A DNA stretch of 42,773 nt from a virus. The stretch is from IMG/VR virus record IMGVR_UViG_3300001815_000053, positions 1 to 42,773 of that record; one strand, 5' to 3'. The notes beneath the pieces were generated by a model. The model was not told where the DNA came from. It worked only from the letters and a program-made list of their open reading frames with translations, and did not search any database. Positions 1 to 42,773 of this stretch are shown one piece after another (the first letter of the stretch is position 1; every line of letters begins with the position of its first letter). The position numbers and the translations under genes are program-made.

Positions 1-249
1 CTCGAAATCGCCAGTGTCGGACTCGGCCGCGCTGCCCAGGCCCAAAGCAGTCCGCCCCGCCGCCGCGTTTCCGGTCAGGACGGATCGGCCGGTCGCCGTG
101 CTGTCGGTGATGTCGGTGGAGACCACGGCACCGCCGCTGATCGGTGTTTCCCAAACCGTGCCACCTGCCCCGTCGGAGGTGAGACGGTCGCCGGTATTAC
201 CGGATGCGGCCGGGGCACGAAGGTTAGCGAGTCGTCGAGGTAGAGACAT
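1..249 (-). CDS. tail fibre or tail-tip protein, 3' end outside window
   Basis: An open frame starts at ATG 249-247 and runs off the left edge after 83 codons with no stop. The start has a strong ribosome site (AGGAGGGAG) a few bases upstream. The peptide begins MSLPRRLANLRAPAA and continues with low-complexity, Gly/Ala/Thr/Ser-rich text such as GNTGDRLTSDGAGGTVW and TALGLGSAAESDTGDF. Phage fibre shafts and host-recognition proteins often read like this. It is the last gene of the tail block, downstream of a fibre gene and a small fibre-associated gene, which supports a receptor-binding role. The functional C-terminus is not visible, so the exact class is open. Confidence 0.6.
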   Translation of the reverse strand, partial: MSLPRRLANLRAPAASGNTGDRLTSDGAGGTVWETPISGGAVVSTDITDSTATGRSVLTGNAAAGRTALGLGSAAESDTGDFE

Positions 250-262
250 TGTGATCTCCCTC

Positions 263-673
263 CTATGCGGGCCAATACGCGTTTGACCTGAGGTCGCTCG
301 GGATCGGCTCCATGGCCAGCAGCGCGTCCTGGGCCGCCAGAATGGTGCCGGCAGCGACGGCGTGCGCATCGCGGCGGGACAGCACGAGCGACGCCATGTC
401 GGTCACGGTCAGGCCGCGCGCCGACGCCCGGGCCGACAGCAGCGGCGCCGAGGCCTGGGCGTCGGCCGTCACCGCCAGGGCCTCGGCCACCTGCTGGTGC
501 CAGGTCTCGCGCTCCTCGCGCGTGTACGCACTGGCCAGGGCCTCCAGTCGCCGCGCGCCCTCGGCCCGCACATCGGCCTCGGTGGGCGTAGGAGGCACAC
601 GCGCCGCGATTTCCTCCGCCGTCATGTCGCGGACGACGGTTTGTCCACCAGATACGATGGCTTTCTTAGGCAT
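263..673 (-). CDS. putative tail fibre assembly/accessory protein
   Basis: This 136-residue protein lies between two fibre-type genes and starts three bases after the upstream stop. It is mostly helical, with Ala/Arg/Glu-rich text: residues 18-60 include TAEEIAARVPPTPTEADVR and a YTREERETWHQQVAEA segment. Small proteins with YTxEERETWxxQ segments are common next to alphaproteobacterial phage tail fibres and are usually annotated as fibre assembly or tail-associated. That assignment is family memory plus position. No enzymatic motif is visible. Confidence 0.5.
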   Translation of the reverse strand: MPKKAIVSGGQTVVRDMTAEEIAARVPPTPTEADVRAEGARRLEALASAYTREERETWHQQVAEALAVTADAQASAPLLSARASARGLTVTDMASLVLSRRDAHAVAAGTILAAQDALLAMEPIPSDLRSNAYWPA

Positions 674-675
674 GA

Positions 676-1959
676 TTACCTCGCAAAGATACGGATTGTC
701 CCCGCGTCAATTTCATCTGCACCGAGGGAAACCTTGAGCGCGTTTATGCCATCGTCGTGGCGGACGAACACATGGCGCAGGTTCGCACTTAGAGTATTCG
801 CAGCAGTTAGATTCGACGACAGCGCGGCATAATCTACTGCATAGAACAGAGAACTGTATTTCTCTGCGTAGCCATCAAAGATGTATGTTGCATCAACCGA
901 AACACCCGCGCCGTGATTGCTGCCGCCTACAAGTCCGACTGTATATGTCGTGCCGTTATCGTCTGATACAGCAATAGAGAAACTTGTATCGCTCGCATTA
1001 TTGTGCGAAAGGTCATCGAACTGCACCATCAGGCTGGAATATGACCTATCAAGATCAGTGAACTCTACTTCGGACACGTCCGTGCTGTGCGTCCATGATG
1101 CCAGTTCGACCCACCCGCTCGCAATGGGGTCAGCCGGCGTCCACTCACCCGCGCCATTGTCCCACGTCAGGACCTGTCCATCCGTCGCACCGGCCTGATC
1201 CATGTTTGACGGGTCGGTTGCGTCTTCGTTGGGAACGTTACCGAGTCCGACTTGCGATTTGGACAAGCTCGTCAACTGACTGCCGTCGATGGCAGGCAAC
1301 CCTGTCGCGTCGGCCTGGATAATCTTGCCGTTGGTGGTGCCGACGTCGCTATCTCTCAGGACATCAGCGACATCGCTGGTGCGGACTACATCCGAAATGT
1401 CGGCGATGCGGACCATATCGGCGACCGCGAACACCCCCCACCCGGTGATGACCACAGTGTCGCCGGCCGAGGCGGGCGACGTCAGGACGATGGATGTTCC
1501 CGTATCTGCCGCGTAATCGCCCCCGGGACTCAGGTGCACACCGTTCAGGAACACGTCCACGTGAGGTGGCGGGCCGACATCGTAAGCGGCTGCGAACGTG
1601 TCCTGCCCGGCGGTCGCGGTGTAGGTGCGGCGATCCGTGGTCGCACCGGCCGCCGCGTTGATCCACACCTCGGCCGCGCTCTGCGCCGCCTCGGCCCCGG
1701 CGCGGGCGACTTCGGCCCCGGCGCGGGCGGCTTCGGCCCCGGCGCGGGCGGCTTCGGCCCCGGCGCGGGCGGTCTCGGTATCGGCCAGCAGGCCGGACCA
1801 GGTGACATTGGCGGCCTCCACAGCCAGCGCGCCGGCGTAATGCAGTGCCGCCCAGCGCGGCAGTGACACACCATCGACGGTGACGGGCGACACGAGCGCG
1901 AAGTCGGTGGTGAAATTCGCGGTGTCCCAGGTGACACCGTACAGATCGAATGCCGCCAT
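676..1959 (-). CDS. tail fibre protein with heptad-repeat stalk and AT-richer tip
   Basis: The 427-residue start is the ATG at 1959-1957, overlapping the upstream stop (TGATG) after an SD-like GGAGGAGGTGG. A longer frame begins earlier but lacks this signal. The N-terminus (MAAFDLYGVTWDTANF) is followed by about five ARAGAEA heptads predicted to form a trimeric coiled coil. Next comes a segment similar to phage fibre shafts (RRTYTATAGQDTFAAAYDVG, VDVFLNGVHLSPGGDY) and IADISDVVRTSDV repeats. A beta-rich C-terminal domain follows (SGWVELASWTHS to the end). The C-terminal third has clearly lower GC than the rest of the operon, as expected for a swapped receptor-binding tip. Function is inferred from architecture and position. 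Confidence 0.75.
   Translation of the reverse strand: MAAFDLYGVTWDTANFTTDFALVSPVTVDGVSLPRWAALHYAGALAVEAANVTWSGLLADTETARAGAEAARAGAEAARAGAEVARAGAEAAQSAAEVWINAAAGATTDRRTYTATAGQDTFAAAYDVGPPPHVDVFLNGVHLSPGGDYAADTGTSIVLTSPASAGDTVVITGWGVFAVADMVRIADISDVVRTSDVADVLRDSDVGTTNGKIIQADATGLPAIDGSQLTSLSKSQVGLGNVPNEDATDPSNMDQAGATDGQVLTWDNGAGEWTPADPIASGWVELASWTHSTDVSEVEFTDLDRSYSSLMVQFDDLSHNNASDTSFSIAVSDDNGTTYTVGLVGGSNHGAGVSVDATYIFDGYAEKYSSLFYAVDYAALSSNLTAANTLSANLRHVFVRHDDGINALKVSLGADEIDAGTIRIFAR
1692..1775 (-). repeat. 21-bp tandem repeat encoding coiled-coil heptads
   Basis: The unit cggccccggcgcgggcg plus four variable bases recurs with an exact 21-base period at 1692, 1713, 1734 and 1755. Each copy encodes one ARAGAEA-type heptad of the fibre stalk. 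An in-frame 21-bp period can change stalk length by slippage without breaking the frame. Confidence 0.85.
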
Positions 1960-2861
1960 CAGGCCACCTCCTCCAGGAATTTGAACGTGGTCGTGATCCA
2001 ATCGTGCCGGGCCAATTCGCTCGACGGCAGGCTGGCCATGCGCGCAATGCCGGATCGGCGGTGGCGGTGCATGGTCTCAGTCGGGTCCCAGGTGACGTAC
2101 ATCTGGCCGCTGATGCCGCGCCGGCCGATCGCGTCATACACCTGCCTCATGGCTTCGGCCTCCGGCAGCCCGTCGATCCGGACGGTCATGGTGCGGCGCG
2201 TCGGGCCGATGTCGGCGTCGGTGCGGCCGGACAGCAGGGTGCGCAGGTCGGTCAGGTCCTCCCAGCCCCATTCGGCGGCATACTCGACGGGGACGCTGGT
2301 CTGCCAGCCGGAGCCGGTCCAGGCGCGCATCAGGGTCACCGATCCGGCGGGGTTGGTGGGGTCGCTGATGTAGATGTGCTCGTAGCGGCCGAGCTTGGCT
2401 TCGGGGGCGACGTCATGCCAAATCCAGCGCGGGTACTGGCGCAACTCGCGGTCGGAGATGCGGCCGTGGCCGTAGCTGGGATCCGCGCGGGGCAAGGTGA
2501 AGGCGCCGCCGATGACGGGGCACCAGTCGGTCCATCCGCCGTCGTGGACGATCTCGGTCCCGGCGGGATCGGTGGAGATGACGCGACGGACGCGAGCGAG
2601 CTTGGACATGCTGCCGATCAGCACGCACACGCGCAGGTCGGTCAGACCGCCGTAGTCGATGCGGAATTGGGTCGCGGCCTCGTCGAGACCATCCGAGACG
2701 GCCGTCAGGATGAAACGCCGGTCCAGCAGGTGAGATAAGGGGCGCTCCGCCAGCCATGCACCGCCGGTGATCGTGGCCGGGGTGCCGTCGCCGACGTCGT
2801 CCAGGCGATTATCGGGCACAATCAGCAGATTGCGGAGGGCCTGCGATGCCGTCTGGTCCAT
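1959..2861 (-). CDS. tail protein of unknown class, between hub and fibre
   Basis: The chosen start (ATG 2861-2859, MDQTASQALRNLL) follows a GGGGGTG stretch and lies just after the stop of the tail hub gene. A GTG two codons upstream is possible. The product is 300 residues. It ends in RHDWITTTFKFLEEVA, and its stop overlaps the fibre start by one base. There are no transmembrane segments or known catalytic motifs. Aromatic-rich beta text (YPRWIWHDV, WTDWCPVIGGAF, MYVTWDPTETMHRH) suits a virion protein. It probably links the tail tip to the fibre, but I do not recognise the family. Confidence 0.6.
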   Translation of the reverse strand: MDQTASQALRNLLIVPDNRLDDVGDGTPATITGGAWLAERPLSHLLDRRFILTAVSDGLDEAATQFRIDYGGLTDLRVCVLIGSMSKLARVRRVISTDPAGTEIVHDGGWTDWCPVIGGAFTLPRADPSYGHGRISDRELRQYPRWIWHDVAPEAKLGRYEHIYISDPTNPAGSVTLMRAWTGSGWQTSVPVEYAAEWGWEDLTDLRTLLSGRTDADIGPTRRTMTVRIDGLPEAEAMRQVYDAIGRRGISGQMYVTWDPTETMHRHRRSGIARMASLPSSELARHDWITTTFKFLEEVA

Positions 2862-2863
2862 CG

Positions 2864-4363
2864 TCACCCCCACACCGTGATGCGCGGCTGGGATCGGTCG
2901 CGGCGCACACCCACCACCCACGCGCCGGACAGGCCCAGGCGGGGGATGGCGCTCAGGTCCACGCACGTGCCCAGGTCGCAGGCGCGGGCGGCGTCGCGCG
3001 TCACCCCCAGGCGCCACGCCCGGCGGGGGCGCTCGAATAGCGGCACCAGGTCGCCGCGCAGGGTCGCCGCGTCGGTGGCCGAGGCCAGCGCGGTCGTGCG
3101 CGCGGCGGTGCGGTATTCCGGCCAGCGGGCCTGGACGGCGGACAGATCGGCCGCGTTGAGGCGGTAGTCCCGCGTCACCAGGTCGCGCCAGGCGATGCGC
3201 TCCGGCGTGTCGGCGTCGACGAGCTGGTCTTCCGTGAGTGTCGTCCAGGCGCGGCGATACTCGATTTCGATCCGGCCCCCCGCGACCTCCAGGCCGGTGG
3301 CCACCAGCTCGGGCGCGCCGTGCAGGTCGTCCGTGGTCAGGACGGCGGTGGGCGTGGCCAGCTCGGGTGGCGTGGGGCGCCAGGCGGCGATCCGCCCCAG
3401 GGCATCGTCGTGCCAATACCCGACGCCGCTCATCAGGCCGTCGATCACCTGGCCCACGGTGGCGTCGGTGGCGCCGGTCCACCATCCGGCCTCCCACCCG
3501 GGCAGGGCATCCACCGACGGCAGGATGCCGGCCGGCGCGACTCCGCCCGCCCCCTCCAGGATCGCGCGGACCAGGGCCGGCAGGGTGCAGTCCGACTGGT
3601 GGCGCAGGCTGACCACCAGCGCGCCAGCGGCCGGGCCGTACAGCCGGATCAGGCCCTCGGTGGGGCAGCCGGCGACGGCGCCGGGGGCCAGCGTGGCGGC
3701 CAGCAGCGCGGCCCAGTCGGGATACATGGCACCGACGGTCAGGGGCGCGCCCATGTCGGCCGCGCCGGTCAGGGTGTCGTATGGCCCCACTCTATATATA
3801 TGGTCATGGATATTGCCCTCGACGGGCGAGACGGCCTCGGCCACGCCATATCCCACGGGCACCGGGCGGCCGGCCAGGGACGGGCCGCCCTCCGGCGCCA
3901 GACCGCCGGCGGTGGCGGTGCCGGCCAGGGTCGCGGTGGTGAGCGGCCGGTCGCGCAGGGCCTGGAGCCGGTCGCGCAGGATCAGGTCCACGTCGCGCCA
4001 GCCGACGTCGCACCGCTCGGTGATCCCGGTCATGACGACGCTGAAATCCGCCGTGGGCGCGCCGGCCGGTCCCTCCAGCACCTCCACGTCGTAGCCCCAC
4101 GCGGCGTCGCGCAGGGCGTCGTAGCGGCCCGACGCCGCCTCGCCGATCGTGATGGCACTGTATGACGTGTCGGCGCCGCGCGATGGGTCCAGCGCCGGGT
4201 CGATGGACCGCGACCAGGTCGGGCGCGTGAACAGGGCGCCGTCGTAGACGGCATATCCCTCCTCCGGCCCGGCCGCATAGCCGATGTCGGACAGATGCAG
4301 CGTCTGCATGGCGCCGTCGGCGTCCATGTAGTGGGCGCGTACCCTTGTTTCTGTGCGCTCCAT
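2864..4363 (-). CDS. putative tail hub/tip protein
   Basis: This 499-residue protein starts at an ATG overlapping the tape measure stop (TGATG). It sits directly after the tape measure, the usual place for the hub that caps the tail tube. The text resembles phage hub/tip proteins: an N-terminal part reporting a measured surface (YDGALFTRPTWSRSIDPA), a central block (VDLILRDRLQALRDRPL, then GRPVPVGYGVAEAVSPVEG), and a late helical stretch (LSAVQARWPEYRTAART). No peptidoglycan hydrolase motif is visible. Position is the main support. An alternative is a baseplate-like protein. Confidence 0.55.
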   Translation of the reverse strand: MERTETRVRAHYMDADGAMQTLHLSDIGYAAGPEEGYAVYDGALFTRPTWSRSIDPALDPSRGADTSYSAITIGEAASGRYDALRDAAWGYDVEVLEGPAGAPTADFSVVMTGITERCDVGWRDVDLILRDRLQALRDRPLTTATLAGTATAGGLAPEGGPSLAGRPVPVGYGVAEAVSPVEGNIHDHIYRVGPYDTLTGAADMGAPLTVGAMYPDWAALLAATLAPGAVAGCPTEGLIRLYGPAAGALVVSLRHQSDCTLPALVRAILEGAGGVAPAGILPSVDALPGWEAGWWTGATDATVGQVIDGLMSGVGYWHDDALGRIAAWRPTPPELATPTAVLTTDDLHGAPELVATGLEVAGGRIEIEYRRAWTTLTEDQLVDADTPERIAWRDLVTRDYRLNAADLSAVQARWPEYRTAARTTALASATDAATLRGDLVPLFERPRRAWRLGVTRDAARACDLGTCVDLSAIPRLGLSGAWVVGVRRDRSQPRITVWG

Positions 4364-7300
4364 CAGCGTCTCCCCCCGACGGCGGCGCGGCGCGCCAGGC
4401 TCGCGGCGCCGGTGGCGTCGGCCAGGGCCTCGCGGATGCCCAGCAGATGCCCGGACAGCTCGCCCGTCAGGGCGCCATCGGCGCGGCGGGTGTCGCGGGC
4501 CTCGTCGTGGAGGGCCGTTTCGATGCTGTCTAAACGGCGTTCAATGGCCTCCAAAAGGGCCACCGTGCGGCCGTCATCGGCCGGCGCCGGCGAGGCTGGG
4601 GCCTGATCCACCCACGGCAGCGGGACGACGACCGGCTGGACGATCTGCGACTGCGGCTCCACGATGCGCAGGGTGTTGTCGTTGATGGCTTCGAGGAGGC
4701 CGCCGTGCTGCGCGGCGGCCGCCGCGCGCACCACGTACTCGCCGGCGGACAGCCGCGCCGGCACCGCGTCGTCGGTGGGGCCGCCGGGGCCGTCGACCCA
4801 GCCGCCGTCGGCGTATGGCCAGGCGCGGCCTTCGGCAGCACCGTACAGAGCGTAGTGTGTCCGTGCGACGTCGAGCGCACTGCCACCCGAGGTCTGATCT
4901 TGCCACCAGTCTGACCCCACCGCCGCCGCCACGTCCGGGTTGGCGGCCAGGTACGATGCGGCCGCCAGGTCCTCATCGTTGACACCACCGCCACCACCAC
5001 CGCCACCACCACCGCCACCACCCCCAGCGGCGGCGGTCACGGTCACCGATACCTCCATCTCCCTCACGGCTGTCTCGATCGCCGCCAGCAGACGCTGCTC
5101 TTCCGCCGCCGCCGCCTGCGCGTGGGCGTCCAGCGCGGCGACGGCCGCCGCGTGATGGGCGTCGGCCTGCGCGAGCTGGGCGAGATACCCGCGCTCCTGG
5201 TGCCAGATCTCGCGCGCCACGTCGGACGATGCGTCGATGGACTCGACGGCCGCCCACGTCGCCTCCTGGCCCGCCACCTCATCCGGGGATCCCAGCGCGC
5301 TGGCCAGCGGCTCCAGGAGCTGCTGGATCCGCTCCTCGACCCGGAAATACTCCGCCGAGCTGGTGTGGTAGGCGCGCGCGGCCTCGCGGTACGCCTCCGC
5401 GTATGTGGCCAGACTCTCGTATGCCGCGCGGGCGGTCTCAGGGTCATCCGACTGTGTCAGATGGATCTGGCGGGCGAAGTCCTGCTCGGCGGCCTGCAGG
5501 CGGTCGCGCTGCGACAGCGTGGAGCCCGACCCGCCGGTGATGTCGTCCAGATAGCGGCGCAGGTCCTGGCCGACGGCCGTCGCGACCGACGCGAGGTCCT
5601 GCCAATACTCCACCGCCGCCCGCAGGGCATCGCGCTGCGCGGACTCGGCCTCGCGCCACGCGTCCAGCGCCGAGCGCGCGGCCTCGACCTGGGCCTGGGC
5701 GGCGGCCCGCTCTGCCTCTCGGGCGACCTCGCGCTCCTGGCCCATCAGGGCCGCCGCCAGCCCGGCCACGGCGACGTGCCCGCCCTCGACCGTCGCGGCC
5801 CATGTCTGGATCTCGCCGATCAGGCGGGTCAATGTGATCTGGTCGAGACCTTCCCCCAGCGCCCGGATGCGCTGGATCACGGTATCCGTCACCAGCGCCG
5901 TGTCGCCGCCCACGGCCGCCATGTCGGCCAGCGCCTGCTGGTACGCGGCCACCTGGTCCCGGATGTCGTTGACGTAGCCCCTGCCGCGCGAGTCCTCCAG
6001 CGCCCGGACCCACTGATCCTCCAGCCCGGCCCGGGCATCGGCCATCAGCTGCTCGCGTAGGCCGGCGACCGTGGCCGCCGCGTCCTCGGCGGCCGTGCCA
6101 GTGGCCACCAGGATGCGCTCCAGTTCGGCGAGGCGCGCGTCGGCCTGGGCCACGGCGGTCTCGACCGCCGACAACGTGCCGCCGCCCTCGCCCAGGCCCA
6201 CCATGGCGCGGACCAAGCCCTCCATGTCGGCCGCCGCCTGTCCGGCGTCGAGCTGCCCGGCAGCCACCAGGATGTCGCGGACCTCGATCGCGGGCCGCAG
6301 CATTGCCTCGGCCTGCTGGCCCCACGCGGCCGCGTCCGCCTCGATCGCCGCGCGCTGGGCGGCGGCGCCACTCGACAGCGCGGCCACGGCCTGGTCGATC
6401 GCGCCGGACCAGTCCGCTGCGATCGCGATATGCTGTGCCAGTTCCTGCGCGGATGAGGCCGCGCCGGACTCGACCACGGCCAGGGCACCTGCCAGACCGT
6501 CCAGCGACTGCCCGGCGGCGGCGGCCTGGGCGGCGGCATCCCGGACGACGCGGCCGGTGATATCGAGACTGGCCCCCGCCAGATCGTCCTCGGCATAATA
6601 GGTCTCGCCAACCGTGCCCCCGAAGACGCCGATCCGGCCCTTCTTCGTGTTCAGGGCATACGGCTCGGCGTTGCCAGCGAAATCCAACCCGTACCCGATG
6701 GCGGCCAACGCATCCGCCGCCGACTGCATCGGCGCCAGCACGGCCTGTGTGACGGTATCGCCCCAGGCCTGGCGGTCCTCGCCGTCCACGAGGCGCCCGC
6801 CGATCGTACCTTGGGCGAATTGGCCGTCGGTGTAGCCGAGCTTCTGGGAAATGTTCGGGAGCGGCGCGCCGAACATGCCGCCGATCATGCTGCCCGCCAC
6901 CGCCGCCAGGAAGGCCCCGGCCGCCGCGCCGATCGGTCCGCCGACGCTGCCCAGCGCGGTGCCGGCGGCAATCGCCGAGCCGGCCATGCCACCGCCGATG
7001 CTGCCCAGCGTCGACAGGCCCATGTCGGCCCACTGGTTGCCCGTCCCGCCGAACCCCAGCATCGACGCGCCCAAGGTCCCGACCATCCCCCACGGCGCGG
7101 CGTTGATGCCCGACGCCAGTAGGCTCCCGGTTGTCGTCGCGATCACGCCCGCGCTGGAGCCCGCCACGCCCCCCAGGCTGGCCGGCCCGGCGGCCACGCC
7201 GGCCGGCGCCGTGAAGGCTGACGACAACCCCAGCCACTGCCCGACCTTGGAGGTCACCAGGGACGTGCCGATGGACGATCCGCCGGAGCCCAGCCCCACC

Positions 7301-10300
7301 AGGTCCAGGATGTTGCCCAGACCGAAGCCCCCACCGCCCGCCGCCTGCCCGCCGGCACCGCCGGCCGCCGCCGCCGCCGTGCCGCCCAGGCCGAGCACCG
7401 AGCCGACGGTGCGCGCCAGCGACGACGTGATGCTCTGCGCGGCGATCTTGGTGATCTCATTGAGCACCGCGTTGCCGAGGCTCGACACCAGGTCGCCGAT
7501 GTCGGCGACGCCCCGGCTGAAGTCGCGGAAAAACTCTTGAAAGGAGTCGGTCCAGCTCTCGAAAACCCCCGAGAACGCCTCCTCGGCGATGGCGGCGTTG
7601 TCGTTCGCCGCCACGGCGACGTCATGGATCGCCGCCACGGCCCCGTCGCGCCACGACGTCGACGCCGCCCGCGCCAGTTCCACCGCCCGCGTCTGATCGG
7701 CGATGGCGTCGGCCAGGCGCAGTTCCTCGCGCGCCTGTTTCGACGTCAGGTCGATCTGGCGATCGGTCAGCGACGCGATCACTTCCAGCTGATCACGGGT
7801 CAGCGACCGCTGACCGGCGACCCGCGCGAGGTACGCCGCCTCGGCCTCCAGCACCGCCAGCCGGTCGCGCGCATCGCCCAGCGGCGCGGCCTGTTCGCGC
7901 GCCTCCCGCTCTTCGTGCAGGCGCTCAATGAGGTGGCCGATCAGCTCGGCCTCCTCGGTCCCGGCCTCGATCGCCAGCGCGCGCAGGGTCTCGTGGGTCT
8001 CGCGCGCGATCGTCGCCTGTTCGATCGCCTCCGCGCCCTCGGCCGTCGCGGCGGCCAGGGCGGCCTCGGTGTCGATGGCCCGCTCCAGGTCGTCGACCTG
8101 GCGCGCGATCTCCAGGCGCTGGCGGGCGTCGGCCTCGGCGGTGACCAGGGCGATGATCTCGGCCCGGCGCTGGGCGCCGAACTGCAGGACGAACCCCTCG
8201 GCGGCCGCCGCGATCTCCGCCGCGCGCGTCGCCGCCGCGCCCTGCCCGGCGGCGACGGCCAGGGCCTCGTGCGCGGCGGTGGCGAGGCGGATCTGCGCCA
8301 CCCACCGGGCGTAGCCGTCGGCGGCGGGCGGTTTGGGGGGATCGTTGTCGTTGTCACCGCCGCCACCACCGCCACTATTGTCGTCGTCCATGTCGTCGCG
8401 CGCCGCCAGATCGCGGGCGTTGAGGGCGATCAGCTGGTTCTGGAGAGCCGCCGTGTGGGCCTCCAGTTCCTCGCGTTCCGCGATGAGATCGCGCCGCGCC
8501 TGCCCGCGCACGCCGCCCGGCCGGATCATGGCCCGCACGACCTCCAGGCGGGCGAGTGCGTTCTCCAGTTGAGCACGCGTGTTGGTGCGCGTCTCCTGGC
8601 TCTCGTCCAGGAGGGCGTCGGTGGACAGACCGATCTCCTCCCGGTACCGCTTCATCTGCTCGCGCAGGCTGGTGGTCGCCCGGTATTTTGCGTTGACCTC
8701 GGTGACTACGTCGTATGTGGCGCCGGCGAGGAGTACGAGGCCGGCGGCGGCGGCGGTGTAGGGGTTGGCCAGGACCGCCGCGTTCAGGGCGAGGATGGCG
8801 GTCCGCGCCGCAGCGGCCCACTTCACGACCTGGATCGTGATCAGCGCCCCGACGGCGCCGGCCAGGGTTTCCCAGTGTTCGGCCGCCCAGCGCGCGGCAT
8901 CGGCCAGGACACCGATCGCCTCGCCGGCGGTGGCGGCCCATTCCGCGATTTGGCCGCTGTCGCGCGCGGCCAGCACCATGGCGGCCATATCCTGCGCCAG
9001 ACCCAACAGCGCCGGCGACAACTCGGCGCCGATGACGGTCGCGGCCGCCGTCCAGGTGTTGCCGATGACCAGCCATTGGGCGGCGGCCGTCTGCCCGGCA
9101 CGCTCGGCCTCCTGCAACAAGGCGATGTTGTCGCGCCACGCTTGGTCGGACGTACCCAAGGCGTCCGCCAACGTCTCGGCGCTGGCGGCCAGCGCGCCCA
9201 TCACCCGCGCGTCTTCGCCGGCCTCCAGGCCCAAAGTCTCCAGTGCGCCCGCCACGTCGCCGCCGGCGTCCTTCAAGCGGGCGAGACCCTCGACCAGGTC
9301 CTGGAACACACTCATGGCGTCGTCGGCCCAGGCCTGGCGCAGGGCCTCGGCCGACTGGCCGGTCAGGGCGATCAGCGCCCGCAGCTCGTCGCCGCCCTGG
9401 CGCACGGCCTCGTCGATACCGAGGAACGCCCGGCCCACGGCACCGCCGGCCAGCTCGGCCCGCACGCCCATGGCGGTCAGGGCGGTCGCCAGCCCGGCGG
9501 CTTCGGCGGCGGAGGTGTCGAACAGAGCGGTGGCCTGCGCGACGTACGTCGCCGCGTTGACGACCTCGCTCTCGGTGGCCGCAAAATTGTTGCCTAGCCC
9601 CACGATCGCCGCGCCGAGGCGGTCGATGTTGTCGGTTCCCTCGCCGGTTACCTCCAGGATGCGGGCCAGGGCCATGGCGCCGGCATCGCCCACCAGGTCG
9701 GTGGCGCCCTGGAGCATGGCGACGGTAGAGGTGAACTTCAGAAGGGACTCGCTGCCCGATACACCGAGCTGCCCGGCGGCCTGGGCGATGCCCAGCAACT
9801 CTTGTGTCGTAGCCCCCATCTCGGGGCGCAGGGCCAGGGCGCCGATCTGTTCGCCGAGGGTGGTGAGGGCCTGCCCGGCGAGATCCGTGGTCTTGCCGAC
9901 GCCGACCAGGGCGGCCTCGTAGGCGTGCCACGACGACAGCGCGGACTCGCCGATTTCCAGCGCGGTCCAGCCCCCGATGGCGGCGTACATCGCCCAGATC
10001 AGGGCCGTGGTGCGGTCGGCCGCGCCGCCCAAATCGTCGAGATCGTCGCCGGCGTCGCCGGCGGCGTCGGCCAGGTTCTCGATTTCGTCGGCCGCATCAC
10101 TGGCGGCCTCGCCGGTGGCACCGACGTGGCGCGAAGTGCTGTCGGCGCGGGAGCCCGCCTCGTCCAGGCGGTCGGCGGTGTCGGCGGCGGCATCGCCCGC
10201 CGCCTCCGCCGCCGCGCGCCACTTCTCCAGATCCTCGCGCGACACGCGGAACTGGGCTTGGAAATCCTCCGTGTCGGCGCGGAGGGTGACCGAGACCGTC

Positions 10301-10326
10301 TGGTGGGCGCCGCCGCTACCGACCAT
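4363..10326 (-). CDS. tail tape measure protein
   Basis: At 1987 residues this is the largest gene. Tape length sets tail length, and this size implies a long tail. It is Ala-rich and mostly alpha-helical, with many heptad-like stretches. A hydrophobic, Gly-rich, membrane-active-looking zone lies around residues 980-1160. A Gly/Asp-rich break lies near residue 650 and a run of 15 glycines near residue 1770. After that come a YLAANPDVAAAV...HYALYGAAEGRAW motif of the kind seen in S-layer and RTX-type proteins, and a GGWVDGPGGPTDDAVPARLS segment typical of tape measure C-termini. The start overlaps the preceding gene by 11 bases. It follows the tail chaperone pair, as in lambda-like tails. Confidence 0.92.
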   Translation of the reverse strand: MVGSGGAHQTVSVTLRADTEDFQAQFRVSREDLEKWRAAAEAAGDAAADTADRLDEAGSRADSTSRHVGATGEAASDAADEIENLADAAGDAGDDLDDLGGAADRTTALIWAMYAAIGGWTALEIGESALSSWHAYEAALVGVGKTTDLAGQALTTLGEQIGALALRPEMGATTQELLGIAQAAGQLGVSGSESLLKFTSTVAMLQGATDLVGDAGAMALARILEVTGEGTDNIDRLGAAIVGLGNNFAATESEVVNAATYVAQATALFDTSAAEAAGLATALTAMGVRAELAGGAVGRAFLGIDEAVRQGGDELRALIALTGQSAEALRQAWADDAMSVFQDLVEGLARLKDAGGDVAGALETLGLEAGEDARVMGALAASAETLADALGTSDQAWRDNIALLQEAERAGQTAAAQWLVIGNTWTAAATVIGAELSPALLGLAQDMAAMVLAARDSGQIAEWAATAGEAIGVLADAARWAAEHWETLAGAVGALITIQVVKWAAAARTAILALNAAVLANPYTAAAAGLVLLAGATYDVVTEVNAKYRATTSLREQMKRYREEIGLSTDALLDESQETRTNTRAQLENALARLEVVRAMIRPGGVRGQARRDLIAEREELEAHTAALQNQLIALNARDLAARDDMDDDNSGGGGGGDNDNDPPKPPAADGYARWVAQIRLATAAHEALAVAAGQGAAATRAAEIAAAAEGFVLQFGAQRRAEIIALVTAEADARQRLEIARQVDDLERAIDTEAALAAATAEGAEAIEQATIARETHETLRALAIEAGTEEAELIGHLIERLHEEREAREQAAPLGDARDRLAVLEAEAAYLARVAGQRSLTRDQLEVIASLTDRQIDLTSKQAREELRLADAIADQTRAVELARAASTSWRDGAVAAIHDVAVAANDNAAIAEEAFSGVFESWTDSFQEFFRDFSRGVADIGDLVSSLGNAVLNEITKIAAQSITSSLARTVGSVLGLGGTAAAAAGGAGGQAAGGGGFGLGNILDLVGLGSGGSSIGTSLVTSKVGQWLGLSSAFTAPAGVAAGPASLGGVAGSSAGVIATTTGSLLASGINAAPWGMVGTLGASMLGFGGTGNQWADMGLSTLGSIGGGMAGSAIAAGTALGSVGGPIGAAAGAFLAAVAGSMIGGMFGAPLPNISQKLGYTDGQFAQGTIGGRLVDGEDRQAWGDTVTQAVLAPMQSAADALAAIGYGLDFAGNAEPYALNTKKGRIGVFGGTVGETYYAEDDLAGASLDITGRVVRDAAAQAAAAGQSLDGLAGALAVVESGAASSAQELAQHIAIAADWSGAIDQAVAALSSGAAAQRAAIEADAAAWGQQAEAMLRPAIEVRDILVAAGQLDAGQAAADMEGLVRAMVGLGEGGGTLSAVETAVAQADARLAELERILVATGTAAEDAAATVAGLREQLMADARAGLEDQWVRALEDSRGRGYVNDIRDQVAAYQQALADMAAVGGDTALVTDTVIQRIRALGEGLDQITLTRLIGEIQTWAATVEGGHVAVAGLAAALMGQEREVAREAERAAAQAQVEAARSALDAWREAESAQRDALRAAVEYWQDLASVATAVGQDLRRYLDDITGGSGSTLSQRDRLQAAEQDFARQIHLTQSDDPETARAAYESLATYAEAYREAARAYHTSSAEYFRVEERIQQLLEPLASALGSPDEVAGQEATWAAVESIDASSDVAREIWHQERGYLAQLAQADAHHAAAVAALDAHAQAAAAEEQRLLAAIETAVREMEVSVTVTAAAGGGGGGGGGGGGGGVNDEDLAAASYLAANPDVAAAVGSDWWQDQTSGGSALDVARTHYALYGAAEGRAWPYADGGWVDGPGGPTDDAVPARLSAGEYVVRAAAAAQHGGLLEAINDNTLRIVEPQSQIVQPVVVPLPWVDQAPASPAPADDGRTVALLEAIERRLDSIETALHDEARDTRRADGALTGELSGHLLGIREALADATGAASLARRAAVGGRR

Positions 10327-10699
10327 GGCCGCGCCCCCGGGCCATGGACCGCAGGGCCGGCTGATCGCGCCGGCGCTCGGCGTCGCGCTCCTGCCGGCGG
10401 GCGATCAGGCGGTTGGCCTCGGCGATATAGGCGTCGGAAATGGCACACGCGCGGGCGACATGCGGCGCCAGACGCGCGGACCCGATCGGGTACCCCGCCA
10501 TCCGCCACACGCTTTCGCACGCCGTCATGTCCCACCTCTCGATCATGCCGGCCATGGGGCCGATCACCCACTCCCGCTGGGCCAGCAGCCACAGCCGCAC
10601 CGCCTCGGCGTTGTCCGGGTGGACGAGGATTTCGGCCTCGTCCGCCGGCGCCGGCCGCGCCATTGCGGGCGGCAGGCTGGCCCGGCCGCCCGACAGCAC
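10316..10699 (-). CDS. tail assembly chaperone, second frame (DUF1799-like), probably made by -1 frameshift
   Basis: Read alone from GTG 10699 this is 127 residues. It contains EILVHPDNAEAVRLWLLAQREWV, resembling DUF1799 phage proteins that follow the major chaperone. The frame is also open upstream of the GTG: it runs without a stop back to an A AAA AAC heptamer inside the preceding gene and reads like protein (RADIGRALARAHHGG, then AESRDQIEEDLRVLSGG). The likely product is therefore a 270-residue fusion of the first gene's residues 1-109 with 161 residues from this frame, equivalent to lambda gpGT. Independent initiation at the GTG is possible but has only a weak ribosome site. It ends overlapping the tape measure start. 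Confidence 0.75.
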   Translation of the reverse strand: MLSGGRASLPPAMARPAPADEAEILVHPDNAEAVRLWLLAQREWVIGPMAGMIERWDMTACESVWRMAGYPIGSARLAPHVARACAISDAYIAEANRLIARRQERDAERRRDQPALRSMARGRGHGR

Positions 10700-10701
10700 C
10701 C

Positions 10702-11127
10702 TCAGGTCTTCTTCGATTTGGTCGCGGCTCTCCGCGCGTGCCGGTTGGCGGGGGGAGCCCCCGTGGTGGGCACGGGCGAGGGCACGCCCGATGTCAGCGC
10801 GTTTTTTGCCGTTGCCCCCCCGACGCTGTCACCGTAGGCCTTGATGACCGTCAGCCCGAACCACCCCATACTGAACAGGCTATCCGCCACCTCACCGTCC
10901 AACGGTACCGGGCCGTCGTCGTCCGCGACATCCCAGGCCACAAGGAATGCGCGGATGAAGTCCCCGATGCTCACGTCGCCCCCCGCGAGATCGGCCACGA
11001 GGGCGTCGTAGTTGTTCAGGGTCTTGAATGTGGCGGTGAGCGTCTCCGCCCCCCGGCCGGGGGCCGTGACCTCAACCTCCTGATCCCAGGTAAACACACC
11101 ATCTTTGGGGACGCGGAACTGTGTCAT
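10702..11127 (-). CDS. tail assembly chaperone, first frame (gpG-like)
   Basis: A 141-residue protein lies immediately before the second chaperone frame and the tape measure, matching the conserved tail tube-chaperone-tape order. The text MTQFRVPKDGVFTWDQEVEV, then TLTATFKTLNNYDALVADLA, suits a small beta-alpha chaperone. The ribosome site AAGAGG precedes ATG 11127. The slippery codons GCA AAA AAC encode residues 107-109. Beyond them the C-terminus becomes a basic low-complexity tail ending KSKKT, so the unshifted form carries a short tail and the shifted form a folded domain. Confidence 0.8.
   Translation of the reverse strand: MTQFRVPKDGVFTWDQEVEVTAPGRGAETLTATFKTLNNYDALVADLAGGDVSIGDFIRAFLVAWDVADDDGPVPLDGEVADSLFSMGWFGLTVIKAYGDSVGGATAKNALTSGVPSPVPTTGAPPANRHARRAATKSKKT
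10801..10807 (-). promoter_or_regulatory. -1 ribosomal frameshift site A AAA AAC
   Basis: Read on the minus strand in the frame of the first chaperone gene the codons are GCA AAA AAC GCG, an exact X XXY YYZ slippery heptamer. A -1 shift continues as CGC GCT GAC ATC and stays open to the stop at 10316. Tail chaperone pairs in lambda-like and Mu phages are known to use this type of shift. Confidence 0.8.
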
Positions 11128-11313
11128 TGAAGGACCTCTTAAGCGGTCGTTGAGGGAGTGTTACCGGCCTCTTTCAGAGGCCGGCCGGCGCGACCGCGCC
11201 GGCGCCGCCCCGGCGCCGCTGCGCGGCGCCTGTGTCGTGGTCTCGGCGCCCTTTGGGCGCCGGGGGCGGCGGAGGCCCGCGCGGCCCGAAGGGTCGCGCT
11301 GGGCCGATCAAAC
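11128..11313 (-). other. 186-base gap with stacked GC hairpins
   Basis: No gene is seen. The gap holds perfect hairpins: CCGGCCTCT/AGAGGCCGG with a 3-base loop (11164-11184), CGGCGCCC/GGGCGCCG with a 3-base loop (11244-11262), and GGCGCC arms at 11212-11230. A TTTTTTTGAG stretch follows the tail tube stop, before the hairpins. No U-run follows any stem on the minus strand, so these are more likely attenuators or RNA 3'-end stabilisers than simple terminators. They could tune the ratio of tail tube to chaperone. Confidence 0.6.
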
Positions 11314-12585
11314 TCAAAAAAACCTGATACACACCTCGTCGTCGCCGGCGCCCTGGGGGGACAGGCACCGCATCGGCAACGTCGCCATCACGTCCCCGCC
11401 ATCCTCGCGCAGGGACACGGTGCCGATCTGGCCGTTGGCGACACAGATCTCGCAGCGCTCGCCCAGGCGCGTGCCGCTGGTGGCGCGCACGCGGCGGCGC
11501 ATGTTCGACAGAGCGAACACGTCGATGGTCGAGATGCGTTCCAGTTCGACCAACAGGCTGGCCGTCAGTTCGTGGTTGACGATCTCGACGTTGTTGAGGT
11601 TTGTGCGGGACTTGTCCCGCACGTCGGCCCCGCCGGTCAGATCGAAGCTCTGGCCGGTCGGCGACCACGGCGCGGCCGACAGGTCGGTCGGCTCGACGTG
11701 GATTTGGAAGCTATTGGTGTCGAGCACCTCGGGCTCGCGAATGGTGCTGAAATCCGCGTCGCCCAGAGCCACCTCGGTGGGCGCGCCGTACAACCCGCGC
11801 CCCCGGAAATTGAGCAGGGGCCAGCCGCCGATCTGCCACTGCGCGCCCAACTGGAAGCGCGCGCCCCGAGCCTCGAACATCACCTCATCGACGTTGTATT
11901 TGGCGACAAGGCTCTTGTGACCGGCGCGGTCACTGGACGGCCAGTACTCAATTCCCGGCGGCACCAGCTCGATCACCCACTGATCACCAACCTCCCAGTC
12001 CGCCGAGAGCGTCGGCGTGATCTCTGCGCCGCCCGGCAGGGTGATCGGTGTGGCATCGGTGATCGCGACCCCGGTGACCTCATAGGCCGCCTCGGCCGTC
12101 TCGCCCAAACCCACGGCAGGCGCGGCCACGGTGGCCTGGGCGGTGCCCGACGCACCCGCCGTGGTGCAGATCACCGTGACGCGACGGCGATTTGCGCCGG
12201 TGAACCCGGCGCCGACGGTGTAGCTCCACGACCCCGTCGGCGTGCCCACGGCGATCGGCGCAGCCTGGACCGTGGCGGTGCCGGTGAGTTGCACGCGCGC
12301 CCACCCGGCGGCCTGCAGCATGGCGTCAAAGTGGGGCTCCACGGCCACATCGCCGGAGCCGACGGCCTCGACCCCCCACACCAGGGGCACGCGCTCCTGC
12401 CAGGGCTGAGCCGGACGCGAGCCCAGGTGTGGCTGGATGATGTTGCGGGTCGCCTCTTGCGCGGCCATGCCGGGCAGGTCCGCGTTGGCCACCAGGAGAT
12501 AGATGAAGGCGCCCGGATCGGCACCCACGCCGTAGAGAGCCTCCAGCGCCGTCTGGATCACGCGATTGTTTGACGAGAGCGCCAT
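11314..12585 (-). CDS. major tail tube protein
   Basis: The 423-residue product starts at ATG 12585 with GGAGTCCTGATCC upstream and lies between the head-tail connector genes and the tail chaperones, the tube position in siphophages. The N-terminus (ALSSNNRVIQTALEALYGV) and the core (FRGRGLYGAPTEVALGD and GAQWQIGGWPLLNFRG) resemble tail tube proteins of Mu-like siphoviruses. Residues 95-170 are rich in Thr/Ala/Gly (SWSYTVGAGFTG, TVICTTAGASGT), like a surface Ig-like or decoration insert. No sheath gene precedes it, so the tail is non-contractile. Confidence 0.8.
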   Translation of the reverse strand: MALSSNNRVIQTALEALYGVGADPGAFIYLLVANADLPGMAAQEATRNIIQPHLGSRPAQPWQERVPLVWGVEAVGSGDVAVEPHFDAMLQAAGWARVQLTGTATVQAAPIAVGTPTGSWSYTVGAGFTGANRRRVTVICTTAGASGTAQATVAAPAVGLGETAEAAYEVTGVAITDATPITLPGGAEITPTLSADWEVGDQWVIELVPPGIEYWPSSDRAGHKSLVAKYNVDEVMFEARGARFQLGAQWQIGGWPLLNFRGRGLYGAPTEVALGDADFSTIREPEVLDTNSFQIHVEPTDLSAAPWSPTGQSFDLTGGADVRDKSRTNLNNVEIVNHELTASLLVELERISTIDVFALSNMRRRVRATSGTRLGERCEICVANGQIGTVSLREDGGDVMATLPMRCLSPQGAGDDEVCIRFF

Positions 12586-12588
12586 GGA

Positions 12589-12795
12589 TCAGGACTCCTT
12601 CTTCTTGGCGCCACCGCGCCGGCCGGTGCCGGCGCCGGTGTCGGCGGGCGCGTCATCGGCGCTTGCCTCGACCGGAGCGTACACAGTGGGCGGGCGCAGG
12701 CCGGTGCTCTCGGGTGCAGCCGGCGGTGGCGCCTTCGATGTGGGACGCGGGGCCTCGCCCGCGCGGTCATGGATGAACGTTCCGGCTTTGCGCAC
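12589..12795 (-). CDS. small basic-ended tail-region protein
   Basis: This 68-residue protein starts at GTG 12795, two bases after the preceding stop, and ends three bases before the tail tube start. It is Pro/Ala-rich and disordered, with a KKKES end. Only its tight packing between the terminator and tube genes supports it. It occupies the place of Mu gp38 (DUF2635) but shows no clear match. Confidence 0.6.
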   Translation of the reverse strand: MRKAGTFIHDRAGEAPRPTSKAPPPAAPESTGLRPPTVYAPVEASADDAPADTGAGTGRRGGAKKKES

Positions 12796-12797
12796 GG

Positions 12798-13238
12798 TCA
12801 GGCCCTCCGCTGTGTGGTGGTCTCGAAGTGGATCGTCAGGAACACGCCGCCCTCGCGGTCGCTGCTGGCCGCGCGCACCTGCTGATCGGCGCCGCGATAG
12901 CCGAGCTTGCGCCAGTCCGGCGCCGGCGACACGCCGTCGAGAAAGGCGATCACGGCGGCACCCAGGGCATCCAGCGGGCGGTCATCCGGGCCACGACGGC
13001 TCTCCGACGTGACCAGCACCACGGTGATGTTCGTGGTGATGATGGAGCGGTGAACGGTGCGTTGGGCCTGTTCGGCCACCTCGGCGGTGGGCAGCACATA
13101 GGCGGCGGGCACCCGCTCGGGCAGGCGCCGCGCGGCGACCAGGGCGGCCAGGTCATTGGCCGGGCCGATGTACCGCAGGTCCGGGGCTGCGGCCCGCACC
13201 AGGGCGATGACGGGATCGACGAGCGCGGCACCGATCAT
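12798..13238 (-). CDS. tail terminator-like protein (Mu gp37 position)
   Basis: The real start is ATG 13238, overlapping the upstream stop by four bases (ATGA); an open frame extending further upstream is a shadow of other genes. The 146 residues (IGAALVDPVIALVRAAAPD, then RVPAAYVLPTAEVAEQAQ, ITTNITVVLVTSESRRG, DWRKLGYRGADQQVR) follow the pattern of gp37-type tail terminators, which cap the tube at the head end. Position between the gpG-like and tail tube genes agrees. Confidence 0.75.
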   Translation of the reverse strand: MIGAALVDPVIALVRAAAPDLRYIGPANDLAALVAARRLPERVPAAYVLPTAEVAEQAQRTVHRSIITTNITVVLVTSESRRGPDDRPLDALGAAVIAFLDGVSPAPDWRKLGYRGADQQVRAASSDREGGVFLTIHFETTTQRRA

Positions 13239-13723
13239 GACAGCGCCCCCGTGATCCAGTCGGCGATGATCTCGCCCGCTTCGGCGCGGTCCTCGGCCGA
13301 GAGCCCAAGGTACGGACGCGCCGGAATAGAGACTTGCTGCACCTGAACCATCCGGCCGCCGATCTTGAACATCAGCGCCTTCGCGGTTTTCGCCCTGATC
13401 GTGCCGCCCAACTGGTGGATGCGGGCGTAGACCAGATTGGTCCCCTGGCGCACTGACGTGGGGCCGGCCTCGTGCGTCACGCTGTCGCGCAGGTGGCCGC
13501 GATCGACCAGGGTTTGCCCGCCCTCCGCCAGCGCCCGCACGGACGGCGGCCAGGGGTTGCCGTCGGGGTCGACCCCCGCCTCGAACCGATGCTGGACCGA
13601 GGCCCGCATCATCTGGCCGACGCTGTCCATCGCCGGCGTCAGGTCGCCGGCGCGCGCCACGATGGCGTCGATCCCACGCGCGGCGATGTCGGCGGCGCTG
13701 ACCTGGATGGAAATACCGGTCAT
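13235..13723 (-). CDS. phage virion morphogenesis protein (Mu gpG family)
   Basis: A 162-residue protein matching the Mu G / phage virion morphogenesis family: ISIQVSAADIAARGIDAIVA, SVQHRFEAGVDPDGNPWPPS, LVDRGHLRDSVTHEAG, LVYARIHQLGGTIRAKTA and SIPARPYLGLS are the family landmarks. It works in head-tail joining or tail completion. In Mu this gene lies next to F; here it follows the gp36-like gene, the order of B3-like phages. It is coupled to the next gene by an ATGA overlap. Confidence 0.9.
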   Translation of the reverse strand: MTGISIQVSAADIAARGIDAIVARAGDLTPAMDSVGQMMRASVQHRFEAGVDPDGNPWPPSVRALAEGGQTLVDRGHLRDSVTHEAGPTSVRQGTNLVYARIHQLGGTIRAKTAKALMFKIGGRMVQVQQVSIPARPYLGLSAEDRAEAGEIIADWITGALS

Positions 13724-13725
13724 GG

Positions 13726-14130
13726 TCAGTAGTCCCGCAGGGTGTCGTCGGTGAACACGCGCCCCGGGCCGACCGCGACCGGCCCGCCGCCGCCCGCCTC
13801 ACCGCCGGTGTCGATCGGCCGCAATGCCGTCTTGCCCTGGGCGACGTCGCGCAGGTAGGCGATGGCCCGGTCGAAGTCCTTTCCCACACGGCCGTCCGGC
13901 GGCGCCCCGGCCGACAGGCGATAGCGGGCGATGGCAATGCAGTGCACCCGCGCCACACCGGTGGGCAGGACGTAGCGCCCGCCCAGGTAACCGTCGATTT
14001 CCTCGCCGGCATCGGCCAGGGCCGCGTCGAGCGCCGCCGTATCCACGCCGCCCCCGTCGGCCGGCGCGAGGTCCTCGGCCTCGTGCGCGCCGATCTGCGC
14101 GATCATCTCGGATGCGGTGGCGTAGGGCAT
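13726..14130 (-). CDS. DUF1320 head-tail connector (Mu gp36-like)
   Basis: The 134-residue product has the DUF1320 plan: an N-terminal MPYATASEMIAQIGAHE, then DTAALDAALADAGEEIDGYLGGRY and VARVHCIAIARYRL. It is a head completion/adaptor protein in Mu-like phages. It is followed two bases later by the gpG-like gene. A 55-base gap with a strong hairpin precedes it. Confidence 0.88.
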   Translation of the reverse strand: MPYATASEMIAQIGAHEAEDLAPADGGGVDTAALDAALADAGEEIDGYLGGRYVLPTGVARVHCIAIARYRLSAGAPPDGRVGKDFDRAIAYLRDVAQGKTALRPIDTGGEAGGGGPVAVGPGRVFTDDTLRDY

Positions 14131-14151
14131 GATGGGCTCCGGTCAGGGGAG

Positions 14152-14177
14152 CCCGGGCGGCGCGATCGCCGCCCGGG
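14152..14177. other. perfect 11-bp hairpin between late genes
   Basis: CCCGGGCGGCG and CGCCGCCCGGG flank a CGAT loop in the 55-base gap upstream of the gp36-like gene. There is no U-run, so a role as mRNA processing or stability element or attenuator is more likely than intrinsic termination. Confidence 0.6.
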
Positions 14178-14185
14178 GGTCGGGG

Positions 14186-14434
14186 TCAGGCGGTGCGTGC
14201 GCTGGCGGCGGCATCGAGGTCGATCTTGCGGAGCGTTTCGCCGGTCTCCGACATGATGTAGACGACGCCGTCCGTCATGCGGCGCACCCGCACGTCGTGG
14301 ACCGTCAGCGCATCGGCCACCGGCGGCTCGCCGGCGGGGCCGCCGGGACCGACGACACGGTGGGCAGAGAACGTCTCGATCGGGCCTGCCGCGCGATACC
14401 AGCTCACGTACACATTCGGGATCGGGGTGTGCAT
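14186..14434 (-). CDS. small late protein of unknown function
   Basis: An 82-residue frame follows a good ribosome site (AGGAGATAGGAGACAGACAG then ATG). The text MHTPIPNVYVSWYRAAG, then VRRMTDGVVYIMSETGETLRKIDL looks like a compact beta protein. It lies between hairpin-bearing gaps in the head gene block. It is probably a small capsid-associated or connector protein; no family is recognised. Confidence 0.65.
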   Translation of the reverse strand: MHTPIPNVYVSWYRAAGPIETFSAHRVVGPGGPAGEPPVADALTVHDVRVRRMTDGVVYIMSETGETLRKIDLDAAASARTA

Positions 14435-14588
14435 CTGTCTGTCTCCTATCTCCTGTCTGGGGATCCCCGCCGGAGCGTCACGCCCCGGCGGGGGGTGCGC
14501 CGGCGTCCGCCCGCCGGCGAGCCTACTCCCCGGGTTCCCCCGGCCGACGCCTCGCCGGCCGGGATCGACACCCGGGTTTCGCGGGGGA
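14435..14588 (-). other. intergenic hairpin cluster after capsid genes
   Basis: This 154-base gap holds at least three GC hairpins: CCCCGCCGG/CCGGCGGGG (14465-14493), paired CGCCGGCG palindromes near 14498-14521, and a CCCGGCC/GGCCGGG pair near 14539-14562. No gene is seen. It may limit read-through from highly expressed capsid genes into connector genes. Confidence 0.5.
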
Positions 14589-14807
14589 TCACTTGGCCGG
14601 CGGCTTTTCCTTCGGCGGCGGCGGCATGGGTGCCGGGGCAGTCTCGACGACGACCAGGTGCGGCTCGGCCTTTAGGGCCTCGACTTGCTCGGCCGTGAAC
14701 GTGCCCGGCGGATGGGTGACCGCGCGCGCGGGGTGGTGCACGCCGGCGCGGCGGAAGCCCTTTTCGGGCCGGGCGGTGATGGTCAGGGCGGGTGTGGTCT
14801 CGCTCAT
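14589..14807 (-). CDS. Mu gp35 / HI1506-related small protein
   Basis: The start at ATG 14807 gives 72 residues; a longer frame continues upstream but overlaps the capsid gene. The text LTITARPEKGFRRAGVHHP, then FTAEQVEALKAEPHLVVVE matches the FluMu HI1506-like family (Mu gp35). This protein lies directly after the major capsid gene in Mu-like phages. The C-terminus is a Pro/Lys tail. Its role in the head is not established. Confidence 0.8.
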   Translation of the reverse strand: MSETTPALTITARPEKGFRRAGVHHPARAVTHPPGTFTAEQVEALKAEPHLVVVETAPAPMPPPPKEKPPAK

Positions 14808-14821
14808 GCGTCCGGTCTCCC

Positions 14822-15712
14822 TCAGGCCAGCCAGGCCGTGGACAACAGTTCGGCCGCGTTGCGAAGCACGTTGGTGGTGCCGCCGATCTGTTCGGCCTGG
14901 AGCAGTTTCCGCGCCGTGTATTCGAGGCTCGGAGGCACGACCAGCAGCGTGGGCTTGATGTTCAGCGGCTTGCCCTGGTCGCCCTTGATCGACCGCATGG
15001 CGGCCAGCGCGGCGGCCAGATTGGTCTCGTTCAGTTCGAGCTTGGAGCCGAACGCCATCTGCCACAGGCCGTAACCGGCGGCCACGCGGCAGTCGACGCC
15101 GTAGCGAAACTCCTTGCGCGAGAACACCGCCTCGTCATCCGGCGTGTCCATGGCCACGAAGTCGTAATCGCGGCGCTTCTGGAACAGGAACGGGCGGATG
15201 GGCTTGGACGTGTCCAGCAGGAACCACGGCGTCTGCGAGCCGGTTTGCATGTTGGAGACGCTGACCGTGCTCCCATCGGCCTCCAGCACGGGATGATCCG
15301 TGTCGAAAAAGTTCTGGCCGTCGTAGCACAGGGTGCCGAAGCCGTTGCTCAGCAGCGGAAAGATCAGTTCGTCCGGGTGGGTCTTCGCATCGTAGCCGAG
15401 CTGCTGGATCATCGGCTTGTAGACGCCCAGCTTGTCGTCTTCGATGTCGTCCCGGTCGACGCCCACCGTGTTCTCGAACGGCTCGTTCTTGATGACGTAC
15501 GAGTGGGCGGAAAGGTTCTGGATCACGCGGTCGCCGAGCCACTTCCGGAACCGCGTGGTCTTGCCCATCCACTTGTAGTCTTCCTCGGACGTCGCACTGG
15601 GGACGTCCATGGCCACGCGCTGGTACTCGCTCTCGGCCGTGTTGAAGGCGTCGTTGAAGATCGTCTTGAAGCCGACGAAAGTGTCGGACAGGTTCGTGCG
15701 GTTGATCAGCAT
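14822..15712 (-). CDS. T: major capsid protein (Mu gpT family)
   Basis: The 296-residue protein fits the Mu gpT major head protein: LINRTNLSDTFVGFKTIFND at the N-terminus, MGKTTRFRKWLGDRVIQNLS, an E-loop-like ENTVGVDRDDIEDDKLGVY, LCYDGQNFFDTDHPV, and LLVVPPSLEYTARKLL near the C-terminus. Length is close to Mu gpT. It follows a decoration-like gene and the protease/scaffold gene, so the head maturation set is complete. Confidence 0.95.
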   Translation of the reverse strand: MLINRTNLSDTFVGFKTIFNDAFNTAESEYQRVAMDVPSATSEEDYKWMGKTTRFRKWLGDRVIQNLSAHSYVIKNEPFENTVGVDRDDIEDDKLGVYKPMIQQLGYDAKTHPDELIFPLLSNGFGTLCYDGQNFFDTDHPVLEADGSTVSVSNMQTGSQTPWFLLDTSKPIRPFLFQKRRDYDFVAMDTPDDEAVFSRKEFRYGVDCRVAAGYGLWQMAFGSKLELNETNLAAALAAMRSIKGDQGKPLNIKPTLLVVPPSLEYTARKLLQAEQIGGTTNVLRNAAELLSTAWLA

Positions 15713-15724
15713 CCGTCAGCCCTC

Positions 15725-16126
15725 TCAGATGGTCACCCAGACGCCGGCATCGTCGATGTCGGCGATGGTGCCGATGGCGGAACGGGTGCCGGACCCGTCC
15801 GTGGCGGCCACCGTCTGGTCGTCCTCGGCGTAGGCCGCCGCTCCGATGTGCGTGCGGTCGATCGAGCCGTCGTTCGCCCAGCGGAAGCAGCCGCGCCAAA
15901 CCTCCACGCTCACGTCGCCGGCATCGCCGCCGGCGTTGTCGGCGGGGGCCCTGGCGCAGCCAAGGCCCCGCAAGCCGGTCGCCGTAGCGGCGGGCACGGC
16001 GTGCCCGGTGGCGGTATCCAGGGCGACGATCGCCCCGGCGAAGATCGTCGCGTCGGCGGCCACCGGATGGGTGGTGACCTTCAGGTCACGTGCCGGCGTG
16101 TTGCGATCAGCGGTCAGCGCGGCCAT
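15725..16126 (-). CDS. capsid decoration-like protein
   Basis: A 133-residue Ala/Gly/Thr-rich beta protein: ALTADRNTPARDLKVTTHP, then IFAGAIVALDTATGHAVPA, VWRGCFRWAND and GTIADIDDAGVWVTI. This is the typical text of small capsid-stabilising or decoration proteins placed between protease/scaffold and capsid genes. Its start overlaps the protease stop by one base (TGATG), so expression is coupled to the scaffold. Confidence 0.7.
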   Translation of the reverse strand: MAALTADRNTPARDLKVTTHPVAADATIFAGAIVALDTATGHAVPAATATGLRGLGCARAPADNAGGDAGDVSVEVWRGCFRWANDGSIDRTHIGAAAYAEDDQTVAATDGSGTRSAIGTIADIDDAGVWVTI

Positions 16127-16740
16127 CAGGCGGTCTCCTTGTCGTCACCGCCCAGGCCCAGGGTCTGGGCGTAGGCCTTCGGGGCGAGCCCGAGCTGCGA
16201 GCAGACGGCGAGTTGCCCGTCGTCCAGGCCGTGCGCATCCTTGCGCGGCGTTGGCGCGATGGCGGTCGCGCCCTGGCCGCAGGTCTGGCCGGTGGCGACC
16301 AGCACGGGCGCCTGGCTGGCCCAGGCCCAAAAGCCGTCCAGGTCGCGGCCGGCGTATCCCTTGGCCCACTCCTCCAGCGCCGGCGGCAATTTGCCGTCCA
16401 CCTTCGCTTTGGCCACCGCCTCGGCGGCCTTGTCCTTCGCCATGTCCTGGGACATGGCGGCCACCTGGGTTTGCAGCTCCTGGAACGCGGCCATCGGCAC
16501 GTATTTCGCCGGGTCGGGATCGGCCCCCTGGTCGATCTTCTGGCCGGCGGCGGCCAGCACGTCGGCCGGCGTGGCGTCGGCGGCCAGCTTGACCTTCGGC
16601 GCCAGGGCGCCGGCCGCCTCGGCGGTGGCCCTGGCACTCGTCGTCAGGCTCTGCGCGTGCGCGACCACCTGGTCGGCAGTGGTCGCCTCCGGCAGGCCGC
16701 AAGCCTCCCGCAGGCGCTTCAGGAACGCTTCCAGGTCCAT
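16126..16740 (-). CDS. Z: nested scaffold protein from internal start (Mu gpZ-like)
   Basis: Within gene I, in the same frame, ATG 16740 is preceded by a perfect GAGGAG with six bases spacing. It gives a 204-residue protein starting MDLEAFLKRLREACGLPE. In Mu the scaffold Z is made this way from within I. The segment is helical and charged, as expected for a scaffold that is cut away during maturation. Confidence 0.75.
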   Translation of the reverse strand: MDLEAFLKRLREACGLPEATTADQVVAHAQSLTTSARATAEAAGALAPKVKLAADATPADVLAAAGQKIDQGADPDPAKYVPMAAFQELQTQVAAMSQDMAKDKAAEAVAKAKVDGKLPPALEEWAKGYAGRDLDGFWAWASQAPVLVATGQTCGQGATAIAPTPRKDAHGLDDGQLAVCSQLGLAPKAYAQTLGLGGDDKETA

Positions 16741-17286
16741 GGCGGACTCCTCGTGGTCGGGATCGGAAAACAGATCGGCGCTGGCGACGGCCGCCAGCTC
16801 CAGGTTGGGCAGGGCCGTCAGGGCGAACGCGACCAGGCGCGTCACCGTGCCGTCGGCGGTGTGGCGGAACACGGGGCTGATGTAGCGGTACTCGCGCGCC
16901 GCGATGCCCTGGCCGGCGGCGGCGGTCCATTCGACGCGGCCGTAAAGGCCGTCGGCGCGGGCCTCCAGGTCACGGATCCAGCCCGAGGCCGGGGCCTGAC
17001 CGCCATGCCGCGCGGCGCGCAGGAGCTGGTGCTCGTAATCGCCGGGAATGTCCGCGCCCTTCTGGTGCGCTGTTGTTGCGGCGATGACGTCACGCGCATG
17101 GTCGGCGTTGCGCAGCACGTACGGGCCGCGCCCATCGCGGCCACTGAACGTGCCGTAGGGCAGAAGCTGCACCCAGTCAGGCGCGCCACCACCGTCGGCG
17201 GGCGACGGCAGTGCGGCGGCATGGGCGGCCAGGAGGGCCGGGGTATGCGTGGGCGTCGTGTCCATGAGAGGCGTTGTGCCACGCAT
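16126..17286 (-). CDS. I: head maturation protease with scaffold domain (Mu gpI family)
   Basis: The 386-residue protein has an N-terminal Mu gpI-type protease domain (VQLLPYGTFSGRDGRGPYVL, IPGDYEHQLLRAARHG, ASGWIRDLEARADGLYGRVEW, REYRYISPVFRH) and, from about residue 183, a helical scaffold-like region. The H in DYEHQLL and the S in YRYISPVF are candidate catalytic residues by analogy with Mu-type prohead proteases. An internal start in the same frame makes the scaffold alone. The first ATG (17286) has no clear ribosome site; ATG 17265 is an alternative. Confidence 0.88.
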   Translation of the reverse strand: MRGTTPLMDTTPTHTPALLAAHAAALPSPADGGGAPDWVQLLPYGTFSGRDGRGPYVLRNADHARDVIAATTAHQKGADIPGDYEHQLLRAARHGGQAPASGWIRDLEARADGLYGRVEWTAAAGQGIAAREYRYISPVFRHTADGTVTRLVAFALTALPNLELAAVASADLFSDPDHEESAMDLEAFLKRLREACGLPEATTADQVVAHAQSLTTSARATAEAAGALAPKVKLAADATPADVLAAAGQKIDQGADPDPAKYVPMAAFQELQTQVAAMSQDMAKDKAAEAVAKAKVDGKLPPALEEWAKGYAGRDLDGFWAWASQAPVLVATGQTCGQGATAIAPTPRKDAHGLDDGQLAVCSQLGLAPKAYAQTLGLGGDDKETA

Positions 17287-17298
17287 GACGACGGGCCG

Positions 17299-17320
17299 CG
17301 CCCGGACGGATGTCCGGGCG
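17299..17320. promoter_or_regulatory. CGCCCGGAC/GTCCGGGCG palindrome upstream of gene I
   Basis: Perfect 9-base arms flank GGAT, 12 bases before the first ATG of gene I. On the minus strand its core CCGGACATCCGTCCGGGCG nearly equals that at 25613 upstream of the endolysin, differing at one central base. It could be a site for the Mor-type activator or an RNA hairpin. Confidence 0.55.
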
Positions 17321-17399
17321 CCCTAGCAGGCGCGCGAGAGGGGAGACCCGGGCAGCATCACCCCTTCATCGCCCGGGGTCAATCCGGCGCGCGCACACG

Positions 17400-17437
17400 C
17401 CATCTGGCGGGCGCGCGACCCCGCGCCCGCCAGATGG
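17400..17437. terminator. 16-bp perfect hairpin
   Basis: CCATCTGGCGGGCGCG and its exact complement flank a 6-base loop. Read on the plus strand the stem is followed by TGTTTTC, weakly like a terminator; read on the minus strand it is not followed by U residues. It may insulate the protease/capsid unit from the portal/terminase unit, or stop antisense transcription. Confidence 0.5.
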
Positions 17438-17671
17438 TGTTTTCACCCCGATTAAATGCGGTTTTAAATGGGATCTCTGGCCGCCGGGTCCCTTGGGTAC
17501 CCCTGACGCTCTCGCGCGTCCTGCGGCGCCCTACGGGGCCGGTGCAATCCGGGTGGGGATGTGCTATATAGTAAGAGCCTGCCGCTGATGCCGGGTAGAC
17601 GGGCCGGTTCGGACGCCGCTCTCGCGGCCTCTGGTTAAGTGGATTTTCCGCGCCACCGGCGGCAGGTCTTT

Positions 17672-19018
17672 CTACCGAAGGCGCGTGAAGCGCCGGCTGG
17701 TGGCCAACGCCACAGCCCGTTCATACCCGGTCGAGATGACCGTGTTGGTCTCGGTTTCGACCCGTCTGCCCGCCTCGTCGCGATGCCGCAGCACGTAGTT
17801 CACCCGGACCACGAGCTTTTCGGCGCGGCCATCGGCCGCCGGAACCGTGTATATGAGCGACTTGGTCTGGCGGTCCCAATAGATCGCCTCCGGTGCAGCC
17901 AGGATCTCGGGGAGGCGCATGACCTCCTCGACAGGCCACGCCTTGGGCAAACCTTCGGCCGTGACCGCATCGGCCTTGGCGTCGCGCAACATGTGAATGA
18001 TCTGACGATCAGCCACCATGATTGTGGCCGAGGACACGCCCTCCCCGACGACGACCGGCAAGCTGGCCACCACGCCCGGGGGCAGCAGCCCGACGGCGCG
18101 CGCCACCCCTTTCGGTCGCGGCTGGCCGTCCAAAATTTGCCGCTCGATGTCCCCGACCCACTGCCCGAACTCCCGCACGAGTGCCGGCGTCAGGCGCGGA
18201 TTGACCAGCGGCGCCACCGCCGCCAGATCTGGCGGTAGCGACGCCAGGCGCGCGACGGCCTGCGTGGCCGTGTGCTGGGTGCGGCCGGGGTTGTGTGCCC
18301 AACCCGGGTCGATGCCCGGCGGCACCCGCGTCACCTCGCCCGTGCGGGGATTGCGGTACAGGCGGTCGGGCTCCGGCTCCGACGGCGGCCCTTCGTCGGG
18401 GGTGTAGCCGTACCGGCGCAGGTCCCGCTCGGTCAGCGCCAGGGGCGAACAGCGGCACCGCCAGCCATTCGGGGGCGTGTGCGTATCCCACCAGGTGTGA
18501 TCGTGCGGGAGCACGGTGCCGTGCCAATGCCGGTGGGATCGGCGGGTGCGCTCGTCCCGCACGGCCACGTATCGCAGGTACAGGGTGCGGCCGCGCGACC
18601 GCTCCCGTTCCGCCGCCCGCTCGATCTGCGCCCAATGGCCGGCGGCCCGGCTGACCCGCATGTTGACGTCGTAGATCGTGCGCAGGCGGCGTGGCGAGCC
18701 GAGTTGGGCGGTCACCACCTTCCCTGTGGCCGGGTCGGTCACGTCCTCGCGACCCCACCAGCCCTTGGCCCGAAGGATCGGCGTCAGGCGCTGGCGCCAG
18801 CTCTCGAAGGTCTCGCCGTTTTGGAGGGCCTCGGTCAGGCTGGCGTGGATGTCGCCGAGAATATCGAAGCCCGTGGACTTGGCGACCGTGAACGCCTTGC
18901 CATGTTCGTCCTGCCACACGTCCTGCCAGGCGAAGGAGGGATCCAGCCGCCGCCCCCGGGTCGCCAGGGCGGCCAGGGCCTCCTCGGGCTGGACACCGAA
19001 CGGCGAAACCTCAGGCAT
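17672..19018 (-). CDS. F: MuF-type head morphogenesis protein with C-terminal nuclease-like domain
   Basis: The 448 residues split into two parts. Residues 1-195 are a MuF/phage head morphogenesis domain with the signature DERTRRSHRHWHGTVLP, then HDHTWWDTHTPPNGWRCRC. It acts at the portal, inside the capsid. Residues about 320-448 (VADRQIIHMLRDAKADAV, DRQTKSLIYTVPA, EKLVVRVNYVLRHRDEAGRR, TNTVISTGYERAVAL) look like the PBECR group of barnase/EndoU-like nucleases known as C-terminal toxins of MuF proteins. H333 lies in the HM motif, and conserved K/R/T residues could form the active site. The nuclease call is from pattern only. Confidence 0.85.
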   Translation of the reverse strand: MPEVSPFGVQPEEALAALATRGRRLDPSFAWQDVWQDEHGKAFTVAKSTGFDILGDIHASLTEALQNGETFESWRQRLTPILRAKGWWGREDVTDPATGKVVTAQLGSPRRLRTIYDVNMRVSRAAGHWAQIERAAERERSRGRTLYLRYVAVRDERTRRSHRHWHGTVLPHDHTWWDTHTPPNGWRCRCSPLALTERDLRRYGYTPDEGPPSEPEPDRLYRNPRTGEVTRVPPGIDPGWAHNPGRTQHTATQAVARLASLPPDLAAVAPLVNPRLTPALVREFGQWVGDIERQILDGQPRPKGVARAVGLLPPGVVASLPVVVGEGVSSATIMVADRQIIHMLRDAKADAVTAEGLPKAWPVEEVMRLPEILAAPEAIYWDRQTKSLIYTVPAADGRAEKLVVRVNYVLRHRDEAGRRVETETNTVISTGYERAVALATSRRFTRLR

Positions 19019-20585
19019 TGTCGCCTCCCGGGCTGGCCCCGGGCTCGCTCTCGCCCTCCAGACGGGCGGCGAACAGCACGCGCGCCAGGCTGTCGGTCAG
19101 GGCATCGGTGGGCAGGTCCCGCGCCAGGTCGGGCAGGGACGCCAGGAAGGCCTCCGCGTCCGGCGCGGCGGCGGCTGCCTCGCGGATGCGGGCGATGATG
19201 GGGTCGAGCACCTCTTCCCAGGTGTCCTCGACCTCAGCCAGCGTCGCGTCTGCCAGGGGGTCGGCGTCGTCGGCCGAGTTCTGCGCCTGCGCGCTGGTGG
19301 TCTCGTCTTTGGGGGGCTGATCCGCCGGAGGCTCGGGTGCCGGGCTCGATGCGGGCGCGGTCAGCAGCTCGGCGTTCTCGTCGGGGTCCGGGATACCCCA
19401 CTTGTCGGCGACCCACGCGCGCTCGACCTTCAGGCCGAGCGGCACCAGGTCGACGATCACCGACCGCAACTCGGCCAGATCCTCCTGGTCGGGCCGCGCG
19501 ATGCGGATGCGCGGGTAGCGCCGGCGCGGTCCCATGTTCAGATCGACGATGGGCCGCACCAGGTCGCGGGTCAGGGTGCTGGCCAACTGGCCGGCGTCCG
19601 CCTTCTCGATGTCCTCGCGCACCTGTTCGTGGGCCTGGGCGGTGCCCACGTGCTGGCCGACGTCGGTGGTGCCGGTCTGCCCCAGGACGGCCTTGCTGAC
19701 CTGGCGGTCGATCCAGGTGGCCAGACGCTCGAACAGTTCGATATTGCCGGTGACCTTGGCCTCGATCAGTTCCACCATCATGCTTTCGGGGATGATGGCG
19801 GCGAGATCGCCCATCAGGTCGCGGACGGCGCGCAAAAGCACGGCCTTGTCGGCCGCCGAGGCCCCGGGGCCATACTTGCCGATGCGGATGGGCTTGCCGT
19901 AGGTCTCCGCGAACTGGATCCACGACCGGATATCGAAGTTCTTGAACAGGTACATCCAGGCCACCGGCCGGGCCAGGCCGCCCCGGATCGGCAGACCCGA
20001 CTTGGATTTGTGCGTGTGCTGGATGTAACCGTAGGGTTTCAGGGGCTCAAGGACGCCGCCGGCGCCGCGCAGCATCAGGGTCCGCCCGTCTGCGCGGTCG
20101 AACTGGAACCAGCGAGGATCGCGCCATTCCAGGCGCGCCGGCATCCACGGGCCACCCGTGGTGTCCCAGACGATTTCGGTGGCGGAAAACCCCTTGCCGA
20201 CGGCGTCAAGGACGTCGAACAGCTCCTCCTGGAGCGTGTCACGCCACAGGACCTCACGGACCAGGTCGGCCGCCTTCACGTCGTCGGCCTGGTCGCTGGC
20301 CGCCTCGACCGAGATGTCCAGCCCGGCGATCTGGTTCTTCCGCGTGGCCAGGACGGAGCGGTAATGGAGGTCCTTCTCCTCCATCTGCTCCGCTAGCTCC
20401 AAGTAGGCCGTGGCGTCGCCGTCCTCGGCTTCGCGCAACAGGCGGGCCAGGCGCCCCGGCGTCAGGCCATCCGCCGGATGCCCGGTGACCACCTGGCGCA
20501 CGCCGGTGGTGGTCGGCACCGCCTCCTCTTTCCGGAGGCGGGACGTGTCGACGGGGTTGCCGAACTGATCGAGCAGACGGGCCAT
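19011..20585 (-). CDS. portal protein (DUF935, Mu gp29-like)
   Basis: A 524-residue DUF935 protein: MARLLDQFGNPVDTSRLRKE, LAEQMEEKDLHYRSVLATRK, a central LEPLKPYGYIQHTHKSKSG, FKNFDIRSWIQFAETYGKPI and RDLMGDLAAIIPESMMVEL. It forms the DNA entry ring of the head. The C-terminus is acidic and Pro-rich. The start has AGGGAGCC upstream, and the stop overlaps F by eight bases. Confidence 0.95.
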   Translation of the reverse strand: MARLLDQFGNPVDTSRLRKEEAVPTTTGVRQVVTGHPADGLTPGRLARLLREAEDGDATAYLELAEQMEEKDLHYRSVLATRKNQIAGLDISVEAASDQADDVKAADLVREVLWRDTLQEELFDVLDAVGKGFSATEIVWDTTGGPWMPARLEWRDPRWFQFDRADGRTLMLRGAGGVLEPLKPYGYIQHTHKSKSGLPIRGGLARPVAWMYLFKNFDIRSWIQFAETYGKPIRIGKYGPGASAADKAVLLRAVRDLMGDLAAIIPESMMVELIEAKVTGNIELFERLATWIDRQVSKAVLGQTGTTDVGQHVGTAQAHEQVREDIEKADAGQLASTLTRDLVRPIVDLNMGPRRRYPRIRIARPDQEDLAELRSVIVDLVPLGLKVERAWVADKWGIPDPDENAELLTAPASSPAPEPPADQPPKDETTSAQAQNSADDADPLADATLAEVEDTWEEVLDPIIARIREAAAAAPDAEAFLASLPDLARDLPTDALTDSLARVLFAARLEGESEPGASPGGDNA

Positions 20586-20596
20586 TTCGGGCTCCC

Positions 20597-22288
20597 TTAC
20601 CAGGCACCGGCGCCGAAACCGATGCCCGGGGCATCGTCGTCCGGATCATCGTCTTCGTGGTGGTGATGGGCCGATCCCGCGCGCCCAAAGGCGGGGGTGT
20701 AGGCGTATTCACCGGCGCCGCCCATGGCCATCGACCACAGCATCTCCAGCGCGTCCGGCCCGTCGTCGTGATCGGCGTTCGGAAAGTGGGTCAACTGTTC
20801 GATCAGCGTCGTCTGGCTGGGATGCAGCAGGATCAGCCCACCGGTGACGTAGGGCTGGAGCGCCTCGATCCGCAGGGCCTTGTCCGTGTGCGGGGTGACG
20901 GCGACGGCCGGTACCGGGCAACCTTCCTTGACCGATCGCTCGATCAGGACCTGGCGCAAGAACTCCTGGAACTGCACGGCCTCGACCGCCCAGCGGACGC
21001 ATTTGTAGGCCCGTTGAAGGGCGATTACGTCGGTGATGATCTTGTCCGGCACCCGTCTGCGGATCTGGGCCTCGACCACCCACAAGCGGCCGGACCTTTC
21101 GTCCTTCGCGCCCACCAGCAGCGCGGAGGGATCGCGGGACCGGTTGTTCTTACCCAACGATGGATCGCAGGCGCCGTAGTACAGCCACGTCCGCCCGATG
21201 GCGGCCCGGTCGGTCCAGTATTGGACCTGGTCAAACGTGGCATCCTCGGCGGTCGGATCGTTCTGATACTCGCTGGAAAACGCCGCCCGGCCGATGCGGG
21301 CGCGGATCGTCATCAGCCGGTCGAACGGCTGCACCTCCGGCCACAGCACCTCGGCGCCGGCCATCATGTCCGCCCGGTGTGTGTCCAGGAACTCGGCCGC
21401 CGCGTCCTGGCCCTCGTTGTGGAGAACACCCTCCCACTGGTCCCACAGGTCCATGCGGTCGGGCCAGCGGATCACCGCCCGGAAATGCGTCGCCCGCCAC
21501 ATCGGGTTCGCCAGCTTCCGGCTCAGCACGCCGTCCACGTGCAGCACGGTGCCGACGTAGATCAGGTCCATGGATCCGTCGGGCGGGCCGATCGGTTCCA
21601 CCGCCCGATCCACCCATGTCTCGCGCTTGTCGCGTTGCTCGGGGCTGCGGACGTTCTCGTCGTTCTCGATGTCGTCTAGCACCGCTAAATCGGGTCTTTG
21701 GCTGCCGTGCCGGGCGCCTCGGATGCGCTTGCCCGCACCCCCGGCCTGCACCTTGGCGCCGCCGGCGGTGACGATCACGCCCACCTGCCACGTCGGCCCC
21801 TGGCCGACCGCCTGCGGGAAGTCGTGCGCCAGGCGCGGGTTGACCTCCAGTTCCGTCTTGATGCCTTCCAGCATCATCGCGGCAACCTCGATCGCGTCCG
21901 ACAGGATCAGCACGTACCGGCGCCGGCGGGTCAGCAGGCACCACAACGGAAACAATTCGGTCCAATAGGTGCTCTTGGCGTTGCCCCTCGGTGCGGCCAC
22001 GACTTCCCGCGCGCCGCCGGGGCCGTCGGCGATCTCGCCGGCGCGGCGGAAGATCCAGCGGTGGAAGGCGGAGGGTTCGGCCCGGCCCCGATGCGGGAAA
22101 TACGTCCGGCAGAAGGCGCCGAAATCGGCGGTCGTTTTGGCGCGGCGGGTCTTGGTCGCGGCCGGCCGGCGGTCGAAGTCCCCCAGCTCCGACGCCTGGG
22201 CGATCTCGTCGCGCAGGGTCTGTGTGAAGTCCCGGATCTCGTCCAGGAAGTCCGCGCTGCCATAGCGGTTGACCGGGCGCCGGGCCAT
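20597..22288 (-). CDS. large terminase subunit (Mu gp28-like)
   Basis: The 563-residue packaging motor has Walker A APRGNAKST at 99-107, Walker B LAVLDDI at 201-207, and an RNase H-type nuclease half with YYGACDPSLGKNNRSRDPS and a final DHDDGPDALEM. The C-terminus is His/Asp-rich (SAHHHHEDDDPDDD), possibly metal-binding. It follows the small terminase by three bases. Mu-like phages package host-flanked DNA by headful cutting from a site near the left end. Confidence 0.95.
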   Translation of the reverse strand: MARRPVNRYGSADFLDEIRDFTQTLRDEIAQASELGDFDRRPAATKTRRAKTTADFGAFCRTYFPHRGRAEPSAFHRWIFRRAGEIADGPGGAREVVAAPRGNAKSTYWTELFPLWCLLTRRRRYVLILSDAIEVAAMMLEGIKTELEVNPRLAHDFPQAVGQGPTWQVGVIVTAGGAKVQAGGAGKRIRGARHGSQRPDLAVLDDIENDENVRSPEQRDKRETWVDRAVEPIGPPDGSMDLIYVGTVLHVDGVLSRKLANPMWRATHFRAVIRWPDRMDLWDQWEGVLHNEGQDAAAEFLDTHRADMMAGAEVLWPEVQPFDRLMTIRARIGRAAFSSEYQNDPTAEDATFDQVQYWTDRAAIGRTWLYYGACDPSLGKNNRSRDPSALLVGAKDERSGRLWVVEAQIRRRVPDKIITDVIALQRAYKCVRWAVEAVQFQEFLRQVLIERSVKEGCPVPAVAVTPHTDKALRIEALQPYVTGGLILLHPSQTTLIEQLTHFPNADHDDGPDALEMLWSMAMGGAGEYAYTPAFGRAGSAHHHHEDDDPDDDAPGIGFGAGAW

Positions 22289-22291
22289 GCG

Positions 22292-22792
22292 TCACCCGTA
22301 CTTCTTGGCGACGTGGGTGGCGAACGGCTCCAGCAGCTCCAACATGGCCTCGACGTGCTCGGGGTAGTGCTCGCGGGTGAAGCCGGCCAGATCGCGCAGC
22401 AGCTCCGTCGCGACGGCGTAGCGCGCCAGATCGGGGCTCGCCTTGGCCACCGCGTTCATCGTCTTGGTGAAGGCATCCGACAGACGCGACAGCGCCTCGG
22501 CCCGGTCCATGGCCGGGATCTCCGGGTTGTCGCGCAGGTCCGCGACGGTGGCCTGGTACAGGGTCAGGAAGTCGGAGAGGACGAGCTGGGCGATCGTGCC
22601 GGCGCCTTCGGACGACAGGCTGGCGGCGGCGCGCGCCCGATCCCAATCGTCGCCCGACGCCGCCGCCTGTGTGCGCCAGCGCCGCACCGTGGCGACGCCG
22701 ATGTCCAGGTGATCGGCCGCGCCCTCCAGGCTCATGCGCTGGAACACATAGGCGGACCGGGCGGCCTGGCGCGTCTCCGGATCGTGGGCCAT
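22292..22792 (-). CDS. DUF1804 protein, probable small terminase
   Basis: Start at ATG 22792, one base after the previous stop, giving 166 residues. MAHDPETRQAARSAYVFQRM, then LEGAADHLDIGVATVRRWR is a helix-turn-helix. After it come DDWDRARAAASLS and AMDRAEALSRLSDAFTKTM. This is the DUF1804 family found directly upstream of gp28-type terminases. A DNA-binding small terminase role is inferred from HTH and position. Confidence 0.88.
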   Translation of the reverse strand: MAHDPETRQAARSAYVFQRMSLEGAADHLDIGVATVRRWRTQAAASGDDWDRARAAASLSSEGAGTIAQLVLSDFLTLYQATVADLRDNPEIPAMDRAEALSRLSDAFTKTMNAVAKASPDLARYAVATELLRDLAGFTREHYPEHVEAMLELLEPFATHVAKKYG

Positions 22793-22793
22793 G

Positions 22794-23360
22794 TCAGCCC
22801 CCCAGGATGGCGCGGGCACCCGCGCCGGCCAGGCGCATGACGGTCTCGGGCGACGGCGCGTGAATGCCCGGCACCGTCTCGCGCCCCTGTGCCACCAGCC
22901 GGCCGCGCGCCGTGATGGTGTGGCGCGCATCCACGAGGTCCCGTTCATGCAGCCACGTGAGTTGGTCGGTCACGTCCGATACGGTGACCTGGAGCGCCAC
23001 GGCCGCGAGCGCGGCCTGGATGTCCTCGGCACTCCCCGCCGGCGGCGCGACGCCGTCCACGGTCTCCAAGCCCTGGGCCACCTCCACACCCGGGGTCAGC
23101 AGCATGGCGCCCAGCACGCCGCGTTCGCGGGTGCGCCGCACGAGTCCCTGATCGGACAGCCAGGCCAGATCGTCGACGACCGTGGCCCGGGGCAGGTTCA
23201 GCACCTCGGCCAGGAGACTGACATTGGCCCCCCGCCCGGGCATTTCCGCCAGTGCCCACAGGACGTGAGCGCGCCGCAGGGCATCGGGAGACGCCTTCGC
23301 CAGCACGATCAGCATGGCCAGCCGCACGTGTGCGATCCACTGGTCACGGAACGACGTCAT
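22794..23360 (-). CDS. tandem winged-helix phage protein (VpaChn25_0724 family)
   Basis: A 188-residue protein of the VpaChn25_0724 type: an N-terminal FRDQWIAHVRLAMLIVLAKA, a winged helix ending DDLAWLSDQGLVRR, and a C-terminal GRLVAQGRETVPGIHAPSP. The usual family member is about 110 residues. Here the DxLxWLxxxxLV...VAQGxETVxG unit appears twice (near residues 63-103 and 130-170), so the domain seems duplicated. It sits between the lysis cassette and the terminase. It is probably DNA-binding; its role is unknown. Confidence 0.8.
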   Translation of the reverse strand: MTSFRDQWIAHVRLAMLIVLAKASPDALRRAHVLWALAEMPGRGANVSLLAEVLNLPRATVVDDLAWLSDQGLVRRTRERGVLGAMLLTPGVEVAQGLETVDGVAPPAGSAEDIQAALAAVALQVTVSDVTDQLTWLHERDLVDARHTITARGRLVAQGRETVPGIHAPSPETVMRLAGAGARAILGG

Positions 23361-23755
23361 CGGTCGGACCCCTCGTTCAGCTCATGCCGGACCAACAGCT
23401 GCACCTGTTCCCGGATCCAGACGTGTGTCTCCCGCACGGCGGCCATCTCGGCTCGCAGGGCGGACATGGTCTCGCGCACGTCCTGGAGGTCCCGGGCCGT
23501 GGGCAGGTATGCCAGGTGGCTCTCCACATTGGCAAACCGGGCCTCACCCCGATCCAGGCGGCCGGCGATGTCGGCGTGGGCCTGCTTGTGATCGGCCTGC
23601 CAAGCCAGCACGTCGCGGCGCAGGGTGTGCACATCAGTTTGCGACGCGAACACCCGGCCCAAACGCCACAACACGCCGGTGATCAACAGGCTCAGCACCA
23701 GGGCCGCCAATGGCGCCACCTTGCCCGACCATTCAATGACGTCCCACACGTCCAT
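23357..23755 (-). CDS. DUF2730 membrane-anchored coiled-coil protein
   Basis: The start is ATG 23755 (MDVWDVIEWSGK); a longer frame upstream is a shadow of the zinc-finger gene. One transmembrane segment (APLAALVLSLLITGVLWRLG) is followed by about 90 residues of coiled coil. This is the DUF2730 (Mu gp25-like) plan. It sits in the lysis cassette and overlaps genes on both sides. A role as an inner-membrane lysis accessory protein, such as an i-spanin analogue, is inferred only. Confidence 0.78.
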   Translation of the reverse strand: MDVWDVIEWSGKVAPLAALVLSLLITGVLWRLGRVFASQTDVHTLRRDVLAWQADHKQAHADIAGRLDRGEARFANVESHLAYLPTARDLQDVRETMSALRAEMAAVRETHVWIREQVQLLVRHELNEGSDR

Positions 23756-23994
23756 CACACCCCCGTCCGTCGCTTGCGGGTGGCCCGCACCTCGGCCGCC
23801 GCCTGGCAGGCCGCACAGCGGGTCGCGCCGGGCCGGGCGGCCCGCCGAGCCGCCGGGATCGGCTGGCCGCAGCTCACGCACCGTGTCGTCGGCGTGGCGG
23901 TGGTGGGCGCGGGGGGCATGGTGCGTCGACGAGCCAGGATCGCGCCCCGCTCGGCCTCGACGCGATCGGTCACGATGTCCACGACGTCAGCCAC
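23755..23994 (-). CDS. TraR/DksA-type C4 zinc-finger protein
   Basis: This 79-residue protein has CVSCG and CAAC pairs 18 residues apart, the C4 zinc finger of the TraR/DksA family. The upstream helix (IVTDRVEAERGAILARRR) matches the short TraR form, which binds RNA polymerase through the secondary channel. Phages often encode one in the late or lysis region. It likely alters host transcription late in infection. Confidence 0.85.
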   Translation of the reverse strand: MADVVDIVTDRVEAERGAILARRRTMPPAPTTATPTTRCVSCGQPIPAARRAARPGATRCAACQAAAEVRATRKRRTGV

Positions 23995-24607
23995 CGGCGG
24001 CCCCCACCAGACAGTCCCGCGCGGCCTCGGCCGCCGCCATCACGTCGTCCCACTCCGGGCTGGTCGGGTCGCGGCCCTCGGCCACCATCAGCGCCAGGTC
24101 ACCCTTCAGGCCCGCCAGCGCGGCGCGCAGGTGGGCATAGCCGACGGCCACCTGCAGCGCGCGGTCGACCGCGTAGGCCGCCATGCCGGCCGCGCCACCG
24201 CCCGCGACCTCAGAGGCGTCTACGGTCACCTCCAGCACCTGTGTGGCCAGCCCGGTCATCAGGCCGGACAGCGCGGCCAGGCCGGCAGCCGGGTCACCGA
24301 AAGCCCCGTAGGCCCGGGCCTCGACCAGGGCCTCATAGGCCGCGTCGCCCGCCTGGGCGAGGCGGGCCGAGGCGCCGGAGAGCGCCGTCGGCGTCTGGAC
24401 GTACTCGCACGCCAACCCGCCGATCACGCCGTAGGCGCCGGCGGCCCGGTAGACGCGCTGCTGCGTCGTCTCCACCGCGCCGAGCCAGCGATCGGCGACC
24501 GAATTGCCACAGCCGGACAACCACAGGCTTGCGGCGACCACGACACCCACCAGGGCGACGCGGACGCCCCACAGCAGGCGGTTCAGGGTTCGCAGGGTCA
24601 TACTCAT
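23987..24607 (-). CDS. predicted lipoprotein in lysis cassette
   Basis: Starting at ATG 24607 (ATGA overlap) gives 206 residues. Residues 1-33 are a lipoprotein signal: basic start, hydrophobic VRVALVGVVVAASLWL, then lipobox LSGC with Cys33. The mature part is Ala-rich and helical, with repeated helices and two further cysteines. It may be an outer-membrane lysis protein (o-spanin-like), but it is far longer than Rz1-type spanins, so an adhesin or exclusion lipoprotein is also possible. Confidence 0.7.
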   Translation of the reverse strand: MSMTLRTLNRLLWGVRVALVGVVVAASLWLSGCGNSVADRWLGAVETTQQRVYRAAGAYGVIGGLACEYVQTPTALSGASARLAQAGDAAYEALVEARAYGAFGDPAAGLAALSGLMTGLATQVLEVTVDASEVAGGGAAGMAAYAVDRALQVAVGYAHLRAALAGLKGDLALMVAEGRDPTSPEWDDVMAAAEAARDCLVGAAGG

Positions 24608-24825
24608 CCCTCCATCACACGGCGGAGCTGCTGCCAGCAGCCCTCGCACAGGACACACAGCGCGGCGGCCGTCTCGGCCTCCAGCGTCAGACCGGCGAGC
24701 TGATCCAGCAGCCCCACGGCCACCAGCGCGGCGGCGGCGCCCAGCCCCAACTGGGGCGCGGCGGCGGCGCGCTGGGCCTTGGACATTTCCGGCCCGCTGG
24801 GGCCGGGGGTGGGTTTCGTCGGCAT
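24604..24825 (-). CDS. small membrane protein, holin candidate
   Basis: The 73-residue start is ATG 24825, three bases after a TTG, with AGGAGGAGGG upstream. It has one hydrophobic segment (LGLGAAAALVAVGLLDQLAGL) and a cysteine pair (CVLCEGCW). It sits next to the endolysin and the lipoprotein. A holin or holin-like role is a positional guess. Confidence 0.6.
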   Translation of the reverse strand: MPTKPTPGPSGPEMSKAQRAAAAPQLGLGAAAALVAVGLLDQLAGLTLEAETAAALCVLCEGCWQQLRRVMEG

Positions 24826-24959
24826 CAACCCTCCTCCTCATCGCGCAGCGCCATGGTGACGATCTCGAGGGCAGACAGGATCTCGTCCGCGCTCAGGCCG
24901 GTCGCCCGGGCCTTGGCCACCACCTCATTGAGGCGGTCCTCCACATCCGTCTGGGTCAT
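24825..24959 (-). CDS. 44-residue acidic protein in lysis cassette
   Basis: An ORF starting ATG 24959 (MTQTDVEDRLNEVVAKARAT), ending TMALRDEEEG, with its stop overlapping the next ATG by one base. GGAGGA lies 6-11 bases before the ATG, inside the end of the endolysin gene. It is amphipathic and helical. It fills the gap between the endolysin and holin-like genes without waste, which supports a real gene. Confidence 0.7.
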   Translation of the reverse strand: MTQTDVEDRLNEVVAKARATGLSADEILSALEIVTMALRDEEEG

Positions 24960-24960
24960 A

Positions 24961-25548
24961 TCAGTCCTCCTCCGGCCAGAACCGGGCGCGCGTGCGCCAG
25001 CCGCGCCGGAACACGGCGAGGCTGGGGCGGCGCTCGATCAGGTCGCGATAGAACGCATACTGCCGGCGGCACATCGCCGCGCGCAGGCAGGCGGTGGCAC
25101 AGGCGTCAAGCGCGGCGGCGGTGGCCGGGCCGAGCACGCCGTCCACGGTCACGGGACGGCCGCAGTCGGCGGCGGCCTCCTGCGCGATCCGCACGGCGCG
25201 CGACATGCCCATGTTGATGCCCATGTCGATCAACTTGATCGCGGGGGCGCTTTGGTGGATCAGGTTCAGGCGGTACCGGTCCCACCACCGCTCGCGGTAG
25301 TACCGCGCGGCGTCGTCAGGCGTCAGGGCGCGGACGTCGGCGGCGTCCACGTCGCCGTCCCGGTCGACATCCCAGTCCAGCAGGCCGTCGCCGTCCAGGT
25401 CACCCTGGGCGCGCAGGGTGCGCAGGCTCATCCCGTACTTGGTGGCGCCGCCGGGATCAGCGGCGTGATCAACGTAGCCACCCTCGTGGCGCATGATGTA
25501 GTGCAGCGCCTCGGGGAAATGGTCATGGGGCTCGATATGCGCGGACAC
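24961..25548 (-). CDS. endolysin, glycosyl hydrolase family 108
   Basis: The likely start is GTG 25548 with GGGAGG eight bases upstream (195 residues). The family-108 lysozyme domain has RHEGGYVDHAADPGGATKYG with catalytic Glu22. A peptidoglycan-binding C-terminal part carries GRPVTVDGVLGPATAAAL and CRRQYAFYRDLIERRPSL. Between them residues 50-71 hold two DxDxDG loops like EF-hand or dockerin calcium sites. There is no signal peptide, so export would need a holin. Confidence 0.9.
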   Translation of the reverse strand: MSAHIEPHDHFPEALHYIMRHEGGYVDHAADPGGATKYGMSLRTLRAQGDLDGDGLLDWDVDRDGDVDAADVRALTPDDAARYYRERWWDRYRLNLIHQSAPAIKLIDMGINMGMSRAVRIAQEAAADCGRPVTVDGVLGPATAAALDACATACLRAAMCRRQYAFYRDLIERRPSLAVFRRGWRTRARFWPEED

Positions 25549-25612
25549 GGCGGGGCCTCCCTCACGGCGTGGAGCGTGGGGAGAGCATCGCAGGCGCGCG
25601 CGCACGGCGCGC

Positions 25613-25628
25613 CCGGACGCATGTCCGG
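25613..25628. promoter_or_regulatory. CCGGAC/GTCCGG palindrome after Mor gene
   Basis: CCGGAC and GTCCGG flank GCAT. The palindrome abuts the Mor stop codon and lies 64 bases before the endolysin start, the place of Mu Plys. With its flanks it repeats the 17299-17320 palindrome except at the loop and one edge. Candidate activator site or hairpin. Confidence 0.55.
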
Positions 25629-26006
25629 TCAGTCCGTATCGGGAGGGGAAAACAGGTCGAGCTGGCGCGGATCGGCCCGGCCCATGTCGGCCAGCAGGCG
25701 GCGCACGTGGCGCTGTGTCAGGCCGACGGCCTGGGCGATGGCGCCCAGCGGCTCGCCGCTGTCATACATGCGCCTGATCATGGCCCGATGGTGGAGGGTC
25801 CGGCAAGAGGGCACGCAAATCCGCTCACCGCCGCGCCGCTCGATCAGCGCCGTCGCGTGCTCGCCCATGGCCTGGACCAGCGGGTGCTCGGGGTCCGCGC
25901 GGACCGGCACATACAGGTCCAGCCCGCCGCGCACCTGGACGAGGCGGACGGCCGCCGCCTCGCCGATCTCCTCGGCCAGGTCCAGATATGACTGCGGCAG
26001 GGTCAT
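25629..26006 (-). CDS. mor: Mor/C-family transcription activator
   Basis: Starting at ATG 26006 (ATGA overlap with GemA) gives 125 residues. It has the Mor activator family plan: a dimerisation half with GGLDLYVPVR, then RRGGERICVPS, and a C-terminal HTH at 86-107 (LGAIAQAVGLTQRHVRRLLADM). In Mu, Mor turns on the middle promoter and its relative C the late promoters. Only one such gene is present here, so it probably switches on late genes directly. It ends the early/middle gene string. Confidence 0.92.
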   Translation of the reverse strand: MTLPQSYLDLAEEIGEAAAVRLVQVRGGLDLYVPVRADPEHPLVQAMGEHATALIERRGGERICVPSCRTLHHRAMIRRMYDSGEPLGAIAQAVGLTQRHVRRLLADMGRADPRQLDLFSPPDTD

Positions 26007-26461
26007 TCGGCGCCCCCGTCCCCGGCCGCCGTCTCCCCGTCCAGGCGGGCGATCCACTGTTTCAGGGACTCCACCAGCAGGCGCAGGTCGTTGTTGGACA
26101 GAATGTCCGGGTCCAAGAGGACGTCGGCGCCCGGCTGGAGCTGGCGGCCGCACCAGGTGCGGAGCGCGGCGCGCCGATCGGCGGCGGATTTGGCACGCAC
26201 GGCGCCGCGCCGGCACAGCTCGCCCCATTGGGCGTGGACCTTGCGCGCCAGCGGATTGGCGGCGGGCCGGTAGGGTTTCCGCCGCCCGCCGCGCAGCCGG
26301 TCATATTCGGCCAGCACGGCGCCGAGCTGCGCGTCCGTCATCTCGCGGGCGGAGCGGCACCCGGTCAGGCGGTGCATCAGATCGCGCCGGGCCTCGTCGT
26401 CCAGGCCCAGCTCGCGGGCGCCGGCGTGGATCGCGCGCATCCGTGCGGATCGGTCGCTCAT
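26003..26461 (-). CDS. gemA: GemA regulatory protein (DUF1018, Mu gp16-like)
   Basis: A 152-residue DUF1018 protein: MRAIHAGARELGLDDEARR, LTGCRSAREMTDAQLGAVL, ANPLARKVHAQWGELCRRG, AALRTWCGRQ. In Mu, GemA changes host gene expression and DNA supercoiling. It precedes Mor as in Mu relatives. Confidence 0.92.
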   Translation of the reverse strand: MSDRSARMRAIHAGARELGLDDEARRDLMHRLTGCRSAREMTDAQLGAVLAEYDRLRGGRRKPYRPAANPLARKVHAQWGELCRRGAVRAKSAADRRAALRTWCGRQLQPGADVLLDPDILSNNDLRLLVESLKQWIARLDGETAAGDGGAE

Positions 26462-26916
26462 GGCCTCCCCCTCCGCGTCTGGGCCTGGGCGCGCCAGCCC
26501 CCGTCCGGCCGGGGCGGGGCGGCCACGCCGAACTGATCCTCCAGCCCCGTCGTGCCGGCGGCAGGCCCCGGCGGGCAGTGTGTGACCTGGCCGCCGTTGG
26601 CCAAGTACGCCGCCACGGCCTCGGCGCGCTCGGCCGCCGGCGTGCGGGTCGGCGGGAGCGGCCGGCCGAACCGGAAACCACGACGGACCGGCGCCGGCGC
26701 CGGTGCCGGTGCCGGAGGTGGTGGTGGTGGTGGGGCGGACTCGGACTCGGACACGGGCTCAGGCACCGGCGGTGGCGGCGGCGGTGGCGGGGGGCACAGC
26801 GCGGTGACGGCGCGCGCGGCCGCCTGATAGGACACGCCACAGCGCACCGCGATCGAGACGGCATCGTGCCCCCAGGCCAGCAGGGCGCGGACGCGCGGGG
26901 CCGAGATGTGGCTCAT
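26458..26916 (-). CDS. HTH protein with long poly-proline linker
   Basis: A 152-residue protein with an N-terminal HTH-like part (APRVRALLAWGHDAVSIAVR, then CGVSYQAAARAVTA), two proline tracts (residues 42-76) broken by an acidic Ser/Glu patch, and a conserved-looking C-terminal AAYLANGGQVTHCPPG. This ending recurs in phage and plasmid proteins of this group. Function unknown, perhaps a DNA-binding early regulator. Confidence 0.65.
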   Translation of the reverse strand: MSHISAPRVRALLAWGHDAVSIAVRCGVSYQAAARAVTALCPPPPPPPPPVPEPVSESESAPPPPPPPAPAPAPAPVRRGFRFGRPLPPTRTPAAERAEAVAAYLANGGQVTHCPPGPAAGTTGLEDQFGVAAPPRPDGGWRAQAQTRRGRP

Positions 26917-27182
26917 GGCTCGGCCCTCCCCTCGACGCGCAGCACATGGGTGGCGGTGACGCTGAGATTGGCGCCGCTCGGATCGCGGCGACGCCAGACG
27001 AAGCGGATGGACACCCGCCCGTCCTGGCGGCGGTATGGCCGCACGCGCGGATCCAGCGCATAGCCGTCGGCCACCAGCACCTGGTGCAGATCGGCGGCCT
27101 CGCTGATCAGGCCCAGCAGGCTCGGCGCGTCATGCGGCGGCAGGTGTCGGCCACAGCGGGGAATGCGGCGGCGAGAGGTCAT
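26913..27182 (-). CDS. small basic early protein, unknown
   Basis: Start ATG 27182 in an ATGA overlap; 89 residues. TSRRRIPRCGRHLPPHDAPS, then ALDPRVRPYRRQDGRVSIRFVWRRRD suggests a basic beta protein that might bind nucleic acid. Upstream in-frame codons are a shadow. Confidence 0.6.
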   Translation of the reverse strand: MTSRRRIPRCGRHLPPHDAPSLLGLISEAADLHQVLVADGYALDPRVRPYRRQDGRVSIRFVWRRRDPSGANLSVTATHVLRVEGRAEP

Positions 27183-27409
27183 GACGGAACCCTCCGTCGT
27201 GCCTGACGCCACCAGGCGCGTTCCTGGCGTCGGCCCAGGCAGTGCCACAGCGCCAGTTCGAAGTCTCCGTTGGTGCTGGACAGCGCCCGCGCGAGATCGT
27301 CCTCGGAGGTGGCCTTGATCAGCCGGGCGAGCTGGCGGCCGTGCCCGGCGCGGGCGCGCTCTGTCGCCCGGACCAGGTCCGCCTCACCCCAGTCCCACCG
27401 CGCGCTCAT
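27179..27409 (-). CDS. small early protein, unknown
   Basis: 76 residues from ATG 27409, with ATGA junctions on both sides. Mostly helical and basic (ADLVRATERARAGHGRQLAR, LSSTNGDFELALWHCLGRR). No family is recognised. Confidence 0.6.
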   Translation of the reverse strand: MSARWDWGEADLVRATERARAGHGRQLARLIKATSEDDLARALSSTNGDFELALWHCLGRRQERAWWRQARRRVPS

Positions 27410-28035
27410 GTCACCCACCCGTCACGCCAAAGCGTGTGGATCGCCTCCAGGCCCCGGTGCCCCCGCTCCCACACGTACCAGGCGTGGGGGATCGGTACGT
27501 TGCCGCCGCGCTCCTCGGGCGGGATGCTGAACAGCCAGCAGGTGGCCCGGTCCCCGCACAGCCAGATGCGCGCCGGCGGCCGACGGAGCCACCATTCTCG
27601 CCGTTCACGGCTCTCACGCCACGCGAACCGCTGGAAGCAGACGATCTTGCGCGCGCCCAGCGCGGCCGCATGGTCCACGAACTCACAGGCCAACCTGAAC
27701 GGCGGGTTCATGAAGACGCTGAAGGGCTCCTCAGACGGCGGCTCCGTCAGGCGGAGAAAGTTTTTCTCTCCGGATTGACCATCGTAGCCCCAGTCATGCA
27801 GGTCGGTGGACAGCACCGCGTATCCCGCCGCCGTCGCCGCCTCGCTCAGGACTCCCGTGCCGCAGCACGGGTCCCAGACGCACGGGGTCAGGATCTCCAC
27901 GTCCAGGATGCGCGCCGCCGCCCAGGCCGGCGTCTCGTAGCACTCGGCCGCGCGCGCCTGCTGTTCCAGTGAGGCGTATTCGGGCGCCGGGGTCACGCCC
28001 GCCAGGTGCTCGAACAGGGAGGATTGGGTGCTCAT
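27406..28035 (-). CDS. DNA adenine methyltransferase-like protein
   Basis: Starting at ATG 28035 gives 209 residues. Motif I is DPCCGTG (55-61) for S-adenosylmethionine, and motif IV is NPPF (110-113), the amino-methyltransferase signature for N6-adenine. After it come FVDHAAALGARKIVCFQRFAW and IPHAWYVWERGH. Phages use such enzymes to hide from restriction, the role played in Mu by Mom. There is no cognate nuclease nearby, so it is solitary. Confidence 0.82.
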   Translation of the reverse strand: MSTQSSLFEHLAGVTPAPEYASLEQQARAAECYETPAWAAARILDVEILTPCVWDPCCGTGVLSEAATAAGYAVLSTDLHDWGYDGQSGEKNFLRLTEPPSEEPFSVFMNPPFRLACEFVDHAAALGARKIVCFQRFAWRESRERREWWLRRPPARIWLCGDRATCWLFSIPPEERGGNVPIPHAWYVWERGHRGLEAIHTLWRDGWVT

Positions 28036-28298
28036 CACGGCCGCCCCTCTGACTGGGCCGGCTGCGCCGGTGGGGCGGCGCGACGCCGCGCCCAGTACTT
28101 GCACGCGGGCGTGTGGCTCTCGGCCGTGCCCAGGCGCGTGGCCGGCAGGCAGGTCTGTTCCGCCACCTTCTCGCACACCATGGCGACGCGCTGGCCAGGG
28201 CGCGGATCGACGACAGACGGCACCCAGTGGTCGCAGGTGGCGCAGCGCTGGCCGGCCGGACCGGAGCCGGCGACATTGGCATAGGTCGGTTTGGGCAT
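28035..28298 (-). CDS. Cys-rich, possibly zinc-binding protein
   Basis: 87 residues with CATCDHW, then VCEKV, TCLPATRLGTAESHTP and ACKYW: five cysteines plus histidines that could bind zinc. Its stop overlaps the methyltransferase start by one base. Small proteins of this layout occur in phage early regions; function unknown. Confidence 0.65.
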   Translation of the reverse strand: MPKPTYANVAGSGPAGQRCATCDHWVPSVVDPRPGQRVAMVCEKVAEQTCLPATRLGTAESHTPACKYWARRRAAPPAQPAQSEGRP

Positions 28299-28307
28299 GA
28301 TGGCCTC

Positions 28308-28583
28308 CTACCAGTCGGTTAGATCGTCGATGGAGATCCCGCGCAGGCGGCTGATCGCCGCCACCAGGGCCTCGTGCGTGCCGCCGCAGGCGAGGTACGC
28401 CCGCACCAGCGCCTCGGCGTCCGGCGGGCCGTCGGGCGACGCGGGGGTCCCCCGCTCCGGCGCCAGCACCGCCAGCGCCCGGCGCCACGCCGCCCGCGCG
28501 CGGCGCTGCACGGCCGTGCCCTGCCGTCGCACCAGAGGCTCGACGGACAGCGCTAGGTCCAGCAGGGCGGCGCGGGGGTCCAT
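28308..28583 (-). CDS. small helical early protein, unknown
   Basis: 91 residues from ATG 28583, one base after the ASCH stop. DPRAALLDLALSVEPLVRRQ, then DAEALVRAYLACGGTHEALV and a final SIDDLTDW. The second half resembles a short helix-turn-helix. No family is recognised. Confidence 0.6.
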   Translation of the reverse strand: MDPRAALLDLALSVEPLVRRQGTAVQRRARAAWRRALAVLAPERGTPASPDGPPDAEALVRAYLACGGTHEALVAAISRLRGISIDDLTDW

Positions 28584-28584
28584 G

Positions 28585-28932
28585 TCAGCCGTCCAGCACC
28601 GTGCCGGCCGGGAGGTCCGGACGGAAAAAGCCCAACTTCCCGCGACAGGCCACGAACGGCAGCGGGCGCGGATCGCGCAGCACCCATCCCCAGGGGCCGC
28701 ACCACCACCGGCTGTCGGAGTGGTCGAGACAATCGACGATCTCCACCGACCCGACGATGCCGCCCAGGGGCAGACCAAGACGCCGGATCGTTTCCGGGGC
28801 CTCAACCGTCGTGAGGCCGGCGTGGATTAGAACGCGGCCCCGGACTTTGGTCGGCCACGACCGATTCTCGACGTCCTTGCCGTCGTGCAGGATGTGATGC
28901 GCCCATGGCTGGCGGATGGAGATGGCGATCAC
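28585..28932 (-). CDS. ASCH-domain protein
   Basis: The 115 residues fit an ASCH fold (PUA-like, RNA-binding): AISIRQPWAHHILHDGKDVE, NRSWPTKVRGRVLIHAGL, GGIVGSVEIVDCLDHSDS, then W-rich VLRDPRPLPFVACRGKLGFF. ASCH proteins are common in phages and may act in RNA modification or translation control. The overlap with its upstream neighbour (ATGA) puts it in one operon with the DnaA-I-like gene. Confidence 0.88.
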   Translation of the reverse strand: MIAISIRQPWAHHILHDGKDVENRSWPTKVRGRVLIHAGLTTVEAPETIRRLGLPLGGIVGSVEIVDCLDHSDSRWWCGPWGWVLRDPRPLPFVACRGKLGFFRPDLPAGTVLDG

Positions 28933-29465
28933 GGCATCACCTCAATCTCGGGCATGTGGCCGAGCGCGCGCCGGATCAGGTGATCCAGGCGCGTTTCCAG
29001 CCACTGGGCATGGAAGGCGTGCGGCGCCCACATCTCCGTGACCTGGCCGTCTGACCCGGTCTCGATCCGGCACGGGCGGATCCAGCGGTCATAGGCTCCC
29101 CGGTCCATGCCGGCGTCGCGGAAGTGCGGCCACCACAGGTCCTCGGCCTCGGGAGGCTCGAAGGTCGGCCCGGCGGGCACTTCGGGCGGATCCTGAAACG
29201 CCTCGTCCTCGAACCTCCGATCCCGAAGCCACGTTTTGGCGTGGGGGATGTAGGTCCGCTCCAGTTGGCGCTCCCGGCACTGGTCCGCGTGGCGCTGGGC
29301 GGCGCGGACCAGGAACGCGGGATCGACACCCCCGGCCGGGCCAGCGCCGATCAGCCGGGCGAACACCTCCCGCGCGGCGGCCTTGCCGTCCTTACGCGGA
29401 TACGCCGCCCAGAAGGCCGCGAACGCCGCCTCCTGCGCGGTCGTCAGTTTCGCGGGGGGCTTCAT
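28929..29465 (-). CDS. replication-type protein ending in a DnaA domain I-like domain
   Basis: 178 residues. The N-terminal half (FAAFWAAYPRKDGKAAARE, YIPHAKTWLRDRRFED) is the pattern seen in phage replication/helicase-loader proteins. Residues 108-178 read like DnaA domain I: LWWPHFRDA, YDRWIRPCRIETGSDGQVTE, MWAPHAFHAQWLETRLDHLI, including the WIRP and AP-x-x-F-x-x-x-W landmarks. DnaA domain I binds the helicase DnaB and the regulator DiaA. The protein may therefore recruit host replication proteins to phage DNA or divert them. Domain call by eye. Confidence 0.72.
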   Translation of the reverse strand: MKPPAKLTTAQEAAFAAFWAAYPRKDGKAAAREVFARLIGAGPAGGVDPAFLVRAAQRHADQCRERQLERTYIPHAKTWLRDRRFEDEAFQDPPEVPAGPTFEPPEAEDLWWPHFRDAGMDRGAYDRWIRPCRIETGSDGQVTEMWAPHAFHAQWLETRLDHLIRRALGHMPEIEVMP

Positions 29466-29893
29466 GCCGCACCATCCCCGGCCGGCTCGGCCTGGTGGGC
29501 ATCCTGCCTGTGCATCGTGTCCAGCGCCGCGATCAGCAGAGCGGCGGCCTGGATTATGTCGCACCGGGCCGTGTCGCGGTAGCCGGGTCCCTGAAGGCGC
29601 AGGTCGATGGCCGCCCCCTCCACCCGACCGCGCGCCAGATCCAGCAACGGGCGCGGGCCGAGCTGATCGGCCGCCTCCCCCGAGTACCCCAGGTCCACCA
29701 CCTGCCGGGCGCGCTCGACCAGCGCGGCGGCCGCGCCGGGGGAGATGCGCAGGAGGCTGTACAGCCAATCCTGGGTATGGGACTCGTGGTCGCACCAGCA
29801 CGGCACCCGGTCAGCAGATGTCATGCGTGCCACCACAGTGATTGCGGCGTCGGAGACCCCGCCTCGCGGATCCGCCACATCGATCATCGGCAT
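29462..29893 (-). CDS. early protein, unknown
   Basis: 143 residues after a strong AGGGAGGGGCGGGTC-ATG start. A CWCDH motif near the N-terminus could bind metal. The rest is helical (RISPGAAAALVERARQVVDL, CDIIQAAALLIAALDTMHRQ). ATGA overlap to the DnaA-I-like gene. Confidence 0.62.
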   Translation of the reverse strand: MPMIDVADPRGGVSDAAITVVARMTSADRVPCWCDHESHTQDWLYSLLRISPGAAAALVERARQVVDLGYSGEAADQLGPRPLLDLARGRVEGAAIDLRLQGPGYRDTARCDIIQAAALLIAALDTMHRQDAHQAEPAGDGAA

Positions 29894-29906
29894 GACCCGC
29901 CCCTCC

Positions 29907-30431
29907 CTACGCCGCCGTCTCGACAGCGGCGGCGTCCTTCAGCAGGGCATCCACCATCTTGTCGATCTCGCTGTCGGTGACGCGCACGACCACCTCGTCG
30001 CCGGCCTCCACGACCGTGACGCCGATGCGGCGCAGCTCGGCGACCGAGAGCTGGTTCAGGGCGCCCTTGACCGGGGTTTCGCTGGTCTTGACCAGGGTCT
30101 CGACCTGATCGGGGAAGTGCTTGCGGATCAGATCGCAGACCTTCGCGGCGTCCGCGTATTCCAGCTTTCCCTTGCCCTTCGCAAAACCGACCTTGATGCC
30201 GTGCAGGGTGAGAGTCCGGGGCGACTGGAACAGGTCCGACGCCTCGCCCACGGCGGCGGCCAGCCGATCCCGCGCGTTGGACGCGCCGTCCACCAGACGG
30301 CGGATGCGGGCCAGGTGCTGGCGCTTGACCCGCGCCATCTCCTCCTCGACCGCGCGGACCTCGTCCGCGAGCTTGCCGTGGGCCTCGCTGTAGGTCTTGG
30401 CGAGGGCTTCAATGTCTCCCAGGGTGGGCAT
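29907..30431 (-). CDS. Gam-position coiled-coil protein, possible host-nuclease inhibitor
   Basis: A 174-residue protein: residues 1-60 are coiled coil (IEALAKTYSEAHGKLADEVR, VEEEMARVKRQHLARI). The core is TLTLHGIKVGFAKGKGKLEY, with AELRRIGVTVVEAGDEVVVR. It has the size and early location of Mu Gam, which binds DNA ends and blocks RecBCD, and related proteins in Mu-like prophages are often labelled so. Sequence likeness to Mu Gam itself is weak. Confidence 0.6.
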   Translation of the reverse strand: MPTLGDIEALAKTYSEAHGKLADEVRAVEEEMARVKRQHLARIRRLVDGASNARDRLAAAVGEASDLFQSPRTLTLHGIKVGFAKGKGKLEYADAAKVCDLIRKHFPDQVETLVKTSETPVKGALNQLSVAELRRIGVTVVEAGDEVVVRVTDSEIDKMVDALLKDAAAVETAA

Positions 30432-30610
30432 TAGCGTCTCCTCAACAGGCGTTTGAACAGTCTCTGAAGGGCATTCGGGCGCCGCCTCGGCGGCACCGGG
30501 ACCAGCGTCCCGCCCACCAACAGGCGCACCGGCACGCCGGCGGCAGGACGGCGCGCGTCCACGATGATGTGCGCCGGCCGGGCGCGGCGGGGTCGGCTGG
30601 CGGCGGTCAT
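30431..30610 (-). CDS. 59-residue Arg/Pro-rich basic protein
   Basis: ATG 30610 in an ATGA overlap; the stop overlaps the next start (TAATG). The text is highly basic: TAASRPRRARPAHIIVDARR and a final LQRLFKRLLRRR. Tight packing supports it. A nucleic acid-binding peptide is likely. Confidence 0.6.
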   Translation of the reverse strand: MTAASRPRRARPAHIIVDARRPAAGVPVRLLVGGTLVPVPPRRRPNALQRLFKRLLRRR

Positions 30611-30939
30611 GACGCGGGCTCCTCGGTCGGCGCCGGCGCCACCATGGCCCGCACGGCCTCCATCCGCGCGGCCACCTCCGGGTCGCCGGCGGCGCGCTGC
30701 GCCGTGCGTCGGCACGCGTGCATCACGGTGGTGTGGTCGGACCGCCGGAAGGCGCGCGCGATCGCCGGGTAGCTGGCCAGGGTCAGGTCACGGGCCAGCG
30801 TCATCGCCGCCTGGCGCGCCGCCACGATTCGGCCCGCCCGGCGATCCGACAGCAGGTCGAGGACCGACACCCCCCACACGTCGGACGTGGCGAGGACGAT
30901 CCGCCGGATCGGCGGCGGGAGTGGTGCGGGGGACGTCAT
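30607..30939 (-). CDS. stand-alone DnaA domain IV protein
   Basis: The 110 residues carry nearly all of the DnaA C-terminal DNA-binding domain: LDLLSDRRAGRIVAARQAAM, TLARDLTLASYPAIARAF, then RRSDHTTVMHACRR, with the DnaA signature DHTTVxHAC at 68-76. The DHT residues that read the DnaA box are kept. There is no AAA+ domain and no domain I. It could occupy DnaA boxes at the host origin or at phage sites. ATGA overlaps on both sides. Confidence 0.88.
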   Translation of the reverse strand: MTSPAPLPPPIRRIVLATSDVWGVSVLDLLSDRRAGRIVAARQAAMTLARDLTLASYPAIARAFRRSDHTTVMHACRRTAQRAAGDPEVAARMEAVRAMVAPAPTEEPAS

Positions 30940-31346
30940 GACGCACCTTCCCCGGCCGGCGCCTGGACGTTCAGGGCGATCACCGCAGCGCTGAGGGCCT
31001 GCAACTGCTCACCCACCGACCCCACCACCGGCACGCCGGCGGCGATGTGGTGCGCCAGCTCGACCGCCCGAGCGCGGCTGTCGCCACCGACCAGGGTCAC
31101 CGCGCCGTCGTCGCCGATGTCGACGGTGACAAACAGCATGTCGCCGGCCGTCTGTTCGGCGGACGCGGAGACAGCCTCCAGCCGCAGGCCCCAGACCTCC
31201 CGACCGGGGCCGATCTGCCGCGCCGTATGCAGGACCGCCGACACCGGCCGGTCCTTGGGCCGCACACCCAGGCGCAGTTGGACGCGCTCCCCAAAGGCCA
31301 CCGGCCGACGCCGGGGTGGGGAGGAGACAACGCTGGGGCTCATCAT
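30936..31346 (-). CDS. early protein, unknown
   Basis: 136 residues, starting at tandem ATG codons. A beta-rich middle (VQLRLGVRPKDRPVSAVLHT, DMLFVTVDIGDDGAVTLVGG) and an Ala-rich helical end. No motif is recognised. Coupled by overlaps on both sides. Confidence 0.6.
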   Translation of the reverse strand: MMSPSVVSSPPRRRPVAFGERVQLRLGVRPKDRPVSAVLHTARQIGPGREVWGLRLEAVSASAEQTAGDMLFVTVDIGDDGAVTLVGGDSRARAVELAHHIAAGVPVVGSVGEQLQALSAAVIALNVQAPAGEGAS

Positions 31347-31837
31347 GCCGCGTCACCTCCCGTGTCCGCCGCGCGCCCAAGAGTCCGCACGACGGCCAGG
31401 TGCCCCTGGAACTCGGCCTCGGCCGCGTCTTGGGCCTCGGCGCGGCGCCGCGCGTCGTCGAGGGCACGAATACAGCGGATCTTCGCGTCGCGGCTCAGGG
31501 CCTCCGAGAGGTCCACGACCGGCACCACATCACACCCACTGCCGGGCGCGAGGTCGGCGAGCGAAAAGACTGGCACCACGTCCAGGTCGATGACCTCGGG
31601 CGGCGGCTCCGCGCCGGTCCCGCTGACCGTGATGTGGGCGGCGATCTCCGGCCAGTCGGCCGTGGCGGCGCCGGGCAGCGGCCCGCCGGCCGTCTCCATC
31701 GCCTCGGCCTGGGCGATGCAGTCGGACATCGCGCGCGCCCAGTCGGCCAACACGCCGATGGTGGGCATCGGCCGGCCGCCGGACAGGGTGGCGCAGATCA
31801 CGTCATGCAGGCTCTTCAGGTCATGGCTCAGCATCAC
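31343..31837 (-). CDS. early protein, unknown
   Basis: 164 residues: an N-terminal helical part (SLHDVICATLSGGRPMPTIG, then VLADWARAMSDCIAQAEAME), an acidic linker with a repeated VVPV motif, and a C-terminal helix (ALDDARRRAEAQDAAEAEF). No family is recognised. Confidence 0.6.
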   Translation of the reverse strand: MMLSHDLKSLHDVICATLSGGRPMPTIGVLADWARAMSDCIAQAEAMETAGGPLPGAATADWPEIAAHITVSGTGAEPPPEVIDLDVVPVFSLADLAPGSGCDVVPVVDLSEALSRDAKIRCIRALDDARRRAEAQDAAEAEFQGHLAVVRTLGRAADTGGDAA

Positions 31838-32238
31838 TCATCCTCCTCGCTTTGAAACACGGGACAGTCCTTGCACGCCCGGCGCATGGCCATGCGGTGG
31901 GAGCTGGTCGCGGCGGCATCGGCGCGGGCCTTGACCTGCCAGTCCCAGCAGGCCTCGGCGCTGATCTCCCCGCCCACCCCGGGGCACTCCCAGGCGTCGG
32001 CGATCAGCGCGGCCGAGACGGCGGCCAGCACGGCGTCCATGTCGCCGGGGTAGGCCCGGCCCAGCACCTGGTTGATGACGGTCGGGCTGTAGTGGCCCCG
32101 GCCGTCGCGGCGCCGGATCGTCGCGGCGACGCGGCCCTGGCTGGATCGGTCGCAGGCTTCGGCCAGGGCGCGGACCGACGCCGGCATGTCGTCGCCCCAG
32201 GCGGCGCTGGCGCGGGCGATCGCGCGTCCATCACCCAT
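31834..32238 (-). CDS. HTH- and Cys-containing Mu-like phage protein
   Basis: ATG 32238 is preferred over GTG 32244. About 134 residues: MGDGRAIARASAAWGDDMPA, VRALAEACDRSSQGRVAATI, YSPTVINQVLGRAYPGDMDA (an HTH-like unit), then ECPGVGG, ACWDWQ and RRACKDCPVF. I have seen this plan in alphaproteobacterial Mu-like prophages just after the B operon. DNA-binding is likely; its role is unknown. Confidence 0.7.
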   Translation of the reverse strand: MGDGRAIARASAAWGDDMPASVRALAEACDRSSQGRVAATIRRRDGRGHYSPTVINQVLGRAYPGDMDAVLAAVSAALIADAWECPGVGGEISAEACWDWQVKARADAAATSSHRMAMRRACKDCPVFQSEEDE

Positions 32239-32905
32239 GGCCACCCCCCGCGACGTCTACCGACGCCTCGCCCATGAACTCATTGCGGTTCGGGTCCCAG
32301 ACGGCATGACTGATCCGCGCGATCATCGGCGCCGCCGGCCCGGTGTTCATGCCGGCCCGCAGGGCGTAGCGGGTCAGCGTGCCCGTGCCGGGCTTGTGCC
32401 CCGGCCGGCCCTCCTCGACGACGCGCAGATATCCGGCCCGGCACAGATGGCCCAGATAGCAGTGCGCCGCCCCACGACTGACCGGACGCGTGTCGGTGGA
32501 CGCCATGACCGCCATGTCGTCGGCCGTGACCCCATCGCGCCCGATCATCCGCAGGGTGCGCCACATAGCCTCCTGCCCCGTGGGCGGGCTCTCCGTGCCG
32601 TCGCGGCGCAGGCGCGGCGCTTCCGGCCCCGCGTCGCGGACCAGGCACCACAGGGCCGCCCTCGCGCGGCTGGTCCGGCCACCCTCGCGCTCCACGTGTC
32701 CCACGCGCTCCACGTATCCGGCGAGCTCCAGACGCCGGACATAGTCGCGCACGCTGTCGGGCGCCTGGATGTCGGTGTCGATCCAGATGTCGCGCACGGT
32801 CCACGGCGCGCCGCGCCGCTCCCGGATCGCCTCCCAGATGCCCTGATGCCCGCGCTTGACCTTCACGCGCAGCGCGCCCTCGATATGACAGGGGTGCCGG
32901 CTCAT
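32231..32905 (-). CDS. double winged-helix protein downstream of MuB
   Basis: From ATG 32905 (ATGA overlap with the B gene), 224 residues. Two winged-helix-like segments can be read: residues 15-75 (GIWEAIRERRGAPWTVRDIW, DYVRRLELAGYVERVG) and 110-180 (MWRTLRMIGRDGVTADDMAV, YLGHLCRAGYLRVVEEG). It may regulate early genes or assist transposition. Confidence 0.7.
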   Translation of the reverse strand: MSRHPCHIEGALRVKVKRGHQGIWEAIRERRGAPWTVRDIWIDTDIQAPDSVRDYVRRLELAGYVERVGHVEREGGRTSRARAALWCLVRDAGPEAPRLRRDGTESPPTGQEAMWRTLRMIGRDGVTADDMAVMASTDTRPVSRGAAHCYLGHLCRAGYLRVVEEGRPGHKPGTGTLTRYALRAGMNTGPAAPMIARISHAVWDPNRNEFMGEASVDVAGGGHG

Positions 32906-33675
32906 GGGCGGCCTCCCCGGGCGGGCACCCGCTCGCCGGCGCGCATGGACGGCACCTGACCGGTGTACAACTCGCGCTCGCCCCAGCTGGCGAGGCCCAC
33001 CGTGTCCCAGCCCTGGGCCAGCGCCTCGGTCGCCACCTGGTGCAGGTTGACCACCGCCCGCCGGATGCGCCCGGCCGACGCGGTGGTGACCCGCTCGATC
33101 AGGTCCGCCGCGATAACTAGGTCCGGGTAGTACAGGCGGGCGACCGTCGCGACGTCCTCGGCCGTCACCGGCTCCGCCGCCGCCCATTGCAGCACGCGGT
33201 TGTGGGTGCGCTCCGACCGCGCCGCGATCATCTGCGGCAACGCCTCCTCGCCCACCAGGATGATCGGCACCCCCGCCCGATCCGCGATTTCGCGCACGGT
33301 CTCGATGTACCCGCGCCGCACGACGTGGTCGGCCTCGTCGATGATGACCGGCCGGTCCTGCGCCTCGCAGGCCATGATGATCCGGTCCACCACGTCGGCC
33401 GCGCGGCCGCGTCCGTCCACGCCCACCTCGACGGCCAGCACGGACAGGAACCGCGCCCGCGTCCAGCTCTCGCCGCATTCCACGTACCGCGCGCGGGTGC
33501 GGTGGGCGGCGTGGGTGGCTGACCAGGTCTTGCCCAGGCCCGAGTGGCCGTAGAACACGCCCAGGCCCGGCAGGTGCCGGGGCCGCTGGACACACGCATC
33601 CACCAGCGCGCCGAACCGCAGTACATTGGTGAGCGGCGCTGTGGTGGCGTTGACGGTGGGCTGTTTGTCGGTCAT
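32902..33675 (-). CDS. B: transposition protein B, AAA+ ATPase
   Basis: Start ATG 33675 with GAGGGAA upstream; 257 residues. Walker A GHSGLGKT at 43-50 and Walker B RPVIIDEADH at 108-117 mark an AAA+ ATPase. The C-terminus is a small helical domain (LIERVTTASAGRIRRAVVNL). MuB binds target DNA, activates MuA and gives target immunity. The gene follows A, as in Mu. Confidence 0.95.
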   Translation of the reverse strand: MTDKQPTVNATTAPLTNVLRFGALVDACVQRPRHLPGLGVFYGHSGLGKTWSATHAAHRTRARYVECGESWTRARFLSVLAVEVGVDGRGRAADVVDRIIMACEAQDRPVIIDEADHVVRRGYIETVREIADRAGVPIILVGEEALPQMIAARSERTHNRVLQWAAAEPVTAEDVATVARLYYPDLVIAADLIERVTTASAGRIRRAVVNLHQVATEALAQGWDTVGLASWGERELYTGQVPSMRAGERVPARGGRP

Positions 33676-33736
33676 GCTTCCCTCGTGTGCTGTTGATGGC
33701 CCGTGTCGGGGATGCCGCCCCGCGCGGGCCGTTTGC

Positions 33737-35845
33737 TTAGGCGGACGCCTGTCCGCCACCCAGGCCGGACAGGAAGATGTCCGCGCCCCATTCCTCCAGC
33801 GCCGCTTCGTGGCTCCGGTATTCCGGCGTCTGCGAATACCCCCGCGCCCAGCGCAGGGCCTCGGCGTCCACCGGTCGGCCGGCGGCGTGTGCCTCCAGCG
33901 TCTGGTGGGCGCGCCACCAGCGCTCTTTCGGGGTCTCGTCTCGCTTGGGCGGCGCGGCCATCTCGGCCGCCAGCCGCTCTTTCGCGGCCAGCTCGTCGGC
34001 CGTCAGTTCGCGCGGCGCCGGCGCCGGCGGTTCGGCCAGCAGGATCGGCGCGGCGCTCTCGTCGCGCAGGGCCATCGCGTCCTGCGCCGTGGCGCGGCGC
34101 TCTCTGGCCTGCTGCACATCGTCATCGTTGAAATACGGGCGCGTGTTGCCGTTCTCGGCCGCCTCGCAGATCAGGCGCCCATCCAGATCGCGGATCCACA
34201 CCCGGCCCATGTCGCGCGGGTCGTACTCGACGCGCACTTCCTGGCCGTGCATGTCCAGGTCATCCAGGGTCTGCGAGAAGTATTTCCGCGCGCCGAGCTG
34301 CACCCACGCCCGGCGCACCGTGCGGATCTCATGCGGCCGGAACAGGTCCCGCGCCTCGGCCTCGCTCAGGCGCGGCGGCACCACGCCCAGATCGTCCGCC
34401 GACGGTAGCAGCGCGACCCACTGTTCGGCCGGCGTGCGATGCCGCATCTTGCCCGTCTCCGGGTCGCGGACGCGGGGCAGGCTGCTGTGTGGCCGGTTGT
34501 TGTAGCGCGCCCGGCAATCCTCGACCCATGCCAGGAAGGCGTCCCAGGTCTGAATGACGGGGGAGTGACCGTAGGTTTTGATGTCCTTCCGCGAGGCTTT
34601 AAACGCGATTTGCTTGGCCTCGCGGTCCATATCGTGCCCGACATAGGCCGCCGACTGCCGCGCCGGCGCGATCAGGCCGGTCTGGTGGAACCGCTCGATC
34701 ACGCCCCGGGCCTGCGAGTTGTACGGGATCGAGTTCCGGCTGGTGATACCCAGCCGGGCCATCAGGCCCGTCACCGGGTCGTTATGGGCGCGATTTCGAA
34801 ATCCACAGCCATTATCGACGTACCAAATGGCCGGGATCCCGGCGCCAACCACCGCTGTCCGCAGCGCCGCCGCCACCAGCCACTCGGCCTCGTCGGTCCA
34901 GGCCGACCAGCCCACCCAGGCCCGCGTCGCCACATCCAGCACGCTGATGATCTCCGGCCGCTTCGGCCGGCTCGGGTCGAGCGGGTGCGCCACCTCGCGA
35001 TCGTGACGGTGGCCGTCCGACGTGTACACGTCCCCGGGCAGCAGGTGGTCGAAGCTACGGATTGCCAGCGCCCTGAACCGCTTCAGGTCGCGCGGGCCGA
35101 CCCGGCCCTTGTTCTTGCCGACCGCCCCCAGGCTGGCGATGAACCGCCGCGCCTGGTCATAGGACGGCGCCGCCACCGGCGCGGTCTCCGGCCACCATTC
35201 CAGGCACGCCGCGATGGACGGCTTCTGGGGCCGGAGATACAACTTCATCAAGGGATAGGCCCACGCTGGCGCCTCTCGCGGCAACTCCTCGGCCGGCGCC
35301 AGGGCGGTGATATCGCCCGCCGCCCGCGCCGCCAGCCACCGCTGGACCGACCGCAGCGACAGCACGCGCGAGCCCGAGGAGCCGCGCCGGGCATTGGCCC
35401 GGGGCACCATGCGCATGAGATGCTCGGGCAGCTTCCCGGCCCGCGCCTGATCGACCAGCGCCTGCGCCGCCTGCCGCTCCGACAGGCCGTATTCCAGGCA
35501 CAGCCGATCCACCTCCTGGCACAGCGCCGCGCGGGCATCCATGCACGACCGCGTTCCGTCGCGCATGTCCGCCGGATCGCGCTGCCCGCGCTCGGCCGCC
35601 ACCACCGCCGGCGGCGGCGCCTCGGCCGCCAGCTCGCGCCGCGCCAGCGCCGCCCGCGTCGTCTCGGGCAGCGCCGAGACCGGGTACTCCCGCCCGCCGC
35701 CCCGCCCCTGACGGGGACGATAGGGCCATTCTTCCCGCCGGGCCTTGATCTGCACCGCCCGTTCCGTGCCGGGCATGTCGGGCAGGGCGAGCTCCGCCAG
35801 TTCGGCGGCCGTGTACCAGCGATCTGGGGTGGGCAAGGCCGGCAT
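33737..35845 (-). CDS. A: transposase A (MuA family)
   Basis: The real start is ATG 35845, overlapping the previous stop; 702 residues. The N-terminus (WYTAAELAELALPDMPGTER) resembles the Mu enhancer-binding winged helix. The DDE core has D277 (YTSDGHRHD), D344 (WYVDNGCGF) and E384 (GVIERFH); the D-D spacing of 67 equals that of Mu (269/336). Residues 470 onward form the Mu C-terminal beta barrel (VRVEYDPRDMGRVWIRDLDG) and a helical tail that would contact B. It catalyses replicative transposition. Confidence 0.97.
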   Translation of the reverse strand: MPALPTPDRWYTAAELAELALPDMPGTERAVQIKARREEWPYRPRQGRGGGREYPVSALPETTRAALARRELAAEAPPPAVVAAERGQRDPADMRDGTRSCMDARAALCQEVDRLCLEYGLSERQAAQALVDQARAGKLPEHLMRMVPRANARRGSSGSRVLSLRSVQRWLAARAAGDITALAPAEELPREAPAWAYPLMKLYLRPQKPSIAACLEWWPETAPVAAPSYDQARRFIASLGAVGKNKGRVGPRDLKRFRALAIRSFDHLLPGDVYTSDGHRHDREVAHPLDPSRPKRPEIISVLDVATRAWVGWSAWTDEAEWLVAAALRTAVVGAGIPAIWYVDNGCGFRNRAHNDPVTGLMARLGITSRNSIPYNSQARGVIERFHQTGLIAPARQSAAYVGHDMDREAKQIAFKASRKDIKTYGHSPVIQTWDAFLAWVEDCRARYNNRPHSSLPRVRDPETGKMRHRTPAEQWVALLPSADDLGVVPPRLSEAEARDLFRPHEIRTVRRAWVQLGARKYFSQTLDDLDMHGQEVRVEYDPRDMGRVWIRDLDGRLICEAAENGNTRPYFNDDDVQQARERRATAQDAMALRDESAAPILLAEPPAPAPRELTADELAAKERLAAEMAAPPKRDETPKERWWRAHQTLEAHAAGRPVDAEALRWARGYSQTPEYRSHEAALEEWGADIFLSGLGGGQASA

Positions 35846-36309
35846 CACCGGTGCCCTCCGCGCCAGGCGCGCCGCGCGATTTTCCGCTTGGCCTCCAGAT
35901 GCTCGATCTGCTCGGCCGTCATCGCCTCCTCGACCGCCCCCAGGTACCGGTCGGGGATCACCGCATAGCCCAGCCGCCGCAGCTCCTGCGCCACCACCCG
36001 CACGTCGCCGGTCACCTCCATCAGGGCGATGGCCCGCGCCAGACTGATCGCGTGATCGCCGCGCGACGGCGCGGCGTACCCGTCCAGGGTGTTCTTGGGC
36101 ATCCGGTGCCCCAGCACCGCCCCCATTGCCTCGGCGATCTCCTCGCGCGACCGCCCGTCGTCGCTCAGCGTCCGGCTCACCGCCTGGGCGATCCGCTGGT
36201 CCAGGTCCGGGCCGCGCGGCGCCGTGTCCCCGTCGTAGTGGACGGTCACGTCCGGCGCGGTCCAGTCGTCCAGCAGGTCGAGCGTGCGGGCGTCGGCGCG
36301 ATCTTTCAT
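35845..36309 (-). CDS. regulatory-looking protein upstream of transposase A
   Basis: 154 residues: DLDQRIAQAVSRTLSDDGRS, REEIAEAMGAVLGHRMPKNT (an HTH-like unit), SRGDHAISLARAIALMEVTG and VVAQELRRLGYAVIPDRY. This protein is common in front of MuA in alphaproteobacterial Mu-like phages, with no established name. DNA-binding is likely. Its start lies 13 bases beyond a terminator-like hairpin. Confidence 0.75.
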   Translation of the reverse strand: MKDRADARTLDLLDDWTAPDVTVHYDGDTAPRGPDLDQRIAQAVSRTLSDDGRSREEIAEAMGAVLGHRMPKNTLDGYAAPSRGDHAISLARAIALMEVTGDVRVVAQELRRLGYAVIPDRYLGAVEEAMTAEQIEHLEAKRKIARRAWRGGHR

Positions 36310-36321
36310 GACGTGGCGCCC

Positions 36322-36369
36322 CCAAAAAGACGGGCGGGCGCCCCGCGCGAAACGGAGTCGCCCGCCCGC
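36322..36369 (-). terminator. terminator-like hairpin in the early region
   Basis: On the minus strand GGGCGGGCG pairs with CGCCCGCCC (36361-36369 with 36332-36340) across a 20-base loop and is followed by GTCTTTTTGG. This is an intrinsic terminator pattern, placed between the Ner unit and the A/B unit. It would attenuate A/B transcription unless bypassed. Confidence 0.6.
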
Positions 36370-36385
36370 AGGCTCGGCATGAGCG

Positions 36386-36453
36386 CCCGGACGGCCGCAC
36401 CCCTGGCGCGCGTGGAGGCATACGCGCGCGTGATGGAGACAACCGTCCGGGCG
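36386..36453. promoter_or_regulatory. CGCCCGGACGG inverted repeat with promoter-like boxes
   Basis: CGCCCGGACGG (36386-36396) and its complement CCGTCCGGGCG (36443-36453) flank 46 bases. A weak sigma-70-like promoter (GAGACA 36436-36441, 17-base spacer, TACACT 36459-36464) overlaps the right arm and would drive the rightward gene at 36495. The arms share the core of the late palindromes at 17299 and 25613. Confidence 0.4.
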
Positions 36454-36494
36454 ATCCCTACACTCGGGGTTGCCACACCACCGAGGAGGGAACT

Positions 36495-36731
36495 GTGATC
36501 AAGATCGAAATGACCGGAATACGTCTGTTTGCGACCCGTGCTCGGGAACACGTTGCAGCGTTCGAAATCTTCGACGACGAAACCGGCGACCGCGTCGGCC
36601 GCCTGGACATCGCGGTCGATGCGGTGGAGGGAGGATTGGGCGCCACACACGTTCGAGCCTGGGATCGCCTGAAGGCCGCCAAATTGGTCGAAGGCATCAA
36701 TCATGACGACGAGCCTTCGGCGCCGACGTGA
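36495..36731 (+). CDS. rightward small acidic protein inside the early region
   Basis: GTG start with a strong GAGGAGGGA seven bases upstream; 78 residues. IKIEMTGIRLFATRAREHVA, then FEIFDDETGDRVGRLDIAVD looks like a compact, folded acidic protein. Codon third positions are strongly G/C as in true genes here, and no minus-strand frame of quality covers it. Its 3' end overlaps the leftward gene at 36697 by 35 bases. Orientation matches the repressor, so lysogenic expression is possible. No family is recognised. Confidence 0.62.
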   Translation: MIKIEMTGIRLFATRAREHVAAFEIFDDETGDRVGRLDIAVDAVEGGLGATHVRAWDRLKAAKLVEGINHDDEPSAPT

Positions 36732-36960
36732 CCTGGCGCAGGTCACCGATCTCGCGCGTGAGGTCTTCAACCGCCCAGGCTAGGCGTTCCGTGGCGCGTG
36801 TCAGGCGGTCCAGATCGGAGCCACGAGGGCGCCTCTTCCCGCCCAGGGCCAGCGCGCACCAACGCAGCCACCCCGTGTCAAACACGATGCCCGAGCCCCC
36901 TTCCGACACCGAGGGTTTCCCGCTGCGGCGCCGCTCGCCCCTGACACGATCCGTGCTCAT
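36697..36960 (-). CDS. small early protein downstream of Ner
   Basis: 87 residues from ATG 36960 (ATGA overlap with Ner). The end is a helix/coiled coil (SDLDRLTRATERLAWAVEDL, then TREIGDLRQ), the start basic (RVRGERRRSGKPS). The longer frame upstream is a shadow. Function unknown. Confidence 0.6.
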   Translation of the reverse strand: MSTDRVRGERRRSGKPSVSEGGSGIVFDTGWLRWCALALGGKRRPRGSDLDRLTRATERLAWAVEDLTREIGDLRQVTSAPKARRHD

Positions 36961-37304
36961 GCCGCGTGCTCCTTTTGCCGCTGACCACCGGGGGCGGTCT
37001 GTGTAGGGTGATGGGGTAGGCGCCGCTTCCGGGGGTGCCGGACCTGCGCCAGACGCCGGCCGGTCTCGGGGGACCAGCGCTCGGGCCACACGTCCCGGGG
37101 CGTCAGCCCCAGGGCCTCGGCCAACACCGGCTCGATGTTGGCGTTTGGTGCGTCGATACAGGCGGCAATCGTCTGCGGCGCCACGCCGACCTCCCGGGCC
37201 AGCGCGCGCAGGGTCCAGCCCCGCCCGCGCAACCGCTGGATGATCCACACCCGCCGCTCGGCGGGGTTTTTTGGGACCGCAATGGGTGTCGCTTCCTGTG
37301 TCAT
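36957..37304 (-). CDS. ner: Ner-like transcription regulator
   Basis: ATG 37304, 115 residues. The Ner/Nlp-type HTH reads RRVWIIQRLRGRGWTLRALA, REVGVAPQTIAACIDAPNAN, EPVLAEALGLTPRDVWPERW. In Mu, Ner represses the early promoter and the repressor gene to favour lytic growth. It is the first leftward gene, divergent from the repressor, as in Mu. The basic C-terminal tail is longer than usual. No ribosome site is obvious. Confidence 0.9.
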   Translation of the reverse strand: MTQEATPIAVPKNPAERRVWIIQRLRGRGWTLRALAREVGVAPQTIAACIDAPNANIEPVLAEALGLTPRDVWPERWSPETGRRLAQVRHPRKRRLPHHPTQTAPGGQRQKEHAA

Positions 37305-37324
37305 GGGAGGGAGCCGATTGCCAT

Positions 37325-37486
37325 TTTCGGGCACACGCAAGCGTGAATTTCCGTTTCGGACTTCCGTCGTTCCCGAAATCGGCATTACCGCTCGCAATAC
37401 GTTGAAAACGATGGAAAAAATGGAAGTCCGAAACGCGCACCGCTCCCTTGCACAAATTTCGGAGTTCGGGCCGTGAACTCCGAAAT
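37325..37486. promoter_or_regulatory. operator/enhancer region with six TTTCGG half-sites
   Basis: Half-sites TTTCGG lie at 37325(+), 37354(+), 37378(-), 37433(-), 37457(+) and 37485(-). CGTTTCGGACTTCC (37352-37365) is exactly inverted at 37422-37435. ATTTCGGAGTTC/GAACTCCGAAAT (37456-37486) is a perfect 12-base dyad over the repressor GTG. By Mu analogy these are repressor/Ner operators and may also be the transposase enhancer. Confidence 0.8.
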
Positions 37487-38249
37487 GGACACGGATGCCG
37501 GCTTTCGCGCGCGGCTCGGCGACCTGGTGGGCAAAACACCGCCGTTTCAGTGGGCGAAAGGCGCTGGCGTCCCCACCAGCACCTGGAACCGCGCGTGGAA
37601 CGAGGGTGGCATACCCAAGGCGCCGCACTTGGTGCGGATCGCCCAATACGCCGGCGTCACGGTCGACTGGTTGCTCACCGGCGAAGGCCCGATGCGCCGG
37701 GACCAGGTCGCGGCCGAGTCCCCGCCCGAACCGGAGCCCGAGCCGGCCCGCCAGACCGTCGCCGAGCGCGTGCGGATCCTGCGCGGCACCATGCTCCTGG
37801 AGCGGTTCGCCGCCGATGTCGGTCTGAAAGTCGTGGAAATTCAGGCCCTTGAGGCCGGAGCGAGCGAGGACCGCCGGCACCTGGAGGCGATCGCCACGGC
37901 CATCGGCGTCCGCCTCGACTGGCTGCTGACCGGCGCCGGCCCGGCCCACATCCGCGCCGCGCCCGAGTCGCCGTCCGCCCCGTCCGGCGCCACCACGGCG
38001 GGCGCCACTGACGCCGACCTTTTAGGCCTGTGTTTGGAGGGATTACAGCGCGTTTACAGGGAGTTAAACGCCCGGATCGACGACCGCTCGGCCGGCCGGC
38101 TGGCCGCCCGCCTACACGACGACGTCCTGGCCGCGTGCCAGGGCAACGCGGATGCCCAACGCGCCGCCCTCAACATGGGGTTAGCCCAACTGCGCCGCGA
38201 CGTATTGGCGTCGCCAACGACCGCCGAGCATGGTAAACACTCGGCTTGA
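37473..38249 (+). CDS. c: phage repressor with two HTH domains
   Basis: 258 residues; GTG start with GGAG nine bases before. Two CI-type HTH domains are visible: residues 11-75 (QWAKGAGVPTSTWNRAWNEG, then VDWLLTGEGP) and 96-158 (RFAADVGLKVVEIQALEAGA, then LDWLLTGAGP). The ending is repeated, so the domain was duplicated. A Pro/Glu linker (81-93) joins them. No S24 peptidase follows, so RecA-type self-cleavage is unlikely. The C-terminal 100 residues are helical. It is the lysogeny repressor by position, facing Ner. Confidence 0.88.
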   Translation: MNSEMDTDAGFRARLGDLVGKTPPFQWAKGAGVPTSTWNRAWNEGGIPKAPHLVRIAQYAGVTVDWLLTGEGPMRRDQVAAESPPEPEPEPARQTVAERVRILRGTMLLERFAADVGLKVVEIQALEAGASEDRRHLEAIATAIGVRLDWLLTGAGPAHIRAAPESPSAPSGATTAGATDADLLGLCLEGLQRVYRELNARIDDRSAGRLAARLHDDVLAACQGNADAQRAALNMGLAQLRRDVLASPTTAEHGKHSA

Positions 38250-38350
38250 GGTTGGTTCGCGCCTGACCCTACGTTGCCTAGCGCGATTTCGCGTGTGCAA
38301 TCAACGTTCCGCACGTATACCTTCGGTCTATCTGTCTTTCGGAGGCCCCC

Positions 38351-38782
38351 ATGCCCCGCCCGCTCTTCTCCGCCACCCTCCTCGCCGCCGCTCTCACCCT
38401 GGCCACCCCGGCGGTCGCCTACGACGATCCGGAGTCCGCGCGTGCCGAAAGCGCCCAACTCCTCGGCATGATGGCCCTTAACGGTAAGGGGTTCTTGATG
38501 CTAAGTGGCGACGAAGACGATATGATCGCCGGCGCCAAAACGGCCGTAAGGCAAAAGCTACGCGACCCGGACAGCGCGCAGTTTCGCAATATTCGAATTG
38601 TAGAACACACCGCTGGCAAGCTCGTGTGCGGCGAAGTTAACGCCCGCAACGTCTTCGGCGGTTACGTCGGTTTTCAACTGTTTGCGTCCAGCGGCCAGTC
38701 CGCCCGTATTTTATTTACCGACCTGGATCCCGCGATTGAGGCGGCCCTTAACGCTCCGCTTATGGAGGCCTGCGGCGATTGA
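38351..38782 (+). CDS. secreted small protein, probable lysogenic-conversion gene
   Basis: 143 residues with GGAGG seven bases before ATG. A Sec signal peptide (residues 1-23, FSATLLAAALTLATPAVA) precedes YDDPESARAE. The mature core (AVRQKLRDPDSAQFRNIRIV, VCGEVNARNVFGGYVGFQLF) belongs to a small family of periplasmic/phage proteins of unknown role that I have seen in many phages. The body is poorer in GC than its neighbours, a sign of separate origin. It follows the repressor in the same direction, so it may be made in the lysogen. Confidence 0.78.
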   Translation: MPRPLFSATLLAAALTLATPAVAYDDPESARAESAQLLGMMALNGKGFLMLSGDEDDMIAGAKTAVRQKLRDPDSAQFRNIRIVEHTAGKLVCGEVNARNVFGGYVGFQLFASSGQSARILFTDLDPAIEAALNAPLMEACGD

Positions 38783-38788
38783 CCGCGC

Positions 38789-38836
38789 TTGATCGGCGAT
38801 CGGTCGTGTGCCAATTCCCTGCCGATCGCCGATCAA
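38789..38836. repeat. 15-bp inverted repeat after the secreted-protein gene
   Basis: TTGATCGGCGATCGG (38789-38803) and its complement (38822-38836) flank 18 bases, seven bases after the stop. It could end transcription of the repressor strand, though no T-run directly follows, or be part of the phage end. Confidence 0.6.
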
Positions 38837-38936
38837 ATCCGATCAGAGTGTGCCAAATCCATTTTTGCCCGTCGGCCCAAATTTTTTAGGTATCCCAATA
38901 TGTTCCGGTAAATCTTTCAATATCCCGCCTGTGCCA
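38807..38936 (+). repeat. three TGTGCCA repeats, candidate transposase-binding phage end
   Basis: TGTGCCA occurs at 38807, 38849 and 38930, in the same direction; the first two extend to TGTGCCAAxTCC. Mu left ends carry three spaced transposase sites beyond the repressor side. The stretch 38860-38930 is AT-rich. The exact prophage border is not visible. Confidence 0.4.
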
Positions 38937-39009
38937 TACCGATCACCCCCCCACAGGGACGGACGGGGTGTAAGCGGCCGCTCTGGGCCGCGGGGATTGG
39001 GGCTTGGGG

Positions 39010-40659
39010 TTACGCGGCAGCGGTGTGGCGGGCGTCGGTTGCGCGCCAGTTCCAGGGCAGCAGTTCGTCCAGGCGGTTGATCTTGTGATCGTTGATCCGG
39101 GCCAGGATGTCGGTGAGGTAGGCCTCGGGGTTCAGGCCGCTCATCTTGGCGGTCTCGATGAGGGTCATGGCGTCGGCCAGGACCTCGCCGCCGCTGTCGG
39201 ACCCGGCGAACAGAAAATTCTTGCGGCCCAGGACCACGGGTTTGATGGCCCGCTCGGCCGGATTGTTGTCGATGGCCACCTCGCCGTTCTCCAGGAACAG
39301 CGTGAATGCGGACCAGCGCCCGAGGGCGTAGCGCATGGCCTTGGCCAGGTCGCTCTTGCCGGGGATACGCGGCAGCTGGGTCTCGCACCACGTCTTGAAG
39401 GCCTCGACCCTGGGGCGACTTTCGGCCTGACGGATGGCAAGACGCTGTTCCGCAGGCAGCCCGGTGATGCGGCGCTCGATGTCGTACAGCGCGCCGATCT
39501 GTTCGAGCGCGTCCCGGGCGAGGGGCGAGTCCGTCGCTTTCCAGACATCATGAAAGTCGCGCCGCAGGTGTGCCCAGCATGCCGCCTCACGCACACGCGG
39601 AGCGGTGCCGTCCCGAGCCTCGTACAGCTTGCGGAACCCCGCATAGGCGTCCGCCTGCAGGATGCCCCGGAAGTTGGCCAAATGTCGTTGCGGATGTTCA
39701 CCTTTGCGGTCCGGCGAGAAGAAATACGCGACCGCCGGCGGGTCGGTGCCGCCCCAGGGCCGGTCATCATGGACATAGGCCCAGATGCGGCCTTCCTTGA
39801 CGCCGGGTTCGTCGCCGGTCGCCTTGCGTCGGCCCGGATCGAGCACCCGGATCGGCGTGTCGTCGGCGTGCAGGCGGTCGGCCGCCAGGACCGAAGCCTT
39901 GATGCGCTCGATCAGCGGGCGCAGCGTCGCAACGCCCTGGCCGCACCAGTCGATCAGCGTGGAGCGCGGGATGTCGGCGCCGTGGCGGGCCAGGATCTCG
40001 GCCTGACGGTACAGCGGCAGGTGGTCGTCGTACTTCGACACCAGGATATGCGCCAGCAGACCGGGGCCGGCCATGCCGCGTTCCACCGGCCGCGTCGGCG
40101 CCGGCGGCTGCACCATGGTCTGGCAGTGCCGGCAGGACTTCTTCAGCCGCGCCGTCTCCACCACCTTCAGCTTGGCCGCGATGAAGTCCAGGATCTCGGC
40201 CACGTCCTCACCGACCAGACGCAGCGGCCCTCCGCAGTCCGGGCAGTGCTCGCCGGGGTCCAGGACGATGCGCTCGCGCGGGGTGTCCGGCGCCACCTTG
40301 GGCTTGCCGCGCCGGCGCGGTGCGGTCTTCTGGCTCGGCTGGTCCGTCTCCGATGCGGTGCTGGTCTCGGGGGACGGGGCGGCCTCTTCGTCCTCGGCCG
40401 GTGCCGGTTCGGCCACCGCCCGCGCCACCTCGAGCCCTTCCAGGGCCAGTTCCAGTTGCGCGATCTCGCGGTCGATCTTCTCGGAACTGCGCCCGAACTT
40501 TTGCCGCTTCAGGCGGGCGATGCGCAGCTTCAGCGCCTCCACCATCGCCTCGTAGGCCCGCAGCGACGTCGCCATGCGGCTGACCTCTTCCGTCTTGGCC
40601 AGCAGCATCGCCTTCAGAACGGCGGGATCATCGGGCAGGGTGTCGGGCGTCGTCGTCAT
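39010..40659 (-). CDS. tnpC: IS66 transposase TnpC
   Basis: 549 residues, full length for IS66 TnpC. An N-terminal leucine-rich helix (LKLRIARLKRQKFGRSSEKI), a zinc-finger-like CPDCGG...CRHC, the IS66 DDE core (HADDTPIRVLDPGRRK, ACWAHLRRDFHD, NNPAERAIKPVVLGRKNFLF), and an LDELLPWNW ending are all present. It probably cannot mobilise the truncated element alone. Confidence 0.95.
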   Translation of the reverse strand: MTTTPDTLPDDPAVLKAMLLAKTEEVSRMATSLRAYEAMVEALKLRIARLKRQKFGRSSEKIDREIAQLELALEGLEVARAVAEPAPAEDEEAAPSPETSTASETDQPSQKTAPRRRGKPKVAPDTPRERIVLDPGEHCPDCGGPLRLVGEDVAEILDFIAAKLKVVETARLKKSCRHCQTMVQPPAPTRPVERGMAGPGLLAHILVSKYDDHLPLYRQAEILARHGADIPRSTLIDWCGQGVATLRPLIERIKASVLAADRLHADDTPIRVLDPGRRKATGDEPGVKEGRIWAYVHDDRPWGGTDPPAVAYFFSPDRKGEHPQRHLANFRGILQADAYAGFRKLYEARDGTAPRVREAACWAHLRRDFHDVWKATDSPLARDALEQIGALYDIERRITGLPAEQRLAIRQAESRPRVEAFKTWCETQLPRIPGKSDLAKAMRYALGRWSAFTLFLENGEVAIDNNPAERAIKPVVLGRKNFLFAGSDSGGEVLADAMTLIETAKMSGLNPEAYLTDILARINDHKINRLDELLPWNWRATDARHTAAA

Positions 40660-40723
40660 GACCGGATTATACCCGGCCGGGATCCTCTGCTCCAGCTTTA
40701 CCTCGCTGATTCCGTTCAGAAAA

Positions 40724-40968
40724 TCACACCACGCGGGCAGGCGGCGCGGTCCACGCCGGGCGCCGCCAGTCGATCCCCTCCCACAGCATCGCCAGCTGGG
40801 CCGGCGTCAGCCGGACCGTCCCGTCGGCCGGCGACGGCCAGGGGAAGCGGCCATGCTCCAGCACCTTGTAGTACAGGCAGAAGCCCTGGCCATCCCAATA
40901 CAGCAGCTTCACCCTGTCGCCACGACGACCCCGGAAGGCGAAGACCGCCCCCGACGTGTCCGTAGCAC
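40724..40968 (-). pseudogene. tnpB: IS66 tnpB, 5'-truncated
   Basis: The C-terminal part of TnpB is clear: SGAVFAFRGRRGDRVKLLYW, DGQGFCLYYKVLEHGRFPWP, then LTPAQLAMLWEGIDWRRP. About 35-40 N-terminal residues are replaced by sequence from the adjoining IS1202-like end. Confidence 0.9.
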
Positions 40969-42327
40969 GTGATATGTCCGGTTTCTGTAGCACACGATCT
41001 GTCCGGTTTTTGGAGAGGTTCCAGACCGGGGGGATCGGATGCTACCGGAGGTCAGGATGGCCCGGATGGTGGAGGCGCTGGAGCGCCATCGCGGAGGGCG
41101 ATTGAGCTGCCTTGAGGCGGCGGAGTGGCTGGGGATTTCGGAGCGGCACTTTCGCCGACTGCGGGACAAGTACGAGGCGGATGGCGCGGAAGGGCTGATC
41201 GACCGGCGCCGTGGCCGGACATCTGGCCGGGCTGTGCCGGTGGACCGGATCGAGTGGATGCTCGAGCAGTTCGACACGCGGTATTTTGACTTCAACGCCA
41301 AGCACTTCCACGAGCGGCTGAAGGCGGATCACGGCTGGCCCTTCAGCTACACGTTCACGAAGACCCAGTTGCAGAAGGCGGGCCGATTGAAGCCGGGCCG
41401 GCGGCGGTCACCGCACCGGCGGCGCCGGCCGCGTCGGCCACTGCCAGGGATGATGCTGATGCAGGACGGGTCGCCTTACCGCTGGATCCCGGGGCTGGAG
41501 CGGGACTTTGACCTGATCGCGACGATGGATGACGCGACCGGCACGGTGTATTCGGCCTTCCTGGTGGACGAGGAAGGCACCATGAGCACGCTGCGCGGCC
41601 TCGGCGAGGTGATCGCGGCGCACGGGCTGTTCAGTTCGCTCTATACCGACCGGGGCAGCCACTATTTCCACACGCCGAAGGCTGGCGGACCCGTGGACAA
41701 GACGAAACCGACCCAGGTCGGCCACGCGCTGGCGCGTCTTGGCATCCAGCACATTCCCTCCTACTCGCCCGAGGCGAGGGGGCGCATGGAACGGCTGTTC
41801 CAGAGCTTTCAGGGACGGCTGCCGCAAGAGCTGCGGCTGGCGGGGATCGAGTCCGTCGCCGACGCGGACCGCTATATCCGCGACGTTTTCCTGCCGGCCT
41901 ACAACGCCCGCTTCGCCGTGAAGGCGGCGGAGGACGGAACGGCGTTCGTCCCCTACGTCGGCCCGCCGCTGGCCGAAGCCCTGTGCGTCCAGGAAACCCG
42001 CCAGGTCGGCAAGGACAACTGCGTGCGCTACGACGGGTTGGTGCTGCAAATCCCGCCCCAGGCCCACCGCCACCACTTCGTCAAGGCGACGGTCCTGGTG
42101 CGCCGCTATCCGGCCGGCGGGCTCGCTCTGTTCCATGGGCCGCGCTGCCTGGCCCGCTACACCGACGACGGAACCCTCGTTTCCGGCGCCGACGCCAGAC
42201 AGGCCGCTTAACTCCGCTCGGCGGCCCGGCCTGTGGATTTGTGGACGGCGCTGCGCCCCGCCCACAACCCCACAGGCCCAACATCAGCAGCGGACATTTG
42301 ATGTGCTATGAAAACCGGACATCTTCA
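40969..42327 (+). mobile_element. IS1202-like (ISNCY-type) insertion sequence
   Basis: Imperfect terminal inverted repeats begin TGATATGTCCGGTTT (40969) and, at the other end read inward, TGAAGATGTCCGGTTT (42327). Both are followed by xTAGCACA and a second TGTCCG. Length is about 1.36 kb around one transposase. No target duplication is seen across the ends, which suggests later rearrangement. Confidence 0.82.
41057..42211 (+). CDS. IS1202/ISNCY-type DDE transposase
   Basis: GGAGG five bases before ATG 41057 favours this start (384 residues); ATG 41039 is upstream in frame. An HTH (LSCLEAAEWLGISERHFRRL), a second helix-turn segment, then the DDE core with D in LIATMDDATGT, D in LYTDRGSHYF and E in GRMERLFQSF. 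MQDGSPYRWIPG is typical of this transposase group. It appears intact. Confidence 0.92.
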   Translation: MARMVEALERHRGGRLSCLEAAEWLGISERHFRRLRDKYEADGAEGLIDRRRGRTSGRAVPVDRIEWMLEQFDTRYFDFNAKHFHERLKADHGWPFSYTFTKTQLQKAGRLKPGRRRSPHRRRRPRRPLPGMMLMQDGSPYRWIPGLERDFDLIATMDDATGTVYSAFLVDEEGTMSTLRGLGEVIAAHGLFSSLYTDRGSHYFHTPKAGGPVDKTKPTQVGHALARLGIQHIPSYSPEARGRMERLFQSFQGRLPQELRLAGIESVADADRYIRDVFLPAYNARFAVKAAEDGTAFVPYVGPPLAEALCVQETRQVGKDNCVRYDGLVLQIPPQAHRHHFVKATVLVRRYPAGGLALFHGPRCLARYTDDGTLVSGADARQAA

Positions 42328-42595
42328 GGTGCCATTGACAGGCCGCCGTCCGTGCGCCGTCAGCAAGTCAGGAGCCGGTGTCGTCACTTGGCTCCGGCAA
42401 ACCCAACACGGCGTCCCAGGGCGCTGTGCCGTCGTACCAGACCACGCCGACCCCCGGGCTCAAGCGAATGAACCGTTTTTCGGAGACGGTATTCCCGGGC
42501 CAGCCCGTCGAAGAGCTGGCGGGGGAAATCTGGACAGGGCGATAAGTGGAATTCGTGCCCGAGATCGGCGACGATGCCGAGACAGGAGACATCTT
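42328..42595. other. short stretch between two IS remnants
   Basis: No gene can be supported. A leftward frame ending at 42368 (SPGVGVVWYDGTAPWDAVLG) could be the C-terminus of a broken host or IS gene, but nothing confirms it. The part near 42530-42595 probably belongs to the IS3-type element left end. Confidence 0.35.
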
Positions 42596-42703
42596 ATGGC
42601 GAGACGACCGCGCCTGAACCACGTTCCGGCTTTCAAGGCGAAGGTGGCCCTTGCGGCCATCAAGGGCGAGAAGACGCTGGCCCAGGGCAATCGGGTGAAT
42701 TAG
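42596..42703 (+). pseudogene. IS3-family orfA fragment
   Basis: ATG with AGGAG seven bases before. ARRPRLNHVPAFKAKVALAA, then IKGEKTLAQ, is the standard N-terminus of IS3-type orfA. Normal members continue with ELAQQFDVHPNQ; here the frame breaks after TLAQ and stops within five residues. Confidence 0.8.
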
Positions 42704-42773
42704 GGCGTGACAACGCGCGAAAGTTCTGAATCGATCCGAACCCTCTGAATCGGCGGAGGGACGGATGGATGGA

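Follow-up and report, generated by a model that had tools for sequence, protein, structure and literature searches.

The window, i.e., the whole 42,773-nt stretch of IMG/VR record IMGVR_UViG_3300001815_000053 that was analysed, is a contig of a Mu-like prophage, in which A, B and Gam are recognised by Pfam and PHROGs, and the MuA, MuB and Gam genes lie together in one early operon. The minus strand holds the early genes, mostly with short overlaps. Among them are the Mu-type transposase A (33737..35845, minus strand; Pfam Mu-transpos_C and HTH_Tnp_Mu_1; phrog_310, E 1e-146), the MuB-type AAA+ transposition ATPase B (32902..33672, minus strand; phrog_296, E 3.6e-49; Pfam AAA_22) and a Mu Gam-like end-protection protein (29907..30431, minus strand; phrog_491, E 2.6e-12, and synteny). 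A CI-type repressor gene is located at 37473..38249, and an intact-looking IS66 transposase gene (39010-40659, minus strand) lies past the repressor end of the prophage. Comparison of the DNA with plasmids gave no match.

Two further genes lie inside the early block: dnaA4 (30607..30939, minus strand), which encodes a stand-alone DnaA domain IV of 110 aa, and dnaA1 (28929..29465, minus strand), which encodes a protein of 178 aa with a replication-protein module (aa ~9-105) followed by a DnaA domain I-like unit (aa ~108-178). According to the gene calls, each of the two overlaps both of its neighbours by 4 nt; a sequence-only reading of this DNA had given the coordinates and reading frames of both genes correctly, and the overlaps agree with the coupled operon that it had described. 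The short gene directly upstream of dnaA4 (30936..31346, minus strand) had no family match in the Pfam search. The gene that overlaps the end of dnaA1 encodes an ASCH domain (28585-28932, minus strand; Pfam ASCH, 23.2 bits). The variable block that contains dnaA4 and dnaA1 is bounded at its downstream end by a gene at 26003..26461 (minus strand), placed by synteny and with homologs detected by tblastn, which we take to be GemA-like.

For the window compared to the prophage G004, dN/dS was 0.43 for dnaA4 and 0.41 for dnaA1, versus 0.17-0.24 for MuA, MuB and Gam. Thus, dnaA4 and dnaA1 are real genes under purifying selection, which is weaker than the selection acting on the core genes.

The stand-alone DnaA domain IV gene

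The dnaA4 protein scores 72.9 bits against Pfam Bac_DnaA_C (E 2.1e-20; cut-off 31.5), aligns with the DnaA model TIGR00362 (437 positions) from 348 to 435, and has as its top PDB match 1j1v, in which E. coli DnaA is complexed with its box. Numbered as in E. coli DnaA, the protein retains R399, R407, Q408, P423, R432, D433, H434, T435, T436 and H439, and R405 is replaced by A. The residues that touch bases, which we take from the E. coli domain IV-DNA complex to be R399, D433, H434 and T435, form a complete set in the window copy and are kept in the G004 copy as well, in agreement with the earlier description of a bare domain IV with the box-reading DHT residues. In the G001 copy, H434 is changed to R and R399 to C, and the G106 copy lacks R399; because of these changes, the target sequence may have drifted in some relatives.

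A profile of the phage proteins ranks phage-type dnaA4 above every host DnaA. In a tree with long branches and rough support, most domain IV proteins of phages are placed apart from the group of host DnaA (branch support 95/94; the row L033, labelled host, is the G106 phage copy), with the exception of the L107/L109 pair, which sits on a very long branch, and the proteins of Mu-like phages are intermixed with those of other phages. The possibility that dnaA4 is a recent copy of host dnaA is unsupported by its position in this tree. Many records filed as phage contain full-length bacterial dnaA (frames of 437-549 aa) and were excluded from the dnaA4 matches. Such records include CAKLQH020000026.1 and the MT83xxxx series; in one of them dnaA is flanked by dnaN, recF and gyrB, indicating bacterial DNA filed as phage.

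The surroundings of dnaA4 are conserved. All seven complete loci examined have a short upstream gene that overlaps the start of dnaA4 by 4 nt, and in these loci, which come from diverse Mu-like lineages, Gam or DUF3164 sits 0-1 gene downstream (the dnaA4 loci of G024 and G025 end at contig ends). Gam is found downstream in the window, G004, G024 and G082, and DUF3164 instead in L013, L049, L053 and L054, with Pfam confirming its identity for L013 and L054 only.

Stand-alone domain IV proteins also occur in other tailed phages, namely, Rhizobium phage RHph_N28_2 (EVB88_078), ctOK67 (UOF79249.1) and the Bradyrhizobium phages ppBeUSDA76-2 and ppBjS10J-1. Like dnaA4, these are small proteins with Bac_DnaA_C and no AAA+ domain, and their genes lie next to or close to those of replication proteins; the annotated domain IV genes of RHph_N28_2 and ctOK67 directly adjoin such genes. 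However, going by their listed genes, these phages are not Mu-like, and their frames are of 125-199 aa, most of them with extra N-terminal sequence, whereas dnaA4 comprises 110 aa and belongs to the early operon of a Mu-like phage, where it precedes Gam. In three IMG/VR phage contigs of another kind (L107, L108 and L109), a stand-alone domain IV frame lies upstream of a replication protein of the TWL type.

The sequence-only reading had further proposed a scan of the phage for DnaA boxes, i.e., sites of the TTATNCACA type. The phage genome contains no exact box, and its five one-mismatch sites, compared to 3.86 expected, are no excess, with 37 of 100 shuffles reaching as high a number; boxes are few in related phages, too.

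The replication module fused to DnaA domain I

Residues 12-105 of dnaA1 match the phage replication-initiation families phrog_270 (7.8e-13), phrog_9474 and phrog_9327, and this N-terminal module is what phage replication initiators or replisome organisers carry at their C-terminus. Alignment shows the motifs FW..YPRK...K and hA.TWL, which belong to a module with which many phage replication proteins end. The dnaA1 protein starts at this module, such that the N-terminal DNA-binding half (HTH or DUF1376) is absent.

The assignment of the remaining part to DnaA domain I, proposed in the sequence-only reading, relies on several comparisons. Residues 123-168 of the window copy score 16.6 bits against DnaA_N, below the Pfam cut-off of 24.6, whereas the four relatives tested all reach it (L015, 28.6; L083, 26.0; L011, 25.2; L091, 31.3 bits). 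When a profile of four phage dnaA1 copies was compared to 18 DnaA domain I sequences, the match had a probability of 95.7% (E 1e-8). Genomes searched with the phage profile yielded the domain I part within long frames that are DnaA-like by length, most of them about 450-540 aa.

The structural model is consistent with these results. AlphaFold2 predicted the C-terminal domain (28932..29156, minus strand) at pLDDT 91.5, with the order helix-helix-strand-strand-helix-helix-strand. In a Foldseek search with the isolated domain, the first three PDB matches were DnaA domain I structures, 4tps (probability 1.00), 2e0g (0.97) and 2wp0 (0.94), with modest E-values, the best being 1.1e-3; the DciA structures 7ykm and 8a3v followed in the same list, and tau was further down. 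The full-length model retrieved no DnaA from the PDB, whereas the isolated domain did. As modelled, the C-terminal domain of dnaA1 has the DnaA domain I fold. DnaA domain I and DciA have a fold in common (PMC9825169; also seen in the Foldseek list), and DnaB is handled by both families; dnaA1 had no match to Pfam DciA (DUF721) and scores with DnaA_N instead.

The Phe equivalent to F46 of E. coli DnaA, a known contact for DnaB and DiaA (PMC4776307), is retained in dnaA1 of the window, G004, G001 and L091, together with the Trp of helix 1. This Trp is missing from the distant copies L083-L085, and the position of E. coli E21 is not conserved.

Phage replication proteins of the DUF1376 or HTH type that end in DnaA_N are known as well. 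They are represented by the L086 protein (19.9 bits against DnaA_N, also below the cut-off) and by BFVD A0A6J5SN45 of an uncultured phage, in which the domain is given by the deposited name 'DnaA N-terminal domain containing protein'. Unlike the 178 aa of dnaA1, these proteins comprise 340-400 aa, and the L086 protein has the N-terminal DUF1376 half that dnaA1 lacks. The latter protein (L086:8714-9916, G197:C2), a 400-aa DUF1376 protein with a DnaA_N-like C-terminus, shows a fuller version of the dnaA1 architecture; it is encoded in a phage-like region where no Mu-type genes were noted. In addition, Rickettsiales RAGE elements are mobile and carry DnaA_N-domain genes apart from DnaA, as in dnaA1; they are conjugative, unlike this phage, and the parts of the source that we consulted report no fusion of these genes to a replication protein (PMC10732058).

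Inheritance of the two genes

Among 317 genomes of the order, phage-type dnaA4 scored above all host DnaA in nine, full-length dnaA1 was present in four, and both genes were found on one contig in three. A scan of genome contigs with dnaA1 gave no match. The three carriers of both genes, all of one genus, are the window, G004:C117 and G001:C34; the window and G004 are close relatives, and G001:C34 has a different type of MuA and MuB. Genome G001 also contains a second Mu-like transposase (G001:C69:462-2558), 79% identical to that of the window and interrupted by two in-frame stop codons, which probably reflects the decay of a prophage or else an error in the assembly.

Elsewhere, the distribution of the two genes is patchy. 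In Mu-like phages, dnaA1 occurs without dnaA4 in L091, G012, G411 and two loci of G315, dnaA4 occurs without dnaA1 in G003, G082, G093 and G106, and neither is present in G035, G018, G017, G107 and G044. Close relatives with MuA 57-59% identical to that of the window lack both genes, and MuB is found with and without them. Over 17 Mu-like loci (3 with both genes, 5 with domain I only, 4 with domain IV only and 5 with neither), the two genes show no association (Fisher p = 1.0). It should be noted that this table is small and biased, as many loci were gathered via dnaA1 or dnaA4, so a moderate association may still exist. An obligate pair is rejected by this table, with the same reservation about its size and bias. 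The expectation that the two genes would co-occur in related prophages was borne out within one genus, where three prophages carry the pair, but not across the Mu-like loci. The sequence-only reading had named the lack of either a DnaA_N match or co-occurrence as grounds for giving it up; the relatives of dnaA1 reach the DnaA_N cut-off, and the pair is found in these three prophages.

Candidate roles of dnaA1 and dnaA4

The sequence-only reading had treated B as the supplier of the AAA+ part of DnaA and the three genes as a set of split DnaA parts. Under this explanation, dnaA4 (box), MuB (ATPase) and dnaA1 (helicase contact) would assemble into a single complex and restore DnaA function in trans, on sites of the phage or of the host, which appears very improbable. 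In the window and G004, dnaA4, B and dnaA1 share an early operon, which speaks for such a complex, and so does the presence of both DnaA pieces in G001:C34 despite its different MuA and MuB type. On the other hand, B is of the MuB type and is present without the DnaA parts, the two genes are inherited independently and are absent from close relatives, and DnaA boxes are not concentrated in the phage. A DnaA initiator is a single protein that combines AAA+ with domains I and IV; here, the two domains are in two short separate proteins. That DnaA was taken apart and reused with MuB as the ATPase, directing DnaB to transposition forks or to targeted host boxes, is very improbable. Alternatively, the two proteins could be directed against the host, dnaA1 soaking up DnaB or other partners of domain I and dnaA4 occupying oriC boxes, with the replication machinery freed for the phage. 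We consider this possible but doubtful: YfdR, which binds DnaA through F46, and lambda P, which also binds DnaA, are precedents (PMC4776307), and competition is what one would expect of domains I and IV when the ATPase is missing, whereas a pure decoy would have no need of the replisome-organiser module in dnaA1, and the fact that larger phage replication proteins contain domain I suggests a constructive role.

For dnaA4 alone, an unlikely explanation is that the protein controls the transcription of genes of the phage or the host, its DnaA fold reading another sequence, and is unrelated to replication. The lack of box enrichment in the phage, the drift of contact residues in some relatives and the long tree branches are consistent with this explanation, and the DnaA-type domain of TnpA-REP proteins is thought to have possibly changed its target (PMC6006769). 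Conversely, the base-contact residues are kept in the window and G004, and replication genes neighbour the stand-alone domain IV genes of other phages.

Because dnaA1 and dnaA4 come and go independently, and because each has relatives in ordinary tailed phages, two independent tools are a better reading than one split DnaA. There is about an even chance that the two are independent accessory early genes, each built on a DnaA-derived domain, with dnaA1 as a helicase recruiter and dnaA4 as a box competitor. For dnaA4, the retained box-reading residues, the constant place ahead of Gam or DUF3164, the separation from host DnaA in the tree and by profile score, and the replication genes beside its counterparts in RHph_N28_2 and ctOK67 favour this view; for dnaA1, the retained F46 equivalent and the DciA gene of the host do. 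The phages 57-59% identical in MuA that do without both genes count against it, as do the lack of box enrichment in the phage, the changed contact residues of the G001 and G106 copies of dnaA4, the poorly kept E21 position of dnaA1 and the missing helix-1 Trp of its distant copies. Recruitment of DnaB is the best explanation of dnaA1 because the protein combines a replisome-organiser module with the part of DnaA that makes contact with DnaB. As an adaptor, dnaA1 would bring host DnaB, and the loader DciA, which the host genome encodes, to the forks left by replicative transposition. The bare DNA-binding domain of dnaA4 would bind DnaA boxes and, with presumably early expression, would, in the lytic phase, rival host DnaA for sites at the origin or in promoters under DnaA control; since a bare domain IV binds boxes and cannot melt DNA, competition at host boxes is the simplest reading of this gene. 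Thus, blocking of the host origin by dnaA4 and gathering of DnaB by dnaA1, both suggested previously, are plausible as separate roles.

The DnaA-like parts are of known kinds, given that similar pieces exist in non-Mu phages. New features are the short dnaA1 that lacks the DNA-binding half, the distribution of this form among Mu-like phages and, within one genus, its occurrence alongside dnaA4. We found no literature on DnaA domains in Mu-like phages among open-licence papers, in line with the sequence-only reading, which knew of no described Mu-like phage with this pair. To convert its transposition product into a fork, phage Mu depends on primosome proteins of the host, and E. coli provides DnaC and DnaT. 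Most bacteria use DciA instead (PMC9825169). The present host also encodes DciA, which raises the question of how forks are begun by Mu-like phages in hosts of this type. With its replisome-organiser module fused to DnaA domain I, dnaA1 is a direct candidate for the fork-start step in Mu-like phages, and dnaA4, an early-operon gene for a bare reader of DnaA boxes, offers a simple candidate means by which the phage could slow initiation in the host.
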